Origin: Gemmatimonadota bacterium
GTDB taxonomy: Bacteria > Gemmatimonadota > Gemmatimonadetes > Longimicrobiales > Gaopeijiaceae
Direction: 5' to 3'
Assembly (NCBI GenBank): GCA_003248075.1
Contig: QJYK01000116.1
Coordinates: 1-43,556 of the forward strand
Length of the DNA stretch: 43,556 nucleotides
In this document: piece by piece, positions 1-43,556 of the stretch
Position numbering within the stretch: position 1 is the first letter of the stretch
How the letters are laid out: every line of letters begins with the position of its first letter
Notes under the pieces: model-generated
Database searches by the model: none
Told to the model about the DNA's origin: nothing
The model's input: only the letters and a program-made list of their open reading frames with translations
Program-made: the position numbers and the translations under genes

Positions 1-708
1 GACGGGCGCGGCGGTGATCTCCTGGCCCTCGATCTTCTTCTGGATGAGCTCCATGGTCTTGTCGTACACCTCGTCGTGATAGACCGAGGCGTCGAAGCTC
101 TCCGAGGCGGCCTGGTCGATGAGCTGCATCGCCAGCTTGAGCTCTGCCTCGTTGACGTCGCCCTCCTCACGGGGCACCTCTTCGAAGGACCGGAGCTCCT
201 CGGAGTAGTACAGCTGCTCGAGCAGGAGCCCGTCCTCGTGTGGGCGGACCATGACCAGGTATTCCTTACCCCGGGTCGCCTGTTTGGCGATCGCCACGCG
301 GCCCGACTCCCGGAGAGCCGCGGAAAGGAGCCGGTAGGCACGCGCGCCGCCCTTGTCCGGGCCGAGGTAGTAGGCCTTGTTGAAGTACAGCCGGTCGACC
401 TGCTCGGCGGGAACGAAGCTCACGATGTCGATGGAATCCGACTTGGGTGCCTCGACGACCTTCAGCTCCTCCTCGTCGAAGAGCACGAACTGCCCCTTGG
501 CGAACTCGTACCCCTTCGCCATGTCCTCGCGGGGGACCACGGCGTCGTCGGTCGGGCACACGTACTGCTGGCGCACCCGCGTACCGCAGGCGCGGTGGAC
601 CATGTTGAAGGAGATCTTCCGGGACGACTCGCCCGTCGAGTAGAGCTTGACGGGGAGGGACACGAGCCCGAAGGCGATCGTCGAGGTACCGATAGCGCGA
701 GCGGCCAT
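1..708 (-). CDS. ku: Ku protein, non-homologous end joining (C-terminus cut by window edge)
   Basis: Bacterial Ku forms a homodimeric ring that threads onto double-strand DNA ends and recruits LigD. The 236 visible codons begin MAARAIGTSTIAFGLVSLPV, the typical start of the family, followed by the Ku core: a RACGTRVRQQYVCP-like segment near residues 38-51, then FAKGQFVLFDEEEL and VSFVPAEQVDRLYF. The reading frame stays open to base 1, so the C-terminal LigD-interacting tail is outside the window. I place the start at the ATG at 708 because homology begins at its first residue and because a promoter lies only 9 nt upstream. The matching ligD gene is about 7.6 kb away on the other strand. Identification is confident from family-wide sequence features. 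Confidence 0.95.
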   Translation of the reverse strand, partial: MAARAIGTSTIAFGLVSLPVKLYSTGESSRKISFNMVHRACGTRVRQQYVCPTDDAVVPREDMAKGYEFAKGQFVLFDEEELKVVEAPKSDSIDIVSFVPAEQVDRLYFNKAYYLGPDKGGARAYRLLSAALRESGRVAIAKQATRGKEYLVMVRPHEDGLLLEQLYYSEELRSFEEVPREEGDVNEAELKLAMQLIDQAASESFDASVYHDEVYDKTMELIQKKIEGQEITAAPV

Positions 709-747
709 AGTTCGGCAAACATATGTTCACGCGGGAGCCCGGCGCAA
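709..747 (-). promoter_or_regulatory. Putative leaderless promoter of ku
   Basis: Reading the minus strand, TTGCGC (747-742) is followed after 18 nt by TATGTT (723-718), then 9 nt, then the ku ATG at 708. A transcript starting about 7 nt after the -10 box would begin within a few bases of the ATG, and no Shine-Dalgarno sequence is visible. The -35 match is only partial. The same spacing (18 nt, then 9 nt to ATG) is seen at ligD. Confidence 0.45.
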
Positions 748-851
748 CGAATTCGCCCCGGGTGGGCAGGCTGGCCGGCCGGAGATCCGTCTGCTACCCT
801 GTCCCCCCTCGATTCCGGACCGGCGCATCCGAACCGTGAAGGGGGTACACG

Positions 852-2954
852 ATGGCTGAGCGAACGATCCGATCCACGCTGGCGCTCCTGGCCCTCGCCG
901 CTTGTACGCCACCGTCCGGCCAACCCGTGAGCGGTGGGGCCGCGACCGGCATGCCCAGTACCGCGCGCGGAGAGTGGCCTCTGTACACGGCCGACGTGCA
1001 CGGGACGCGGTACTCGCCGCTGGATCAGATCGACGCCTCGAACTTCGACGATCTCGAGGTGGCATGGTCGTTCAAGACCGACAACCTCGGGAATCGGCCC
1101 GAATACAAGCTCGAGGGCACCCCGTTGATGGTAGGCGGCCGTCTCTACACGACCGCCGGCACCCGGCGCGCCGCCATCGCGCTCGATGCCCGCACCGGAG
1201 AGCTCCTGTGGATGTACAGCATGGACGAGGGCGAGCGGGGCGGATATGCACCTCGCCAGCTCTCGGGACGCGGCCTCTCCTACTGGACGGACGGTCAGGG
1301 TGACGAGCGGGTCCTGTACGTCACGCCGGGCTATCGGCTCATCGCCCTGGACGCGAAGACCGGCGACCCGATCGCGAGCTTCGGCGACAACGGCGTCGTC
1401 GACCTCAAGGTCGGCGCGGTGAAGGGTGCGGGGGAGCAGGTCGACCTCGTGACCGGTGAGATTGGCTTGCACTCGGCGCCGACCGTGACCGGAAACCTGA
1501 TCATCGTCGGCGCGGCCATGAAGGAGGGGTTCACCGTCGAGACCTCGAACAACACCAAGGGCCTCGTCAGGGCCTACGACGTCCGCACGGGCCAGATGGT
1601 CTGGCGCTTCGACACCATGCCGGGACCGGGCCAGCCGGGGAACGAGACCTGGCTCGACGGCTCCTGGGAGCGGAACGGAAATACCGGCGTGTGGACGCAG
1701 ATCACCGTGGACGAAGAGAACGGCCTCGTGTATCTGCCGGTCGAGTCACCCACCTCCGACTTCTACGGTGGCTCCCGACCCGGAGACAACCTCTACGGCG
1801 AGAGCCTCGTGGCGGTCGATCTCGCGACCGGCGAGTACCGCTGGCACTTCCAGTTCGTCCACCACCCGATCTGGGACCACGACATGTCGTCGGCGCCCCT
1901 CATCGCCGACGTGGAGATCGACGGCCGCATGCGTCAGGTCGTCGCGGTGCCCAGCAAGCAGAGCTACCTGTACGTCTTCGACCGGATCACGGGCGAGCCG
2001 ATCTGGCCGATCGAGGAGGTGCCGATGCCGGCCGGCAGCGTGCCGGGCGAGTGGTACGCCCCGACGCAGCCGATTCCGACCAAGCCGCCGCGCTACGCGC
2101 GCAACACGCTCGAGGTGCCCGGGGACGTGATCGACTTCACGCCACGCATGCACCGCGAAGGCCTGAAGATCCTGGAGCGTTACCAGACGGGCCCCATCTA
2201 CAACCCGCCCGTCGCCGGCGACGTGAACGGGGTCCTCGGCGCGATCCTCGTGGGGAACGCCTCGGGGGGCACGAACTGGCCCGGTGGAGGCATGGACCCG
2301 GAGACCGGCATCGTGTACGCGCAGGCCTCGACGTCCAACGTGTCCGGCGCGTCGGTGACGCAGCCGCCGGAGGGCTTCTCCGACATCGCCTACCTGTACG
2401 GGCTCAAGGGGCAGACCTTCCGCCTCTATCACGCCGCCGGTACCGGCCAGAACCCGGCCGCCCCCGAGCCGGCGCGCACCTTCGGCCCCCGGGTCGAGAG
2501 CGACGTCGACGTCCCGGGCCTCGACGTAGACGGCCTTCCGATCGTGAAGCCGCCCTACGGCGTGCTTTCGGCCATCGATCTGCACAGCGGGGACCTGCTC
2601 TTCAGCGTGCCTCACGGGGACACGCCCGACCAGATCCGAAACCACCCCGAGCTTCGGGGGATGGACATTCCCAAGACTGGACAGCGGGGAAGCGTCGGGC
2701 TCATCGTGACCAAGACCCTCGTGATCCTTGGCGACCCGCAGGTCACCACGACCGACGAGCACCCGCGCGGAGGCATGCTCCGCGCCTACGACAAGCAGAC
2801 GGGCGAGCAGGTTGGCGCCGTCTGGATGCCGGCGGCGCAGAGTGGGTCGCCCATGACCTACGCCATCGACGGAAAGCAGTACATCGTCGTTGCGGTGAGC
2901 GGCGGACCCTACTCGGGCGAGTACATCGCGTTCACGCTGCCGGAGGAGATGTAG
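852..2954 (+). CDS. PQQ-dependent dehydrogenase, secreted lipoprotein
   Basis: A quinoprotein dehydrogenase of the membrane-type glucose/alcohol dehydrogenase superfamily, 700 residues. The N-terminus carries a lipoprotein signal peptide with lipobox LAAC (Cys about residue 18), so the enzyme is probably anchored on the periplasmic side. The body shows repeated beta-propeller blades of the PQQ type (GTPLMVGGRLY, ALDARTGELLW, AYDVRTGQMVW, AVDLATGEYRWHF). The motif VHHPIWDHD at about 336-344 matches the HHDLWDYD region that supplies the catalytic Asp in quinoprotein glucose dehydrogenases (here D342 or D344). The gene lies 6 nt before a c-type cytochrome, its probable electron acceptor. The ATG follows a purine-rich GAAGGGGG. 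The substrate (sugar or alcohol) cannot be told from sequence. Confidence 0.9.
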   Translation: MAERTIRSTLALLALAACTPPSGQPVSGGAATGMPSTARGEWPLYTADVHGTRYSPLDQIDASNFDDLEVAWSFKTDNLGNRPEYKLEGTPLMVGGRLYTTAGTRRAAIALDARTGELLWMYSMDEGERGGYAPRQLSGRGLSYWTDGQGDERVLYVTPGYRLIALDAKTGDPIASFGDNGVVDLKVGAVKGAGEQVDLVTGEIGLHSAPTVTGNLIIVGAAMKEGFTVETSNNTKGLVRAYDVRTGQMVWRFDTMPGPGQPGNETWLDGSWERNGNTGVWTQITVDEENGLVYLPVESPTSDFYGGSRPGDNLYGESLVAVDLATGEYRWHFQFVHHPIWDHDMSSAPLIADVEIDGRMRQVVAVPSKQSYLYVFDRITGEPIWPIEEVPMPAGSVPGEWYAPTQPIPTKPPRYARNTLEVPGDVIDFTPRMHREGLKILERYQTGPIYNPPVAGDVNGVLGAILVGNASGGTNWPGGGMDPETGIVYAQASTSNVSGASVTQPPEGFSDIAYLYGLKGQTFRLYHAAGTGQNPAAPEPARTFGPRVESDVDVPGLDVDGLPIVKPPYGVLSAIDLHSGDLLFSVPHGDTPDQIRNHPELRGMDIPKTGQRGSVGLIVTKTLVILGDPQVTTTDEHPRGGMLRAYDKQTGEQVGAVWMPAAQSGSPMTYAIDGKQYIVVAVSGGPYSGEYIAFTLPEEM

Positions 2955-2960
2955 TCGGGA

Positions 2961-3410
2961 ATGGTGTCGAGAGCCGGGGCCACCCTCTCGGTCGGCGTCC
3001 TCGTTGCGACCCTCGGGGCCGCGGGCCTCGAGGCGCAGGCGAAGTCGACCTGGGACGGCGTGTTCAGCAAGACGCAGGCGGGTCGCGGAGGCGCGCTCTA
3101 TCAGGCCGAGTGTGCCTCGTGCCACGGCCCCCAGCTCGGGGGGATCGACGCAGCGCCGGCCCTCGTCGGCGGCCGGTTCGCGTCGAACTGGAATGGGGTG
3201 ATCATCGCGGACATGGTGGACCGCATCCGCATATCCATGCCCCAGAACGCGCCCGGGAAGCTCAGCCGCCAGCAGGTCACGGACGTGCTCGCCTATATCC
3301 TGAGCCGCAACGGATTCCCGGCAGGCGACAAGGAGCTGCCGCGCCAGGCGGGATTCCAGCGCGCCATCGCCTACTCGGCGTACAAGAGCGGGGGTCCGGG
3401 CGCGCCCTGA
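2961..3410 (+). CDS. Class I c-type cytochrome, exported
   Basis: A 149-residue periplasmic cytochrome. An N-terminal signal peptide (hydrophobic run about residues 8-25, ending GLEAQA) is followed by one heme-attachment motif, CASCH at 51-55. A likely axial Met is M93 in SMPQNAPG, the usual spacing for class I cytochromes. The segment LSRQQVTDVLAYILSRNGFPAG is the conserved C-terminal helix. It starts 6 nt after the PQQ dehydrogenase stop, so the two should be co-transcribed, with the cytochrome taking electrons from reduced PQQ. A hairpin terminator follows. The C-terminal tail after residue 125 has no recognised feature. Confidence 0.92.
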   Translation: MVSRAGATLSVGVLVATLGAAGLEAQAKSTWDGVFSKTQAGRGGALYQAECASCHGPQLGGIDAAPALVGGRFASNWNGVIIADMVDRIRISMPQNAPGKLSRQQVTDVLAYILSRNGFPAGDKELPRQAGFQRAIAYSAYKSGGPGAP

Positions 3411-3435
3411 CCCCGCACCTTCCCGAAGGCCCGGG

Positions 3436-3469
3436 ACCCGGTCGGCGGCGCCGGCCGGGTCTTCTCTTG
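3436..3469 (+). terminator. Intrinsic terminator after the dehydrogenase/cytochrome operon
   Basis: An 11-bp GC-rich stem, ACCCGGTCGGC (3436-3446) pairing with GCCGGCCGGGT (3450-3460) through one G-U pair and a 3-nt loop, is followed by a pyrimidine-rich CTTCTCTT. It lies 25 nt past the cytochrome stop. Confidence 0.7.
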
Positions 3470-3483
3470 CTCCCGATGCCCGC

Positions 3484-3523
3484 TTGATCGAGTGCCCTCG
3501 GCTTATTAAAGTGAAAAAATCAC
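3484..3523 (+). promoter_or_regulatory. Promoter and palindromic operator of padR-1
   Basis: TTGATC (3484-3489) and TAAAGT (3507-3512) are separated by 17 nt. A small inverted repeat, GTGAAAAAATCAC (3511-3523), covers the end of the -10 box and the likely transcription start. A repressor bound there would block the promoter, which fits PadR autoregulation. The AT-rich patch stands out from its 70% GC surroundings. The assignment of PadR to this site is inferred. Confidence 0.5.
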
Positions 3524-3542
3524 CATAACTGGGAGAGGCGGC

Positions 3543-3875
3543 GTGGAGGGGTCCAAGCTGGGTGATCTGGAGCTGCTCGTGCTCCTGGCCGCGCTGAGGC
3601 TGGGACCGGAGGAGGCGTATCCGGTCAGCATCGTCGGCGAGATCGCGGGGCGCTTCGGGCGCTCGGTGCAGCGCGCCTCGGTCTACGTGGTGCTGAAGCG
3701 CCTTGAACAGAAGGGCCTGGTCACGACCCATCTGGGGGACGCCCTCCCCGAGCGCGGCGGCAAGCCCCGGCGGCTGGTGAGGGTCGAGGCGCCCGGCGTG
3801 GAAGCCGCCCGTGACGTGCGTGCCGGGTTGGAGCGCATGTGGTCGGGGCTGGGCGCGCTCGAGGTCGACTCGTGA
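3543..3875 (+). CDS. PadR-family transcriptional regulator (pair 1)
   Basis: A 110-residue winged-helix regulator. LGDLELLVLLAALRL at the N-terminus, a recognition-helix region with SVQRASVYVVLKRLEQKGLV (about 41-60) and the wing RGGKPRRLVRVEAPG are the PadR pattern. PadR proteins are usually repressors that respond to stress or small ligands. The GTG start has a good Shine-Dalgarno (GGGAGAGG) 4 nt upstream. Its stop overlaps the GTG of the ADOP permease by 4 nt (GTGA), a common arrangement in Acidobacteria and Gemmatimonadota in which PadR controls the permease. A palindrome at 3511-3523 is a plausible autoregulatory operator. Confidence 0.85.
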   Translation: MEGSKLGDLELLVLLAALRLGPEEAYPVSIVGEIAGRFGRSVQRASVYVVLKRLEQKGLVTTHLGDALPERGGKPRRLVRVEAPGVEAARDVRAGLERMWSGLGALEVDS

Positions 3876-6553
3876 GCCGCCGCGCGGCGGGCCAAGGACC
3901 GCGCCCCGCGCCCCAGCGCCTTCCGTGGACCGTGCGTACGCTACTACGCGTGTTACCGGCCGAGCGCCGGGAGGACCTGGCCGGCGACTTCGAGGAGGCC
4001 CACGCCACGCGACGCCGGCGTCTGGGCGCCGCCGGCGCATGGCTCGCGACGACCGTCGATGCCGGCCTGGTGGCGGTGGCGTTCGCGCGCATGACGGGGA
4101 AGGGGGGAAGTCGGATGGGTGGGATGTCGTGGCTGGAGGTGCGACTCGGACTCCGCCTGATGCGCAGGCAGCCGCTGCTCGCGGGCACGGCGGTCTTCGC
4201 GATCGCCGTGGGGATCGGCCTGGCCGCGACGGGTTTCACGCTGCTGGACGCCGCGACCGGGCGCTCGCTCCCGTTCGAGGGTGGATCGGGGTGGTTCCAG
4301 CTCGACGTCCGGCGCATGCCCGAGGGGCGTGAGGCTCCGCTCGACCACGCGCGGTACCGCGCGCTGCGCGAGCGCGCGTCGTCGATCGCCTACCTTGGGA
4401 GCTTCCGGCTGGCGCAGCCCAACCTCCGCACCGGCGACGACGAGCTGGAGACGGTCGCCGCCGCGTATGTGACGCCTTCGGCGTTCGCTCGGCTCCCCTT
4501 CGCGCCGGTGGTGGGCCGCACCCTGACCGAGGCGGACGCGAGGCCGGGGGCGGAGCCGGTCGTGCTCCTGCGCGAGGATCTGTGGCGCCGCCGCTTCGGC
4601 GCCGACCCCGCCGTCGTCGGCTCGTCGATCAAGCTGGACGGGGAACGGCGAACCGTGGTGGGCATCATGCCGTGGGCGTTCGCGTTTCCCGTGCAGCACC
4701 AGGTCTGGATGCCACTGGACGACGACACGCGGGGGGGCTCCGTGGAGGGCCCGACGGCCGGAGTCTCGACGTTCGGCGTGCTGGCGCCGGGTGTGTCGTT
4801 CGCCGAGGCCCGCTCGGAAGTGCGGTTCCTGGCGGACCAGGTGGCACCGCAGGCCGGTGAACAGGGCTCCGTGGTCGTCGATGTGAAACCCTACACGCTC
4901 GCGTTCGCGACCAACGGCTTCGACCTCTTCCTCACGGCAGTCCTTGCCCTGCTCGTTCTGGTTCTGATCGTGACCGCCGCCAACCTCGCCAACCTGATCC
5001 TGGCCCGGACGTACGCGCGCGTGGGTGAGCTCTCCATCCGCGCGGCGTTGGGCGCCTCGCGCGGACGGCTGGTCGGACAGGTCTTCGTGGAGGTCCTTCT
5101 CCTCACGCTCCTCGGGGCGGCCCTTGGCGTGCTGGGGTCGCAGCTGGCGCTCGGGTGGCTCGGGGGCCTGGTCCCCGATCTCCCGTTCTGGTTCGACCTC
5201 GGCCCGCGTATCGGCGTCCTGGCCTTCGCCACGACGCTCGCGTTCCTGGCCGCAGCCATCGCGGGCGTCACACCTGCGCTCAGGGCTACCCGGCGTGACC
5301 CGGTCGACGGGCTCCGCGGGAGCGGTCGCGGTGGAGGCGACGTGCGCTTCGGGCGCGTGAGCGCCGCGCTCGTCGTCTTCGAGCTGTCGATGTCGGTGGC
5401 CTTCGTCGCCGCGGCGGTCGTGCTCGTGCGCGGTCTTCTCGGGTACGGCTCGGGGGGCACGTCGCTGGAAGAGTCCTCGGTGCTCACCGCACGGGTCTAC
5501 ATCCGGCCGCCCATGGCGCCCGGTGCCGAGTGGGCTGTGCGCGAGCCGTGGCAGATCGACTCGATCCGCACGTTGCAGGAGAGCGTGCTGCGGGAGGTCT
5601 CCACTCTCGGCGGGATCACCGGCGTCGGCGCGACGACGCTGCTCCCGCGCATCGAGGGACGTGCGACGCCCTTCCAGGTCGAGGGTGCGGACGGGTTGGC
5701 CGTGGAGCGGCTCGCGGACGCGTCGGTCACCGAGGGGTACTTCGAAGCACTGGGCGTGGCCGCGTCCGCAGGGCGGCTCTTCGTCGCGGAGGACCGACGC
5801 GAGGGCGCCCCTCCCGTCGCGATCGTGAACGAGCCGTTCGTCCGGCGCGTGCTCGGCGGACGCAATGCGGTCGGACGGCGTATCCGGCGTCCAGCCGGCC
5901 CGGACGACGAGCCGGGCCCATGGATCGAGATCGTGGGGGTCGTGCCCGATCTCCGGATGAGCCCCGCCGACCCTGCCCGGGCCGCGGGCGTGTATCGCCC
6001 GCTCGGATGGAGCAACTACTTCTACGTGGCGCTCCGGGGCGGCGCCGACCCGCGCGCCATGGAGAGACCGCTGCGCGAGGCGGTGTCGGCGGCGGACCCG
6101 TCGATCCGGGTGGACGACGTCATGCTCCTCGAGCGTGCGGGCTGGGAGGCACGCGCGCTCCTGCAGGGGCTGAGCGTCTCGATGGCCCTGATGGGGGGCA
6201 TGGCTGGCTTCCTGTCGCTGATCGGCATCTACGCGATCCTGTCGTTCAGCGTGACCCGACGCACCCGGGAGATCGGTGTGCGCATGGCCCTGGGCGCGCC
6301 TCGCGGCGCGGTGGCGCGATCGGTCTCGGCCCGAGCGGGTCGTCAGATCCTGATGGGCACGCTCCTGGGAGTCGGCCTCGCCGTGCCGCTCATGAAGGGC
6401 ACCGCGCTCCTGCCGATCCGTGTGCCCCCTGGGGGACCCTCGCTGCTGACCGCGACGGCGCTGGCGATCGCGGCGATCGGCGCACTGGCGTGCTGGCTGC
6501 CGACCGCCCGGGCCGCCCGTGTGCAGCCGACCGAAGCGCTGCGCTCGGAATAG
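3872..6553 (+). CDS. ADOP-family ABC transporter permease (pair 1)
   Basis: An 893-residue permease of the ADOP type (acidobacterial duplicated orphan permease). The N-terminal soluble segment RTLLRVLPAERREDLAGDFEEAH (about 22-44) is the ADOP-specific region. A MacB-like periplasmic core domain and the first FtsX domain (about 360-480) follow, then a second core domain and FtsX domain (about 760-890, with TRRTREIGVRMALGAPRGAV). No ATPase gene is adjacent, hence 'orphan'. I chose the GTG at 3872 because it overlaps the padR stop by 4 nt; an in-frame start at 3839 would overlap padR by 37 nt. The cargo is unknown; MacB relatives move lipids, peptides or drugs, or act in envelope mechanotransmission. 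Confidence 0.88.
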   Translation: MSRRAAGQGPRPAPQRLPWTVRTLLRVLPAERREDLAGDFEEAHATRRRRLGAAGAWLATTVDAGLVAVAFARMTGKGGSRMGGMSWLEVRLGLRLMRRQPLLAGTAVFAIAVGIGLAATGFTLLDAATGRSLPFEGGSGWFQLDVRRMPEGREAPLDHARYRALRERASSIAYLGSFRLAQPNLRTGDDELETVAAAYVTPSAFARLPFAPVVGRTLTEADARPGAEPVVLLREDLWRRRFGADPAVVGSSIKLDGERRTVVGIMPWAFAFPVQHQVWMPLDDDTRGGSVEGPTAGVSTFGVLAPGVSFAEARSEVRFLADQVAPQAGEQGSVVVDVKPYTLAFATNGFDLFLTAVLALLVLVLIVTAANLANLILARTYARVGELSIRAALGASRGRLVGQVFVEVLLLTLLGAALGVLGSQLALGWLGGLVPDLPFWFDLGPRIGVLAFATTLAFLAAAIAGVTPALRATRRDPVDGLRGSGRGGGDVRFGRVSAALVVFELSMSVAFVAAAVVLVRGLLGYGSGGTSLEESSVLTARVYIRPPMAPGAEWAVREPWQIDSIRTLQESVLREVSTLGGITGVGATTLLPRIEGRATPFQVEGADGLAVERLADASVTEGYFEALGVAASAGRLFVAEDRREGAPPVAIVNEPFVRRVLGGRNAVGRRIRRPAGPDDEPGPWIEIVGVVPDLRMSPADPARAAGVYRPLGWSNYFYVALRGGADPRAMERPLREAVSAADPSIRVDDVMLLERAGWEARALLQGLSVSMALMGGMAGFLSLIGIYAILSFSVTRRTREIGVRMALGAPRGAVARSVSARAGRQILMGTLLGVGLAVPLMKGTALLPIRVPPGGPSLLTATALAIAAIGALACWLPTARAARVQPTEALRSE

Positions 6554-6687
6554 GCCGGCACCCACCCACGGCACCGGGCGGTTCCGCGGACTTCAGGGGA
6601 CGATGAGCCCCGCCGCCGGCGTTTGCGGTATCGCTATCCGCATGGCCGGGATCTCCACCGACGGAGGGTACCGGCCGCACACCAATG

Positions 6688-6707
6688 ACGCCGGAAGGGT
6701 CCGGCGT
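6688..6707. promoter_or_regulatory. Perfect inverted repeat upstream of the 6731 gene
   Basis: ACGCCGGA (6688-6695), loop AGGG, TCCGGCGT (6700-6707): an 8-bp perfect palindrome 23 nt before the ATG at 6731. It could be an operator or a hairpin in the mRNA leader. The rest of the 6554-6730 gap holds no ORF I can support. Confidence 0.35.
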
Positions 6708-6730
6708 GACACCGGGAGGGGACAAAACCC

Positions 6731-7243
6731 ATGAAGACCATCATGCTCGCGACTCTCGCGACGCTGACGATCCATCCCTCGAACCACACCACGTCTGCCG
6801 CGCCCACGTCGCCAGGCGACCCCACCATCGAGGCCGTGCGTCGCGCGACGGCCCGCTTCCGCGACCTCGAAACCGCGCAGGCCGAGGGGTGGAGCCTCGC
6901 GCTCACGGGTTGCATGGAGTCCACGGAGGGCGCGATGGGCTACCACTTAGGCAACGAGAAGCTGATCGGTGACGGCGGTCAGCTCGACCCGACCACGCCG
7001 GAGGCGCTCCTCTACGAGCCTCAGGTCGACGGGTCGATGCGCTTCGTGGCCGTCGAGTACCTGGTACCGTTCACCGACTGGAAGGGCGACCAGCCGCCGG
7101 TGTTCCTGGACCACGAGATGATCCCGAACCAGGAGTTCGGGGTGTGGACGCTGCACCTCTGGCTGGTCCCGAACCCCCAGGGGACCTTCGTGGGCTGGAA
7201 TCCACGTGTGACCTGCGCGCACGCCTCCACGGCGGGGCACTGA
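6731..7243 (+). CDS. Conserved secreted protein of unknown function
   Basis: A 170-residue protein with a weak N-terminal export signal (MKTIMLATLATLTIH). The pattern GWSLALTGCMES...GAMGYHLGN...LLYEPQVDG..RFVAVEYLV...WTLHLWL.PNPQGTFVGWNPRVTCAH resembles a widespread actinobacterial/Gemmatimonadota family that I know only as hypothetical. Two Cys (in TGCMES and VTCAH) could form a disulphide, and His in MGYH, LDHE and LHLW could bind metal, but this is speculation. The ATG is preceded by GGGAGGGG with good spacing. A strong hairpin follows the stop, so the gene is probably monocistronic. Confidence 0.75.
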   Translation: MKTIMLATLATLTIHPSNHTTSAAPTSPGDPTIEAVRRATARFRDLETAQAEGWSLALTGCMESTEGAMGYHLGNEKLIGDGGQLDPTTPEALLYEPQVDGSMRFVAVEYLVPFTDWKGDQPPVFLDHEMIPNQEFGVWTLHLWLVPNPQGTFVGWNPRVTCAHASTAGH

Positions 7244-7259
7244 CCGCTGACGCGGAGCG

Positions 7260-7291
7260 GGGGTGGGTGGGCCGGCGAGCCCACCCACCCC
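7260..7291. terminator. Perfect 13-bp hairpin between the 6731 and 7314 genes
   Basis: GGGGTGGGTGGGC (7260-7272) pairs perfectly with GCCCACCCACCCC (7279-7291) around a 6-nt loop. It begins 17 nt after the stop of the upstream gene. There is no U-tract, so it may be a Rho-assisted terminator or a 3'-end stabiliser. Its position argues against the GTG at 7263 as a start for the next gene. Confidence 0.55.
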
Positions 7292-7313
7292 GACCGTCGA
7301 CGGGGAGGGGACC

Positions 7314-8300
7314 GTGGGGAGGTGGAGGTGGTGTGTCAGGATCGTGGCGACGTGCGGGCTCGTGTGGTGGATCTGCCTGCTCGCGACACCGTCGCTGGCG
7401 CTGAAGCTCTGGTGGGGAGGTCTGGTGCCGCTGATGCCGGGCATGTTCCTGATCAATCCGAGGGTGTGGAGGAACGTCTGCCCCGTGGCGGCATTGGAGG
7501 TCTGGAGCGGAGAGCGGGTCGGCCGGACGTTGGGCGGGGCGTCGGCTATCCGGGCCGGGGGCGTCGGGACCGTGCTCTTCGTCCTGATCGTCTCGGGCAG
7601 GGCGCCTCTGTTCGACCACAGTGGTCTCGCGCTCGCCCTGGTCGTGGCGCTGGCGACGTCCGTGGCGGGCGTGCGCGGACGGACGCACGCGGTCAGGGCC
7701 GGCTTCTGCAACTCGATCTGTCCGCTGGGGGCGGTGGAACGATTCTACGGGCAGCGCGCCCTGGTGGCCGTGGCGCCCGCCCACTGTCCATCGTGCACGG
7801 TGTGCACCCTGCGTGGGTGCCCGGACGTGGCGGGCGACAAGGCGATGCGGCAGCTGGTGGGCGGCCCCGGGGGTCGGGTGGGTTGGCTTCTGCGCCCGCA
7901 AGGCGCGTTCGCGGGCGCCATGCCGGGTCTGATCCTCGGCTACGCGTTCGGAGGACCCGAGGCGACGTGGGCGGCGGGGCTGACGGCGGTGACCGCCGGG
8001 TGCGTCGGGTCATGGCTCACGGTGCTCGCGATCTCGCTCGTCGTGCCGGAGGCCCGGGGACGGGTCCCACCCGTCACGGCCGCCGTGTCCGCCGTGCTCT
8101 TCTACCAGACGGTCGGGTCGACGTCCGTGGGCGTCTGGGGCCTCCCGGCCCTCTCGTGGGGGGTGCGCTGGCTGGGGACGGTGCTGGCGCTCGTGTGGGC
8201 GGTCCACCTGCGGTCGCGCTTCCCCGGGGCTCCAGGGCGTCGCTCGGCGGGTCGGTCCCGGACGCGCTCGCTCCCGGTGCTCGTCACCCAGCCTGGCTGA
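7314..8300 (+). CDS. Polytopic membrane protein with a 4Fe-4S-type cysteine motif
   Basis: A 328-residue membrane protein with several hydrophobic helices (for example residues 8-24, 85-105, 207-260, 285-305). A soluble loop carries C158-x2-C161-x2-C164-x4-C169 (CPSCTVCTLRGC), a 4Fe-4S ligand set, preceded by NVCPVAALEVWSG and GFCNSICPLGAVERFYG. The latter resembles the CxxxCPxG signature of NapH/NosR/RdxA-like membrane ferredoxins. Unlike NapH it has only one clear cluster motif. It may pass electrons across the membrane. The start is set at the GTG at 7314 because GGGGAGGGG lies just upstream and the earlier GTG at 7263 falls inside a hairpin. Exact function and partner are unknown. Confidence 0.75.
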   Translation: MGRWRWCVRIVATCGLVWWICLLATPSLALKLWWGGLVPLMPGMFLINPRVWRNVCPVAALEVWSGERVGRTLGGASAIRAGGVGTVLFVLIVSGRAPLFDHSGLALALVVALATSVAGVRGRTHAVRAGFCNSICPLGAVERFYGQRALVAVAPAHCPSCTVCTLRGCPDVAGDKAMRQLVGGPGGRVGWLLRPQGAFAGAMPGLILGYAFGGPEATWAAGLTAVTAGCVGSWLTVLAISLVVPEARGRVPPVTAAVSAVLFYQTVGSTSVGVWGLPALSWGVRWLGTVLALVWAVHLRSRFPGAPGRRSAGRSRTRSLPVLVTQPG

Positions 8301-8316
8301 GCGACCCTTCGGGAGG

Positions 8317-8346
8317 TTGGCTTCGGTCCCGCGCGGGTCTTATCGT
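8317..8346 (+). promoter_or_regulatory. Putative leaderless promoter of ligD
   Basis: TTGGCT (8317-8322), an 18-nt spacer and TATCGT (8341-8346) end 9 nt before the ATG at 8356. The geometry matches the ku promoter (18-nt spacer, 9 nt to ATG). No ribosome-binding site is visible, which fits a leaderless mRNA. Confidence 0.45.
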
Positions 8347-8355
8347 CCGGCCGCC

Positions 8356-10878
8356 ATGAGCCCCGCCCGAGACGATCGTCTGAGGAAGTACCGCGAGAAG
8401 CGCGCTGCCGGTCGGACGCCCGAGCCGTTCGGCGGCGAGGTCGTGGTCGGGGGCAGCACCTTCGTGGTCCAGAAGCACGACGCCCGAGCGTTGCACTGGG
8501 ACCTGCGCCTCGAGCTGGACGGGGTCCTACTCTCATGGGCGGTGCCCAAGGGACCGTCGCCCAACCAGGCGGACAAGCGCCTCGCCATGCAGACCGAGGA
8601 CCACCCGCTCGAGTACGCCGAGTTCGAAGGGATCATCCCCGAGGGCGAGTACGGCGCCGGGCCCATGATCGTGTGGGACAGAGGCCGATGGTCGCCGGTG
8701 GAGGACGCGCACGAAGGCCTGGAGAAGGGCAAGCTCCTCTTCGACCTATACGGCCACAAACTCATGGGCCGATGGACGCTGGTGAAGACCCGGCAGGCGC
8801 CCAACTCCTGGCTGCTCATCAAGGAGCGCGACGCGTTCATGGACGAGGCGGGGGGCACCGAATCCTATCCGGACGACTCGATCTACTCGGGTCTCACCGT
8901 GGAGGAGTTCGCCCACGCCGACGAGCGAGCAGAGGAGATGGCCGAGCGCATCGCCGACCTGGGCGCGAAGGAGGCGGCGCTGCGTGCGGACGACGTCGAT
9001 CTCACGCTCGCTTCCTCGAGCGAGCAGCCGTTCTCACGCGAGGGGTGGATCTTCGAGCTCAAGTACGACGGGTATCGCCTCCTCGCCGAGCGAGTGGGTC
9101 GTGAGCCGTATCTGCGCTCCCGGGCCGGTCACGACCTCACGGTGACCTTTCCGGAGATCGCGCGCGCGGTGCGTGGCCTTCCCTTCGAGGGGCTGATCCT
9201 CGACGGGGAGGTGGTCGTGCACGACGCCGACGGGCTCCCGTCCTTCTCGAAGCTCCAGAAGCGGGGGCGCATCCTGAACAAGTCGGACGCATTGCGCGCG
9301 AGCGTGGAGCTCCCCGCGGTCTACTATGCGTTCGACATCGTCGCCCTCGAAGGGTACGACCTGCGCCAGCTTCCCCTGATCCGTCGCAAGGAGATCCTCA
9401 AGGGCGTCCTGCCCTCGGTCGGCCCGATCCGTTACTCGGACCACATCCTCGAGCAGGGCCAGGCGATGTACGAGCAGGTCACGGCCATGCGCCTCGAGGG
9501 CATCGTCGGGAAGAAGGCGGACTCGCCCTACCGCGGGGGACGATCGACGAGCTGGGTGAAGGTGAGGACCGTGCGCGTCGAAGACTTCGTGGTGGTGGGT
9601 TGGACGGAGCCGAAGGGAGGGCGTTCGGGCTTCGGCGCGCTGCACCTGGCCCAGTACGACGGAGCCGATCTCGTCTATCTGGGAAGCGTGGGCTCGGGCT
9701 TCACCGACGCTCAGCTCGATGAGGGACTGGAGCTTCTGCGACCGCTCGAGGTCGACGGCTGCCCCTGTACAAGCGGACCGATGCCGAAAGGGAAGGCGCA
9801 GCACTGGACGCGTCCGGAGCTGGTCGTCGAGATCAAGTACAAGGAGCTCACGGACCAGGGGCTCGTGAGACAGGGGTCCTTCTCCCGGTGGCGAGACGAC
9901 AAACCGCCCTCGGAGTGCCTGGTCGAGGGAGCGGGCACCGGCGAGCCGCCGGACCCCGCCCCACCGGCGTCGGTGGAGGCCACGGAGCGATCCGTGCCGT
10001 TCACGAACCTCGACAAGATCTTCTGGCCGGACGAGGGCTACACGAAGGGCGATCTGATCGAGTATCACCGCGCGGTCGCCCGCTGGATGTTGCCGTACCT
10101 GATCGACCGTCCCCTCGTCATGACCCGCTATCCGGATGGCATCGAGGGAAAGTCGTTCTTCCAGAAGGACGCACCGCCGTACGCCCCGGATTGGATCCGC
10201 CGTGTGACCGTGTGGAGCGAGGGGTCGGAGCGCGAGCTGTCGTACTTCGTGGTCGAGGACGTCGAATCGCTGCTCTATGTGATCAACCTCGGGACCATCC
10301 CCATCCACATCTGGTCCAGCCGCATCGAGACGTTGGCGACGCCGGATTGGTGCATCCTCGACCTCGACCCCAAGGAGGCGCCCTTCGAACACGTCGTCGA
10401 AATAGCGCTTATCCTGCACGACATCTGTGAGGAGATCGGATTGCCGTCCTTCCCGAAGACCAGCGGTTCGTCCGGCATCCACGTGCTGGTACCCCTGGGC
10501 CGCCGCCTCACGTACGAGCAGTCACGCACCCTGGGGCAGCTGCTGGGTCGGGTGGCCGTAGCGGAACGGACCGACATCGCGACGCTCACGCGCAACCCCG
10601 ACCGACGGGAGGGCAAGGTGTACGTCGACTTCGTACAGAACGGACACGGACGTCTCCTCGCGGCGCCCTTCACGGTGCGGCCGCGTCCCGGAGCGACCGT
10701 GTCCGCGCCGCTGGAATGGAGCGAGGTGAACAAGCGCCTCACGATCGAGCAACACACGATCGCGTCCGTCCCGCGCCGCATGAAGCGACTCGAGGAGGAC
10801 CCGCTGCTGCCCGTGCTGGAGCTGGAGCCGGACCTGCTCGGCGCTCTGGAGCGCCTGACGCACTGGTTCGACAAGTAG
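8356..10878 (+). CDS. ligD: ATP-dependent DNA ligase D (phosphoesterase-ligase-polymerase)
   Basis: The multifunctional end-joining ligase, 840 residues, domain order phosphoesterase, ligase, polymerase as in Pseudomonas. Phosphoesterase domain, about 25-180: H41, D49 and H83 line up with the metal ligands known from Pseudomonas LigD (H42, D50, H84). Ligase domain, about 210-520: the adenylated lysine is K236 in ELKYDGYR, with the OB fold ending near KYKELTDQGLVRQ. Polymerase/primase domain, about 545-840: FTNLDKIFWP starts it, and the catalytic pair lies in DLDPKE (D669, D671). All catalytic residues are present, so the protein should be active with Ku. I chose the ATG at 8356; an upstream in-frame GTG at 8317 lies in the putative -35 box and adds unconserved residues. 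Confidence 0.96.
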   Translation: MSPARDDRLRKYREKRAAGRTPEPFGGEVVVGGSTFVVQKHDARALHWDLRLELDGVLLSWAVPKGPSPNQADKRLAMQTEDHPLEYAEFEGIIPEGEYGAGPMIVWDRGRWSPVEDAHEGLEKGKLLFDLYGHKLMGRWTLVKTRQAPNSWLLIKERDAFMDEAGGTESYPDDSIYSGLTVEEFAHADERAEEMAERIADLGAKEAALRADDVDLTLASSSEQPFSREGWIFELKYDGYRLLAERVGREPYLRSRAGHDLTVTFPEIARAVRGLPFEGLILDGEVVVHDADGLPSFSKLQKRGRILNKSDALRASVELPAVYYAFDIVALEGYDLRQLPLIRRKEILKGVLPSVGPIRYSDHILEQGQAMYEQVTAMRLEGIVGKKADSPYRGGRSTSWVKVRTVRVEDFVVVGWTEPKGGRSGFGALHLAQYDGADLVYLGSVGSGFTDAQLDEGLELLRPLEVDGCPCTSGPMPKGKAQHWTRPELVVEIKYKELTDQGLVRQGSFSRWRDDKPPSECLVEGAGTGEPPDPAPPASVEATERSVPFTNLDKIFWPDEGYTKGDLIEYHRAVARWMLPYLIDRPLVMTRYPDGIEGKSFFQKDAPPYAPDWIRRVTVWSEGSERELSYFVVEDVESLLYVINLGTIPIHIWSSRIETLATPDWCILDLDPKEAPFEHVVEIALILHDICEEIGLPSFPKTSGSSGIHVLVPLGRRLTYEQSRTLGQLLGRVAVAERTDIATLTRNPDRREGKVYVDFVQNGHGRLLAAPFTVRPRPGATVSAPLEWSEVNKRLTIEQHTIASVPRRMKRLEEDPLLPVLELEPDLLGALERLTHWFDK

Positions 10879-10888
10879 ACGGGTCGGC

Positions 10889-13561
10889 TCAGCCGTCGGC
10901 CGAGAGCGCACGCACCGGGTCGAGGCGGGACGCCGTTCGCGCAGGGAGCCAGCACGCGACCGCGGCCACGCTCAGGAGCACCGCCACGCCCATCCCGTAG
11001 GAGAGCGGGTCGTAGAGTCCCACGCCGAAGAGGAGCGAGGCGGCCCCTCTCACGAGCCAGAGTGTCGTCACCAGGCCCGCGACCACGCCGACGGCCACCG
11101 GCTTGAGCCCCTGTCCGACGACGAGCCGTCGGACGTCCGGAGCCTCGGCGCCGAGCGCCACACGGATGCCGACCTCGCGGCGGCGCTGTGCCACGCGGTA
11201 CGCGACCACGCCATAGACCCCGATGGCTCCGAGGGCCAACGCCAGGCCGGCGAACGCCGCCAGCATGAGCGCGAAGAATCGGGAGCGGTCCGTCTGCTTG
11301 CCGACGATCTCCGAAGCCGGTGCCAGCTCGGTGATGGCCTGACCCGGATCCTGTGATGCCACGAGGGCGCGCACATCGCGCATGACGTCCGCTTCGGCCC
11401 GGGATGAGCGGATCACGAACGCCTGCCCGCGTCGAGGGGACAGCAGCTGTGGCAGATATACGGTGGGGTGGGCTTCTACGGTGAGCTCGCGCTGGCGCAC
11501 GTCCTCGACCACGCCGACGATTTCCATCGCGTAACCGCCCAGGTCGAGGGGACGCCCCACCGCGCTCTCGTCGGGGAATGCGGCCTGCGCCAGCGAACGG
11601 CTGACCACCGCGACGTTGCGACCATCCTGACCGGCGGACGCCCCGAACCCGGTTCCCTCCACGAGCGGGATCCCCATGACCCGGAAATAGTCGGCGGACA
11701 CCTGTAACACATACGCGCGTGCGCCGTCGTCGTCCTCGCTGGCTGGGTGCCCGGGCGCGGCCCAGCGCGACGCCTCGCCTTCTCCGCGGAGCGGGAAGCG
11801 TCGCACGGACCCAACCCCCTCGATGCCGGGGATCGCGCGAAGGCCGTCCAACATCTCGGTCCAGCGCTGCAGGTATTCCGGGCGTCCCGGGTAGCGCGTC
11901 GCCGCGAAGGTCATGTCCGCCACGACCAGGCCCTCGGAGCGGAACCCTGGATCCACCGATCGGAGCGACCACAGGCTGCGCACGAGCAGCGTGGAGCCCA
12001 CGAGCAGCACGACGGACAACGCGATCTGCGACGCGACCAGGGTGCCGCGCCCGGTCATTCGCGCCGTCCTGCCCGACCCGGCTCGCAAGCTGGCGGCGAG
12101 ATCCCGACCCGCAGCCTGCAGGCCGGGAAGGAGCCCGAAGGTGAGCCCGACCACGATCGAGGCCGCCACTGAAAACGTCGCGACCCTCCAGTCGGGGCCG
12201 ATCTCCTGTGCGCGGGGAAGGGTGCCTGCGCTCGCGCCGACGAGCAGGTCGGTGCCCGACCACGCGATCGCGAGCCCGCCGAGGCCGCCCACGATCGACA
12301 ACAGGAGGCTCTCCGTGACGACTACGCCGGCGCGCCTGGCGCCGCTCGCGCCGAGGGCCGCTCGGAGCGCCATCTCGGGTCCCCGGGCGGCCTCCCGCGC
12401 CAGGGCCAGGTTGGCGACGTTCGCGCAAACGAGGATCAGGATGAGGAGCGCGGCGGCCATCAACACCTCGAGCGCTCGATCCACGTCTCCCACCACGCTG
12501 TCACGCAGCGGAGTCAGCGCGATGCCTGGCAGGTCGGCGTTGTCGTCCGGAAAAGCCTCGGCGAGAGAGGCGGAGATCGCGCTCAGATCCGCCTCGGCCT
12601 GAGCGATCGTGCTCTCCGAAGCGACCCGACCCACCGCATCGAGGATCTTGAGCCCCCGGACCTGCAGAGGGATGGAGGACGCCGGGATCGTAGACAGGAG
12701 CACCCAGACCTGGGTTCGGGGCGACGGGAACGCGAACGCCTCGGGCATCACGCCCACGACGCGGTACGTCTCGTCCGAAAGGGTCACGGCCCGACGCACC
12801 GCGTCCGGATCGGCGCCGAGGTGTTGACGCCAGAAGGCGTGGCTGACCACGACGACGTGATCGTCGCCGACCTCGTCCGTCCGGGTCAGGGCGCGCCCGA
12901 GAAGCGGTGAGGTTCCCATGGCCTCGAAGAATCCGGAGGATACGAACGCGGTCTCGACCTCCTGCGCGGTCCCGTCGCCGGTGAGGACCAGGTCGGAGGG
13001 GAGCGTGGTGAACGCACCCACGTGCTCCAGGCGTCGCGAGCGCTCGGCCAGGTCCCGCACGTCGGGAAGGCCCAGCCTGCCGGAGCGCTCACCCCGACCG
13101 GGGTCGGCACCGTGGATCCGGACGATGTGCTCGGGAGCGGGGTAGGGCAGGGGACGCAGGACGACGCCGTAGAGCACGCTGAACATCGCCGTGTTGGCGC
13201 CGACGCCCAGCGCCACGGTGGCGAGAACCGGCACCGCGTACCCGGGCCTCCTGGACAGCCCCCGCACCACCTGCCCCAACGCCCGCATCGTGCTTCCCAT
13301 CCCCACACCTCCTCCACCTCGGGTTCGATTCCGCCGGGTCGCCGCTTCGACCCATTCGAGGAGCGCATCCCTCAGACCCACCACCGTGTTCGTGACCACG
13401 AAGCCGAGCAGGGCTCCGAGCCCTCGCGCCGCCGCATCCGCGGCCTGGTCCTCCAGGAGCCGGTCCAGGTCCGTTCCGACCCGGCCCCGGTGAGAGGGGG
13501 GATACAGGCGCCGAAGGCTCCCGGCCCAGGCGCGGACGACCTCGCGTCCGATCCGTGTCAT
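10889..13561 (-). CDS. ADOP-family ABC transporter permease (pair 2)
   Basis: An 890-residue permease with the full ADOP layout: an N-terminal soluble region (RRLYPPSHRGRVGTDLDRLLEDQAAD, about 17-42), first transmembrane helix near residues 108-128 (YAVPVLATVALGVGANTAMF), MacB-like core, FtsX helices (about 365-490), second core, and C-terminal FtsX with RRREVGIRVALGAEAPDVRRLV (about 800-821). It starts at an ATG overlapping the padR-2 stop by 4 nt (ATGA). No ATPase gene is near. The N-terminal domain is only loosely similar to the other ADOP here, so the two are old paralogues rather than a recent duplication. It converges on ligD with 10 nt between stop codons. Confidence 0.88.
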   Translation of the reverse strand: MTRIGREVVRAWAGSLRRLYPPSHRGRVGTDLDRLLEDQAADAAARGLGALLGFVVTNTVVGLRDALLEWVEAATRRNRTRGGGGVGMGSTMRALGQVVRGLSRRPGYAVPVLATVALGVGANTAMFSVLYGVVLRPLPYPAPEHIVRIHGADPGRGERSGRLGLPDVRDLAERSRRLEHVGAFTTLPSDLVLTGDGTAQEVETAFVSSGFFEAMGTSPLLGRALTRTDEVGDDHVVVVSHAFWRQHLGADPDAVRRAVTLSDETYRVVGVMPEAFAFPSPRTQVWVLLSTIPASSIPLQVRGLKILDAVGRVASESTIAQAEADLSAISASLAEAFPDDNADLPGIALTPLRDSVVGDVDRALEVLMAAALLILILVCANVANLALAREAARGPEMALRAALGASGARRAGVVVTESLLLSIVGGLGGLAIAWSGTDLLVGASAGTLPRAQEIGPDWRVATFSVAASIVVGLTFGLLPGLQAAGRDLAASLRAGSGRTARMTGRGTLVASQIALSVVLLVGSTLLVRSLWSLRSVDPGFRSEGLVVADMTFAATRYPGRPEYLQRWTEMLDGLRAIPGIEGVGSVRRFPLRGEGEASRWAAPGHPASEDDDGARAYVLQVSADYFRVMGIPLVEGTGFGASAGQDGRNVAVVSRSLAQAAFPDESAVGRPLDLGGYAMEIVGVVEDVRQRELTVEAHPTVYLPQLLSPRRGQAFVIRSSRAEADVMRDVRALVASQDPGQAITELAPASEIVGKQTDRSRFFALMLAAFAGLALALGAIGVYGVVAYRVAQRRREVGIRVALGAEAPDVRRLVVGQGLKPVAVGVVAGLVTTLWLVRGAASLLFGVGLYDPLSYGMGVAVLLSVAAVACWLPARTASRLDPVRALSADG

Positions 13562-13923
13562 CCTCGACCGGACCCCTCGCGGGCCAGCCGGGCGACCTGG
13601 CTGCTGGCGGCGAGGTCCACGAGCCTGCGGGCCTCGGCAGCGGCCACGCGCTTACCCAGATCGGTCAGCCGGTAGTAGCGCCGGCGTTGGTCGTCGAGCT
13701 CCGGTGTGGGACGCTCGCCCGCCTCCTCGACCAGGCCGTCGTCCTCCATCCGCTTCAGCTTGCGGTAGAAGGGGGAGGCCCGGACGGTCATCGAGCCGCC
13801 CGTAGCGGTCTCGATCTCCTTGAGGATGGCGTAGCCGTGGCGGTCGCACGCTTCCAGGGCGAGCAGGATCTGGAACTCGACGGCCTTGAGAGGAAGCTGG
13901 TCTTCCGGTTCTGGGCGGTCCAC
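13558..13923 (-). CDS. PadR-family transcriptional regulator (pair 2)
   Basis: A 121-residue PadR-like winged-helix protein. FQILLALEACDRHGYAILKEIETATGG (about 17-43) is the classic PadR start, followed by the recognition region VRASPFYRKLKRMEDDGLVEE and the wing RRRYYRLTDLGKRVA. It is a closer match to canonical PadR than the pair-1 regulator. GTG start at 13923. Its stop overlaps the ADOP start by 4 nt. Two palindromes cover its promoter at 13941-13984, so it probably represses itself and the permease; the ligand is unknown. Confidence 0.9.
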   Translation of the reverse strand: MDRPEPEDQLPLKAVEFQILLALEACDRHGYAILKEIETATGGSMTVRASPFYRKLKRMEDDGLVEEAGERPTPELDDQRRRYYRLTDLGKRVAAAEARRLVDLAASSQVARLAREGSGRG

Positions 13924-13940
13924 GGCGGCCTCGGCGGAGA

Positions 13941-13984
13941 TAGTGACGATGCGTCACTATTATTGACCGGAAGTCAATAGTCAA
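13941..13984 (-). promoter_or_regulatory. padR-2 promoter embedded in two palindromic operators
   Basis: On the minus strand TTGACT (13984-13979) and TAATAG (13962-13957) are 16 nt apart. Palindrome 1, TAGTGACG-ATG-CGTCACTA (13941-13959), covers the -10 box and start point. Palindrome 2, TATTGAC-CGGAA-GTCAATA (13961-13979), fills the spacer and touches the -35. The block is AT-rich in a GC-rich region. Binding at either site would block RNA polymerase. The GTGA/TCAC half-site recurs at padR-1. Confidence 0.65.
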
Positions 13985-14006
13985 CGGTCTCCATCTCCCG
14001 TTTTCG

Positions 14007-14035
14007 TTGGTCGGCGCCGGGGCTCCGGCTAGATT
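14007..14035 (+). promoter_or_regulatory. Putative leaderless promoter of the 14043 gene
   Basis: TTGGTC (14007-14012), 17-nt spacer, TAGATT (14030-14035), then 7 nt to a GTG at 14043. The transcript would begin at or next to the start codon. Confidence 0.45.
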
Positions 14036-14042
14036 GGTTTCC

Positions 14043-14417
14043 GTGGTGAACCCGGTGAGGGACGGACTTCGCGTGCGTCGGATCGGCGCTTTGCTCCTCT
14101 GCTCTGCCGCCCTCGCGCTGGCAGAGGTGCGGCCCGGGGCGCATCACGTCCCGACGCCGTTCACCTCGGCGTCGGCCCGCAGCCAGTCATCCGCGCCCTC
14201 ACTCGGCGGCGCGGTCCTTCCCACGGAAGCCGTCGTCGGCGAGGAGGAAGGACCGGGCCGGCTCGCCGGCTCGGTAGGCCGCCCCCCGGCCTCCTCCAGG
14301 CCCAGGATCGTCCTGCCCCGGCCGCGATCACGCGCGCTGCGCGCCGAGCTGCCGCGGTCGCGACGACGGGCCGATCTTCTCGCGCACCCCCCTACCGCGC
14401 CTCCCGGGGTCGACTGA
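14043..14417 (+). CDS. Small putative exported protein, unrecognised
   Basis: A 124-residue ORF starting at GTG 14043. Residues 1-35 look like a signal peptide: basic n-region (RDGLRVRR), hydrophobic core (IGALLLCSAALALA) and a short tail. The rest is rich in Pro, Arg and Ser with no motif I recognise, and is probably disordered. Third codon positions are mostly G or C, as in real genes here, and a promoter with a TAGATT -10 box sits 7 nt upstream. With no homology known to me, it may still be a chance ORF. Confidence 0.45.
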   Translation: MVNPVRDGLRVRRIGALLLCSAALALAEVRPGAHHVPTPFTSASARSQSSAPSLGGAVLPTEAVVGEEEGPGRLAGSVGRPPASSRPRIVLPRPRSRALRAELPRSRRRADLLAHPPTAPPGVD

Positions 14418-14505
14418 GTCGCCGGCCCCCGTGGCCGGCCCTGCCGCGTCGCTCCGCGCCCCTGCGCGGGGCATCCAAGATCCCGTCTTCGTGGGGTGCC
14501 AAGAA

Positions 14506-14694
14506 ATGTCCATCTCGTACTTCGCTCTGGCTCTGGTGGCCCAGGATGCCGAGGGCGCATTCTCCATGCACCGGCTTCTCCAATCCCTCCCGACCGATCC
14601 GGCTTCCATCATCACCCTCCTCATCGCCGCGGCTGCGGTCGGGCTCGTGATCTGGACCGGTCGGAGCCGTCGCGGAGGAGGCGGGGCCAGCTAG
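14506..14694 (+). CDS. Small single-pass membrane protein, unrecognised
   Basis: A 62-residue ORF from the ATG at 14506. It has one clear transmembrane helix (IITLLIAAAAVGLVIWTG, about 37-54) and a short basic, Gly-rich tail (RSRRGGGGAS), so the C-terminus is probably cytoplasmic. A strong hairpin terminator begins 9 nt after the stop, which supports a real transcript end. No family is recognised. An in-frame earlier ATG at 14431 would add 25 residues without any feature. Confidence 0.45.
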   Translation: MSISYFALALVAQDAEGAFSMHRLLQSLPTDPASIITLLIAAAAVGLVIWTGRSRRGGGGAS

Positions 14695-14702
14695 GGCCCC
14701 TC

Positions 14703-14728
14703 GGGGCCGGCCGGCTCGGGCCGGCCCC
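14703..14728 (+). terminator. 10-bp perfect hairpin after the 14506 gene
   Basis: GGGGCCGGCC (14703-14712) pairs with GGCCGGCCCC (14719-14728) around GGCTCG. It is followed by a C-rich rather than U-rich tract, so it is a terminator by position and stem strength only. Confidence 0.55.
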
Positions 14729-14815
14729 GCCCCCCTGGACGGCCGGGAACCGACGACCCCCGGTTCAGGGTAGACCAGCGCTCCCAAGAGTCCGGCAACG
14801 GAGACGCAAGCGCCT

Positions 14816-16012
14816 GTGTCCATCCTCATCTGGTCCGGCTTCATCGTCGTCATCCTGACGCTTCTGGCGCTGGACCTGGGCGTCTTTCACCGGAAGGCCC
14901 ATGCGCCGTCACTGGCGGAGGCGCTGGCCTGGAGCGGCTTCTGGATCTCGCTCGCGTTGGCCTTCACCGGGGCCGTCTACTTCTTCTACGAGAACAACTG
15001 GATGGGGGTCGGGCTCGCGTTCCCGGAGGACGTGAGCGGCGCCGAGGCGTCCCTGGAGTACCTGGCGGGCTTCATCCTCGAGAAGTCGCTCAGCCTGGAC
15101 AACATCTTCGTCATCGCGCTGATCTTCTCGTATTTCCGGATCCCGCTCGCCCTCCAGCACCGTGTCCTGTTCTGGGGCGTGCTCGGTGCGCTGGTCATGC
15201 GGGGCGCCATGATCGGCGCCGGAGCGGCCCTGATCGACCGGTTCTCGTGGATGACGTACGTCTTCGGAGGGCTGCTCCTGTTCACGGCGGCTCGCATGCT
15301 GGTCGTGCACCAGGACTCCATCGATCCCGAGCACAGCCCCGTCGTCCGCGCGGCCAGGCGCCTCTATCCGGTCACCGACGGCCTCAGGGGGGAGCACTTC
15401 TTCGTGTCCGAGGGAGGACGGCGTATGATCACGCCTCTCCTCCTGGTACTGCTGCTGGTCGAGAGCACCGACCTCTTGTTCGCGGTGGACTCGATCCCGG
15501 CGATCTTCGCGATCACGTCGGACCCCTTCCTGGTGTACACGTCGAACGTGTTCGCCATCCTCGGACTGAGGAGCCTGTACTTCGCGCTGGCGCCGCTCCT
15601 GTCGAAGTTCCGCTTCCTCAAGGCGAGCCTCGTCTTCGTGCTCGCTTTCGTGGGCGTGAAGATGCTCCTCGCCCACACAGAGCCCATCGCCGTGCAGGTG
15701 TCATTGGCGGTGATCCTCGGCATCCTGGGCGTGGGTGTGCTCGCGTCCGTGGCGTTCCCCGGGGGACGTGCGCCCGAACGGTCGGCCGTGGAGCGGGAGC
15801 TCGAGTCGCTGCGCGAGGTCACCGCCAGCGGCGCTTGGCGGGCCGTGATCCTCGTGCTCGGCGGATCCCTGCTGGTTCTCGGCGCCTTCTGGCTGGTCCT
15901 GCCGGGCCCTGGACTGCTCACCATCGCCGTCGGCGTCTGGCTGGTGGGTAGCCAGGTCGTATGGGCTCGGCGCCTCATGCGACGCGTGGTGCGCGCCGCC
16001 CGACCCGACTAG
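14816..16012 (+). CDS. TerC-family integral membrane protein with PGPGW-like C-terminal tail
   Basis: A 398-residue membrane protein. Residues 1-310 are TerC: LALDLGVFHRKAH (17-29), the acidic transmembrane motif LEKSLSLDNIFV (88-99) and ESTDLLFAVDSIPAIFAIT (about 215-235), whose acidic residues bind metal. TerC proteins (Alx, YceF/YkoY, MeeF) are linked to manganese export and metalation of exported proteins. Residues about 315-398 are an extra module with two helices and LPGPGLLTIAVGVWLV (from 362) followed by basic residues, which resembles the PGPGW small transmembrane family (PF09656). TerC proteins are usually 300-350 residues, so this looks like a fusion. GTG start. The stop codon shares bases with the stop of the convergent PHP gene. 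Confidence 0.9.
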   Translation: MSILIWSGFIVVILTLLALDLGVFHRKAHAPSLAEALAWSGFWISLALAFTGAVYFFYENNWMGVGLAFPEDVSGAEASLEYLAGFILEKSLSLDNIFVIALIFSYFRIPLALQHRVLFWGVLGALVMRGAMIGAGAALIDRFSWMTYVFGGLLLFTAARMLVVHQDSIDPEHSPVVRAARRLYPVTDGLRGEHFFVSEGGRRMITPLLLVLLLVESTDLLFAVDSIPAIFAITSDPFLVYTSNVFAILGLRSLYFALAPLLSKFRFLKASLVFVLAFVGVKMLLAHTEPIAVQVSLAVILGILGVGVLASVAFPGGRAPERSAVERELESLREVTASGAWRAVILVLGGSLLVLGAFWLVLPGPGLLTIAVGVWLVGSQVVWARRLMRRVVRAARPD

Positions 16013-17472
16013 CTCGTGGGGCGCAGGGTCAGGAAGATCGGGTTCGAATAGAACCAGAGGTCGGTCCAGGGGTCCTCGCCGCGCGGATCCGGCTCCGGCT
16101 CCAGGGCGTCGGTATTCGTTCCCCGTACCCGCAGATAGCCGCTACGCTCGAGCGGCCCGATTCGGGTACGCATCTCGAGGACCTCGCCGTCCCGCCTCCA
16201 TTGTTCCGCCGTGAACCGGTGCTCGACGTGGGTCGTCGGGTTTCTGTCGATGGCGGGGTCCGCCAGCCGGCCGGTGATTTCGCCCACGATCAGGTCGATG
16301 CGCGCGACGACGGGGTTGTCCCCGTGGAAGTTGGGCCGGGCGGGGTCCCGCACGCGCACCGTCACCTCCACCTCGGCGCCGGGATCGACGACCAGCTCTC
16401 CTCCGATCCCGGCGATCCTCCGGCTGCGGCCGCCGGCCGAAGCGAACACGTCCACCTCGGAGACCAGGTCGCCCGTGGTGACGAAGATGCGCCCCGCGCG
16501 CAGACCCTCCAGGATGTCGTCGTGGCTTCTCTCCGCGAGGACGTACGTCTTGGAGTACTCCCCGGGCCAGAAGTCGGCGCCGCCCTCGCGCCAGTTGACG
16601 TGCGAGTCCGAGTTGGCCGTGATCCACCAGTTACGCCCCTCGCCCAGCATCGAGTCCCAAAACCCGCCCAGCCGGGCGGTCAGCTGGTCGAAACCCCCCA
16701 TGGTCGGAAAACGCGCATAAGCTCCCCGCGGCGCGTTCGAGTCGAGCGAGCCGTCCGGTTCCAGGGTCCGCGCCTGGTGTCCGGGAGCTCCGGCCATGCC
16801 GACCGCCACCTCCGGCGCCGCGTCGTTCCAGCCCCGCAGCTCGGCGGGCGTGTCGAGGCCGTACTCTCCCAGGTCGCTCGCCGAGCGCGAGGGGTGGTTG
16901 GCGATCACGACCGGACGCGCCTCCAGTCCCGACATGGCCGCCAGGGCCTCGAGCATCCTGGGCTCCGTGTCGCGCAGTGAGTCCAGCGGCCACGCGTCGT
17001 ACTTCGCGAAATCGTGCTCCAGGGTGGCGAGGTGTTCTGCCTCGTCGTGCGTATGGGGAACGATCAGGCTCGAGTGGTCCGCGCCCGGCGTGTCCAGCTC
17101 CATGCCGAAGAACTGGATCACCTCGGGGACGGCGGCCCGGCTCATGAGCAGCTCCGGATAGCTCCGCTCCAGGGACACCTTGCTGTGGTTGGGCCCTCCG
17201 TGGTCCGTCGCCACCATCCAGCCTAGACCGTGATGGCGCGCCATCAGCGCGTTCATGGGGATCGGGTAGATGGCGTCGCCCCCGACGATGGGGCTCGGCG
17301 GGTCCACCGAACGGTCCCATCCCACGCTGTACCGACTGTGGATGTGGTGGTCGCCGGCGATCCACTCACGGTCCGCAGGCTGCGCGCATGCTGCGATCAG
17401 CGCGATCAGCGCGAGCGTCGTCGGGCCCAGGCGGGTACCCAGGTCGGTGTCACGGACAGCGGCTCGGATCAT
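16009..17472 (-). CDS. PHP-domain metal-dependent phosphoesterase-like lipoprotein
   Basis: A 487-residue exported protein. The lipobox IAAC puts the lipidated Cys at about residue 29. The PHP metal-binding pattern follows: HHIHSRYS (H43, H45), ATDHGGPNHS, the Glu/Asp of FGMELDTPGADHSS, VIANHPSRSASD and ITANSDSHVNW. The C-terminal 150 residues look like a beta-sandwich (VEVTVRVRDPARPNF). PHP domains hydrolyse phosphoesters or act on nucleotides and polysaccharide phosphates; this one is outside the cytoplasm and its substrate is unknown. I chose the ATG at 17472 because the signal peptide begins there, although the frame is open upstream. It is the last gene of the HDAC-PLP enzyme-PHP operon, 47 nt after the PLP gene. 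Confidence 0.8.
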   Translation of the reverse strand: MIRAAVRDTDLGTRLGPTTLALIALIAACAQPADREWIAGDHHIHSRYSVGWDRSVDPPSPIVGGDAIYPIPMNALMARHHGLGWMVATDHGGPNHSKVSLERSYPELLMSRAAVPEVIQFFGMELDTPGADHSSLIVPHTHDEAEHLATLEHDFAKYDAWPLDSLRDTEPRMLEALAAMSGLEARPVVIANHPSRSASDLGEYGLDTPAELRGWNDAAPEVAVGMAGAPGHQARTLEPDGSLDSNAPRGAYARFPTMGGFDQLTARLGGFWDSMLGEGRNWWITANSDSHVNWREGGADFWPGEYSKTYVLAERSHDDILEGLRAGRIFVTTGDLVSEVDVFASAGGRSRRIAGIGGELVVDPGAEVEVTVRVRDPARPNFHGDNPVVARIDLIVGEITGRLADPAIDRNPTTHVEHRFTAEQWRRDGEVLEMRTRIGPLERSGYLRVRGTNTDALEPEPDPRGEDPWTDLWFYSNPIFLTLRPTS

Positions 17473-17519
17473 GGCGTCGTTCTCCGTCGGTGGGTGGGCC
17501 GGCGGCCGGGTGGCCCTTG

Positions 17520-18512
17520 TCAGGCGAACAGCGCCGGGTGGCCACCCGTATGTACGAACACGACCCGATGCGATGGCGGAACGTTGCCGCTCCGGATCCA
17601 CGAGATCATTCCGGCGGCGGCCTTGGCGGTATAGACCGGGTCGAGCACGATCCCCTCCGTTCGGCCGAAGAGGTCGAGCGCCTCCCGGGATGCCGGGGTG
17701 GGCACCCCGTAACCCCTCCCGACGAACTCGTCGGCGGCGGCCAGCGCCCCCTCCCGGAGCTGCCCCTCCCATCCGAGCAGGGCGGCCCCCTCGGCGGCCA
17801 GCCGAAGGGTGTCGGTGCGCAGCTCGAAGGCCGACGCGTCGGCGCTGACACCCACGAGCCGAACGTCCGCGCGCTCCAGCAGCGAGACGCCGAGCAGGAG
17901 GCCGGCCAGCGTGCCGCAGGAGGAAGCGGACACGAAGAGCCACGTGCGCTCCACTTCCGGAAGGTCGGCGAGCTGGCTCGTCAGCTCCCCCACCGCGAGC
18001 GCGTACCCCAGTGCCCCGAGCCCCGTCGAGGCGCCCAGGGGGACGATCAACGCACGCCCTCCCTCGGCGGCGATGTCGCGGGCGGCCTCGGCCATCGCCG
18101 GCGCGCGTTCGTCACGGGAGGAGACGGTGAGGATCGAAGCGCCGAAGTGCCGATGCAGCAGCGCATTCCCGGTCGGGGGATCGGACGCTTCGCCGTTGAT
18201 CGCCAGCACGCATCCCAGCCCGAGGTGTGCAGCCGCTGCCGCGGTCACCCGGCAGTGGTTGGACTGCGGGCCACCGGCGGTGACGAGGTGCGTGACACCC
18301 TCGAGACGATCGGGGGCCAACTCGGTCTCCAGCTTCCGGACCTTGTTGCCGCCGAGCGCGAAGCCCGTCTCCGAGTCCATCTTGACCCAGAGCTCGGGAG
18401 CTTCGGCTCCGAGCGCCGTACGCAGGTTCCTGGCGCGCACCAGGCGCGTGGGAAGGGACGCGAGACGGAGACGCGGCCAGGCCGCGAGCCGATCGAGGGG
18501 CGCACCGGTCAC
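17520..18512 (-). CDS. PLP-dependent ACC deaminase/D-cysteine desulfhydrase family enzyme
   Basis: A 330-residue fold-type II PLP enzyme. It begins PLDRLAAWPRLRLASLPTRL, typical of the family. The PLP lysine is K57 in LGGNKVRKLE. GGPQSNHCRVTAAAAAHLGL carries the SNH that binds the substrate carboxylate, and ASSCGTLAGLLLG is the phosphate-binding loop. Members convert ACC to 2-oxobutyrate and ammonia, or D-cysteine to pyruvate, H2S and ammonia. The two are hard to separate by sequence, and D-cysteine desulfhydrase is the commoner bacterial activity. The GTG at 18512 overlaps the deacetylase stop (GTGA). The frame extends upstream, but homology starts here. Confidence 0.85.
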   Translation of the reverse strand: MTGAPLDRLAAWPRLRLASLPTRLVRARNLRTALGAEAPELWVKMDSETGFALGGNKVRKLETELAPDRLEGVTHLVTAGGPQSNHCRVTAAAAAHLGLGCVLAINGEASDPPTGNALLHRHFGASILTVSSRDERAPAMAEAARDIAAEGGRALIVPLGASTGLGALGYALAVGELTSQLADLPEVERTWLFVSASSCGTLAGLLLGVSLLERADVRLVGVSADASAFELRTDTLRLAAEGAALLGWEGQLREGALAAADEFVGRGYGVPTPASREALDLFGRTEGIVLDPVYTAKAAAGMISWIRSGNVPPSHRVVFVHTGGHPALFA

Positions 18513-19411
18513 GCCGGCGCTCCGGCGCGGGTGAGGTCCGCCGCCGCCCGGAGGGTCGCGAAGTGGATGTCCACGGTCTCGGTGACGTCCCGCCCGTAGC
18601 CGCCCGACATGACGACCGCGACCGGGATCCCCTTCCGGGCACATCGGTCGAGGACCAGGCGGTCCCGTTCGGCGAGCGCCGGCTCCGTGACCGAAAGCCG
18701 GCCCAGGCGATCACGCTCGTGGGGGTCCGCCCCCGCGACGTAGAAGGCGACGTCGGCGCCGCGCGCGAGGGCGGCGCCTACGCCACGCTCGACGGCCGAC
18801 AGGTATGCGTCGTCAGCGCAGCCGTCGTCGAGCTCGATGTCGAGGTCGCCGACTTCCTTACGGAACGGGAAGTTGTTGCGGCCGTGCACGGAGAGCGTGA
18901 ACACGCGGTCGTCCGTCGCGAAGATCGCGGCGGTGCCGTTTCCCTGGTGCACGTCCAGGTCGATGATGGCGGCCCGCTCGGCGCGGTCCCCGGCCTGCAG
19001 GTCGCGCACCGCCACCGCCACGTCGTTGAAGACGCAGAAGCCTTCCCCCCGATCGGGAAAGGCGTGGTGGGTGCCGCCAGCGAGGTTCGCGGCCACGCCG
19101 TCCTCGAGCGCGGCGGCGGCGGCGGCCAGGGTACCCCCCACCGACCTTCGCGAGCGCTCGACGAGCTCCGGCGACCAGGGGAAGCCGATGCGGCGCACTT
19201 CGGCACGGCTCAGGGCCCCGGTCGAGACGCGCGCGACGTATGCGGGGTGGTGGACGCGGGCGAGCTGCTCGTCGGTGGCCGCGTCGGGGACCGCGAGCAG
19301 GGCGGTCCCATCGGCTTCGACCCGCTCGCGGAGACGACGATACTTCTCCATCGGGAACCGGTGTCCGTCGGGAAGGGGCAGCACGAAGTGGTCGCAGTAG
19401 AAGGCGCGCAC
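18509..19411 (-). CDS. HDAC11-like (class IV) deacetylase family protein, copy 1
   Basis: A 300-residue arginase/deacetylase-fold enzyme. GGTHHAFPDRGEGFCVFND (H115, H116 as the catalytic dyad), IDLDVHQGNGTAAIF (zinc ligands D153, H155), YVAGADP (third ligand D229) and VMSGGYGRD (transition-state Tyr) are all present. The spacing and the GADPHERDRLGRLSVT block resemble eukaryotic HDAC11, which removes long-chain acyl groups. Bacterial members have unknown or polyamine/small-molecule substrates. The GTG start has AGGA 5-8 nt upstream. It overlaps the downstream PLP enzyme and so heads a three-gene operon. A second, related deacetylase lies at 25326. Confidence 0.9.
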   Translation of the reverse strand: MRAFYCDHFVLPLPDGHRFPMEKYRRLRERVEADGTALLAVPDAATDEQLARVHHPAYVARVSTGALSRAEVRRIGFPWSPELVERSRRSVGGTLAAAAAALEDGVAANLAGGTHHAFPDRGEGFCVFNDVAVAVRDLQAGDRAERAAIIDLDVHQGNGTAAIFATDDRVFTLSVHGRNNFPFRKEVGDLDIELDDGCADDAYLSAVERGVGAALARGADVAFYVAGADPHERDRLGRLSVTEPALAERDRLVLDRCARKGIPVAVVMSGGYGRDVTETVDIHFATLRAAADLTRAGAPA

Positions 19412-19443
19412 CTTTTCCTGGGCGATCGGGTGGCGGCGTCGGC

Positions 19444-19472
19444 TTATCCGAGGCGCGGCGGGCGCCTACATT
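19444..19472 (+). promoter_or_regulatory. Putative promoter of the TonB receptor operon
   Basis: TTATCC (19444-19449), 17 nt, TACATT (19467-19472), in the 116-bp gap between the divergent deacetylase and receptor genes. The -35 match is poor. Confidence 0.3.
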
Positions 19473-19527
19473 AACCGGGAAGGGGAATGCAGGGGAGGGC
19501 CGACGAACGAGACCGAGGGCTCCGTGC

Positions 19528-21888
19528 TTGCATCATAGATCGCTGGTCGGGTTGCTCGGTGCGCTGGCGCTGGCGGCGTTCGCGGAGCCGGTCCGGGCGC
19601 AGGCCGGGAGCCTGCTCGGGCGCGTCCGCGACGATGAGGGATCGGCGGTGTATGGGGCCACCATTCTCGCGACGGGCCCGGGCGCCGCCGAGCGCGTGGC
19701 GACCACCGACCGACTCGGTTTCTTCCGCCTCGACGGCCTGGCCGCCGGCCCGTGGACCGTGAGCGTCTCGCGGCTCGGGTACGAGGCGGCGCCGCGGTCC
19801 CTGACGCTCCCCGCCGGGGAAGTGGTCGAGCTCGAGATCGTGCTGCAGCGGCGGGCCATCCGTGTGGAGGGCATCTCGGTGGAGGCCGCGCGGAGCCGCG
19901 ATCGGATCCGCTTCGAGCAGGTCGGCGGAGCCACGATCCGCGAGATGGACCTGGCCGACCTGAAGCGGGTCCCCGGCGTCGCCGAGGCCGATCCCCTCCG
20001 GGCGGTCGAGGTGCTGCCCGGTGTGGTGTCCACCTCGGACTTCTCCGCGGCGTTCCACGTCCGTGGCGGATCGGCCGATCAGAATCTGATCCTCCTGGAC
20101 GGGGTCCCGGTGTTCAGCCCGTTCCACCTGGGGGGCTTCTTCTCGGTGTTCAACGCGGACATGCTGTCGCGCGCCGAGCTGCAGTCCGGTGGCTTCCCGG
20201 CCGACGAGGGTGGGCGGGTCTCGTCCGTGCTGCTCGTGGAGAGCGACGCGGGCGACGGCAGCTTCGGCGTGGACGCCGGCCTCTCGCTCCTCGCCTCAAG
20301 GGTGGCGGTGAGCGGTGGGATTCCCCGTGGGCTGGCCGCGAGGCTGGGTCAGGCCAACGTCCATTGGCGGCTGTCGGCCCGCCGCTCCTACTTCGACTGG
20401 CTGCTGTCCCCCGCGTTCGACTTCCCGTACCACCTCCAGGACTTCCAGGGGATCCTGGAGGCCTGGACGAGAAACGGGGACCGACTTCAAGTCACCGCCT
20501 ACAGCGGGGACGACGTCCTGGACCTGACACGCCTGGATCCGAACGATTTCCCTCTCCGCATCGATTGGCGTTGGGGAAACGACCTGGTGGGTCTGCGCTG
20601 GACGCGTCCCGGTGGTGGCGGCGGCTCGTGGGACGCGCGTGCCGGCTGGTCGCGCTACGGCACCGGCCTCGAGTTTCCCGACTTCGGCGACACGGAGTTC
20701 AGGAGCCAGATCCGACAGGTCCACACCCGTGTCGACCGGGAGCTGCGCCCGTCACCGTTCTGGCGTGTGCGCCTGGGTGGCTCCGCGGAGAGCCTGCGCT
20801 ACGACAACCTGTTTCTCTCGGGAGGTACGCGGTTCGGAGGAGGCCGCGGCACCGGAGCGCTGCTCGCGACGTGGGCCCAGGCGAGCTGGAGCCGTCCCCG
20901 GGCCTGGTTGGTGGAAGCCGGCCTGCGGATCGACGGCTGGAGACCCGATCCGGGTTCGCCCACGTGGAAGCCGGAGCCGCGGGTCGCGCTCAAGCGCTTC
21001 TTCGCCGCCGGCGACGGGGCGCTCAAGCTCGCCGTGGGGCGTTACGCCCAGTTCCTCCATTCGATTCGTGACGAAGAGCTCCCCATCGGGCTCGACGTCT
21101 GGGTGCTCGCGGGCCAGCGTGCGCCACCCGTCGTCTCGGATCAGCTCCAGCTGGGCCTGGAGGGATATCCGCGCGAGGACTGGTACCTGTCGTTGGAGGC
21201 CTACGTGCGCTCGTTCGACGGCGTCCTGACCCTCAATCCGGGCGAGGATCCGAACGACGCACAGGACGACTTTCTGTCCGGCTCCGGCTCGTCGTGGGGT
21301 GCGGACCTGATGGTGCGCAGGGAAGGCGGGAGGGTGAACGGGTGGCTCGCGCTCTCCTTCCTCAGGGCACGCCGTACGTTTCCCGATGCCCTGTCGCCGA
21401 TCCAGCCGGCGCCCGAGCTGGAGTATGCGCCCATCTTCGACCGACGCCTGGACGCGGACCTGGTACTGCGCTACCCGCTCCCCTGGGGGTGGCAGGGGGG
21501 GCTGCGCTGGAACGTGGGAACCGGCACACCGTACACCCGGGCGTTGGGGTCCTACGCCACGTACTCGCCGCGCTTCGTGGACGTGGACGGAAGGCTCGAG
21601 TGGGCGGGCGCCAGCGATCAGACGGACGACCTGGGTGGGTATGCCGTCTACCTGGAGGCGCGCAACCGGTCCCGCTATCCGGTCTACCATCGTCTGGACG
21701 TGACCGCCAGAAAGACGTTCCGGAAATCCTGGGGATCGCTCGAGCCGTACGTGGATCTGGTCAACGTCTACAATCGGCGCAACGTCCTCTTCTACTTCTA
21801 CCAATACGACGAGGCGCCGCCGCGGCGGTCGGGGATATCGATGTTCCCCGTGCTGCCCACCCTGGGGCTCGAGGTGCGCTTCCGGTGA
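19528..21888 (+). CDS. TonB-dependent outer-membrane receptor with CarboxypepD_reg-like N-domain
   Basis: A 786-residue outer-membrane transporter. The TTG at 19528 gives MHHRSLVGLLGALALAAFAEPVRAQA, a good signal peptide. Upstream in the same frame the sequence is low-complexity Arg/Gly and overlaps the divergent promoter. Residues about 27-105 are a carboxypeptidase-regulatory beta-sandwich (GRVRDDEGSAVYGATILATG). The plug has the SusC-like run LRAVEVLPGVVSTSDFSAAFHVRGG and ILLDGVPVFSPFHLGGFFSVFN. The barrel ends with YVDLVNVYNRRNV and a terminal ...VLPTLGLEVRFR, with aromatic last residues as BamA expects. The ligand is unknown. It overlaps a lipoprotein gene downstream by GTGA, so the pair may be a receptor and its surface partner. 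Confidence 0.88.
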   Translation: MHHRSLVGLLGALALAAFAEPVRAQAGSLLGRVRDDEGSAVYGATILATGPGAAERVATTDRLGFFRLDGLAAGPWTVSVSRLGYEAAPRSLTLPAGEVVELEIVLQRRAIRVEGISVEAARSRDRIRFEQVGGATIREMDLADLKRVPGVAEADPLRAVEVLPGVVSTSDFSAAFHVRGGSADQNLILLDGVPVFSPFHLGGFFSVFNADMLSRAELQSGGFPADEGGRVSSVLLVESDAGDGSFGVDAGLSLLASRVAVSGGIPRGLAARLGQANVHWRLSARRSYFDWLLSPAFDFPYHLQDFQGILEAWTRNGDRLQVTAYSGDDVLDLTRLDPNDFPLRIDWRWGNDLVGLRWTRPGGGGGSWDARAGWSRYGTGLEFPDFGDTEFRSQIRQVHTRVDRELRPSPFWRVRLGGSAESLRYDNLFLSGGTRFGGGRGTGALLATWAQASWSRPRAWLVEAGLRIDGWRPDPGSPTWKPEPRVALKRFFAAGDGALKLAVGRYAQFLHSIRDEELPIGLDVWVLAGQRAPPVVSDQLQLGLEGYPREDWYLSLEAYVRSFDGVLTLNPGEDPNDAQDDFLSGSGSSWGADLMVRREGGRVNGWLALSFLRARRTFPDALSPIQPAPELEYAPIFDRRLDADLVLRYPLPWGWQGGLRWNVGTGTPYTRALGSYATYSPRFVDVDGRLEWAGASDQTDDLGGYAVYLEARNRSRYPVYHRLDVTARKTFRKSWGSLEPYVDLVNVYNRRNVLFYFYQYDEAPPRRSGISMFPVLPTLGLEVRFR

Positions 21889-22829
21889 GGCGAGGGTGGC
21901 GCGGGGGGACCCCCATGGCCGCAGCGGTCCTGACCGCCGTCTCGTACCTGACGGGGTGCGAGCTCGAGAAGGTCACGCTGGTGACCGCCGAGGACGTGGT
22001 GGTCGCGGAGGTCTTCGTGCAGCTGGAGGAGGGTTCCGACGGAGAAGCGACCGTGCGCGCCTTCCTGCACCGGACCCTCTCGACGGTCGGGGCCTCGGGC
22101 CAGGTTCGAGGCGCTCGGGTGACGATCGTGCGTGAGGACGGCTCGACCCTCGAGCTCGCCGAGACCGTGGAGGGCGATTGCGCGGAGACGCTCCCCGTGG
22201 ATGGTGACGGCAACTGCTACTGGGCTCCGCCCCAGGCCGGTCGGTTCCGACCGCTCGAGCGCCTCGAGCTGGAGATCACCCTCTCGCAGGGCGGCGTGAT
22301 GCGCAGCGCCACCACGGTGCCCGGCGACTTCGGCCTGATCGGGATCACCCCCGGTGCGACCTGCCGTCTGGACCCGGACACCCCGCTCGAGCTGCGCTGG
22401 TCCCGATCGACCGGGGCATGGGCCTACGTGAACGAGACCGTGCTCCACGGGATCGGACCGGCGCTGGCCGCAGAGGGCATCGACGTCGAGGACGATCTCT
22501 ACCTCCTCGGTCTGTCGGTTTCGGCGGCCGACACGACGATCGTGTTCCCGGGCGAGTTCGGGGTCTTCAACCGGTTCGAGCTCGACCAGGACGTCGCTCT
22601 GCGCTTGCAGCGCGGCCTCCCTTCGGCGGTCACAGGGGACCTGACCATCACCGCGACCGATCGGAACTACGTCAACTGGGTGAGGGGGGGGAACTTCAAC
22701 CCGTCGGGCCAGGTGCGCCTGCCCAGCATCCGAGGCGACGGCACGGGCGTGTTCGCCAGCGTGATCGTCCGACGCATGCGCGTGGACGTGTCGCCTGACC
22801 CCCAGCAAGGGCCCGAGTGCCCCGGGTGA
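21885..22829 (+). CDS. Lipoprotein partner of the TonB receptor, unrecognised
   Basis: A 314-residue protein from a GTG that overlaps the receptor stop by 4 nt. Its N-terminus has basic residues, a hydrophobic stretch (MAAAVLTAVSYLTGC) and a lipobox-like LTGC. The body is beta-rich, with VRGARVTIVREDGSTLELAE near residues 73-92 and a GDCAET...DGNCYW segment whose two Cys could pair. The position after a SusC-like receptor and the 'adds a beta-domain value to a display protein' pattern recall DUF4249 proteins of Bacteroidota, but I cannot confirm the family. An alternative start is the ATG at 21915. Confidence 0.75.
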   Translation: MRRGWRGGTPMAAAVLTAVSYLTGCELEKVTLVTAEDVVVAEVFVQLEEGSDGEATVRAFLHRTLSTVGASGQVRGARVTIVREDGSTLELAETVEGDCAETLPVDGDGNCYWAPPQAGRFRPLERLELEITLSQGGVMRSATTVPGDFGLIGITPGATCRLDPDTPLELRWSRSTGAWAYVNETVLHGIGPALAAEGIDVEDDLYLLGLSVSAADTTIVFPGEFGVFNRFELDQDVALRLQRGLPSAVTGDLTITATDRNYVNWVRGGNFNPSGQVRLPSIRGDGTGVFASVIVRRMRVDVSPDPQQGPECPG

Positions 22830-22831
22830 GG

Positions 22832-22848
22832 CTCGCTCTCAGAGCGAG
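22832..22848. terminator. Compact bidirectional hairpin between convergent genes
   Basis: CTCGCTC-TCA-GAGCGAG (22832-22848) forms a 7-bp stem (8 bp if the loop is closed further). Its loop is the TCA that is the uridine kinase stop codon on the minus strand, and it lies 3 nt past the lipoprotein stop. It can fold on either transcript, but U-tracts are lacking. Confidence 0.4.
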
Positions 22849-23495
22849 GGCGAGGGGGCCGAAGCGGAGGCGCGTGCCTCCGACATGAGCTTGCGCAGCT
22901 TGGTCACCACGAGGTCGACGGCGACGCGGTTGTAGCCGCCCTCGGGGACCATCAGATCGGCGTAACGCTTGCTGGGCTCGACGAACTCGAGGTGCATGGG
23001 GCGTACCGTGCGCTCGTATTGCCGGAGCACCGATGCCGTGCTCCGCCCACGCCGGGCCACGTCGCGTCGAATGCGTCGCAACAGGCGGACGTCGGCGTCG
23101 GTGTCCACGAACACCTTGAGGTCCATCAAGGCGCGGAGCGCGGGATCGGCGAGGACGAGGATCCCATCGAGAACCAGGACCGGCGTGGGGGCCATGGGCC
23201 GCGTCTCGCGCTGGCGCACGTGTGCCGAGAAGTCGTAACGCGGAACCTCGATCCGCGCACCGTCCAGGAGCGCTCGGACGTGAGCGACCATCAGGGAGGT
23301 CTCGAGGCTTTCCGGGTGGTCGAAGTTCACCTCGACGCGCTCGTCGAAAGGCACGTGCGACAGGTCGCGGTAGTAAGCGTCGTGGGCCAGGACCGAAACC
23401 ACCCCGGGCGCCAGCGCGCGTCGCACTTCACGCACCACAGTGGATTTGCCCGAGCCGCTTCCGCCCGCGACGCCCAGGACGACGGGTCGAGCCAC
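22839..23495 (-). CDS. udk: Uridine kinase
   Basis: A 218-residue pyrimidine-salvage kinase that phosphorylates uridine and cytidine to UMP and CMP in the cytoplasm. The P-loop is GGSGSGKST (11-19). HDAYYRDLSHVP, NFDHPESLETSLMVAHVRAL, IEVPRYDFSAHVR and VLVLDGILVLADPALRALMDLKVFVDTDADVRLLRRIRRD follow in the standard order. Length is normal. GTG start at 23495, 3 nt after the DtxR-type regulator stop, so it is translationally coupled to that gene. The pairing of a metal regulator with uridine kinase has no obvious functional logic. Confidence 0.93.
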   Translation of the reverse strand: MARPVVLGVAGGSGSGKSTVVREVRRALAPGVVSVLAHDAYYRDLSHVPFDERVEVNFDHPESLETSLMVAHVRALLDGARIEVPRYDFSAHVRQRETRPMAPTPVLVLDGILVLADPALRALMDLKVFVDTDADVRLLRRIRRDVARRGRSTASVLRQYERTVRPMHLEFVEPSKRYADLMVPEGGYNRVAVDLVVTKLRKLMSEARASASAPSPSL

Positions 23496-23498
23496 CGA

Positions 23499-24182
23499 TC
23501 AGCTCTCGTCCGGCACCACGTAGATGCGACGTGCGAGGTCGCGACGCACCGTGAGCTGGCTACGCCCGTACTTCCCGACCCGAAGGCGGATGACATCCTC
23601 CGTGCCACCCGACGCGACGACGACGCGCGCGCCCGGGGTGAGGCCCTTGGCGTCCATCGTCCGCAGGCGGTCCGGATCCTCGTCACGCACCGCGCGGATC
23701 CGTAGTGGGCGACCGGGCTCGGCGTCGCTGAGCGTCGAGAAATCGGTCTCCTCGATCTCTCCCGCGCTGGTGGGGATCGGGGTTCCGTGCGGGTCGTGGC
23801 TGGGGTGCTCCAGCGCGGCCGCCATGCGCTCGACCAGGACGTCGGAGACCGCGTGCTCCATGCGCTCCGCCTCCTCGTGCACGTCGTCCCAGGAGTAGCC
23901 CAGCCGCTCGCACAGGTAGCTCTCGATGATCCGGTGTCGGCGCAGGACCTTGAGCGCTTCCCGCGTCCCCGCGGCAGTGAGTCGCACCCCTCGGTACGGG
24001 ACGTGCTCCAGGAGGCCGTTCTCGGCCATGCGCTTGACCATCCCGGTCACGGAGGCCGGCTGGATCCCGAGCGCCTCTGCCACCGCACTCGTGGAGGGGG
24101 CCTCGCCGCGCTCGGCGAGTCCGTAGATGGCCTTGAGATAGTCTTCGACCGATCGGGATAAGCCCTGACTGGCACGGGTCAT
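23499..24182 (-). CDS. DtxR/MntR-family metal-dependent transcriptional regulator
   Basis: A 227-residue regulator with three parts: winged helix (SRSVEDYLKAIYGL ... TGMVKRMAENGLLEH, residues 9-60), dimerisation and metal-binding domain (about 70-140) and a C-terminal FeoA/SH3-like domain (150-227). Likely metal ligands are D14, H83, E87, H102, E106, E109 and H110. E106 sits where DtxR has Cys102 and MntR has Glu99, and D14 matches MntR Asp8, so Mn(II) or a mixed specificity is possible. K17 replaces the Glu11 of B. subtilis MntR. Such proteins repress metal-uptake genes when metal is bound. No metal transporter is adjacent; the TerC gene is 8 kb away. Confidence 0.9.
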   Translation of the reverse strand: MTRASQGLSRSVEDYLKAIYGLAERGEAPSTSAVAEALGIQPASVTGMVKRMAENGLLEHVPYRGVRLTAAGTREALKVLRRHRIIESYLCERLGYSWDDVHEEAERMEHAVSDVLVERMAAALEHPSHDPHGTPIPTSAGEIEETDFSTLSDAEPGRPLRIRAVRDEDPDRLRTMDAKGLTPGARVVVASGGTEDVIRLRVGKYGRSQLTVRRDLARRIYVVPDES

Positions 24183-24188
24183 GCGACC

Positions 24189-24217
24189 AAGCTACGCCGG
24201 CCCCGGAGGCCCGTCGA
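24189..24217 (-). promoter_or_regulatory. Putative leaderless promoter of the DtxR-type regulator
   Basis: On the minus strand TCGACG (24217-24212), 17 nt, TAGCTT (24194-24189), then 6 nt to the ATG at 24182. Transcription would start at or next to the start codon. Confidence 0.4.
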
Positions 24218-24229
24218 CCCTCGGGCGGG

Positions 24230-24259
24230 TTGTACGTTCATGCGGTCCGTCCGTATCAT
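24230..24259 (+). promoter_or_regulatory. Putative promoter of the prepilin operon
   Basis: TTGTAC (24230-24235), 18 nt, TATCAT (24254-24259). It points toward the ATG at 24294 and is the main reason for rejecting the ATG at 24240, which would lie between the two boxes. Confidence 0.45.
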
Positions 24260-24293
24260 CGAGGACGGCGCGACCCCACGGAAAACCACCGCG

Positions 24294-24812
24294 ATGACCT
24301 CAGAGGACCCGGTACGTCCGTTCCATGCGAAAGGCCCCACGTCCACCGAGGCGCGGGGGCAGGAAGCGGCCGACGCGGTGGCCGCCGTCATGAAGCATGC
24401 GGCGGAGCGGGACGCCGCGGCCCGGGAGAAGTCGCGACCCAAGACGCCGTCGCGCTGGGCTCTCCCGGTCGGCATCAACCTCGCGGTGCTCGCCCTCTAT
24501 CTGCTCGTCTTCACGCCCCAGTGGGTCACCGTCGATCCGATCCCCGCACCGGATCCCGTGACACGGGCGCAGGATCTGCGCCTCGCCATGTACATCCAGG
24601 CGAAGCAGATCGAGGCGTATCGCATCGAGAATGGGCGGCTTCCGGCGACGCTCGCGGATGCCGGAGTGGTGGTACCCGGAGTGGACTATGTGCCGCAGGG
24701 CACGACCTACCTGTTGATCGCGACCGCCGGGGAGACGGTTCTCCGGTACGAATCCAGCCAGTCCGCCGACGACTTCGTGGGATCGGCGGCCGCCAAGCTC
24801 GGAGGGGGATGA
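24294..24812 (+). CDS. Putative membrane protein accompanying a prepilin
   Basis: A 172-residue protein. Residues 1-60 are hydrophilic and Ala/Lys/Glu-rich (cytoplasmic), a single transmembrane helix follows (WALPVGINLAVLALYLLVF), and the rest is periplasmic with QDLRLAMYIQAKQIEAYRIENGRLPATLADAG. That pattern (helix, then YxxxxGRLPxTLxdl) is common in type II/IV pseudopilins. There is no prepilin cleavage site, so it is not a classical prepilin. It overlaps the following prepilin gene by 4 nt (ATGA). The start at 24294 is chosen from promoter position; a start at 24240 would add 18 residues. Confidence 0.65.
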   Translation: MTSEDPVRPFHAKGPTSTEARGQEAADAVAAVMKHAAERDAAAREKSRPKTPSRWALPVGINLAVLALYLLVFTPQWVTVDPIPAPDPVTRAQDLRLAMYIQAKQIEAYRIENGRLPATLADAGVVVPGVDYVPQGTTYLLIATAGETVLRYESSQSADDFVGSAAAKLGGG

Positions 24813-25306
24813 TGCGTCGTCTCGAGCCCGGAGCGCCGGGTGGCGCGGGTCGCCGGCGGGGGGGCTTCACCATGGTGGAGTTGCTGATCACGGTGTCGAT
24901 CATCGGGGTCCTGGCGGGCCTCGCGATTCCCAACATGCGAACCGTGCTGCTCCGGGCCCGGGCCACGGACCTCGCGGGGGACATGGACGTGGTGCGCGTG
25001 GCGGCGCTGAACTACAACGCCCGCATGCACACCTGGCCGTCGGAGTCGGGAACGGGGTCGATTCCCCCGGGGCTGCAGGAGTTCCTTCCGCAGGGTTTCA
25101 GCTTCGTCCAGGACGGCTTTGAGCTGGACTATGAGAACTGGAGCATTCCCGGAGGGCTGCCCGGGGACCCCAACACGCGTCGCCTCATCGGCGTGAGCGT
25201 GGTCGTGCCCAACGAGGAGCTGGGCAACGCGCTCGTGGAGCTGCTGGGGTCGGCCATCATCTTCTCGGTGGGCGGGACGCACACGATCGTCATCGATCGC
25301 AGCTAG
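24809..25306 (+). CDS. Type IV prepilin / type II pseudopilin-like protein
   Basis: A 165-residue protein with a class III signal peptide: leader ending RRRGG, then FTMVELLITVSIIGVLAGLAIPN. Cleavage falls before the Phe and Glu5 is present, as needed for pilus assembly. The C-terminal head is short. The long Arg/Gly-rich leader (about 20 residues) is normal. No assembly ATPase, platform protein or peptidase is in the window, so it relies on machinery elsewhere. The two adjacent ATGs at 24809 and 24812 are both possible. Confidence 0.85.
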   Translation: MMRRLEPGAPGGAGRRRGGFTMVELLITVSIIGVLAGLAIPNMRTVLLRARATDLAGDMDVVRVAALNYNARMHTWPSESGTGSIPPGLQEFLPQGFSFVQDGFELDYENWSIPGGLPGDPNTRRLIGVSVVVPNEELGNALVELLGSAIIFSVGGTHTIVIDRS

Positions 25307-25325
25307 GCGGCGGGCTTCGCGACGC

Positions 25326-26231
25326 GTGACGCGAGCCCCGACGCTGGTCTGGGACGCCGGCTACGAGGTCGATCTCGGCGGACACGTCTTCGTCACCGCC
25401 AAGTACAGGCTCACCCGCAAGCGGCTGCTCGACGCCGGCACCGTCACCGAGCAGGACTTCGTGCGACCGCGACCGGCCACGATGGCCCAGCTGGGCCTCG
25501 TGCACACCCCGGACTACCTGCGCAAGATCGCCGCTGACGACTTCACGATCTCGGAGCGCCTTCGGTTGGAGGTTCCGTTTTCCGACGAAGGGCGCGACGC
25601 CATGATCCTGAGCTGCGGCGGGACGATCTCGACCTGCCGCCTTGCGTTGGAGCACGGCTCGGCGGGTCATCTCGGCGGCGGATTCCATCACGCCTTTCCG
25701 GGGCACGGTGAGGGTTTCTGCCTGCTCAACGACGTGGCGGTGGCCGTGCGCGTGCTGACCCACGAGGGAAGGATCGAGCGCGCCGCCGTGATCGACCTGG
25801 ACGTGCACCATGGAAACGGCACGGCGGCCATCTTCGCCGACGATCCCTCGGTCTACACGTTCTCCATGCATCAGCAGAACAACTATCCGCTCGACAAGCC
25901 GCCGTCCGACCTCGACGTAGGGCTGCCGGACGGAGCCGGGGACCCTGAGTACCTCGCGCTCCTCGCCCGACATCTCCCGACCGTGCTCGACGGTCATGGC
26001 CCCGAGCTCGTGGTCTACCTCGCCGGGGCCGATCCCTTCCGGGACGACCAGCTCGGAGGGCTGGCCCTGACCTTCGAGGGCCTGCGCCGTAGGGACCGCA
26101 TGGTGCTCGACGCTGCCCGGGAGCGCGGCGTCGCGTTGGCGCTGGTCCTCGCCGGCGGATACGCGCATCGGCTCGACGACACGGTGGCCATCCACGTCGC
26201 GACCGTCGAGGAGTTGGTGGCGCCGGGGTAG
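25326..26231 (+). CDS. HDAC11-like (class IV) deacetylase family protein, copy 2
   Basis: A 301-residue deacetylase-fold protein paralogous to the one at 18509. Its catalytic set is GGGFHHAFPGHGEGFCLLND (H121, H122), IDLDVHHGNGTAAIF (D159, H161), YLAGADPF (D236) and LAGGYAHR (Tyr). The block GADPFRDDQLGGLALTFEGLRRRDRMVL closely follows the GTDILEGDRLGGLSIS region of eukaryotic HDAC11. All metal ligands are intact. GTG start at 25326, 19 nt after the prepilin stop, with no clear ribosome-binding site. It probably acts on acylated lysine, polyamine or another small amide; the substrate is unknown. Confidence 0.9.
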   Translation: MTRAPTLVWDAGYEVDLGGHVFVTAKYRLTRKRLLDAGTVTEQDFVRPRPATMAQLGLVHTPDYLRKIAADDFTISERLRLEVPFSDEGRDAMILSCGGTISTCRLALEHGSAGHLGGGFHHAFPGHGEGFCLLNDVAVAVRVLTHEGRIERAAVIDLDVHHGNGTAAIFADDPSVYTFSMHQQNNYPLDKPPSDLDVGLPDGAGDPEYLALLARHLPTVLDGHGPELVVYLAGADPFRDDQLGGLALTFEGLRRRDRMVLDAARERGVALALVLAGGYAHRLDDTVAIHVATVEELVAPG

Positions 26232-26266
26232 CGGACAGGCACGAGCCCACCCGCTCGGAGCGTGCC

Positions 26267-26295
26267 CCGGGGCCGAATGGCATCGGGGGCCCCGG
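26267..26295. terminator. Possible hairpin after the copy 2 deacetylase
   Basis: CCGGGGCC (26267-26274) pairs with GGCCCCGG (26288-26295) across a 13-nt loop, 36 nt after the deacetylase stop. No U-tract, so this is a weak call. Confidence 0.3.
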
Positions 26296-26377
26296 AGTCC
26301 CTATGTTGACCTGTCCAGTCCCGCCGGGCCCTGCGCCTGGGCCACGCGTCTTGTTCTGACCACAACGGGGAGGTCGT

Positions 26378-26752
26378 GTGTCACCGCTGTCACGCGCTTT
26401 GAGCGGAGAGCACCTCAGCTTCGACCTCGGTAGTCAGATCGAGGGCCTTCGTCGCGACGAGGGATTCGTGCGCAGCGGTCGCGCGGGTCGCACGCTGGTG
26501 AAGGAGGGGCCGTTCCGACTGGCCCTGACCCTGATCGCCGAGGGGGTCGACGTGGGGACGCATCACGCCACGTCGCCCATGACGCTCCTCCCTGTCCGCG
26601 GACGGCTGCACTATCGCGTCGGCGAGGAGGAGTTCGAGATCGGAGAGGGTGAGGTGTTGTTCTTCGGGCCGGGTCACGCCCAGGATATCATCGCCCTCGA
26701 GGAGACCGCGCTGCTCCTGACCCTCGCCACCGAGGACGTCGTCGGGGGCTGA
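26378..26752 (+). CDS. Cupin-domain protein
   Basis: A 124-residue single cupin barrel. GTHHATSPMTLLPVRGRLHYRVGEEEFEIGEGEVLFFGPGHAQDI holds cupin motifs 1 and 2. The His residues of GTHH and GPGH could bind metal, but the usual motif-1 Glu is not obvious. Small cupins of this type are often isomerases, dioxygenases or ligand sensors. The GTG start has GGGGAGG 6 nt upstream. The gene ends 19 nt before a serine hydrolase and may be co-transcribed with it. Role unknown. Confidence 0.8.
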   Translation: MSPLSRALSGEHLSFDLGSQIEGLRRDEGFVRSGRAGRTLVKEGPFRLALTLIAEGVDVGTHHATSPMTLLPVRGRLHYRVGEEEFEIGEGEVLFFGPGHAQDIIALEETALLLTLATEDVVGG

Positions 26753-26771
26753 CGCCGCTCCGGGGAACACC

Positions 26772-28259
26772 ATGTTGAGACGCCGATTCGTGAGCGTGGC
26801 GGGGCTGGCTACGCTGGGCCTCGGCCGTCCGGGGATCGTGGGTCTCGAGGAGGCGAGCGGCTCGCTGGGCCGGCCCGCCGTGCCGGCACCCCAGTCGGAC
26901 GATCGCTTCGACCGGGTCGCTCGGCTCATCGAGGAGAAGATGGCCGAGTACCGGACGACGGGCGTCGCTTTCGCGCTGTCGAAGGAAGGACGATCCGCGA
27001 GCCGCGGCTTCGGCCTCACGAACATCGACAACCCACAGCCTGTCACGCCGGACACCGTCTTCCCCATCGCTTCGATCTCCAAGACGGTCGCGGGTACCGC
27101 CATCATGCGACTGGCGGACCAGGGCCACGTCGACGTGGAGGCTCCGGTGCGCGAATACCTCACGGGTTTTCGCGTGGGCGACCCGGAGGCCACGCGCGAC
27201 GTGCGTGTCTGGCACCTGCTGACGCACACGCCGGGCTGGGAGGGCCAGCTCGCCACGCCCGACCGCGGTGCGGAGACCCTGGCGAGCTTCGTCGAGACGC
27301 TCCGCGACTTACCACAGCTCGCTCGACCGGGGGAGGTCTGGAGCTACAACAACGCCGGGTGGGGTGTGGCGGGACGCGTGATCGAGGTGGTGACCGGGGC
27401 CACCATCGGCGAGGCACTGGACGACCTGGTCTTCGACCCCCTGGGTCTGGATCGGGCGTTCTCGCACACCGGTGAGGCCATGACCTACCGATTCGCCGCG
27501 CCCCACCGAGAGCGCGAAGGACGCACGGTTGTGCCCCGTCCGTTCGCCCTTCCGGCGAACGTCACTGCCGGTGGGTGCGCGATGAGCGTCGACGACCTGC
27601 TTCGTTACGCCCGGTTCCACCTCGGAGACGGGACGGCGCCCGGTGGTGAGCGCCTGCTGAGGCAGGCATCGCTCCTGGCCATGCGCACCGCTCGCGTTCG
27701 CAAGAACGCCTCCACGGACGAGATGGGAATGGGCTGGCACCTACGCACGCTGGACGGGGTGCTCACCGCACAGCACGGTGGGACCCTCGGCGGCCACTGC
27801 CTCCACGTCCAGCTCGTGCCGGTGCGAAGCCTGTGCTTCGCGATCCTCACGAATCACGCGGACGGGTGGCGGCTGAACGAGGACGTAGCGGCTACGGTGC
27901 TGGACTTGTACGAGGGCCTGGCGCTGGCTCCCGGTCAGCGGACTGGAGGCAACCGCGGCGGCAACGAGCGCATGACCTCGCACGCCGCGCCCCTCGCGAC
28001 ACAACCGCCGCCCGACGAGTTCGTCGGGCGGTACGAGCGCCCCCCGGTCGGAGACGTGGAGGTCCGGACCCGGAACGGGGGACTCCGGGTCGGCTCCGGC
28101 GACGGCGGGTACGGGCTCGTCTTCTGGGCTCCCGATATGGCGTATGCCACCGGGCCCGGGGCGTACGAGGGCATGCCCGTCGAGTTCGTCCGCGACGCTT
28201 CGGGGGCGGTGACATGGGTGCGGGTCAACGGGCGGATCGCCCGGAGGGCGGGGCGTTGA
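26772..28259 (+). CDS. Serine hydrolase, class C beta-lactamase/penicillin-binding-protein-like
   Basis: A 495-residue exported hydrolase. The N-terminus LRRRFVSVAGLATLGLG resembles a Tat or Sec signal. The active-site triad of the family is present: SxxK as SISK (S101, K104), YxN as YNN (Y191) and HGG at 335-337 in place of KTG. The C-terminal 100 residues form a beta domain (FVGRYERPPVGDVEVRTRNGGLRVG). Members include esterases, D-aminopeptidases and true class C beta-lactamases; sequence does not separate these, and an esterase or peptidase is more likely than antibiotic resistance. ATG start. Confidence 0.88.
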   Translation: MLRRRFVSVAGLATLGLGRPGIVGLEEASGSLGRPAVPAPQSDDRFDRVARLIEEKMAEYRTTGVAFALSKEGRSASRGFGLTNIDNPQPVTPDTVFPIASISKTVAGTAIMRLADQGHVDVEAPVREYLTGFRVGDPEATRDVRVWHLLTHTPGWEGQLATPDRGAETLASFVETLRDLPQLARPGEVWSYNNAGWGVAGRVIEVVTGATIGEALDDLVFDPLGLDRAFSHTGEAMTYRFAAPHREREGRTVVPRPFALPANVTAGGCAMSVDDLLRYARFHLGDGTAPGGERLLRQASLLAMRTARVRKNASTDEMGMGWHLRTLDGVLTAQHGGTLGGHCLHVQLVPVRSLCFAILTNHADGWRLNEDVAATVLDLYEGLALAPGQRTGGNRGGNERMTSHAAPLATQPPPDEFVGRYERPPVGDVEVRTRNGGLRVGSGDGGYGLVFWAPDMAYATGPGAYEGMPVEFVRDASGAVTWVRVNGRIARRAGR

Positions 28260-28561
28260 GCGCCCGCGCCGGGCTGCATGTTCGTCGGCTGCCGCACTCG
28301 ACTTCCTCTCGCACCCGCGGCCCATCCGGCGGCCTGTCGTCGGAGCAAACCACAACGATCGTGGCCGACCTCGGACGGCTCCCGAACGCGGACGGCGGGT
28401 GGAGCCTGTCCTCGCTCCGGGAATGGCCGCGCGAGGAGGGCTCGGCCCAGGATCCGTCGAGCGACGACCGGGCTCCGGAGTCCGACCGTGGTCGGTTCAG
28501 GGCGGACGCGACCGCCGCGTTCGCGGTGCTGGCGCCGACCGAGGCGGAACGAGGGCGCTGA
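28256..28561 (+). CDS. Low-confidence small ORF in the 28260-28648 gap
   Basis: A 101-residue frame that would start at TTG 28256, overlapping the hydrolase stop. Third codon positions are mostly G/C, but so is all sequence here. The product is Arg/Ser/Asp-rich with no domain (IVADLGRLPNADGGWSLSSL is the only ordered-looking stretch). It may be a small gene or non-coding leader of the LVIVD gene. The rest of the gap (28562-28648) shows nothing beyond a possible ribosome-binding site at 28638. Confidence 0.25.
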   Translation: MSARAGLHVRRLPHSTSSRTRGPSGGLSSEQTTTIVADLGRLPNADGGWSLSSLREWPREEGSAQDPSSDDRAPESDRGRFRADATAAFAVLAPTEAERGR

Positions 28562-28648
28562 GCCCGAGTGGCCCCCACCCCCCTCCCCATGCATCTTGGC
28601 CGTGGGCCGACCCTTCCGCCTGCGGCACTCTCCCGCAAAGGACGTCTC

Positions 28649-30013
28649 ATGAGACCCCTGCCCAGCCGGCGCCAGCGGGCCCGCACGCGCCTCGTGGGGC
28701 TGCTCCTCACGGGCATCGGGCTCGTTCCCGCCTCTTCCCTGGTTGCGCAATCCTGGAACCCCCTTCAGCGGGGCAGCGACAACATCGAAGTCGTCGGCCA
28801 CCTTCCCCTGGGCGGCCGGCTGACCGTGACCGACATGGACATCGAGCAGGAGCTCACGCGGCCGTACGCCTACGTGAGCCGGGCGAACGTGGTGGGAGGG
28901 AGCTCGCGCGGGCTCGACGTCGTCGACCTCGGAGATCCGGCGTCTCCGCGTGTCCTTTACCAGTGGCGCATCGAGAACGACGAGCTGCATCAGGGTCCAG
29001 GCGCCATGGACGTGAAGCACTTCAAGTGGGCGGACCGCTACTACGTGGTGCAGTCCCTCCAGTTCGGCCAGAGTGGACCCGACGCGGATGTCGGCGCCGT
29101 GGTGCTGGACGTGACCGGCCTGCCCGATGCCGGCGCGGTTCGGGAGGTCGGGCGCATCCGCGACGGCGACCACCTCGGTGGCTTCCACAACATCTTCATC
29201 TACAAGCACAGCGACGGCCGCGTGCTCCTGTTCACCACCGTCTCGGGACCCTACGCGCAGGTCTACGACCTCGGACGCTTCGTCGAGGGTCGTCACGACG
29301 AGGCGCTGGTGGGCCGTGTTCCACTCCCGTGGGACGGCTCCGGGTACGGGGGATACCACGACATGTACGTCGGGTATCACCCCGACTCCGACCAGGATCG
29401 GTTCTACGGAGGCGGCAGCGGCGGCTACTACGTGTACGACGTCACCAAGGTGGAGGAGCCGACCCTCGTCGCTTCGATGACCGGCGTCTCGGGCGTCTGG
29501 TTCGGACACACGGTCACGCCCTCTCCCGACGGCCGCTGGATCGTCGCCGAAACCGAGTACCAGTACGCCCCGCTTCGCATCTTCGACCTCGGGCCCGTGC
29601 TCGACGGCCGCGCGCAGAACGTGCGTGAGCCCGTGGCCGCGTGGACGGCCGACTGGCAGCACCTGGTCCACAATCACGAGGTGCGCTGGCCGTTCGTCTT
29701 CGTCTCCGGGTATGTCGACGGCCTCCAGATCTTCTCGCTGGCGGATCCCACCCACCCCGTGACGGTCGGCTACTACGACACGTACGTCGGCCCGTTGAAC
29801 GAAGACTTCTACCCCGTGTTCAACGGCACCTTCGGCGTGGATGTCCGCAATGCCGACGGACTCATCGTGGTGTCGGACTCGTCCACTGGCCTTTGGGTCT
29901 TCCGGATGGAAGGATTCGACGGGTGGAACGGCGAGCAGTGGGGCTACCCGAACATCTCCAGCGTACAGGACTGGGACCGGGGGCCGGTGACACGCAGGCT
30001 GATCGGCGAGTAG
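28649..30013 (+). CDS. LVIVD-repeat beta-propeller protein, exported
   Basis: A 454-residue protein with signal peptide (LVGLLLTGIGLVPASSLVAQ, about residues 16-35). The body shows recurring blades of the LVIVD type: GLDVVDLGDPASPRVLYQWR, GAVVLDVTGLPDAG, GYYVYDVTKVEEPTLVASM, GLQIFSLADPTHPVTVGYYDTY. LVIVD proteins are 7- to 8-bladed surface or periplasmic propellers of uncertain role, often linked to cell-surface adhesion. AAAGGA lies 6 nt upstream of ATG 28649; the ORF is open further upstream but the signal peptide supports this start. It is followed by a Tat-exported enzyme, so the two may act together outside the cytoplasm. Confidence 0.82.
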   Translation: MRPLPSRRQRARTRLVGLLLTGIGLVPASSLVAQSWNPLQRGSDNIEVVGHLPLGGRLTVTDMDIEQELTRPYAYVSRANVVGGSSRGLDVVDLGDPASPRVLYQWRIENDELHQGPGAMDVKHFKWADRYYVVQSLQFGQSGPDADVGAVVLDVTGLPDAGAVREVGRIRDGDHLGGFHNIFIYKHSDGRVLLFTTVSGPYAQVYDLGRFVEGRHDEALVGRVPLPWDGSGYGGYHDMYVGYHPDSDQDRFYGGGSGGYYVYDVTKVEEPTLVASMTGVSGVWFGHTVTPSPDGRWIVAETEYQYAPLRIFDLGPVLDGRAQNVREPVAAWTADWQHLVHNHEVRWPFVFVSGYVDGLQIFSLADPTHPVTVGYYDTYVGPLNEDFYPVFNGTFGVDVRNADGLIVVSDSSTGLWVFRMEGFDGWNGEQWGYPNISSVQDWDRGPVTRRLIGE

Positions 30014-30057
30014 GCCGGAAGCCCGTCCCATCCATGAGGCGCGCTGACGGAGGAGCC

Positions 30058-31338
30058 ATGAACGCATCCAACCTGGACCGTAGGGCGTTCGCCCGCCTGT
30101 TCGCCCTCGGTGGCACGGGTGCCCTGCTGGGCCACCCGCGGATCCGTGAGCTTACGGCGGCCCCCACCGCTCCCTTGCGCGGTCGCGGCAGGGAGGTGGA
30201 CTGGGCGGCCGTGCGGAGCCGGTTCCTGATGCCTGAGGAGCTCTCGGTGCTCAATGCGGCCAACCTGTGCCCCACGCCCCGGCCGGTGATCGAGTCGGTG
30301 ACGGGCGATACGGACCGACTGGACCGAAGTCCGCTTCCCTCGATCCGGTCGGAGATGCACGGGGTCAAGAGGGGGACCAGGGAGCTCCTCGCGCGATACC
30401 TCAGGGCCGATCCCGGGGAGATCCTGATCACGCGCAACACCAGCGAGGCCAACAACTGGGTTTCCAACGGCCTGGTGCTCGGCCCCGGGGACGAGGTGCT
30501 CATCTTCTCCGACAACCACCCGAGCAACAACCTGGCGTGGAAGGCCAAATCGGAGCGCTTCGGCTACACCGTCCGGGAAGTGGCCCAGGTGAACCCTCAT
30601 CCGGGATCCGACTACTACGTCGCCGCCTTCGAGCGCGCCCTGACTCCCCGCACGAAAGTGCTCACCTTCACCCATCTGACGAACACCTCGGGCGACCTGA
30701 TGCCGGCCGCGGAGCTGTGCCGGATCGCCGCCGAGCGGGGCGTGATCACGCTGGTCGACGGCGCCCAGAGCTTCGGGCTCCTCGATGTCGATCTCTCCGT
30801 GATGCAGCCCGACTTCTATTCGGGAAGCGCGCACAAGTGGCCGTGCGGGCCCAAGGAAGCCGGAGTGCTGTTCGTGAACCGACGCGTCCAGGATCGCTTC
30901 TGGCCCTCGATCTACAGCGCGTACGCCGGCGAGACCGAGCTGGCGCGCAGGCACGAGGGCATGGGCCAGCGGGACGAGCCGGCGATCCGCGGCTTCGGGC
31001 GGGAGCTGGAGTTCCTCCTCGACATCGGGCGGCCGGAGATCGAGGCCCGGAGCCGTGCCCTCGCCGACGCCGCGATCGAGGGTCTCGCGGGCCTGGACGG
31101 CGTCAAGCTGTGGACGTCCGTAGACCCCTCGCTCCGCGCGGCCGTGGTGACGTTCCAGCCCGGAGCGCTCGACCCGAGCCGCACGGTGGAGGCCCTCGAG
31201 GCCGACGGGGTCGTTGCCGCGTCGCGTGGGGGCCAGGACCGACCCGGGATCCGCTTTTCCCCGCACTTCTACAACTCGTTCGAGGACGTCGAGCGTGGCG
31301 TTGCCGCCATCCGCCGCTACCTGCGCGCCGGCCTGTGA
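30058..31338 (+). CDS. Tat-exported class V aminotransferase-fold PLP enzyme
   Basis: A 426-residue fold-type I PLP enzyme. The Tat-like signal LDRRAFARLFALGGTGALLG (residues 6-25) has the twin Arg; a Tat route is logical because PLP enzymes fold with their cofactor before export. PLP sites: TRNTSEANN (about 125-133, phosphate), D234 in VDGAQS (pyridine N) and K260 in SGSAHKWPCGPKEAG (Schiff base). The family includes isopenicillin-N epimerase and cysteine desulphurase-like enzymes, and periplasmic members are known. Substrate unknown. AGGAG precedes the ATG. It starts 45 nt after the LVIVD gene. Confidence 0.82.
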   Translation: MNASNLDRRAFARLFALGGTGALLGHPRIRELTAAPTAPLRGRGREVDWAAVRSRFLMPEELSVLNAANLCPTPRPVIESVTGDTDRLDRSPLPSIRSEMHGVKRGTRELLARYLRADPGEILITRNTSEANNWVSNGLVLGPGDEVLIFSDNHPSNNLAWKAKSERFGYTVREVAQVNPHPGSDYYVAAFERALTPRTKVLTFTHLTNTSGDLMPAAELCRIAAERGVITLVDGAQSFGLLDVDLSVMQPDFYSGSAHKWPCGPKEAGVLFVNRRVQDRFWPSIYSAYAGETELARRHEGMGQRDEPAIRGFGRELEFLLDIGRPEIEARSRALADAAIEGLAGLDGVKLWTSVDPSLRAAVVTFQPGALDPSRTVEALEADGVVAASRGGQDRPGIRFSPHFYNSFEDVERGVAAIRRYLRAGL

Positions 31339-31362
31339 GCGCGCCCTGAACCGGGACCGACC

Positions 31363-32724
31363 ATGACCCCTGCCCCTGCCCAGGCCAGCTCGCCGGGCCT
31401 CCTCGAGAAGCTTGGTCTGCATCGAAAGGACCTACGGGCCTGGGCGATGTACGACTGGGCGAACTCGGCGTTCGTGACGACGGTCAGCACGGCTCTGCTC
31501 CCGATCTACTACCTGCGCTCCGCGGGCGTCGACCTGCCCGACGGACGCGCAGTGTCCTACTGGGCCTACACCCAGTCCCTCGCGCTCCTGCTCGTGGCGC
31601 TGATCGCTCCGGTGCTGGGAGCGATGGCGGACTTCATGGGGGCCAAGAAGCGCTTCCTGGGGACCTTCATGGCCCTGGGGATCGTGGCGACAGCCGCGCT
31701 CTACCTGGTGCAACGGGGCGACTGGCTCCTCGCGTCGGGGCTCTTCATCGCGGCGAGCCTGGGCCTGACGGCCTCGATCGCGTTCGCCGACTCGCTCCTT
31801 CCGCACATCGCCACGCAGGACGAGGTGGACCGGGTCTCCACGGCGGGCTACGCGCTCGGCTACCTGGGCGGCGGCGTGCTGCTCGTGGTGAACCTGCTCA
31901 TGGTGACGCGTCCCGGGCTGTTCGGCCTGGCCGACGCGGCGATGGCCACGCGCGTCTCGTTCCTCACCGTGGCGGTGTGGTGGCTGCTCTTCTCCCTCCC
32001 GCTCTTCCGCAGGGTGGCCGAGCCCCCGCGTCGCCTGGAGTCGGACGAGACGCTCCGCCTCAACCCGGTGCGCGCCGGCTTCCAACGGCTGGGCGAGACG
32101 ATGGGCGAGCTCCGCCGGTACCGGCAGGCGTTCAAGTTCCTCCTGGCGTACTGGCTCTTCATCGACGGCATCCACTCCGTCCAGAAGCTCGCCGCGGTCT
32201 ACGGGCTCGAGATCGGCATCCCTGACGGTGCGCTGCTCGGGGCGCTCGTCCTGGCGCAGTTCGTGGGGATTCCCTTCACCTTCGCCTTCGGGATCCTCGC
32301 CCGGCGCATCGGGCCGAAGAAGGGGATCTACGTGGGGCTCGTGGGCTACACGATCATCACCACCTGCGCCTACTTCGTGTCCCAGTCGTGGCAGTTCTGG
32401 GCACTGGCGTTCGCCGTCGCCATGGTGCAGGGCGGCACGCAGGGCCTCAGTCGATCGCTCTACGCGTCGATGATCCCCCGCTCCAAGTCCTCCGAGTTCT
32501 TCTCGTTCTTCTCGATCTTCGAGAAGTTCGCGGGGATCGTTGGGCCGGCCCTGTTCGGGTACGTCGCGGCGGTGACCGGCGGCGGACGGCTCGGGATCGT
32601 CGCGCTGGTGGTCTTCTTCCTCCTGGGGATGGCTCTCCTCACCCGGGTCGACGTGGACGAAGGCCGTAGGGAGGCCGCCGCCGAAGACGCCTCCACGCAC
32701 GTCGTGTCCGCCGGGTCGGACTGA
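31363..32724 (+). CDS. MFS transporter, Atg22/UMF1 family
   Basis: A 453-residue, 12-helix transporter. The family marker AWAMYDWANSAFVTTVSTALLPIYYL (about 26-51) is conserved in Atg22-like and UMF1 proteins. Other features are the MADFMGAKKRFLG loop (motif A region), the large central cytoplasmic loop with RLNPVRAGFQRLGETMGELRRYRQ and the MIPRSKSSEFFSFFSIFEKFAGIVGP segment. UMF1 proteins are thought to export amino acids or peptides. The ATG is 25 nt after the PLP enzyme stop, so it may be co-transcribed with it, linking amino-acid chemistry outside the cell with transport. Confidence 0.88.
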   Translation: MTPAPAQASSPGLLEKLGLHRKDLRAWAMYDWANSAFVTTVSTALLPIYYLRSAGVDLPDGRAVSYWAYTQSLALLLVALIAPVLGAMADFMGAKKRFLGTFMALGIVATAALYLVQRGDWLLASGLFIAASLGLTASIAFADSLLPHIATQDEVDRVSTAGYALGYLGGGVLLVVNLLMVTRPGLFGLADAAMATRVSFLTVAVWWLLFSLPLFRRVAEPPRRLESDETLRLNPVRAGFQRLGETMGELRRYRQAFKFLLAYWLFIDGIHSVQKLAAVYGLEIGIPDGALLGALVLAQFVGIPFTFAFGILARRIGPKKGIYVGLVGYTIITTCAYFVSQSWQFWALAFAVAMVQGGTQGLSRSLYASMIPRSKSSEFFSFFSIFEKFAGIVGPALFGYVAAVTGGGRLGIVALVVFFLLGMALLTRVDVDEGRREAAAEDASTHVVSAGSD

Positions 32725-32750
32725 GCCGCCCCCGGGAGAGCCCCGAACCG

Positions 32751-32779
32751 TTGGCTCCGGTCGCGTATCTGATTAAGCT
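32751..32779 (+). promoter_or_regulatory. Promoter of the 64-residue protein gene
   Basis: TTGGCT (32751-32756), 17 nt, TAAGCT (32774-32779), in an AT-rich patch. GAGAGGGAGG (32811-32820) sits before the GTG at 32825, so this gene has a normal leader. Confidence 0.5.
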
Positions 32780-32824
32780 TCATCGGTTTTCCCCAGCTCA
32801 CCCCACTGTCGAGAGGGAGGCGTA

Positions 32825-33019
32825 GTGAGCGACACGGTGTCCGTCGACGCCAAGCGCATCCTGCTGCGCTACGGCGCGCCGATCTCGGTCCTCGACAAGA
32901 TCCCCGAAGCCGATCGAATCGAGTTCGCCCGGATCATCACCCGCACCACGCTCGCCGAGCGCGAGGCCAAGCTCCGCGCGCTCCTGGTCGAGCGAGGATA
33001 CACGCAGCCCAAGGGCTGA
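32825..33019 (+). CDS. Small 64-residue cytoplasmic protein, unrecognised
   Basis: A complete mini-transcription unit: promoter, strong Shine-Dalgarno, 64-codon ORF and a textbook terminator. The product is mostly helical by appearance (SVDAKRILLRYG, ISVLDKIPEADRIEFARIITRTTLAEREAKLRALLVERGY), hydrophilic and without a signal or Cys. It could be a regulator, an adaptor or an RNA-binding protein; nothing decisive is visible. The dedicated signals make it more likely real than most short ORFs. Confidence 0.7.
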   Translation: MSDTVSVDAKRILLRYGAPISVLDKIPEADRIEFARIITRTTLAEREAKLRALLVERGYTQPKG

Positions 33020-33040
33020 TCCGATCCGGGTCCGACGTCA

Positions 33041-33073
33041 GGCCGGGGGGCGAAACGCCCCTCGGCCCTTTCT
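33041..33073 (+). terminator. Intrinsic terminator after the 64-residue gene
   Basis: GGCCGGGGGGCG (33041-33052) pairs with CGCCCCTCGGCC (33056-33067) through one G-U pair and an AAA loop, followed by a run of T-rich sequence (CTTTCTTTTGTTG). This is the best Rho-independent terminator in the window. Confidence 0.85.
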
Positions 33074-33089
33074 TTTGTTGCCCGCCTGG

Positions 33090-34997
33090 TCACCCCTCGG
33101 AGGCGTCGATCTCCAGGGCTCGCGGCCCGTCCAGCGGGAGCTGGACCCGGACCTTCGCCCCACCTCGCGCGGGGGCCACCTCCAGGTCGGCGTTCCGGCC
33201 GTCCACCCTGGCGGCGCGGACCACGCCCGGGACCGTGGGCTCCAGCACGATCAGCGCGGGCGCGCGCCCGGCGGTGGGTTCGAGGCGGAAGCGGCGGGTC
33301 CGGCCCTCACGCTCGAAGTCCATCGAAAGGCGCACGTCCCCCACGCGGATCCCGTCGGCCCGGAACGTACGCAGGTGGGCCGGGAGGCGAGGCGCCAGAA
33401 CCAGCCGGGCGGAGGGCGCGTCCGGCGTGGCGCCGAGCAGCCCCGAGGCCAGCGCGGAAAGCAGCACGCCGGCCACCGGGGCCCCCGGCGGGTCGTCGCC
33501 GGGGAACGTGTCCCAGACGCCCCTCCGGTCCGGCCCGTCCAGGCCGGCGCTCAGCTCCGACCTCCAGGCCTGCCAGCCCTCGTCCACGTGATCCGTGGCC
33601 AGCAGGTCCCACGCGGCGAGCGCCCGCTCCAGGGGCCCGCTCGTCGTCGACGGTCGCACCGGTAGTCCTTCGGCTCCGGCGAGCAGTCGCTCGAGGAGCG
33701 ACCCACCCGGGCCCGGGGGCGCCTCGGCGGCTCCGATCATCGGCAGGCGCACCGCACGCGTGCGGCCTGGCGGCGCCGACGCGATCTCACGCAGCTCGTG
33801 GATCCTCGGCACCGGAACGGCATCACGCAGTGCGTCCGCGAGGGCGCGGAGTGCGAGCCGCCAGGCCGCCCACGCCGGTCCATCGGAGGCCCGTCTGACT
33901 CGCTCGAGCCGGTCCGGCCCGAGAAGGGAGGCGGCCTCCAGGGCCGGCGCCGGATCCCCGGTCACGAGGGTCAGACGCGCGGCCACCAACGCCCCTGCGG
34001 CCCCCGGATGGATCGGCTCGCCACGAGCGTGCTCCAGGTCGACGACCGGGTCTGGCCCAATCGGCCTCGTCCAGGCTGCCGCGCACGCGTCCGGGTCGCC
34101 GGTCGCCGCGGCGCCGAGCGCCGACCAGAACCAGTCGCTTCCCGTGCCCCGAAACGCCGGTGTTCTCCGGGCCCGCCGCTGGAGCGCGCCGCGCAGCCGC
34201 GCGGACGACCAGGTCACGGCGTCGTCGATGTCGCCCACGGCCGTAGCCACCCTGAGTCCCCCTCCGAAGTCCCCGACGTCATCGCGCGCGGCCCGGATCG
34301 CGTGGGCTCCCAGATGCGGCGCGGCTCGAAGGGCGGCGGCGATCGTTTCGTCGTCGCCGGCCGCGATCAGCAGCGTCAGCCCCTCGGACGCCGCGACGGT
34401 GGCCTGGACCGCCACTCCGCCCTCCCGCGCCGGCATCGCCGTCCACTCCTCGGGCTCTGGGTGCACGGCTGCCCGGACCACGCGCCCGGCTCCCGCATCC
34501 TCCACGGCCGCGGCCCACGGACCGCCCACCCGATAGCGGGCCGCGCGCGCGCCCGGGAGGAGCGTCAGCGCCAGGCGAATCGGGTCCATGGGGGGAGCAC
34601 CGGCCGGCGGACGCCACTGCACCGCCAGGAGGGGCAGCGCCGGCAGCGCGAGCGTCGTCTCGATCACGGTGCCCGCGCGACCGACGAGCTCCCGACGGAC
34701 CAGGCCCGGAGCGATCACGACGTTCGCCGCCGAACCGGCGTCCGTGGTGAGGTTGCCCGCCGCCTGCGCGCCGTCGATCACGACGCTCACGATGCCCCGC
34801 CGCTCGTCGCCGACCGCCGCGACACGGGAACCCTCCACGAGGAAGCGACGGCTCCCGGCCGCCCCGGCGCGGGCGAGGTCGGGCTGGGTGTCCCCGATCG
34901 GTCCGGGAACGGGAGGGGGCTCCCCGGTCAGGAGACCGGGGTCGGCGCGCACGCTCAGCTCAGGGTCCGATCGGGGGCCTGGGAGCGGCGAAGTCAC
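33090..34997 (-). CDS. Large protein with glycoside-hydrolase-like architecture, function unassigned
   Basis: A 635-residue cytoplasmic-looking protein (no signal). The N-terminal third is beta-rich with GSRRFLVEGSRVAAVGDERRGIVSVVIDGAQAAGNLTTDAG, the middle is helical (Ala/Arg-rich, (alpha/alpha)6 barrel-like), and the C-terminus SARLVLAPRLPAHLRTFRADGIRVGDVRLSMDF resembles the last beta domain of GH15/GH65/GH95-type enzymes. I see no convincing catalytic Asp/Glu pair. The GTG at 34997 has AAGG upstream and overlaps the M16 gene by 38 nt; a second GTG at 34952 lies 8 nt after the M16 stop. It is the last gene of an ATPase-peptidase-glycosidase-like operon. Confidence 0.65.
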   Translation of the reverse strand: MTSPLPGPRSDPELSVRADPGLLTGEPPPVPGPIGDTQPDLARAGAAGSRRFLVEGSRVAAVGDERRGIVSVVIDGAQAAGNLTTDAGSAANVVIAPGLVRRELVGRAGTVIETTLALPALPLLAVQWRPPAGAPPMDPIRLALTLLPGARAARYRVGGPWAAAVEDAGAGRVVRAAVHPEPEEWTAMPAREGGVAVQATVAASEGLTLLIAAGDDETIAAALRAAPHLGAHAIRAARDDVGDFGGGLRVATAVGDIDDAVTWSSARLRGALQRRARRTPAFRGTGSDWFWSALGAAATGDPDACAAAWTRPIGPDPVVDLEHARGEPIHPGAAGALVAARLTLVTGDPAPALEAASLLGPDRLERVRRASDGPAWAAWRLALRALADALRDAVPVPRIHELREIASAPPGRTRAVRLPMIGAAEAPPGPGGSLLERLLAGAEGLPVRPSTTSGPLERALAAWDLLATDHVDEGWQAWRSELSAGLDGPDRRGVWDTFPGDDPPGAPVAGVLLSALASGLLGATPDAPSARLVLAPRLPAHLRTFRADGIRVGDVRLSMDFEREGRTRRFRLEPTAGRAPALIVLEPTVPGVVRAARVDGRNADLEVAPARGGAKVRVQLPLDGPRALEIDASEG

Positions 34998-37728
34998 CCG
35001 CCTTCACGATCGTCATCTTCGACACGTCGAGCCGACGGCGCATGGCGTCGTTCACCTCGGCCGTCGTCACCGCGCGCACGCGCGCCTCGAACACGGCGTC
35101 GAACTGGAAGGTACGATCGAAGTAGACCTTCGACGCGAGCTGCGAGGCCAGGGAGCCGTCCTGCGAGCGGCCGAGCTGGAGCGACTCCAGGTAACCCTGT
35201 TTCGCGGTCTCCACCTCCTCGTCGGTGAGGCCGTCCGCGAGGACCTTGGCCATCTCGTCGCGGAAGAGCTGCTCGACGGCTTCGGCGTTCTCGGGCGCGA
35301 AGATCGCGTAGGCCAGGAACTGGCCGACCGGGTCGATCGGGTGCGCGCCGATCGATCCCGCCACGCCGTACGAGAGCCCGGCCTCCACCCGGATGCGGCG
35401 GGCGAGACGCGAGTTCAGGGGGCCACCCCCCAGCGCGTATCCGGCCAGGACCAGCGCCGGGTAATCCGGGTCGGTGTCCGTCAGCTCCAGATTCTGCTGG
35501 GCGATCAGGATCGCATTGGCCTTGTCCGGTGTCTCGATCGTGATGAGCTCGGGCTCGGGGCTCTCGAACGGCTCCGGGATGCGCGCGAAGGCGTGCGGGC
35601 TCTCCCAATCTCCGAAGGCCTCCTCCAGAACAGGCCGGATCTCGGCGGGGTCGAAGTCTCCCACGACCACCAGGTTCCCGGACTGCGGTCCGTAGAAGTC
35701 CTCGTAGAAGCCGATCGCGTCGCTGAGCGAGGCTCCCTGGAGCGTGCTGATCGCCTCGTCCAGCGTGCTCGTGCGCGACGGATGCCCGTCCGGCCAGGGC
35801 TCCATGTGCCGCGCCAGCGCCACCTGGGCCAGCGCGATCGGATCCGAGCGCTGCTCCTCGAGGCCCGCGAGCTGCTGCTCCTTGAGCACCCGGAACTCGG
35901 CCTCCGGGAACGAGGGCTCCCTCAAGATCTCGGCAGCGAGCCGGATCACCTCCGGGAGGCTCTCCCGGACGGTGGTGAATTGTCCGGTCCCGATCGTCGC
36001 ATCACCGCCGATTCCACCGGAGGCCTTGAGCCGATCGAGCTCGTCCTGGATCTCCTGACGGGTCCGGTTCGCCGTGCCGCGCATCAGCATGCTTCCCGCC
36101 ATGTCTCCGGAGCCGACGCGACCGCGCAGAGACGCCTCGTCGCCGAAGTGGAGCCGCACCCTGAAGACCACCGCGTCCCCCCGCGTCTCCTTGGGGAGCA
36201 GCGCCACCTTCATGCCGTTCGAGAGCGCGAACCGGATCGTACGCGCGTCCACGTTCTCCGGGCTGGGATCGAACGCCTCGCCGGCGGCCACGGCTTCCCT
36301 GCCGACGTAGCCCTCGACCATCGCCGTGATGTCCGGTGCCTCGGGGATCTCGGCGCGCTCGGGCCGGTCCGTGGGCCGGAAGAGCCCCACGGTGCGGTTG
36401 TCGGGCTTGAGATAGGCCTGGGCCACCCGGTTCACGTCGTCCGACGTGACCGCCTCGATGCGGTCGCGGTCGAGGAAGAGCAGACGCCAGTCGCCCATCG
36501 AGGCCCACTCGGACAGCTGGAGCGCGATCCCGGCCGAGTTGGCGAACGAAAGCTCGATCTGCTTGAGCATCGCGGCTTTGGCGCGCGCGACCTCTTCGCC
36601 TGTGATGGGACTCTGGAGCACGCCCTCGACGGTCTCGTTCATCACGCGCCACGCGGCGTCCAGGTCGTCCCCGCGACGGACCTCCGCGAAGGTCAGCAGA
36701 GGGCCCGCTTCCTTGAGCTGCTGCGCGAAGGCTGCGGTCTGCGTGGCGAGGTTTGCTTCCACGAGCGCCTTGTACAGACGACCCGACGGAGTGTCGCCCA
36801 GCGCGAAGGCGAGCACCTGGATCGCGGGGAAGTCCGGGTGCGAGCCGGGCGGGACGTGGTACGAGGTCATCACGTACTGCAGGTCGCCCACGCGTCGGAG
36901 CGTGACCATGCGCTCGCCGTCCTGCGTGGGCTCGCGGGTATACGTGGGGTAGAGGATGTTCGGCCCTTCCCGGGCCGGGCGCGGGATGGAGCCGAAGCGG
37001 TCCACGATGAGATCTAAGGCCGTATCTCCGTCGAAGTTGCCCGCCACGACCAGCACGGCGTTGTCGGGTTGGTAGTACTTCCGGTAGAACGCCTGCAGCC
37101 GCTCGATGGGAACGTTCTCCACGTCCGAGCGGGCGCCGATTGTGCTGTTGGCATAGTTGTGCCAGAGGTACTGGGTAGCGAGCACGCGCTCGAACAGGAT
37201 GCCGAGCGGGTTGTTCTCTCCCGCCTCCATCTCGTTGCGCACGACGGTCATCTCGGCGTCGAGATCCGTCTTCGCGATGAACGAGTTCACCATGCGATCC
37301 GCCTCGAGGTCGAGCGCCCACTCGAGATTGCCCTCCTCCGCGGGAAAGATCTCGTAGTAGTTCGTGCGATCCAGCGAGGTCGTCCCGTTCGGCTGCGCTC
37401 CGCGCTCGGTGAGCTCCTTCATGATGTCGGTGTGTGAAGGCGTGCCCTTGAAGACCAGGTGCTCGAGCAGATGGGCCATGCCGGTCTCGCCGTACCCTTC
37501 GTGTCGACTCCCGACCAGATACGTGATGTTGACCGTGATCTGCGGCTTGGACGGGTCGGGGAACAAGAGCACGCGCAGCCCGTTGTCGAGCCGGTACTCG
37601 GTGATGCCCTCCACCGACGCGACCGGGTCCGGCCGTGCCTGGGCCTCGGCCGCCGAGGACAGGACGGCGGGAGCCAGCAGGCTGGCCAGGCCGAGAACCG
37701 CGCGGGCTCCTGCGGAGTGTCGGGACAT
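34960..37728 (-). CDS. M16 (insulinase/pitrilysin) zinc metalloprotease, exported
   Basis: A 922-residue double M16 protein. Signal peptide MSRHSAGARAVLGLASLLAPAVLSSAAEAQA (1-31). The inverted zinc motif HLLEH is at 86-90, and E166 in VVRNEMEAGENNP is the third ligand, the usual spacing. The second half (from about residue 470, DARTIRFALSNGMKVALLPKE) is the inactive M16 copy that closes the clamshell. M16 proteases degrade small peptides, including signal peptides, in the periplasm. Length and order match the bacterial two-domain family. It lies 42 nt after the PF09818 ATPase gene and overlaps the downstream glycosidase-like gene. Confidence 0.93.
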   Translation of the reverse strand: MSRHSAGARAVLGLASLLAPAVLSSAAEAQARPDPVASVEGITEYRLDNGLRVLLFPDPSKPQITVNITYLVGSRHEGYGETGMAHLLEHLVFKGTPSHTDIMKELTERGAQPNGTTSLDRTNYYEIFPAEEGNLEWALDLEADRMVNSFIAKTDLDAEMTVVRNEMEAGENNPLGILFERVLATQYLWHNYANSTIGARSDVENVPIERLQAFYRKYYQPDNAVLVVAGNFDGDTALDLIVDRFGSIPRPAREGPNILYPTYTREPTQDGERMVTLRRVGDLQYVMTSYHVPPGSHPDFPAIQVLAFALGDTPSGRLYKALVEANLATQTAAFAQQLKEAGPLLTFAEVRRGDDLDAAWRVMNETVEGVLQSPITGEEVARAKAAMLKQIELSFANSAGIALQLSEWASMGDWRLLFLDRDRIEAVTSDDVNRVAQAYLKPDNRTVGLFRPTDRPERAEIPEAPDITAMVEGYVGREAVAAGEAFDPSPENVDARTIRFALSNGMKVALLPKETRGDAVVFRVRLHFGDEASLRGRVGSGDMAGSMLMRGTANRTRQEIQDELDRLKASGGIGGDATIGTGQFTTVRESLPEVIRLAAEILREPSFPEAEFRVLKEQQLAGLEEQRSDPIALAQVALARHMEPWPDGHPSRTSTLDEAISTLQGASLSDAIGFYEDFYGPQSGNLVVVGDFDPAEIRPVLEEAFGDWESPHAFARIPEPFESPEPELITIETPDKANAILIAQQNLELTDTDPDYPALVLAGYALGGGPLNSRLARRIRVEAGLSYGVAGSIGAHPIDPVGQFLAYAIFAPENAEAVEQLFRDEMAKVLADGLTDEEVETAKQGYLESLQLGRSQDGSLASQLASKVYFDRTFQFDAVFEARVRAVTTAEVNDAMRRRLDVSKMTIVKAGDFAAPRPPIGP

Positions 37729-37770
37729 CGGATCGCTCCTGAGACGTTCGGCGGTGGACGCGCCTTTCGG

Positions 37771-39483
37771 TCAGACTACACGGAGCGAGCGCAATCGGTT
37801 CAGGGCGGCGGCGAGCTCGTGCCGGCGAAAGCCCGCGAGATCGCCGACCTTGCGGTCATCGAGCCCGTCCAGTCCACGCGCCGCGATGACCGCCTCTACC
37901 CGGTCGAGCGCGTCGCCGAGCGCCACCGGGCCCGCGCCGAGCTCCTGGGCGACCAGGGCGAGGGCCCTGCCGATCGCGCGGATCTGCGCCGGCGACGCGA
38001 GCTGCTCCACGGCAGCGAGGTCGATCCGCTCGGGCCCGAGCAGCAGCGTGCGTGCGTCGGGTACCTTCACGAGGACCTGTCGACGTCCCTTGCCCGGATC
38101 GATGGACGTCGGGTCGATGCGCCTGGGAGAGGGTCTGGCCAGGGGTGCGGTGGTCTCGGGCGCCCGACCGGTGGGATGCTTGGTGGCCACCTCGCGGGCC
38201 CGGCTGGTGACTTCGTCGGGGAGGTAGTCCCGCATTCGGACGACCGTGTCGGCGACGTCCAGGTAGTCCCCGCTGCCCCCGACCACGAGCACGGTGCTCA
38301 CGCCGAGCGCCGACAGCTCGCCGACTCGATCGATGAAGGGTGTGATCGGCTCTCCGACCTTCGGAACGAGCGCCTGCATGCGCCGGTCCCGGATCATGAA
38401 GTTCGTCGCGGATGTGTCCTCGTCGATCAGGAGCGTGGTCGCTCCCGCCTCCAGCGCCTCGACGATGGCAGCGGCCTGGCTGGTGGAGCCCGAGGCGTTG
38501 GGTGTGGAGAAGGCGTGCGTGTCGCGACCGAGTGGCAGTCCGTCGATGAAGGGTGAGATGTCCACGCCGGCCACGAAGCGTCCGTCCTCGGCGCGCACCT
38601 TCACCGCGTCGGCCACCGCCACGACCCGCTCACGCCCGTCGCCGGGGACGTGGTTCCACACGCCTCGCTCGAGTGCACGCAGGAACGTGCTCTTGCCATG
38701 GAAGCCGCCCCCGACGATCAGCGTGACGCCCGTCGGGATGCCCATGCCCGATACCCGCCCGGCGTGGGGGAGCGTGACCTCTACGTGCAGCGACGGGGGC
38801 GAGCGGAACGGGACCACGTCCGGGTCGTCCAGCGGACGGTCGTCGACGCCCGAGCGTCGTGGGAGTCGTGCGCCGTCGGCCACGAAGGCCACGAGGCCGA
38901 GGGGCCGCAGCGCAGCGCGAAGGGACTCGGCGTCCTCGTTGGTGTCGGCGTGGAGGCGGAGCGCCGCGGGGTCGTGCGCGGCATGCGACAGCGTGCGATC
39001 GACCAGCTCGGGAAGCACCTCCAGCAGAAGAAGCCGCGCGGCGTCCGCCATGACGCGACGGCCTCGGGCGGGGAGGCCTACCGCGAAGCGGGCCTCGACG
39101 GTGCCGTCGGCCGCGAGGCGGACGGCGGTCTGCTCCAGGATCTCCTGGCCGGGCGTCTCGATGTGGATCTCACCGCCGTGTCCCGTGCCCACCCTGTGGC
39201 TCGCGGCGCGGGCTGCGAGACCGAAGGCACGGGCCAGGTACGCCGATGCTCCGAGCTCGCGGGCACCAGCCCGGCAGAGGTCTGGCGGGAAGCGGGCGTG
39301 ATGGGCATCGACGAGCACCCGGACGCGGCTCGGAGAGGCGAAGGGATCTCCCTGGACGTGGTCCAGGTGCAGGACGAACGTCGGGAACGTCCAGGGCCCC
39401 GCGAGATCGCGGTACGCCTTGTAACCCCTTCCGTCGATGCGCCGCAGCGTCCGCCCCAGCTCTTCGCGGTCTCTGGCTTCCAT
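37771..39483 (-). CDS. ABC-class ATPase (PF09818 family)
   Basis: A 570-residue soluble ATPase with no transmembrane segment. It shows IDGRGYKAYRDLAG and LDHVQGDPFASPSRVRV (conserved N-terminal family marks), a P-loop GGGFHGKST (about 258-266), an ABC signature-like ASGSTSQAA and a Walker B with an unusual acidic run, LIDEDTSATNF (about 352-362). This matches the 'predicted ATPase of the ABC class' family, which contains trypanosome MRB1590 (RNA editing) and many bacterial members of unknown function. RNA or nucleic-acid handling is suggested by the eukaryotic relative, not shown here. The ATG at 39483 is chosen because homology starts just after it; ATG 39534 is an alternative. Confidence 0.85.
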   Translation of the reverse strand: MEARDREELGRTLRRIDGRGYKAYRDLAGPWTFPTFVLHLDHVQGDPFASPSRVRVLVDAHHARFPPDLCRAGARELGASAYLARAFGLAARAASHRVGTGHGGEIHIETPGQEILEQTAVRLAADGTVEARFAVGLPARGRRVMADAARLLLLEVLPELVDRTLSHAAHDPAALRLHADTNEDAESLRAALRPLGLVAFVADGARLPRRSGVDDRPLDDPDVVPFRSPPSLHVEVTLPHAGRVSGMGIPTGVTLIVGGGFHGKSTFLRALERGVWNHVPGDGRERVVAVADAVKVRAEDGRFVAGVDISPFIDGLPLGRDTHAFSTPNASGSTSQAAAIVEALEAGATTLLIDEDTSATNFMIRDRRMQALVPKVGEPITPFIDRVGELSALGVSTVLVVGGSGDYLDVADTVVRMRDYLPDEVTSRAREVATKHPTGRAPETTAPLARPSPRRIDPTSIDPGKGRRQVLVKVPDARTLLLGPERIDLAAVEQLASPAQIRAIGRALALVAQELGAGPVALGDALDRVEAVIAARGLDGLDDRKVGDLAGFRRHELAAALNRLRSLRVV

Positions 39484-39602
39484 CCCGATCGATCCCGTCC
39501 GGCGCCGGGCCGGGCGTCGCGCCGACCCGGCCATGATGTCATCTTTGGTCGCGCTCCTCCGCTCTCCCACGACCATCTCGGGGCTGGCCCCCGACCGCAA
39601 CC

Positions 39603-40394
39603 ATGGCCGACTCCGCCGACCCGGTTCTCGTGCGTCGAGAGGGACCTGTCCTCCTCCTGACGCTGAACCGACCGGACCGGCTCAACGCCGTGTCCCTCCC
39701 CATGTACGAGATGCTGTCGGCGCGACTCGCCGACGGCGCGGACGACCCGAGCGTGCGCTGCATCGTCCTCACCGGCGCGGGACGCGCCTTCTGCGTGGGT
39801 GCCGACCTGAAGAGCCACGGCGAGGGTCCACCCTCCGGCGACGAGCGGCGCCGGTACGTACGGACCGCACAGCGGGTGAACTACCGCATCCAGAGTGGGC
39901 CCAAGCCGGTGGTGGCCGCCGTGAACGGACACGCGATCGGCGGGGGATTGGAGATCGCGCTGAGCTCGGACTTCATGATCGTCGCGGAGGACGCCAAGCT
40001 GCGCTTTCCTGAGATTTCCCTCGGCACCTTCGTGGGAGGGGGGACCGTGTACACCCTCGCGGAGCGCGTCGGAACGCTCAAGGCGCGTGAGCTGATCTAC
40101 CTGGGCGACTTCTTCCTCGGTCGCGAAGCCGCGGACATGGGGGTGGCGTACCGGGCGGTCCCCGCCGACGAGGCGCTACCGGCAGCCATGGACCTGGCCC
40201 GGCGCCTGGCGGAGAAGGCGCCCATTCCGCTGGCCTGGGCCAAGCGCCTGATCGGGCCCGCGGGCTCCATGACGAGACAGAAGGCGCTTCGCCTCGAGGC
40301 GCGGGCGCTGGAGCGTATCTTCGGCACCCGGGATTGGCAGGAGGGCGTCGAGGCGTACCACGAGAAGCGTCCGCCCCGGTACCGCGGTGAGTGA
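39603..40394 (+). CDS. Enoyl-CoA hydratase/isomerase family protein (crotonase)
   Basis: A 263-residue crotonase. The oxyanion hole residues lie in AFCVGADLK and HAIGGGLEIALSSDF. The two catalytic Glu of enoyl-CoA hydratase are present, E117 (GGGLE) and E137 (FPEISLG), so true hydratase activity is likely. It acts on acyl-CoA thioesters in beta-oxidation or amino-acid degradation. ATG start; the stop overlaps the start of the acyl-CoA synthetase by 8 nt, so both are one translational unit. Confidence 0.9.
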   Translation: MADSADPVLVRREGPVLLLTLNRPDRLNAVSLPMYEMLSARLADGADDPSVRCIVLTGAGRAFCVGADLKSHGEGPPSGDERRRYVRTAQRVNYRIQSGPKPVVAAVNGHAIGGGLEIALSSDFMIVAEDAKLRFPEISLGTFVGGGTVYTLAERVGTLKARELIYLGDFFLGREAADMGVAYRAVPADEALPAAMDLARRLAEKAPIPLAWAKRLIGPAGSMTRQKALRLEARALERIFGTRDWQEGVEAYHEKRPPRYRGE

Positions 40395-42600
40395 GGGCAC
40401 GCCGCCTCCGGGTCACCCGTTGGACCCCGTCCTCGCGCCCCGGTCGGTGGCCGTAGTGGGGGCCTCGAGCGACCCCAGGAAGAGGGGCTTCCAGGTCCTG
40501 CGTGCGCTGCAGGAGTCGGGCTTCGGCGGCGCCGTCTACCCCGTGAACCCGAAGCGCGGCACGATCCTCGGCCTCACCGTCCACGAATCGGTCGACTCGC
40601 TCCCGGAGGCTCCGGATCTGGCGCTGATCTGCACCCCGGCGGATACCGTGCCCCAGGCGGTCGACGCGTGCGGCAGGAAGGGCATCCGGGGCGCGGTCGT
40701 GCTCGCGGTGGGCTTCCGTGAGTCCGGCGAGGAGGGCGCGGACCTCGAGCGACGGCTTCTCGCTGCGGCCCGCGCCCACGGGATCCGTGTCGTCGGACCT
40801 AACACCTCGGGCATCCTCAATCTCCCGCTCGGGCTGAACCTGATCGGGGCCCGGGGGGTGCGCACCGGCACCATCTCGCTGCTGGTGCAGTCGGGGAACA
40901 TGGCCCTCGCCCTCATGAACGAGGTGACCGCCCGCTCCCGGGAGGGGATCGCCCTGTGCGTCGGCGTGGGCAACGAGCTCGATCTCGGATTCCACGAATA
41001 CCTCGACTTCCTGGCCCGCCACGAGGGTACCCGCGCCGTGGTGTGCTACGTCGAGGGCTTACGGGACGCTCGGGCCTTCCTCCACGTGGCGGCGCGCACC
41101 ACGAGGACGAAGCCGGTGCTCGTCATCAAGGGCGCGCGCTCCGCGACCGGCCAGGCGGCCGCGCGCTCGCACACGGGTGCCGTCTCCGGCGAGTACGACC
41201 GACTTCGCGCCGGCCTCCGTCAGGCCGATGTGGTGGAGGTGACGCGCACGGACGAGCTCCTGCACCTGGCCGAGACCCTGGCCACTCAGCCTCCGGTCCG
41301 GGGAAGGGCGGGAATCGCCGTGCTCTCCGACGGCGGGGGCCAGGGAACGCTCGCCGCCGACGCGCTCTCGGAGATGGGCGTGCCGATGGCCCGCCTTTGC
41401 GACGATACGCGCGAGGCGCTGCGCATCCTCCTGGGTCGGGCCGCCGCAGTGACCAACCCGGTAGACCTGGCCGGCGCCGCCGACGCGAATCCGGAGGTGT
41501 TCGGGAAGGCCCTCGAGCTGCTCGCCGCCGACCCGGCGGTGGGCGGGGTGATGCTGGTGGGACTGTTCGGCGGTTATGGCATCCGCTTCGCCGACGAGCT
41601 GACGGCCGCGGAGGAGCACGCCGCCGCGCTCATGGCGGACACGATGCGCACCGTAGCCAAGCCGCTCGTGGTGCATTCCATGTACGCATCCCACCGGAGC
41701 GCACCCCTCCGTCTTCTCGGCGACGCGGGCGTGCCGGTGATCGAGTCGTTGGACGTGGCGTGCCGGTGTATCGGGGAGACGTGGATCAGGGGAGAGGTGC
41801 TGTCGAGACCGGGTTGGAAGCCCGCGCTGGAGAGGCACCTGGCTACGCCGGGCGCCGGCCGGCGACTGGGGACCCTCACGCCCCACGAGGCCGTGGCGCG
41901 GGCCCGATCCGCGGGGCGAGACATGCTCACGGAGCCCGAAGCGCGAGCCCTGCTCCGCGACGTCGGAATGCCGTTTCCTCCCTCCGCACTGTGCGTCAGC
42001 GCGCAGGAGGCGGCCGCGGCAGTGGCGGGCATGCGAACCGCCGTTGCGATGAAGGTGGTGTCACCCAAGATCCCCCATAAGACGGACGCGGGGGGCGTGG
42101 CGCTCGGCATCTGCTCGCCGGAGGAGGCGGCCGAGGCCTTCGCGTCGATCGAGGCCCGCGCGGCGGCCTTCCTGGAGTCGTCCGGGCTCCCGCCGGGGAT
42201 CGACGGCGTGCTGGTCTCGCCGATGCTCGCCACGCCGCTGGCGGAGCTGCTCCTGGGTGCCCACCGGGACCCCCAGGTCGGTCCGGTCCTCACCCTCGGG
42301 GCCGGCGGTATCTGGGTGGAGGTCTTGAGGGACGTGACGCACCGGGTCCTTCCGGTGGACGACGACGAGGTCCTATCGATGCTCGGAGAGCTCCGCACCT
42401 ATGGGCTTCTCGCTGGGGCGCGTGGCCGGGAGGCGGCCGACCTCGCGGCGGTGGTCGCGGCGGCGCGCGCAGTCGGCACCTGCATCCTGGAGCACGACGA
42501 GGTCTCCGAGGTCGAGGTCAACCCGCTGTTCGTGTACGCGCTCGGCGTCGAGGCAGTCGACGCCCGCATCGGTCTCGCGACCGAGGGATGGTCGGCATGA
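40387..42600 (+). CDS. ADP-forming acetate/acyl-CoA synthetase, fused alpha-beta chains
   Basis: A 737-residue NDP-forming acyl-CoA synthetase that interconverts acyl-CoA + ADP + Pi and free acid + ATP + CoA. The CoA-binding Rossmann domain starts LAPRSVAVVGASSDPRKRGF (about 16-35). The ligase-CoA domain has the phosphorylated His H262 in ARSHTGAVSGEYD. The ATP-grasp beta part has KVVSPKIPHKTDAGGVALG with H564. All parts are in one chain, as in many bacteria. The upstream crotonase makes a degradative route with ATP recovery plausible. GTG start inside the crotonase end; the stop overlaps the next gene by ATGA. Confidence 0.9.
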   Translation: MSEGTPPPGHPLDPVLAPRSVAVVGASSDPRKRGFQVLRALQESGFGGAVYPVNPKRGTILGLTVHESVDSLPEAPDLALICTPADTVPQAVDACGRKGIRGAVVLAVGFRESGEEGADLERRLLAAARAHGIRVVGPNTSGILNLPLGLNLIGARGVRTGTISLLVQSGNMALALMNEVTARSREGIALCVGVGNELDLGFHEYLDFLARHEGTRAVVCYVEGLRDARAFLHVAARTTRTKPVLVIKGARSATGQAAARSHTGAVSGEYDRLRAGLRQADVVEVTRTDELLHLAETLATQPPVRGRAGIAVLSDGGGQGTLAADALSEMGVPMARLCDDTREALRILLGRAAAVTNPVDLAGAADANPEVFGKALELLAADPAVGGVMLVGLFGGYGIRFADELTAAEEHAAALMADTMRTVAKPLVVHSMYASHRSAPLRLLGDAGVPVIESLDVACRCIGETWIRGEVLSRPGWKPALERHLATPGAGRRLGTLTPHEAVARARSAGRDMLTEPEARALLRDVGMPFPPSALCVSAQEAAAAVAGMRTAVAMKVVSPKIPHKTDAGGVALGICSPEEAAEAFASIEARAAAFLESSGLPPGIDGVLVSPMLATPLAELLLGAHRDPQVGPVLTLGAGGIWVEVLRDVTHRVLPVDDDEVLSMLGELRTYGLLAGARGREAADLAAVVAAARAVGTCILEHDEVSEVEVNPLFVYALGVEAVDARIGLATEGWSA

Positions 42601-43556
42601 GCCGACTCGTGTCCCGTTGCCTGCCGGTGCTCGCCCTCCTCTCGGGGTGCGGCGGCGACCGGACACCCCCTGGGCCGGTCGTGCCGGAGAGCGCTCCGGT
42701 CGCAACCTCACGCTCGGGCATGGTCGTGTCCGGGTCGGGCTACGCCACGGAGGCCGGCGTTCGAATGCTCGCGCGGGGCGGGAACGCCGTCGACGCTGCA
42801 GTGGCGGCCGCCTTCGCCCTCGCCGTCGCCGAGCCGACGCAGTCGGGGCTCGGGGGGCGCACCCAGATCCTGATCCGCACGGCCGGCGGCACCGTCCACG
42901 GGATCGACGGCACCACGCAGGTCCCTGCGGGATACGACCCGCTGCGCGCCCCGCAAGGGGAGCACGGCCACGGGGCGGTGGGCATCCCGGGGACCGTGGC
43001 GGCGCTCACCCGTGCCCTCGCCGAGCACGGCTCGCTGCCGCTCGAGGTCGTGATCGCCCCGGCGCTCGGGTGGGCACGCGACGGGATCGCGCTTCCCGCC
43101 GGCGAAGCCGCGAGGCTGGCGTCGGTGGCCTCCGAGTTGGACCGCGCTTCCGAGGTCGCGCGCCTCTTCCTCGGCGCGGACGGTGCCCCGCTCCCCTCAG
43201 GGGCCACGCTGAGGCAACCCGAGCTGGCCCGCGTGCTCGAGGCGGTCGCCACCGGTGGGGCCGATGCCTTCTACCGCGGAGACATCGCGAGCCGGATCGC
43301 GGGGGACATGGCGGCCAACGGTGGCTTCGTGACTTCGGACGACCTCTCCGCCTACCGGGCGGAGGATTCGGTCGTGCGCGGGGGGACGTTCCACGGCGCC
43401 GAGATCTTCGGCAGCTACCTGCCGGCGTCGGGCGTGACGGTCATCGAGATCCTCCAGGTCTTGGAGCGGGTCCCGCTCCGCGGCGCGGACGAGCGCGAAT
43501 GGGCGGGCGCGGTCGTGGAGTCGCTGCTCGCGGGCTTCGAGGACCGAGAGCTCGGG
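42597..43556 (+). CDS. Gamma-glutamyltransferase-family lipoprotein (C-terminus cut by window edge)
   Basis: 320 visible codons of a GGT-family protein. The ATG overlaps the synthetase stop (ATGA). A lipobox LLSGC marks Cys at about 18. The GGT large-subunit pattern follows: GMVVSGSGYATEAGVRMLARGGNAVDAAVAAAFALAVAEPTQSGLGG, then GAVGIPGTVAALTRALAEHG and GGFVTSDDLSAYRAEDSVVRGG. The maturation Thr and active site lie beyond base 43556, so I cannot say whether it self-cleaves. GGT proteins process glutathione or gamma-glutamyl compounds in the periplasm. The usual GGGGFM loop is replaced by GGRTQIL, a divergent form. Confidence 0.85.
   Translation, partial: MSRLVSRCLPVLALLSGCGGDRTPPGPVVPESAPVATSRSGMVVSGSGYATEAGVRMLARGGNAVDAAVAAAFALAVAEPTQSGLGGRTQILIRTAGGTVHGIDGTTQVPAGYDPLRAPQGEHGHGAVGIPGTVAALTRALAEHGSLPLEVVIAPALGWARDGIALPAGEAARLASVASELDRASEVARLFLGADGAPLPSGATLRQPELARVLEAVATGGADAFYRGDIASRIAGDMAANGGFVTSDDLSAYRAEDSVVRGGTFHGAEIFGSYLPASGVTVIEILQVLERVPLRGADEREWAGAVVESLLAGFEDRELG

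Follow-up and report, generated by a model that had tools for sequence, protein, structure and literature searches.

Leaderless mRNAs are linked with 70S initiation, and, to our knowledge, how bacteria control their Ku levels has been little explored except in sporulating and mycobacterial models. Genes led by a TANNNT element are an established leaderless class in Actinobacteria and Deinococcus-Thermus (Zheng 2011, PMC3160421; PMC12340547), and leaderless genes average 39% in Deinococcus-Thermus (Zheng 2011, PMC3160421). A term search of these two papers returned no mention of Gemmatimonadota, and a full-text literature search for leaderless together with Gemmatimonad yielded no dedicated study. 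A second point of reference is the B. subtilis-type LexA box, with the consensus GAAC-N4-GTTC (PMC4234289).

Here, we analyzed a 43,556-nt stretch of DNA (hereafter "the window"; Gemmatimonadota contig QJYK01000116.1), in which ku lies on the minus strand and ligD on the plus strand, with 7.6 kb of unrelated genes between them. What is new here is a conserved inverted repeat, RAACATATGTTY, within which the ku -10 element is located.

Promoter geometry of ku and ligD in the window

The ku coding sequence (positions 1–708, minus strand; Pfam Ku, PF02735, E 4.5e-50) is cut off at its 3′ end by contig position 1 and opens with an ATG at 706–708 (minus), the N-terminus of the protein (MAARAIGTSTIAFGLVSLPVK...) matching that of relatives; its nearest relatives that carry a name come from Gemmatimonadota MAGs. 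The ligD coding sequence (8356–10878, plus) encodes a full three-domain LigD, i.e., PE (3′-phosphoesterase), ligase, and Prim-Pol (primase-polymerase), with its ATG at 8356–8358 (plus) and an in-frame TTG at 8317 as an alternative start. Separately, ku genes 54–79% identical to that of the window were seen on contigs (L215–L223; JACZWN, VBDE, VBCA, QHXX, and others) labelled Proteobacteria, Betaproteobacteria, or Acidobacteria, which probably belong to MAGs that were mislabelled or misbinned. The PadR-family gene at 3543 has a possible autoregulatory operator in front of it, an AT-rich GTGAAAAAATCAC inverted repeat (window 3481–3540).

The initial annotation had described one and the same promoter geometry for both genes, and this is exact, i.e., TTGCGC-18-TATGTT-9-ATG for ku and TTGGCT-18-TATCGT-9-ATG for ligD. 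For ku, the -35 element TTGCGC (742–747, minus) lies 18 nt from the -10 element TATGTT (718–723, minus), with TTGC at that exact distance in 13 of 14 relatives, and a 9-nt discriminator/leader (709–717, minus) separates the -10 element from the ATG. As transcription usually begins 7 nt from the -10 element, we infer a start at A711, which would leave a 3-nt leader (ACU-AUG). For ligD, the -35-like TTGGCT (8317–8322, plus) overlaps the in-frame alternative TTG start, and the -10-like TATCGT (8341–8346, plus) is followed by a 9-nt discriminator/leader (8347–8355, plus). The reported lack of a visible ribosome-binding site also holds, as neither ATG is preceded by a suitably spaced Shine-Dalgarno sequence; a GGGAGG is present upstream of ligD (8311–8316), but it is 39 nt away from the ATG. 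With a TANNNT element at gap 9, a predicted 3-nt leader (in the class, transcription starts at the start codon or no more than about 5 nt from it), and no Shine-Dalgarno sequence, both genes have these sequence features of the leaderless class. Their -35 and -10 elements match the consensus at only about 3–4 of 6 bases each, and dinucleotide shuffles of both upstream regions produced TTG-N16..19-TANNNT-N5..9-ATG in 0.1% of cases for ku and 0.03% for ligD, with a motif definition that is post hoc.

For genome statistics, we used 441 kb of the window genome (364 called genes) and 400 kb of a relative (G025); the called gene starts are approximate, and ORF calling missed ku, which runs off the contig. 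In the window genome, Shine-Dalgarno motifs peak at -12 to -8. TANNNT elements at gaps of 5–9 nt number 13 for 345 ATG starts, where farther gaps would predict 6.1; seven of the 13 have gap 6, and most of the genes concerned have no Shine-Dalgarno site. The excess at leaderless positions was weaker in the relative (12 vs. 8.1 expected). The signature was found in about 4% of the sampled window-genome genes, and hence the class is ordinary; another near-leaderless member in the window is a DtxR-like regulator starting at 24182 (minus). The gap of 9 at ku and ligD exceeds the modal gap of 6.

Conservation of the two promoters among relatives

We found ku in 41 of the 96 genomes examined from the family and in 86 of the 154 from the order, and aligned upstream regions from 14 genomes of nine genera carried TTGC-N18-TATGTT or a one-base variant. 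These 14 rows were selected for carrying the palindrome, so that the conservation of the box columns (12–14 of 14, other spacer columns mostly 5–8 of 14) is biased; the -35 element and the spacing are free of that bias, and here TTG was found in 14 of 14 genomes, always exactly 18 nt from the -10 element. The gap between the -10 element and the ATG is 9 nt in seven of these genomes (g1, g19, g21, g33, g35, and g37) and 5–8 nt in the remaining ones, except for two with 31–36 nt. In five of the seven gap-9 genomes, the seventh base after the -10 element is the A of ACT-ATG, a plausible transcription start that would give a 3-nt leader. The genus g26 has TTG-18-TAN(G/A)TT-6-ATG, TATACT-6 and TATAAT-5 occur in two genera from a different family, and a core promoter lies within 10 nt of the ku ATG in 12 of 25 genera (shuffle mean 0.09). 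Leadered ku genes, several with a Shine-Dalgarno sequence, were found in genera g12, g5, g3, and g29 and in family f2, with leader lengths of 31–77 nt in g3, g29, and g5. As judged from these alignments, the ku promoter geometry is real and selected, and a near-leaderless ku mRNA with a leader of about 3 nt is well supported as a prediction because the boxes and the 18/9 or 18/5–8 spacing are kept across many genera.

In sister families, five ku upstream regions (L176, L178, L180, L181, and L196) carry a putative XerC/XerD site (e.g., TTTACATAATGTATATTATACGAAATGG) about 50–75 nt upstream of ku, which resembles the dif consensus and suggests that ku may lie beside the chromosome terminus there.

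For ligD, TANNNT lies 5–9 nt before the ATG in 7 of 13 genera (shuffle mean 0.47, with 0 of 2000 shuffles reaching 7), and hexamers, spacing, and gap vary among relatives; for example, G018 has TTGCGC-16-TATCCT-7, and at the ligD ATG of G020, G077, G083, and G090 (LigD 77–80% identical) no TANNNT promoter was found. The 18/9 geometry was not found even in the nearest relatives (75–80% LigD identity). A near-leaderless ligD mRNA is moderately supported as a prediction. The conservation expected for the hexamers and the 18/9 spacing was borne out for ku and failed for ligD, and the leaderless mRNAs proposed in the initial annotation are upheld for ku, in near-leaderless form, and only moderately for ligD. 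Common regulation of the two genes, which had been read from the shared geometry, is not upheld: the 18/9 spacing is not conserved for ligD and therefore provides no evidence for it, and the ku palindrome is missing at ligD. Although the two spacings are identical in the window genome, it is very improbable that they share a dedicated regulator or sigma factor recognizing this geometry, given that the ligD boxes and spacings vary at such close identity, that the hexamers are ordinary, and that 18 nt is inside the normal spacer range. The identical 18/9 spacing in the window looks like a coincidence.

The two genes are divergent in every genome that has both on one contig, with gaps of about 0.1 to 12 kb and often only about 100 bp. 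In the window, they have separate promoters 7.6 kb apart, which leaves no shared intergenic site to coordinate them. Two species from a single genus (L033 and L034) have TACCTT/TACATT-6-ATG just upstream of ligD, at the start of a 10-codon ORF that ends in a stop overlapping the ligD ATG (ATGA), possibly a leaderless leader peptide coupled to ligD.

An inverted repeat over the ku -10 element

The repeat, a candidate operator, overlaps the ku -10 element at positions 717–728 (minus strand GAACATATGTTT, containing RAACATATGTTY). Exact RAACATATGTTY is single copy in the window genome, in each of nine genomes the sole exact copy sits just upstream of ku, and the palindrome is present with at most one mismatch at ku in 11 of 17 family genera. 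With at most one mismatch, it was also observed between fdhD and divergent formate dehydrogenase genes, and upstream of mreB, each in two genera (L138 and L146; L103 and L137). A RAACATATGTTY regulon was considered and rejected, the sites being scattered (mreB, fdhD/formate dehydrogenase, and others) with no repair set among them.

The palindrome is probably an operator, since it has been retained after a shift of the promoter, after the gain of a leader, and in genomes that have no divergent gene upstream. In genus g26, the active -10 element has moved, leaving the repeat 8 bp upstream of it; in g5, its arms are intact (GAACACATGTTT) and the -10 element is weakened; and it is kept in g3, g29, and g5 despite the 31–77-nt ku leaders. 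These separations of repeat and promoter, together with an AAC conserved like the -10 element (14 of 14) yet no known promoter element, make it unlikely that we are looking only at a conserved sigma70 promoter, with AACA upstream of the -10 element as promoter context, even though most genera retain the -35 element, the spacing, and the -10 element as a set and TTGCG doubles as the lexA -35. No likelier is a symmetric bidirectional -10 element without an operator, inherited from an ancestral compact divergent ku/ligD intergenic region. Such an origin would fit the divergent order of the two genes and their frequent proximity, a TATGTT that reads on both strands, and, on the g26 reverse strand, a TATGAT/TATGGT at a distance of about 14 nt to the ligD ATG. 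However, inspection by eye showed no correctly spaced TTG-type -35 element on the strand of ligD, and in G049, G077, and G083 the repeat, including its left half, is intact though ku and its upstream neighbor point the same way, so that no divergent gene needs a reverse-strand -10 element. Without certainty, we favor an operator over both a bidirectional -10 element and mere promoter context.

As to which regulator might read such an operator, the repeat could be an SOS box through which a LexA-family repressor reading GAAC-N4-GTTC puts ku under DNA-damage control. Indeed, GAACATATGTTC equals the B. subtilis-type consensus (PMC4234289), it lies over a promoter like the Bacillus box, and ku is a repair gene. 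However, the lexA promoters of this family carry TTCGG-N6-TTCGG direct repeats instead of the ku-type GAAC-N4-GTTY, and the promoter of a second lexA-like gene is without the box in 20 genomes; the genes near other boxes (mreB, fdhD, and others) are not SOS genes, and no SOS gene with a box was found in a comparison that covered the two lexA-like genes and these neighbors of other boxes. An SOS box in this sense is quite unlikely. Because of the differing repeat, control of ku by the main LexA of the family was rejected as a direct match. The second lexA-like gene was also rejected as the regulator, its near-invariant promoter (TTGACAC...TTAGGATAG) lacking the box, as was an XRE/CI-like gene with a box of its own (G000:C224), which is absent from most box-bearing genomes and not co-distributed.

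The lexA promoters are of interest in themselves, being highly conserved with two TTCGG-N6-TTCGG direct repeats of 11-nt period (G000:C217:54731-54916; L061–L090), a candidate LexA operator of this Gemmatimonadota family. Likewise, the second lexA-like gene (L228–L247) has near-invariant CTTTCTTGACAC-N15..17-TTAGGATAG in most of the 20 genomes and is a good yardstick for the sigma70 consensus of the family.

Proposed control of ku and comparison with known systems

Our main reading, to which we assign a probability of roughly 55%, is that a near-leaderless ku is expressed from TTGC-N18-TATGTT with a repressor operator over the -10 element, and that ligD has its own promoter with a coincidental 18/9 spacing. 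A housekeeping-type sigma factor would transcribe ku from this promoter, and since the -10 element ends 9 nt before the ATG, transcription would begin about 3 nt ahead of the ATG (ACU-AUG), and translation of the mRNA would involve no Shine-Dalgarno interaction. The 10–12-bp inverted repeat over the -10 element would most likely be the operator of a dimeric repressor that blocks RNA polymerase at ku, and ligD would use its own near-leaderless promoter without the repeat. It is a doubtful further step that ku alone is under a dedicated damage-responsive repressor acting on this Bacillus-SOS-like palindrome; if true, end joining would be switched on, with Shine-Dalgarno-independent translation, independently of both ligD and the main LexA regulon. 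Together, these results turn a pattern seen by eye into a testable prediction, i.e., NHEJ genes with near-leaderless mRNAs in a largely uncultured phylum, and point to a specific 12-bp site as a possible control element of ku.

Relative to TANNNT-led leaderless genes, ku and ligD share a -10 element a few nucleotides before the ATG, no Shine-Dalgarno sequence, and a high G+C genome, but differ in a gap of 9 nt rather than 6, and the roughly 4% of sampled genes in the window genome contrasts with the Deinococcus-Thermus average of 39% (PMC3160421). Relative to bacterial two-gene NHEJ (Ku + LigD), the proteins are the same and the genes are divergent neighbors in most relatives, whereas in the window they stand 7.6 kb apart, each with its own predicted near-leaderless promoter.
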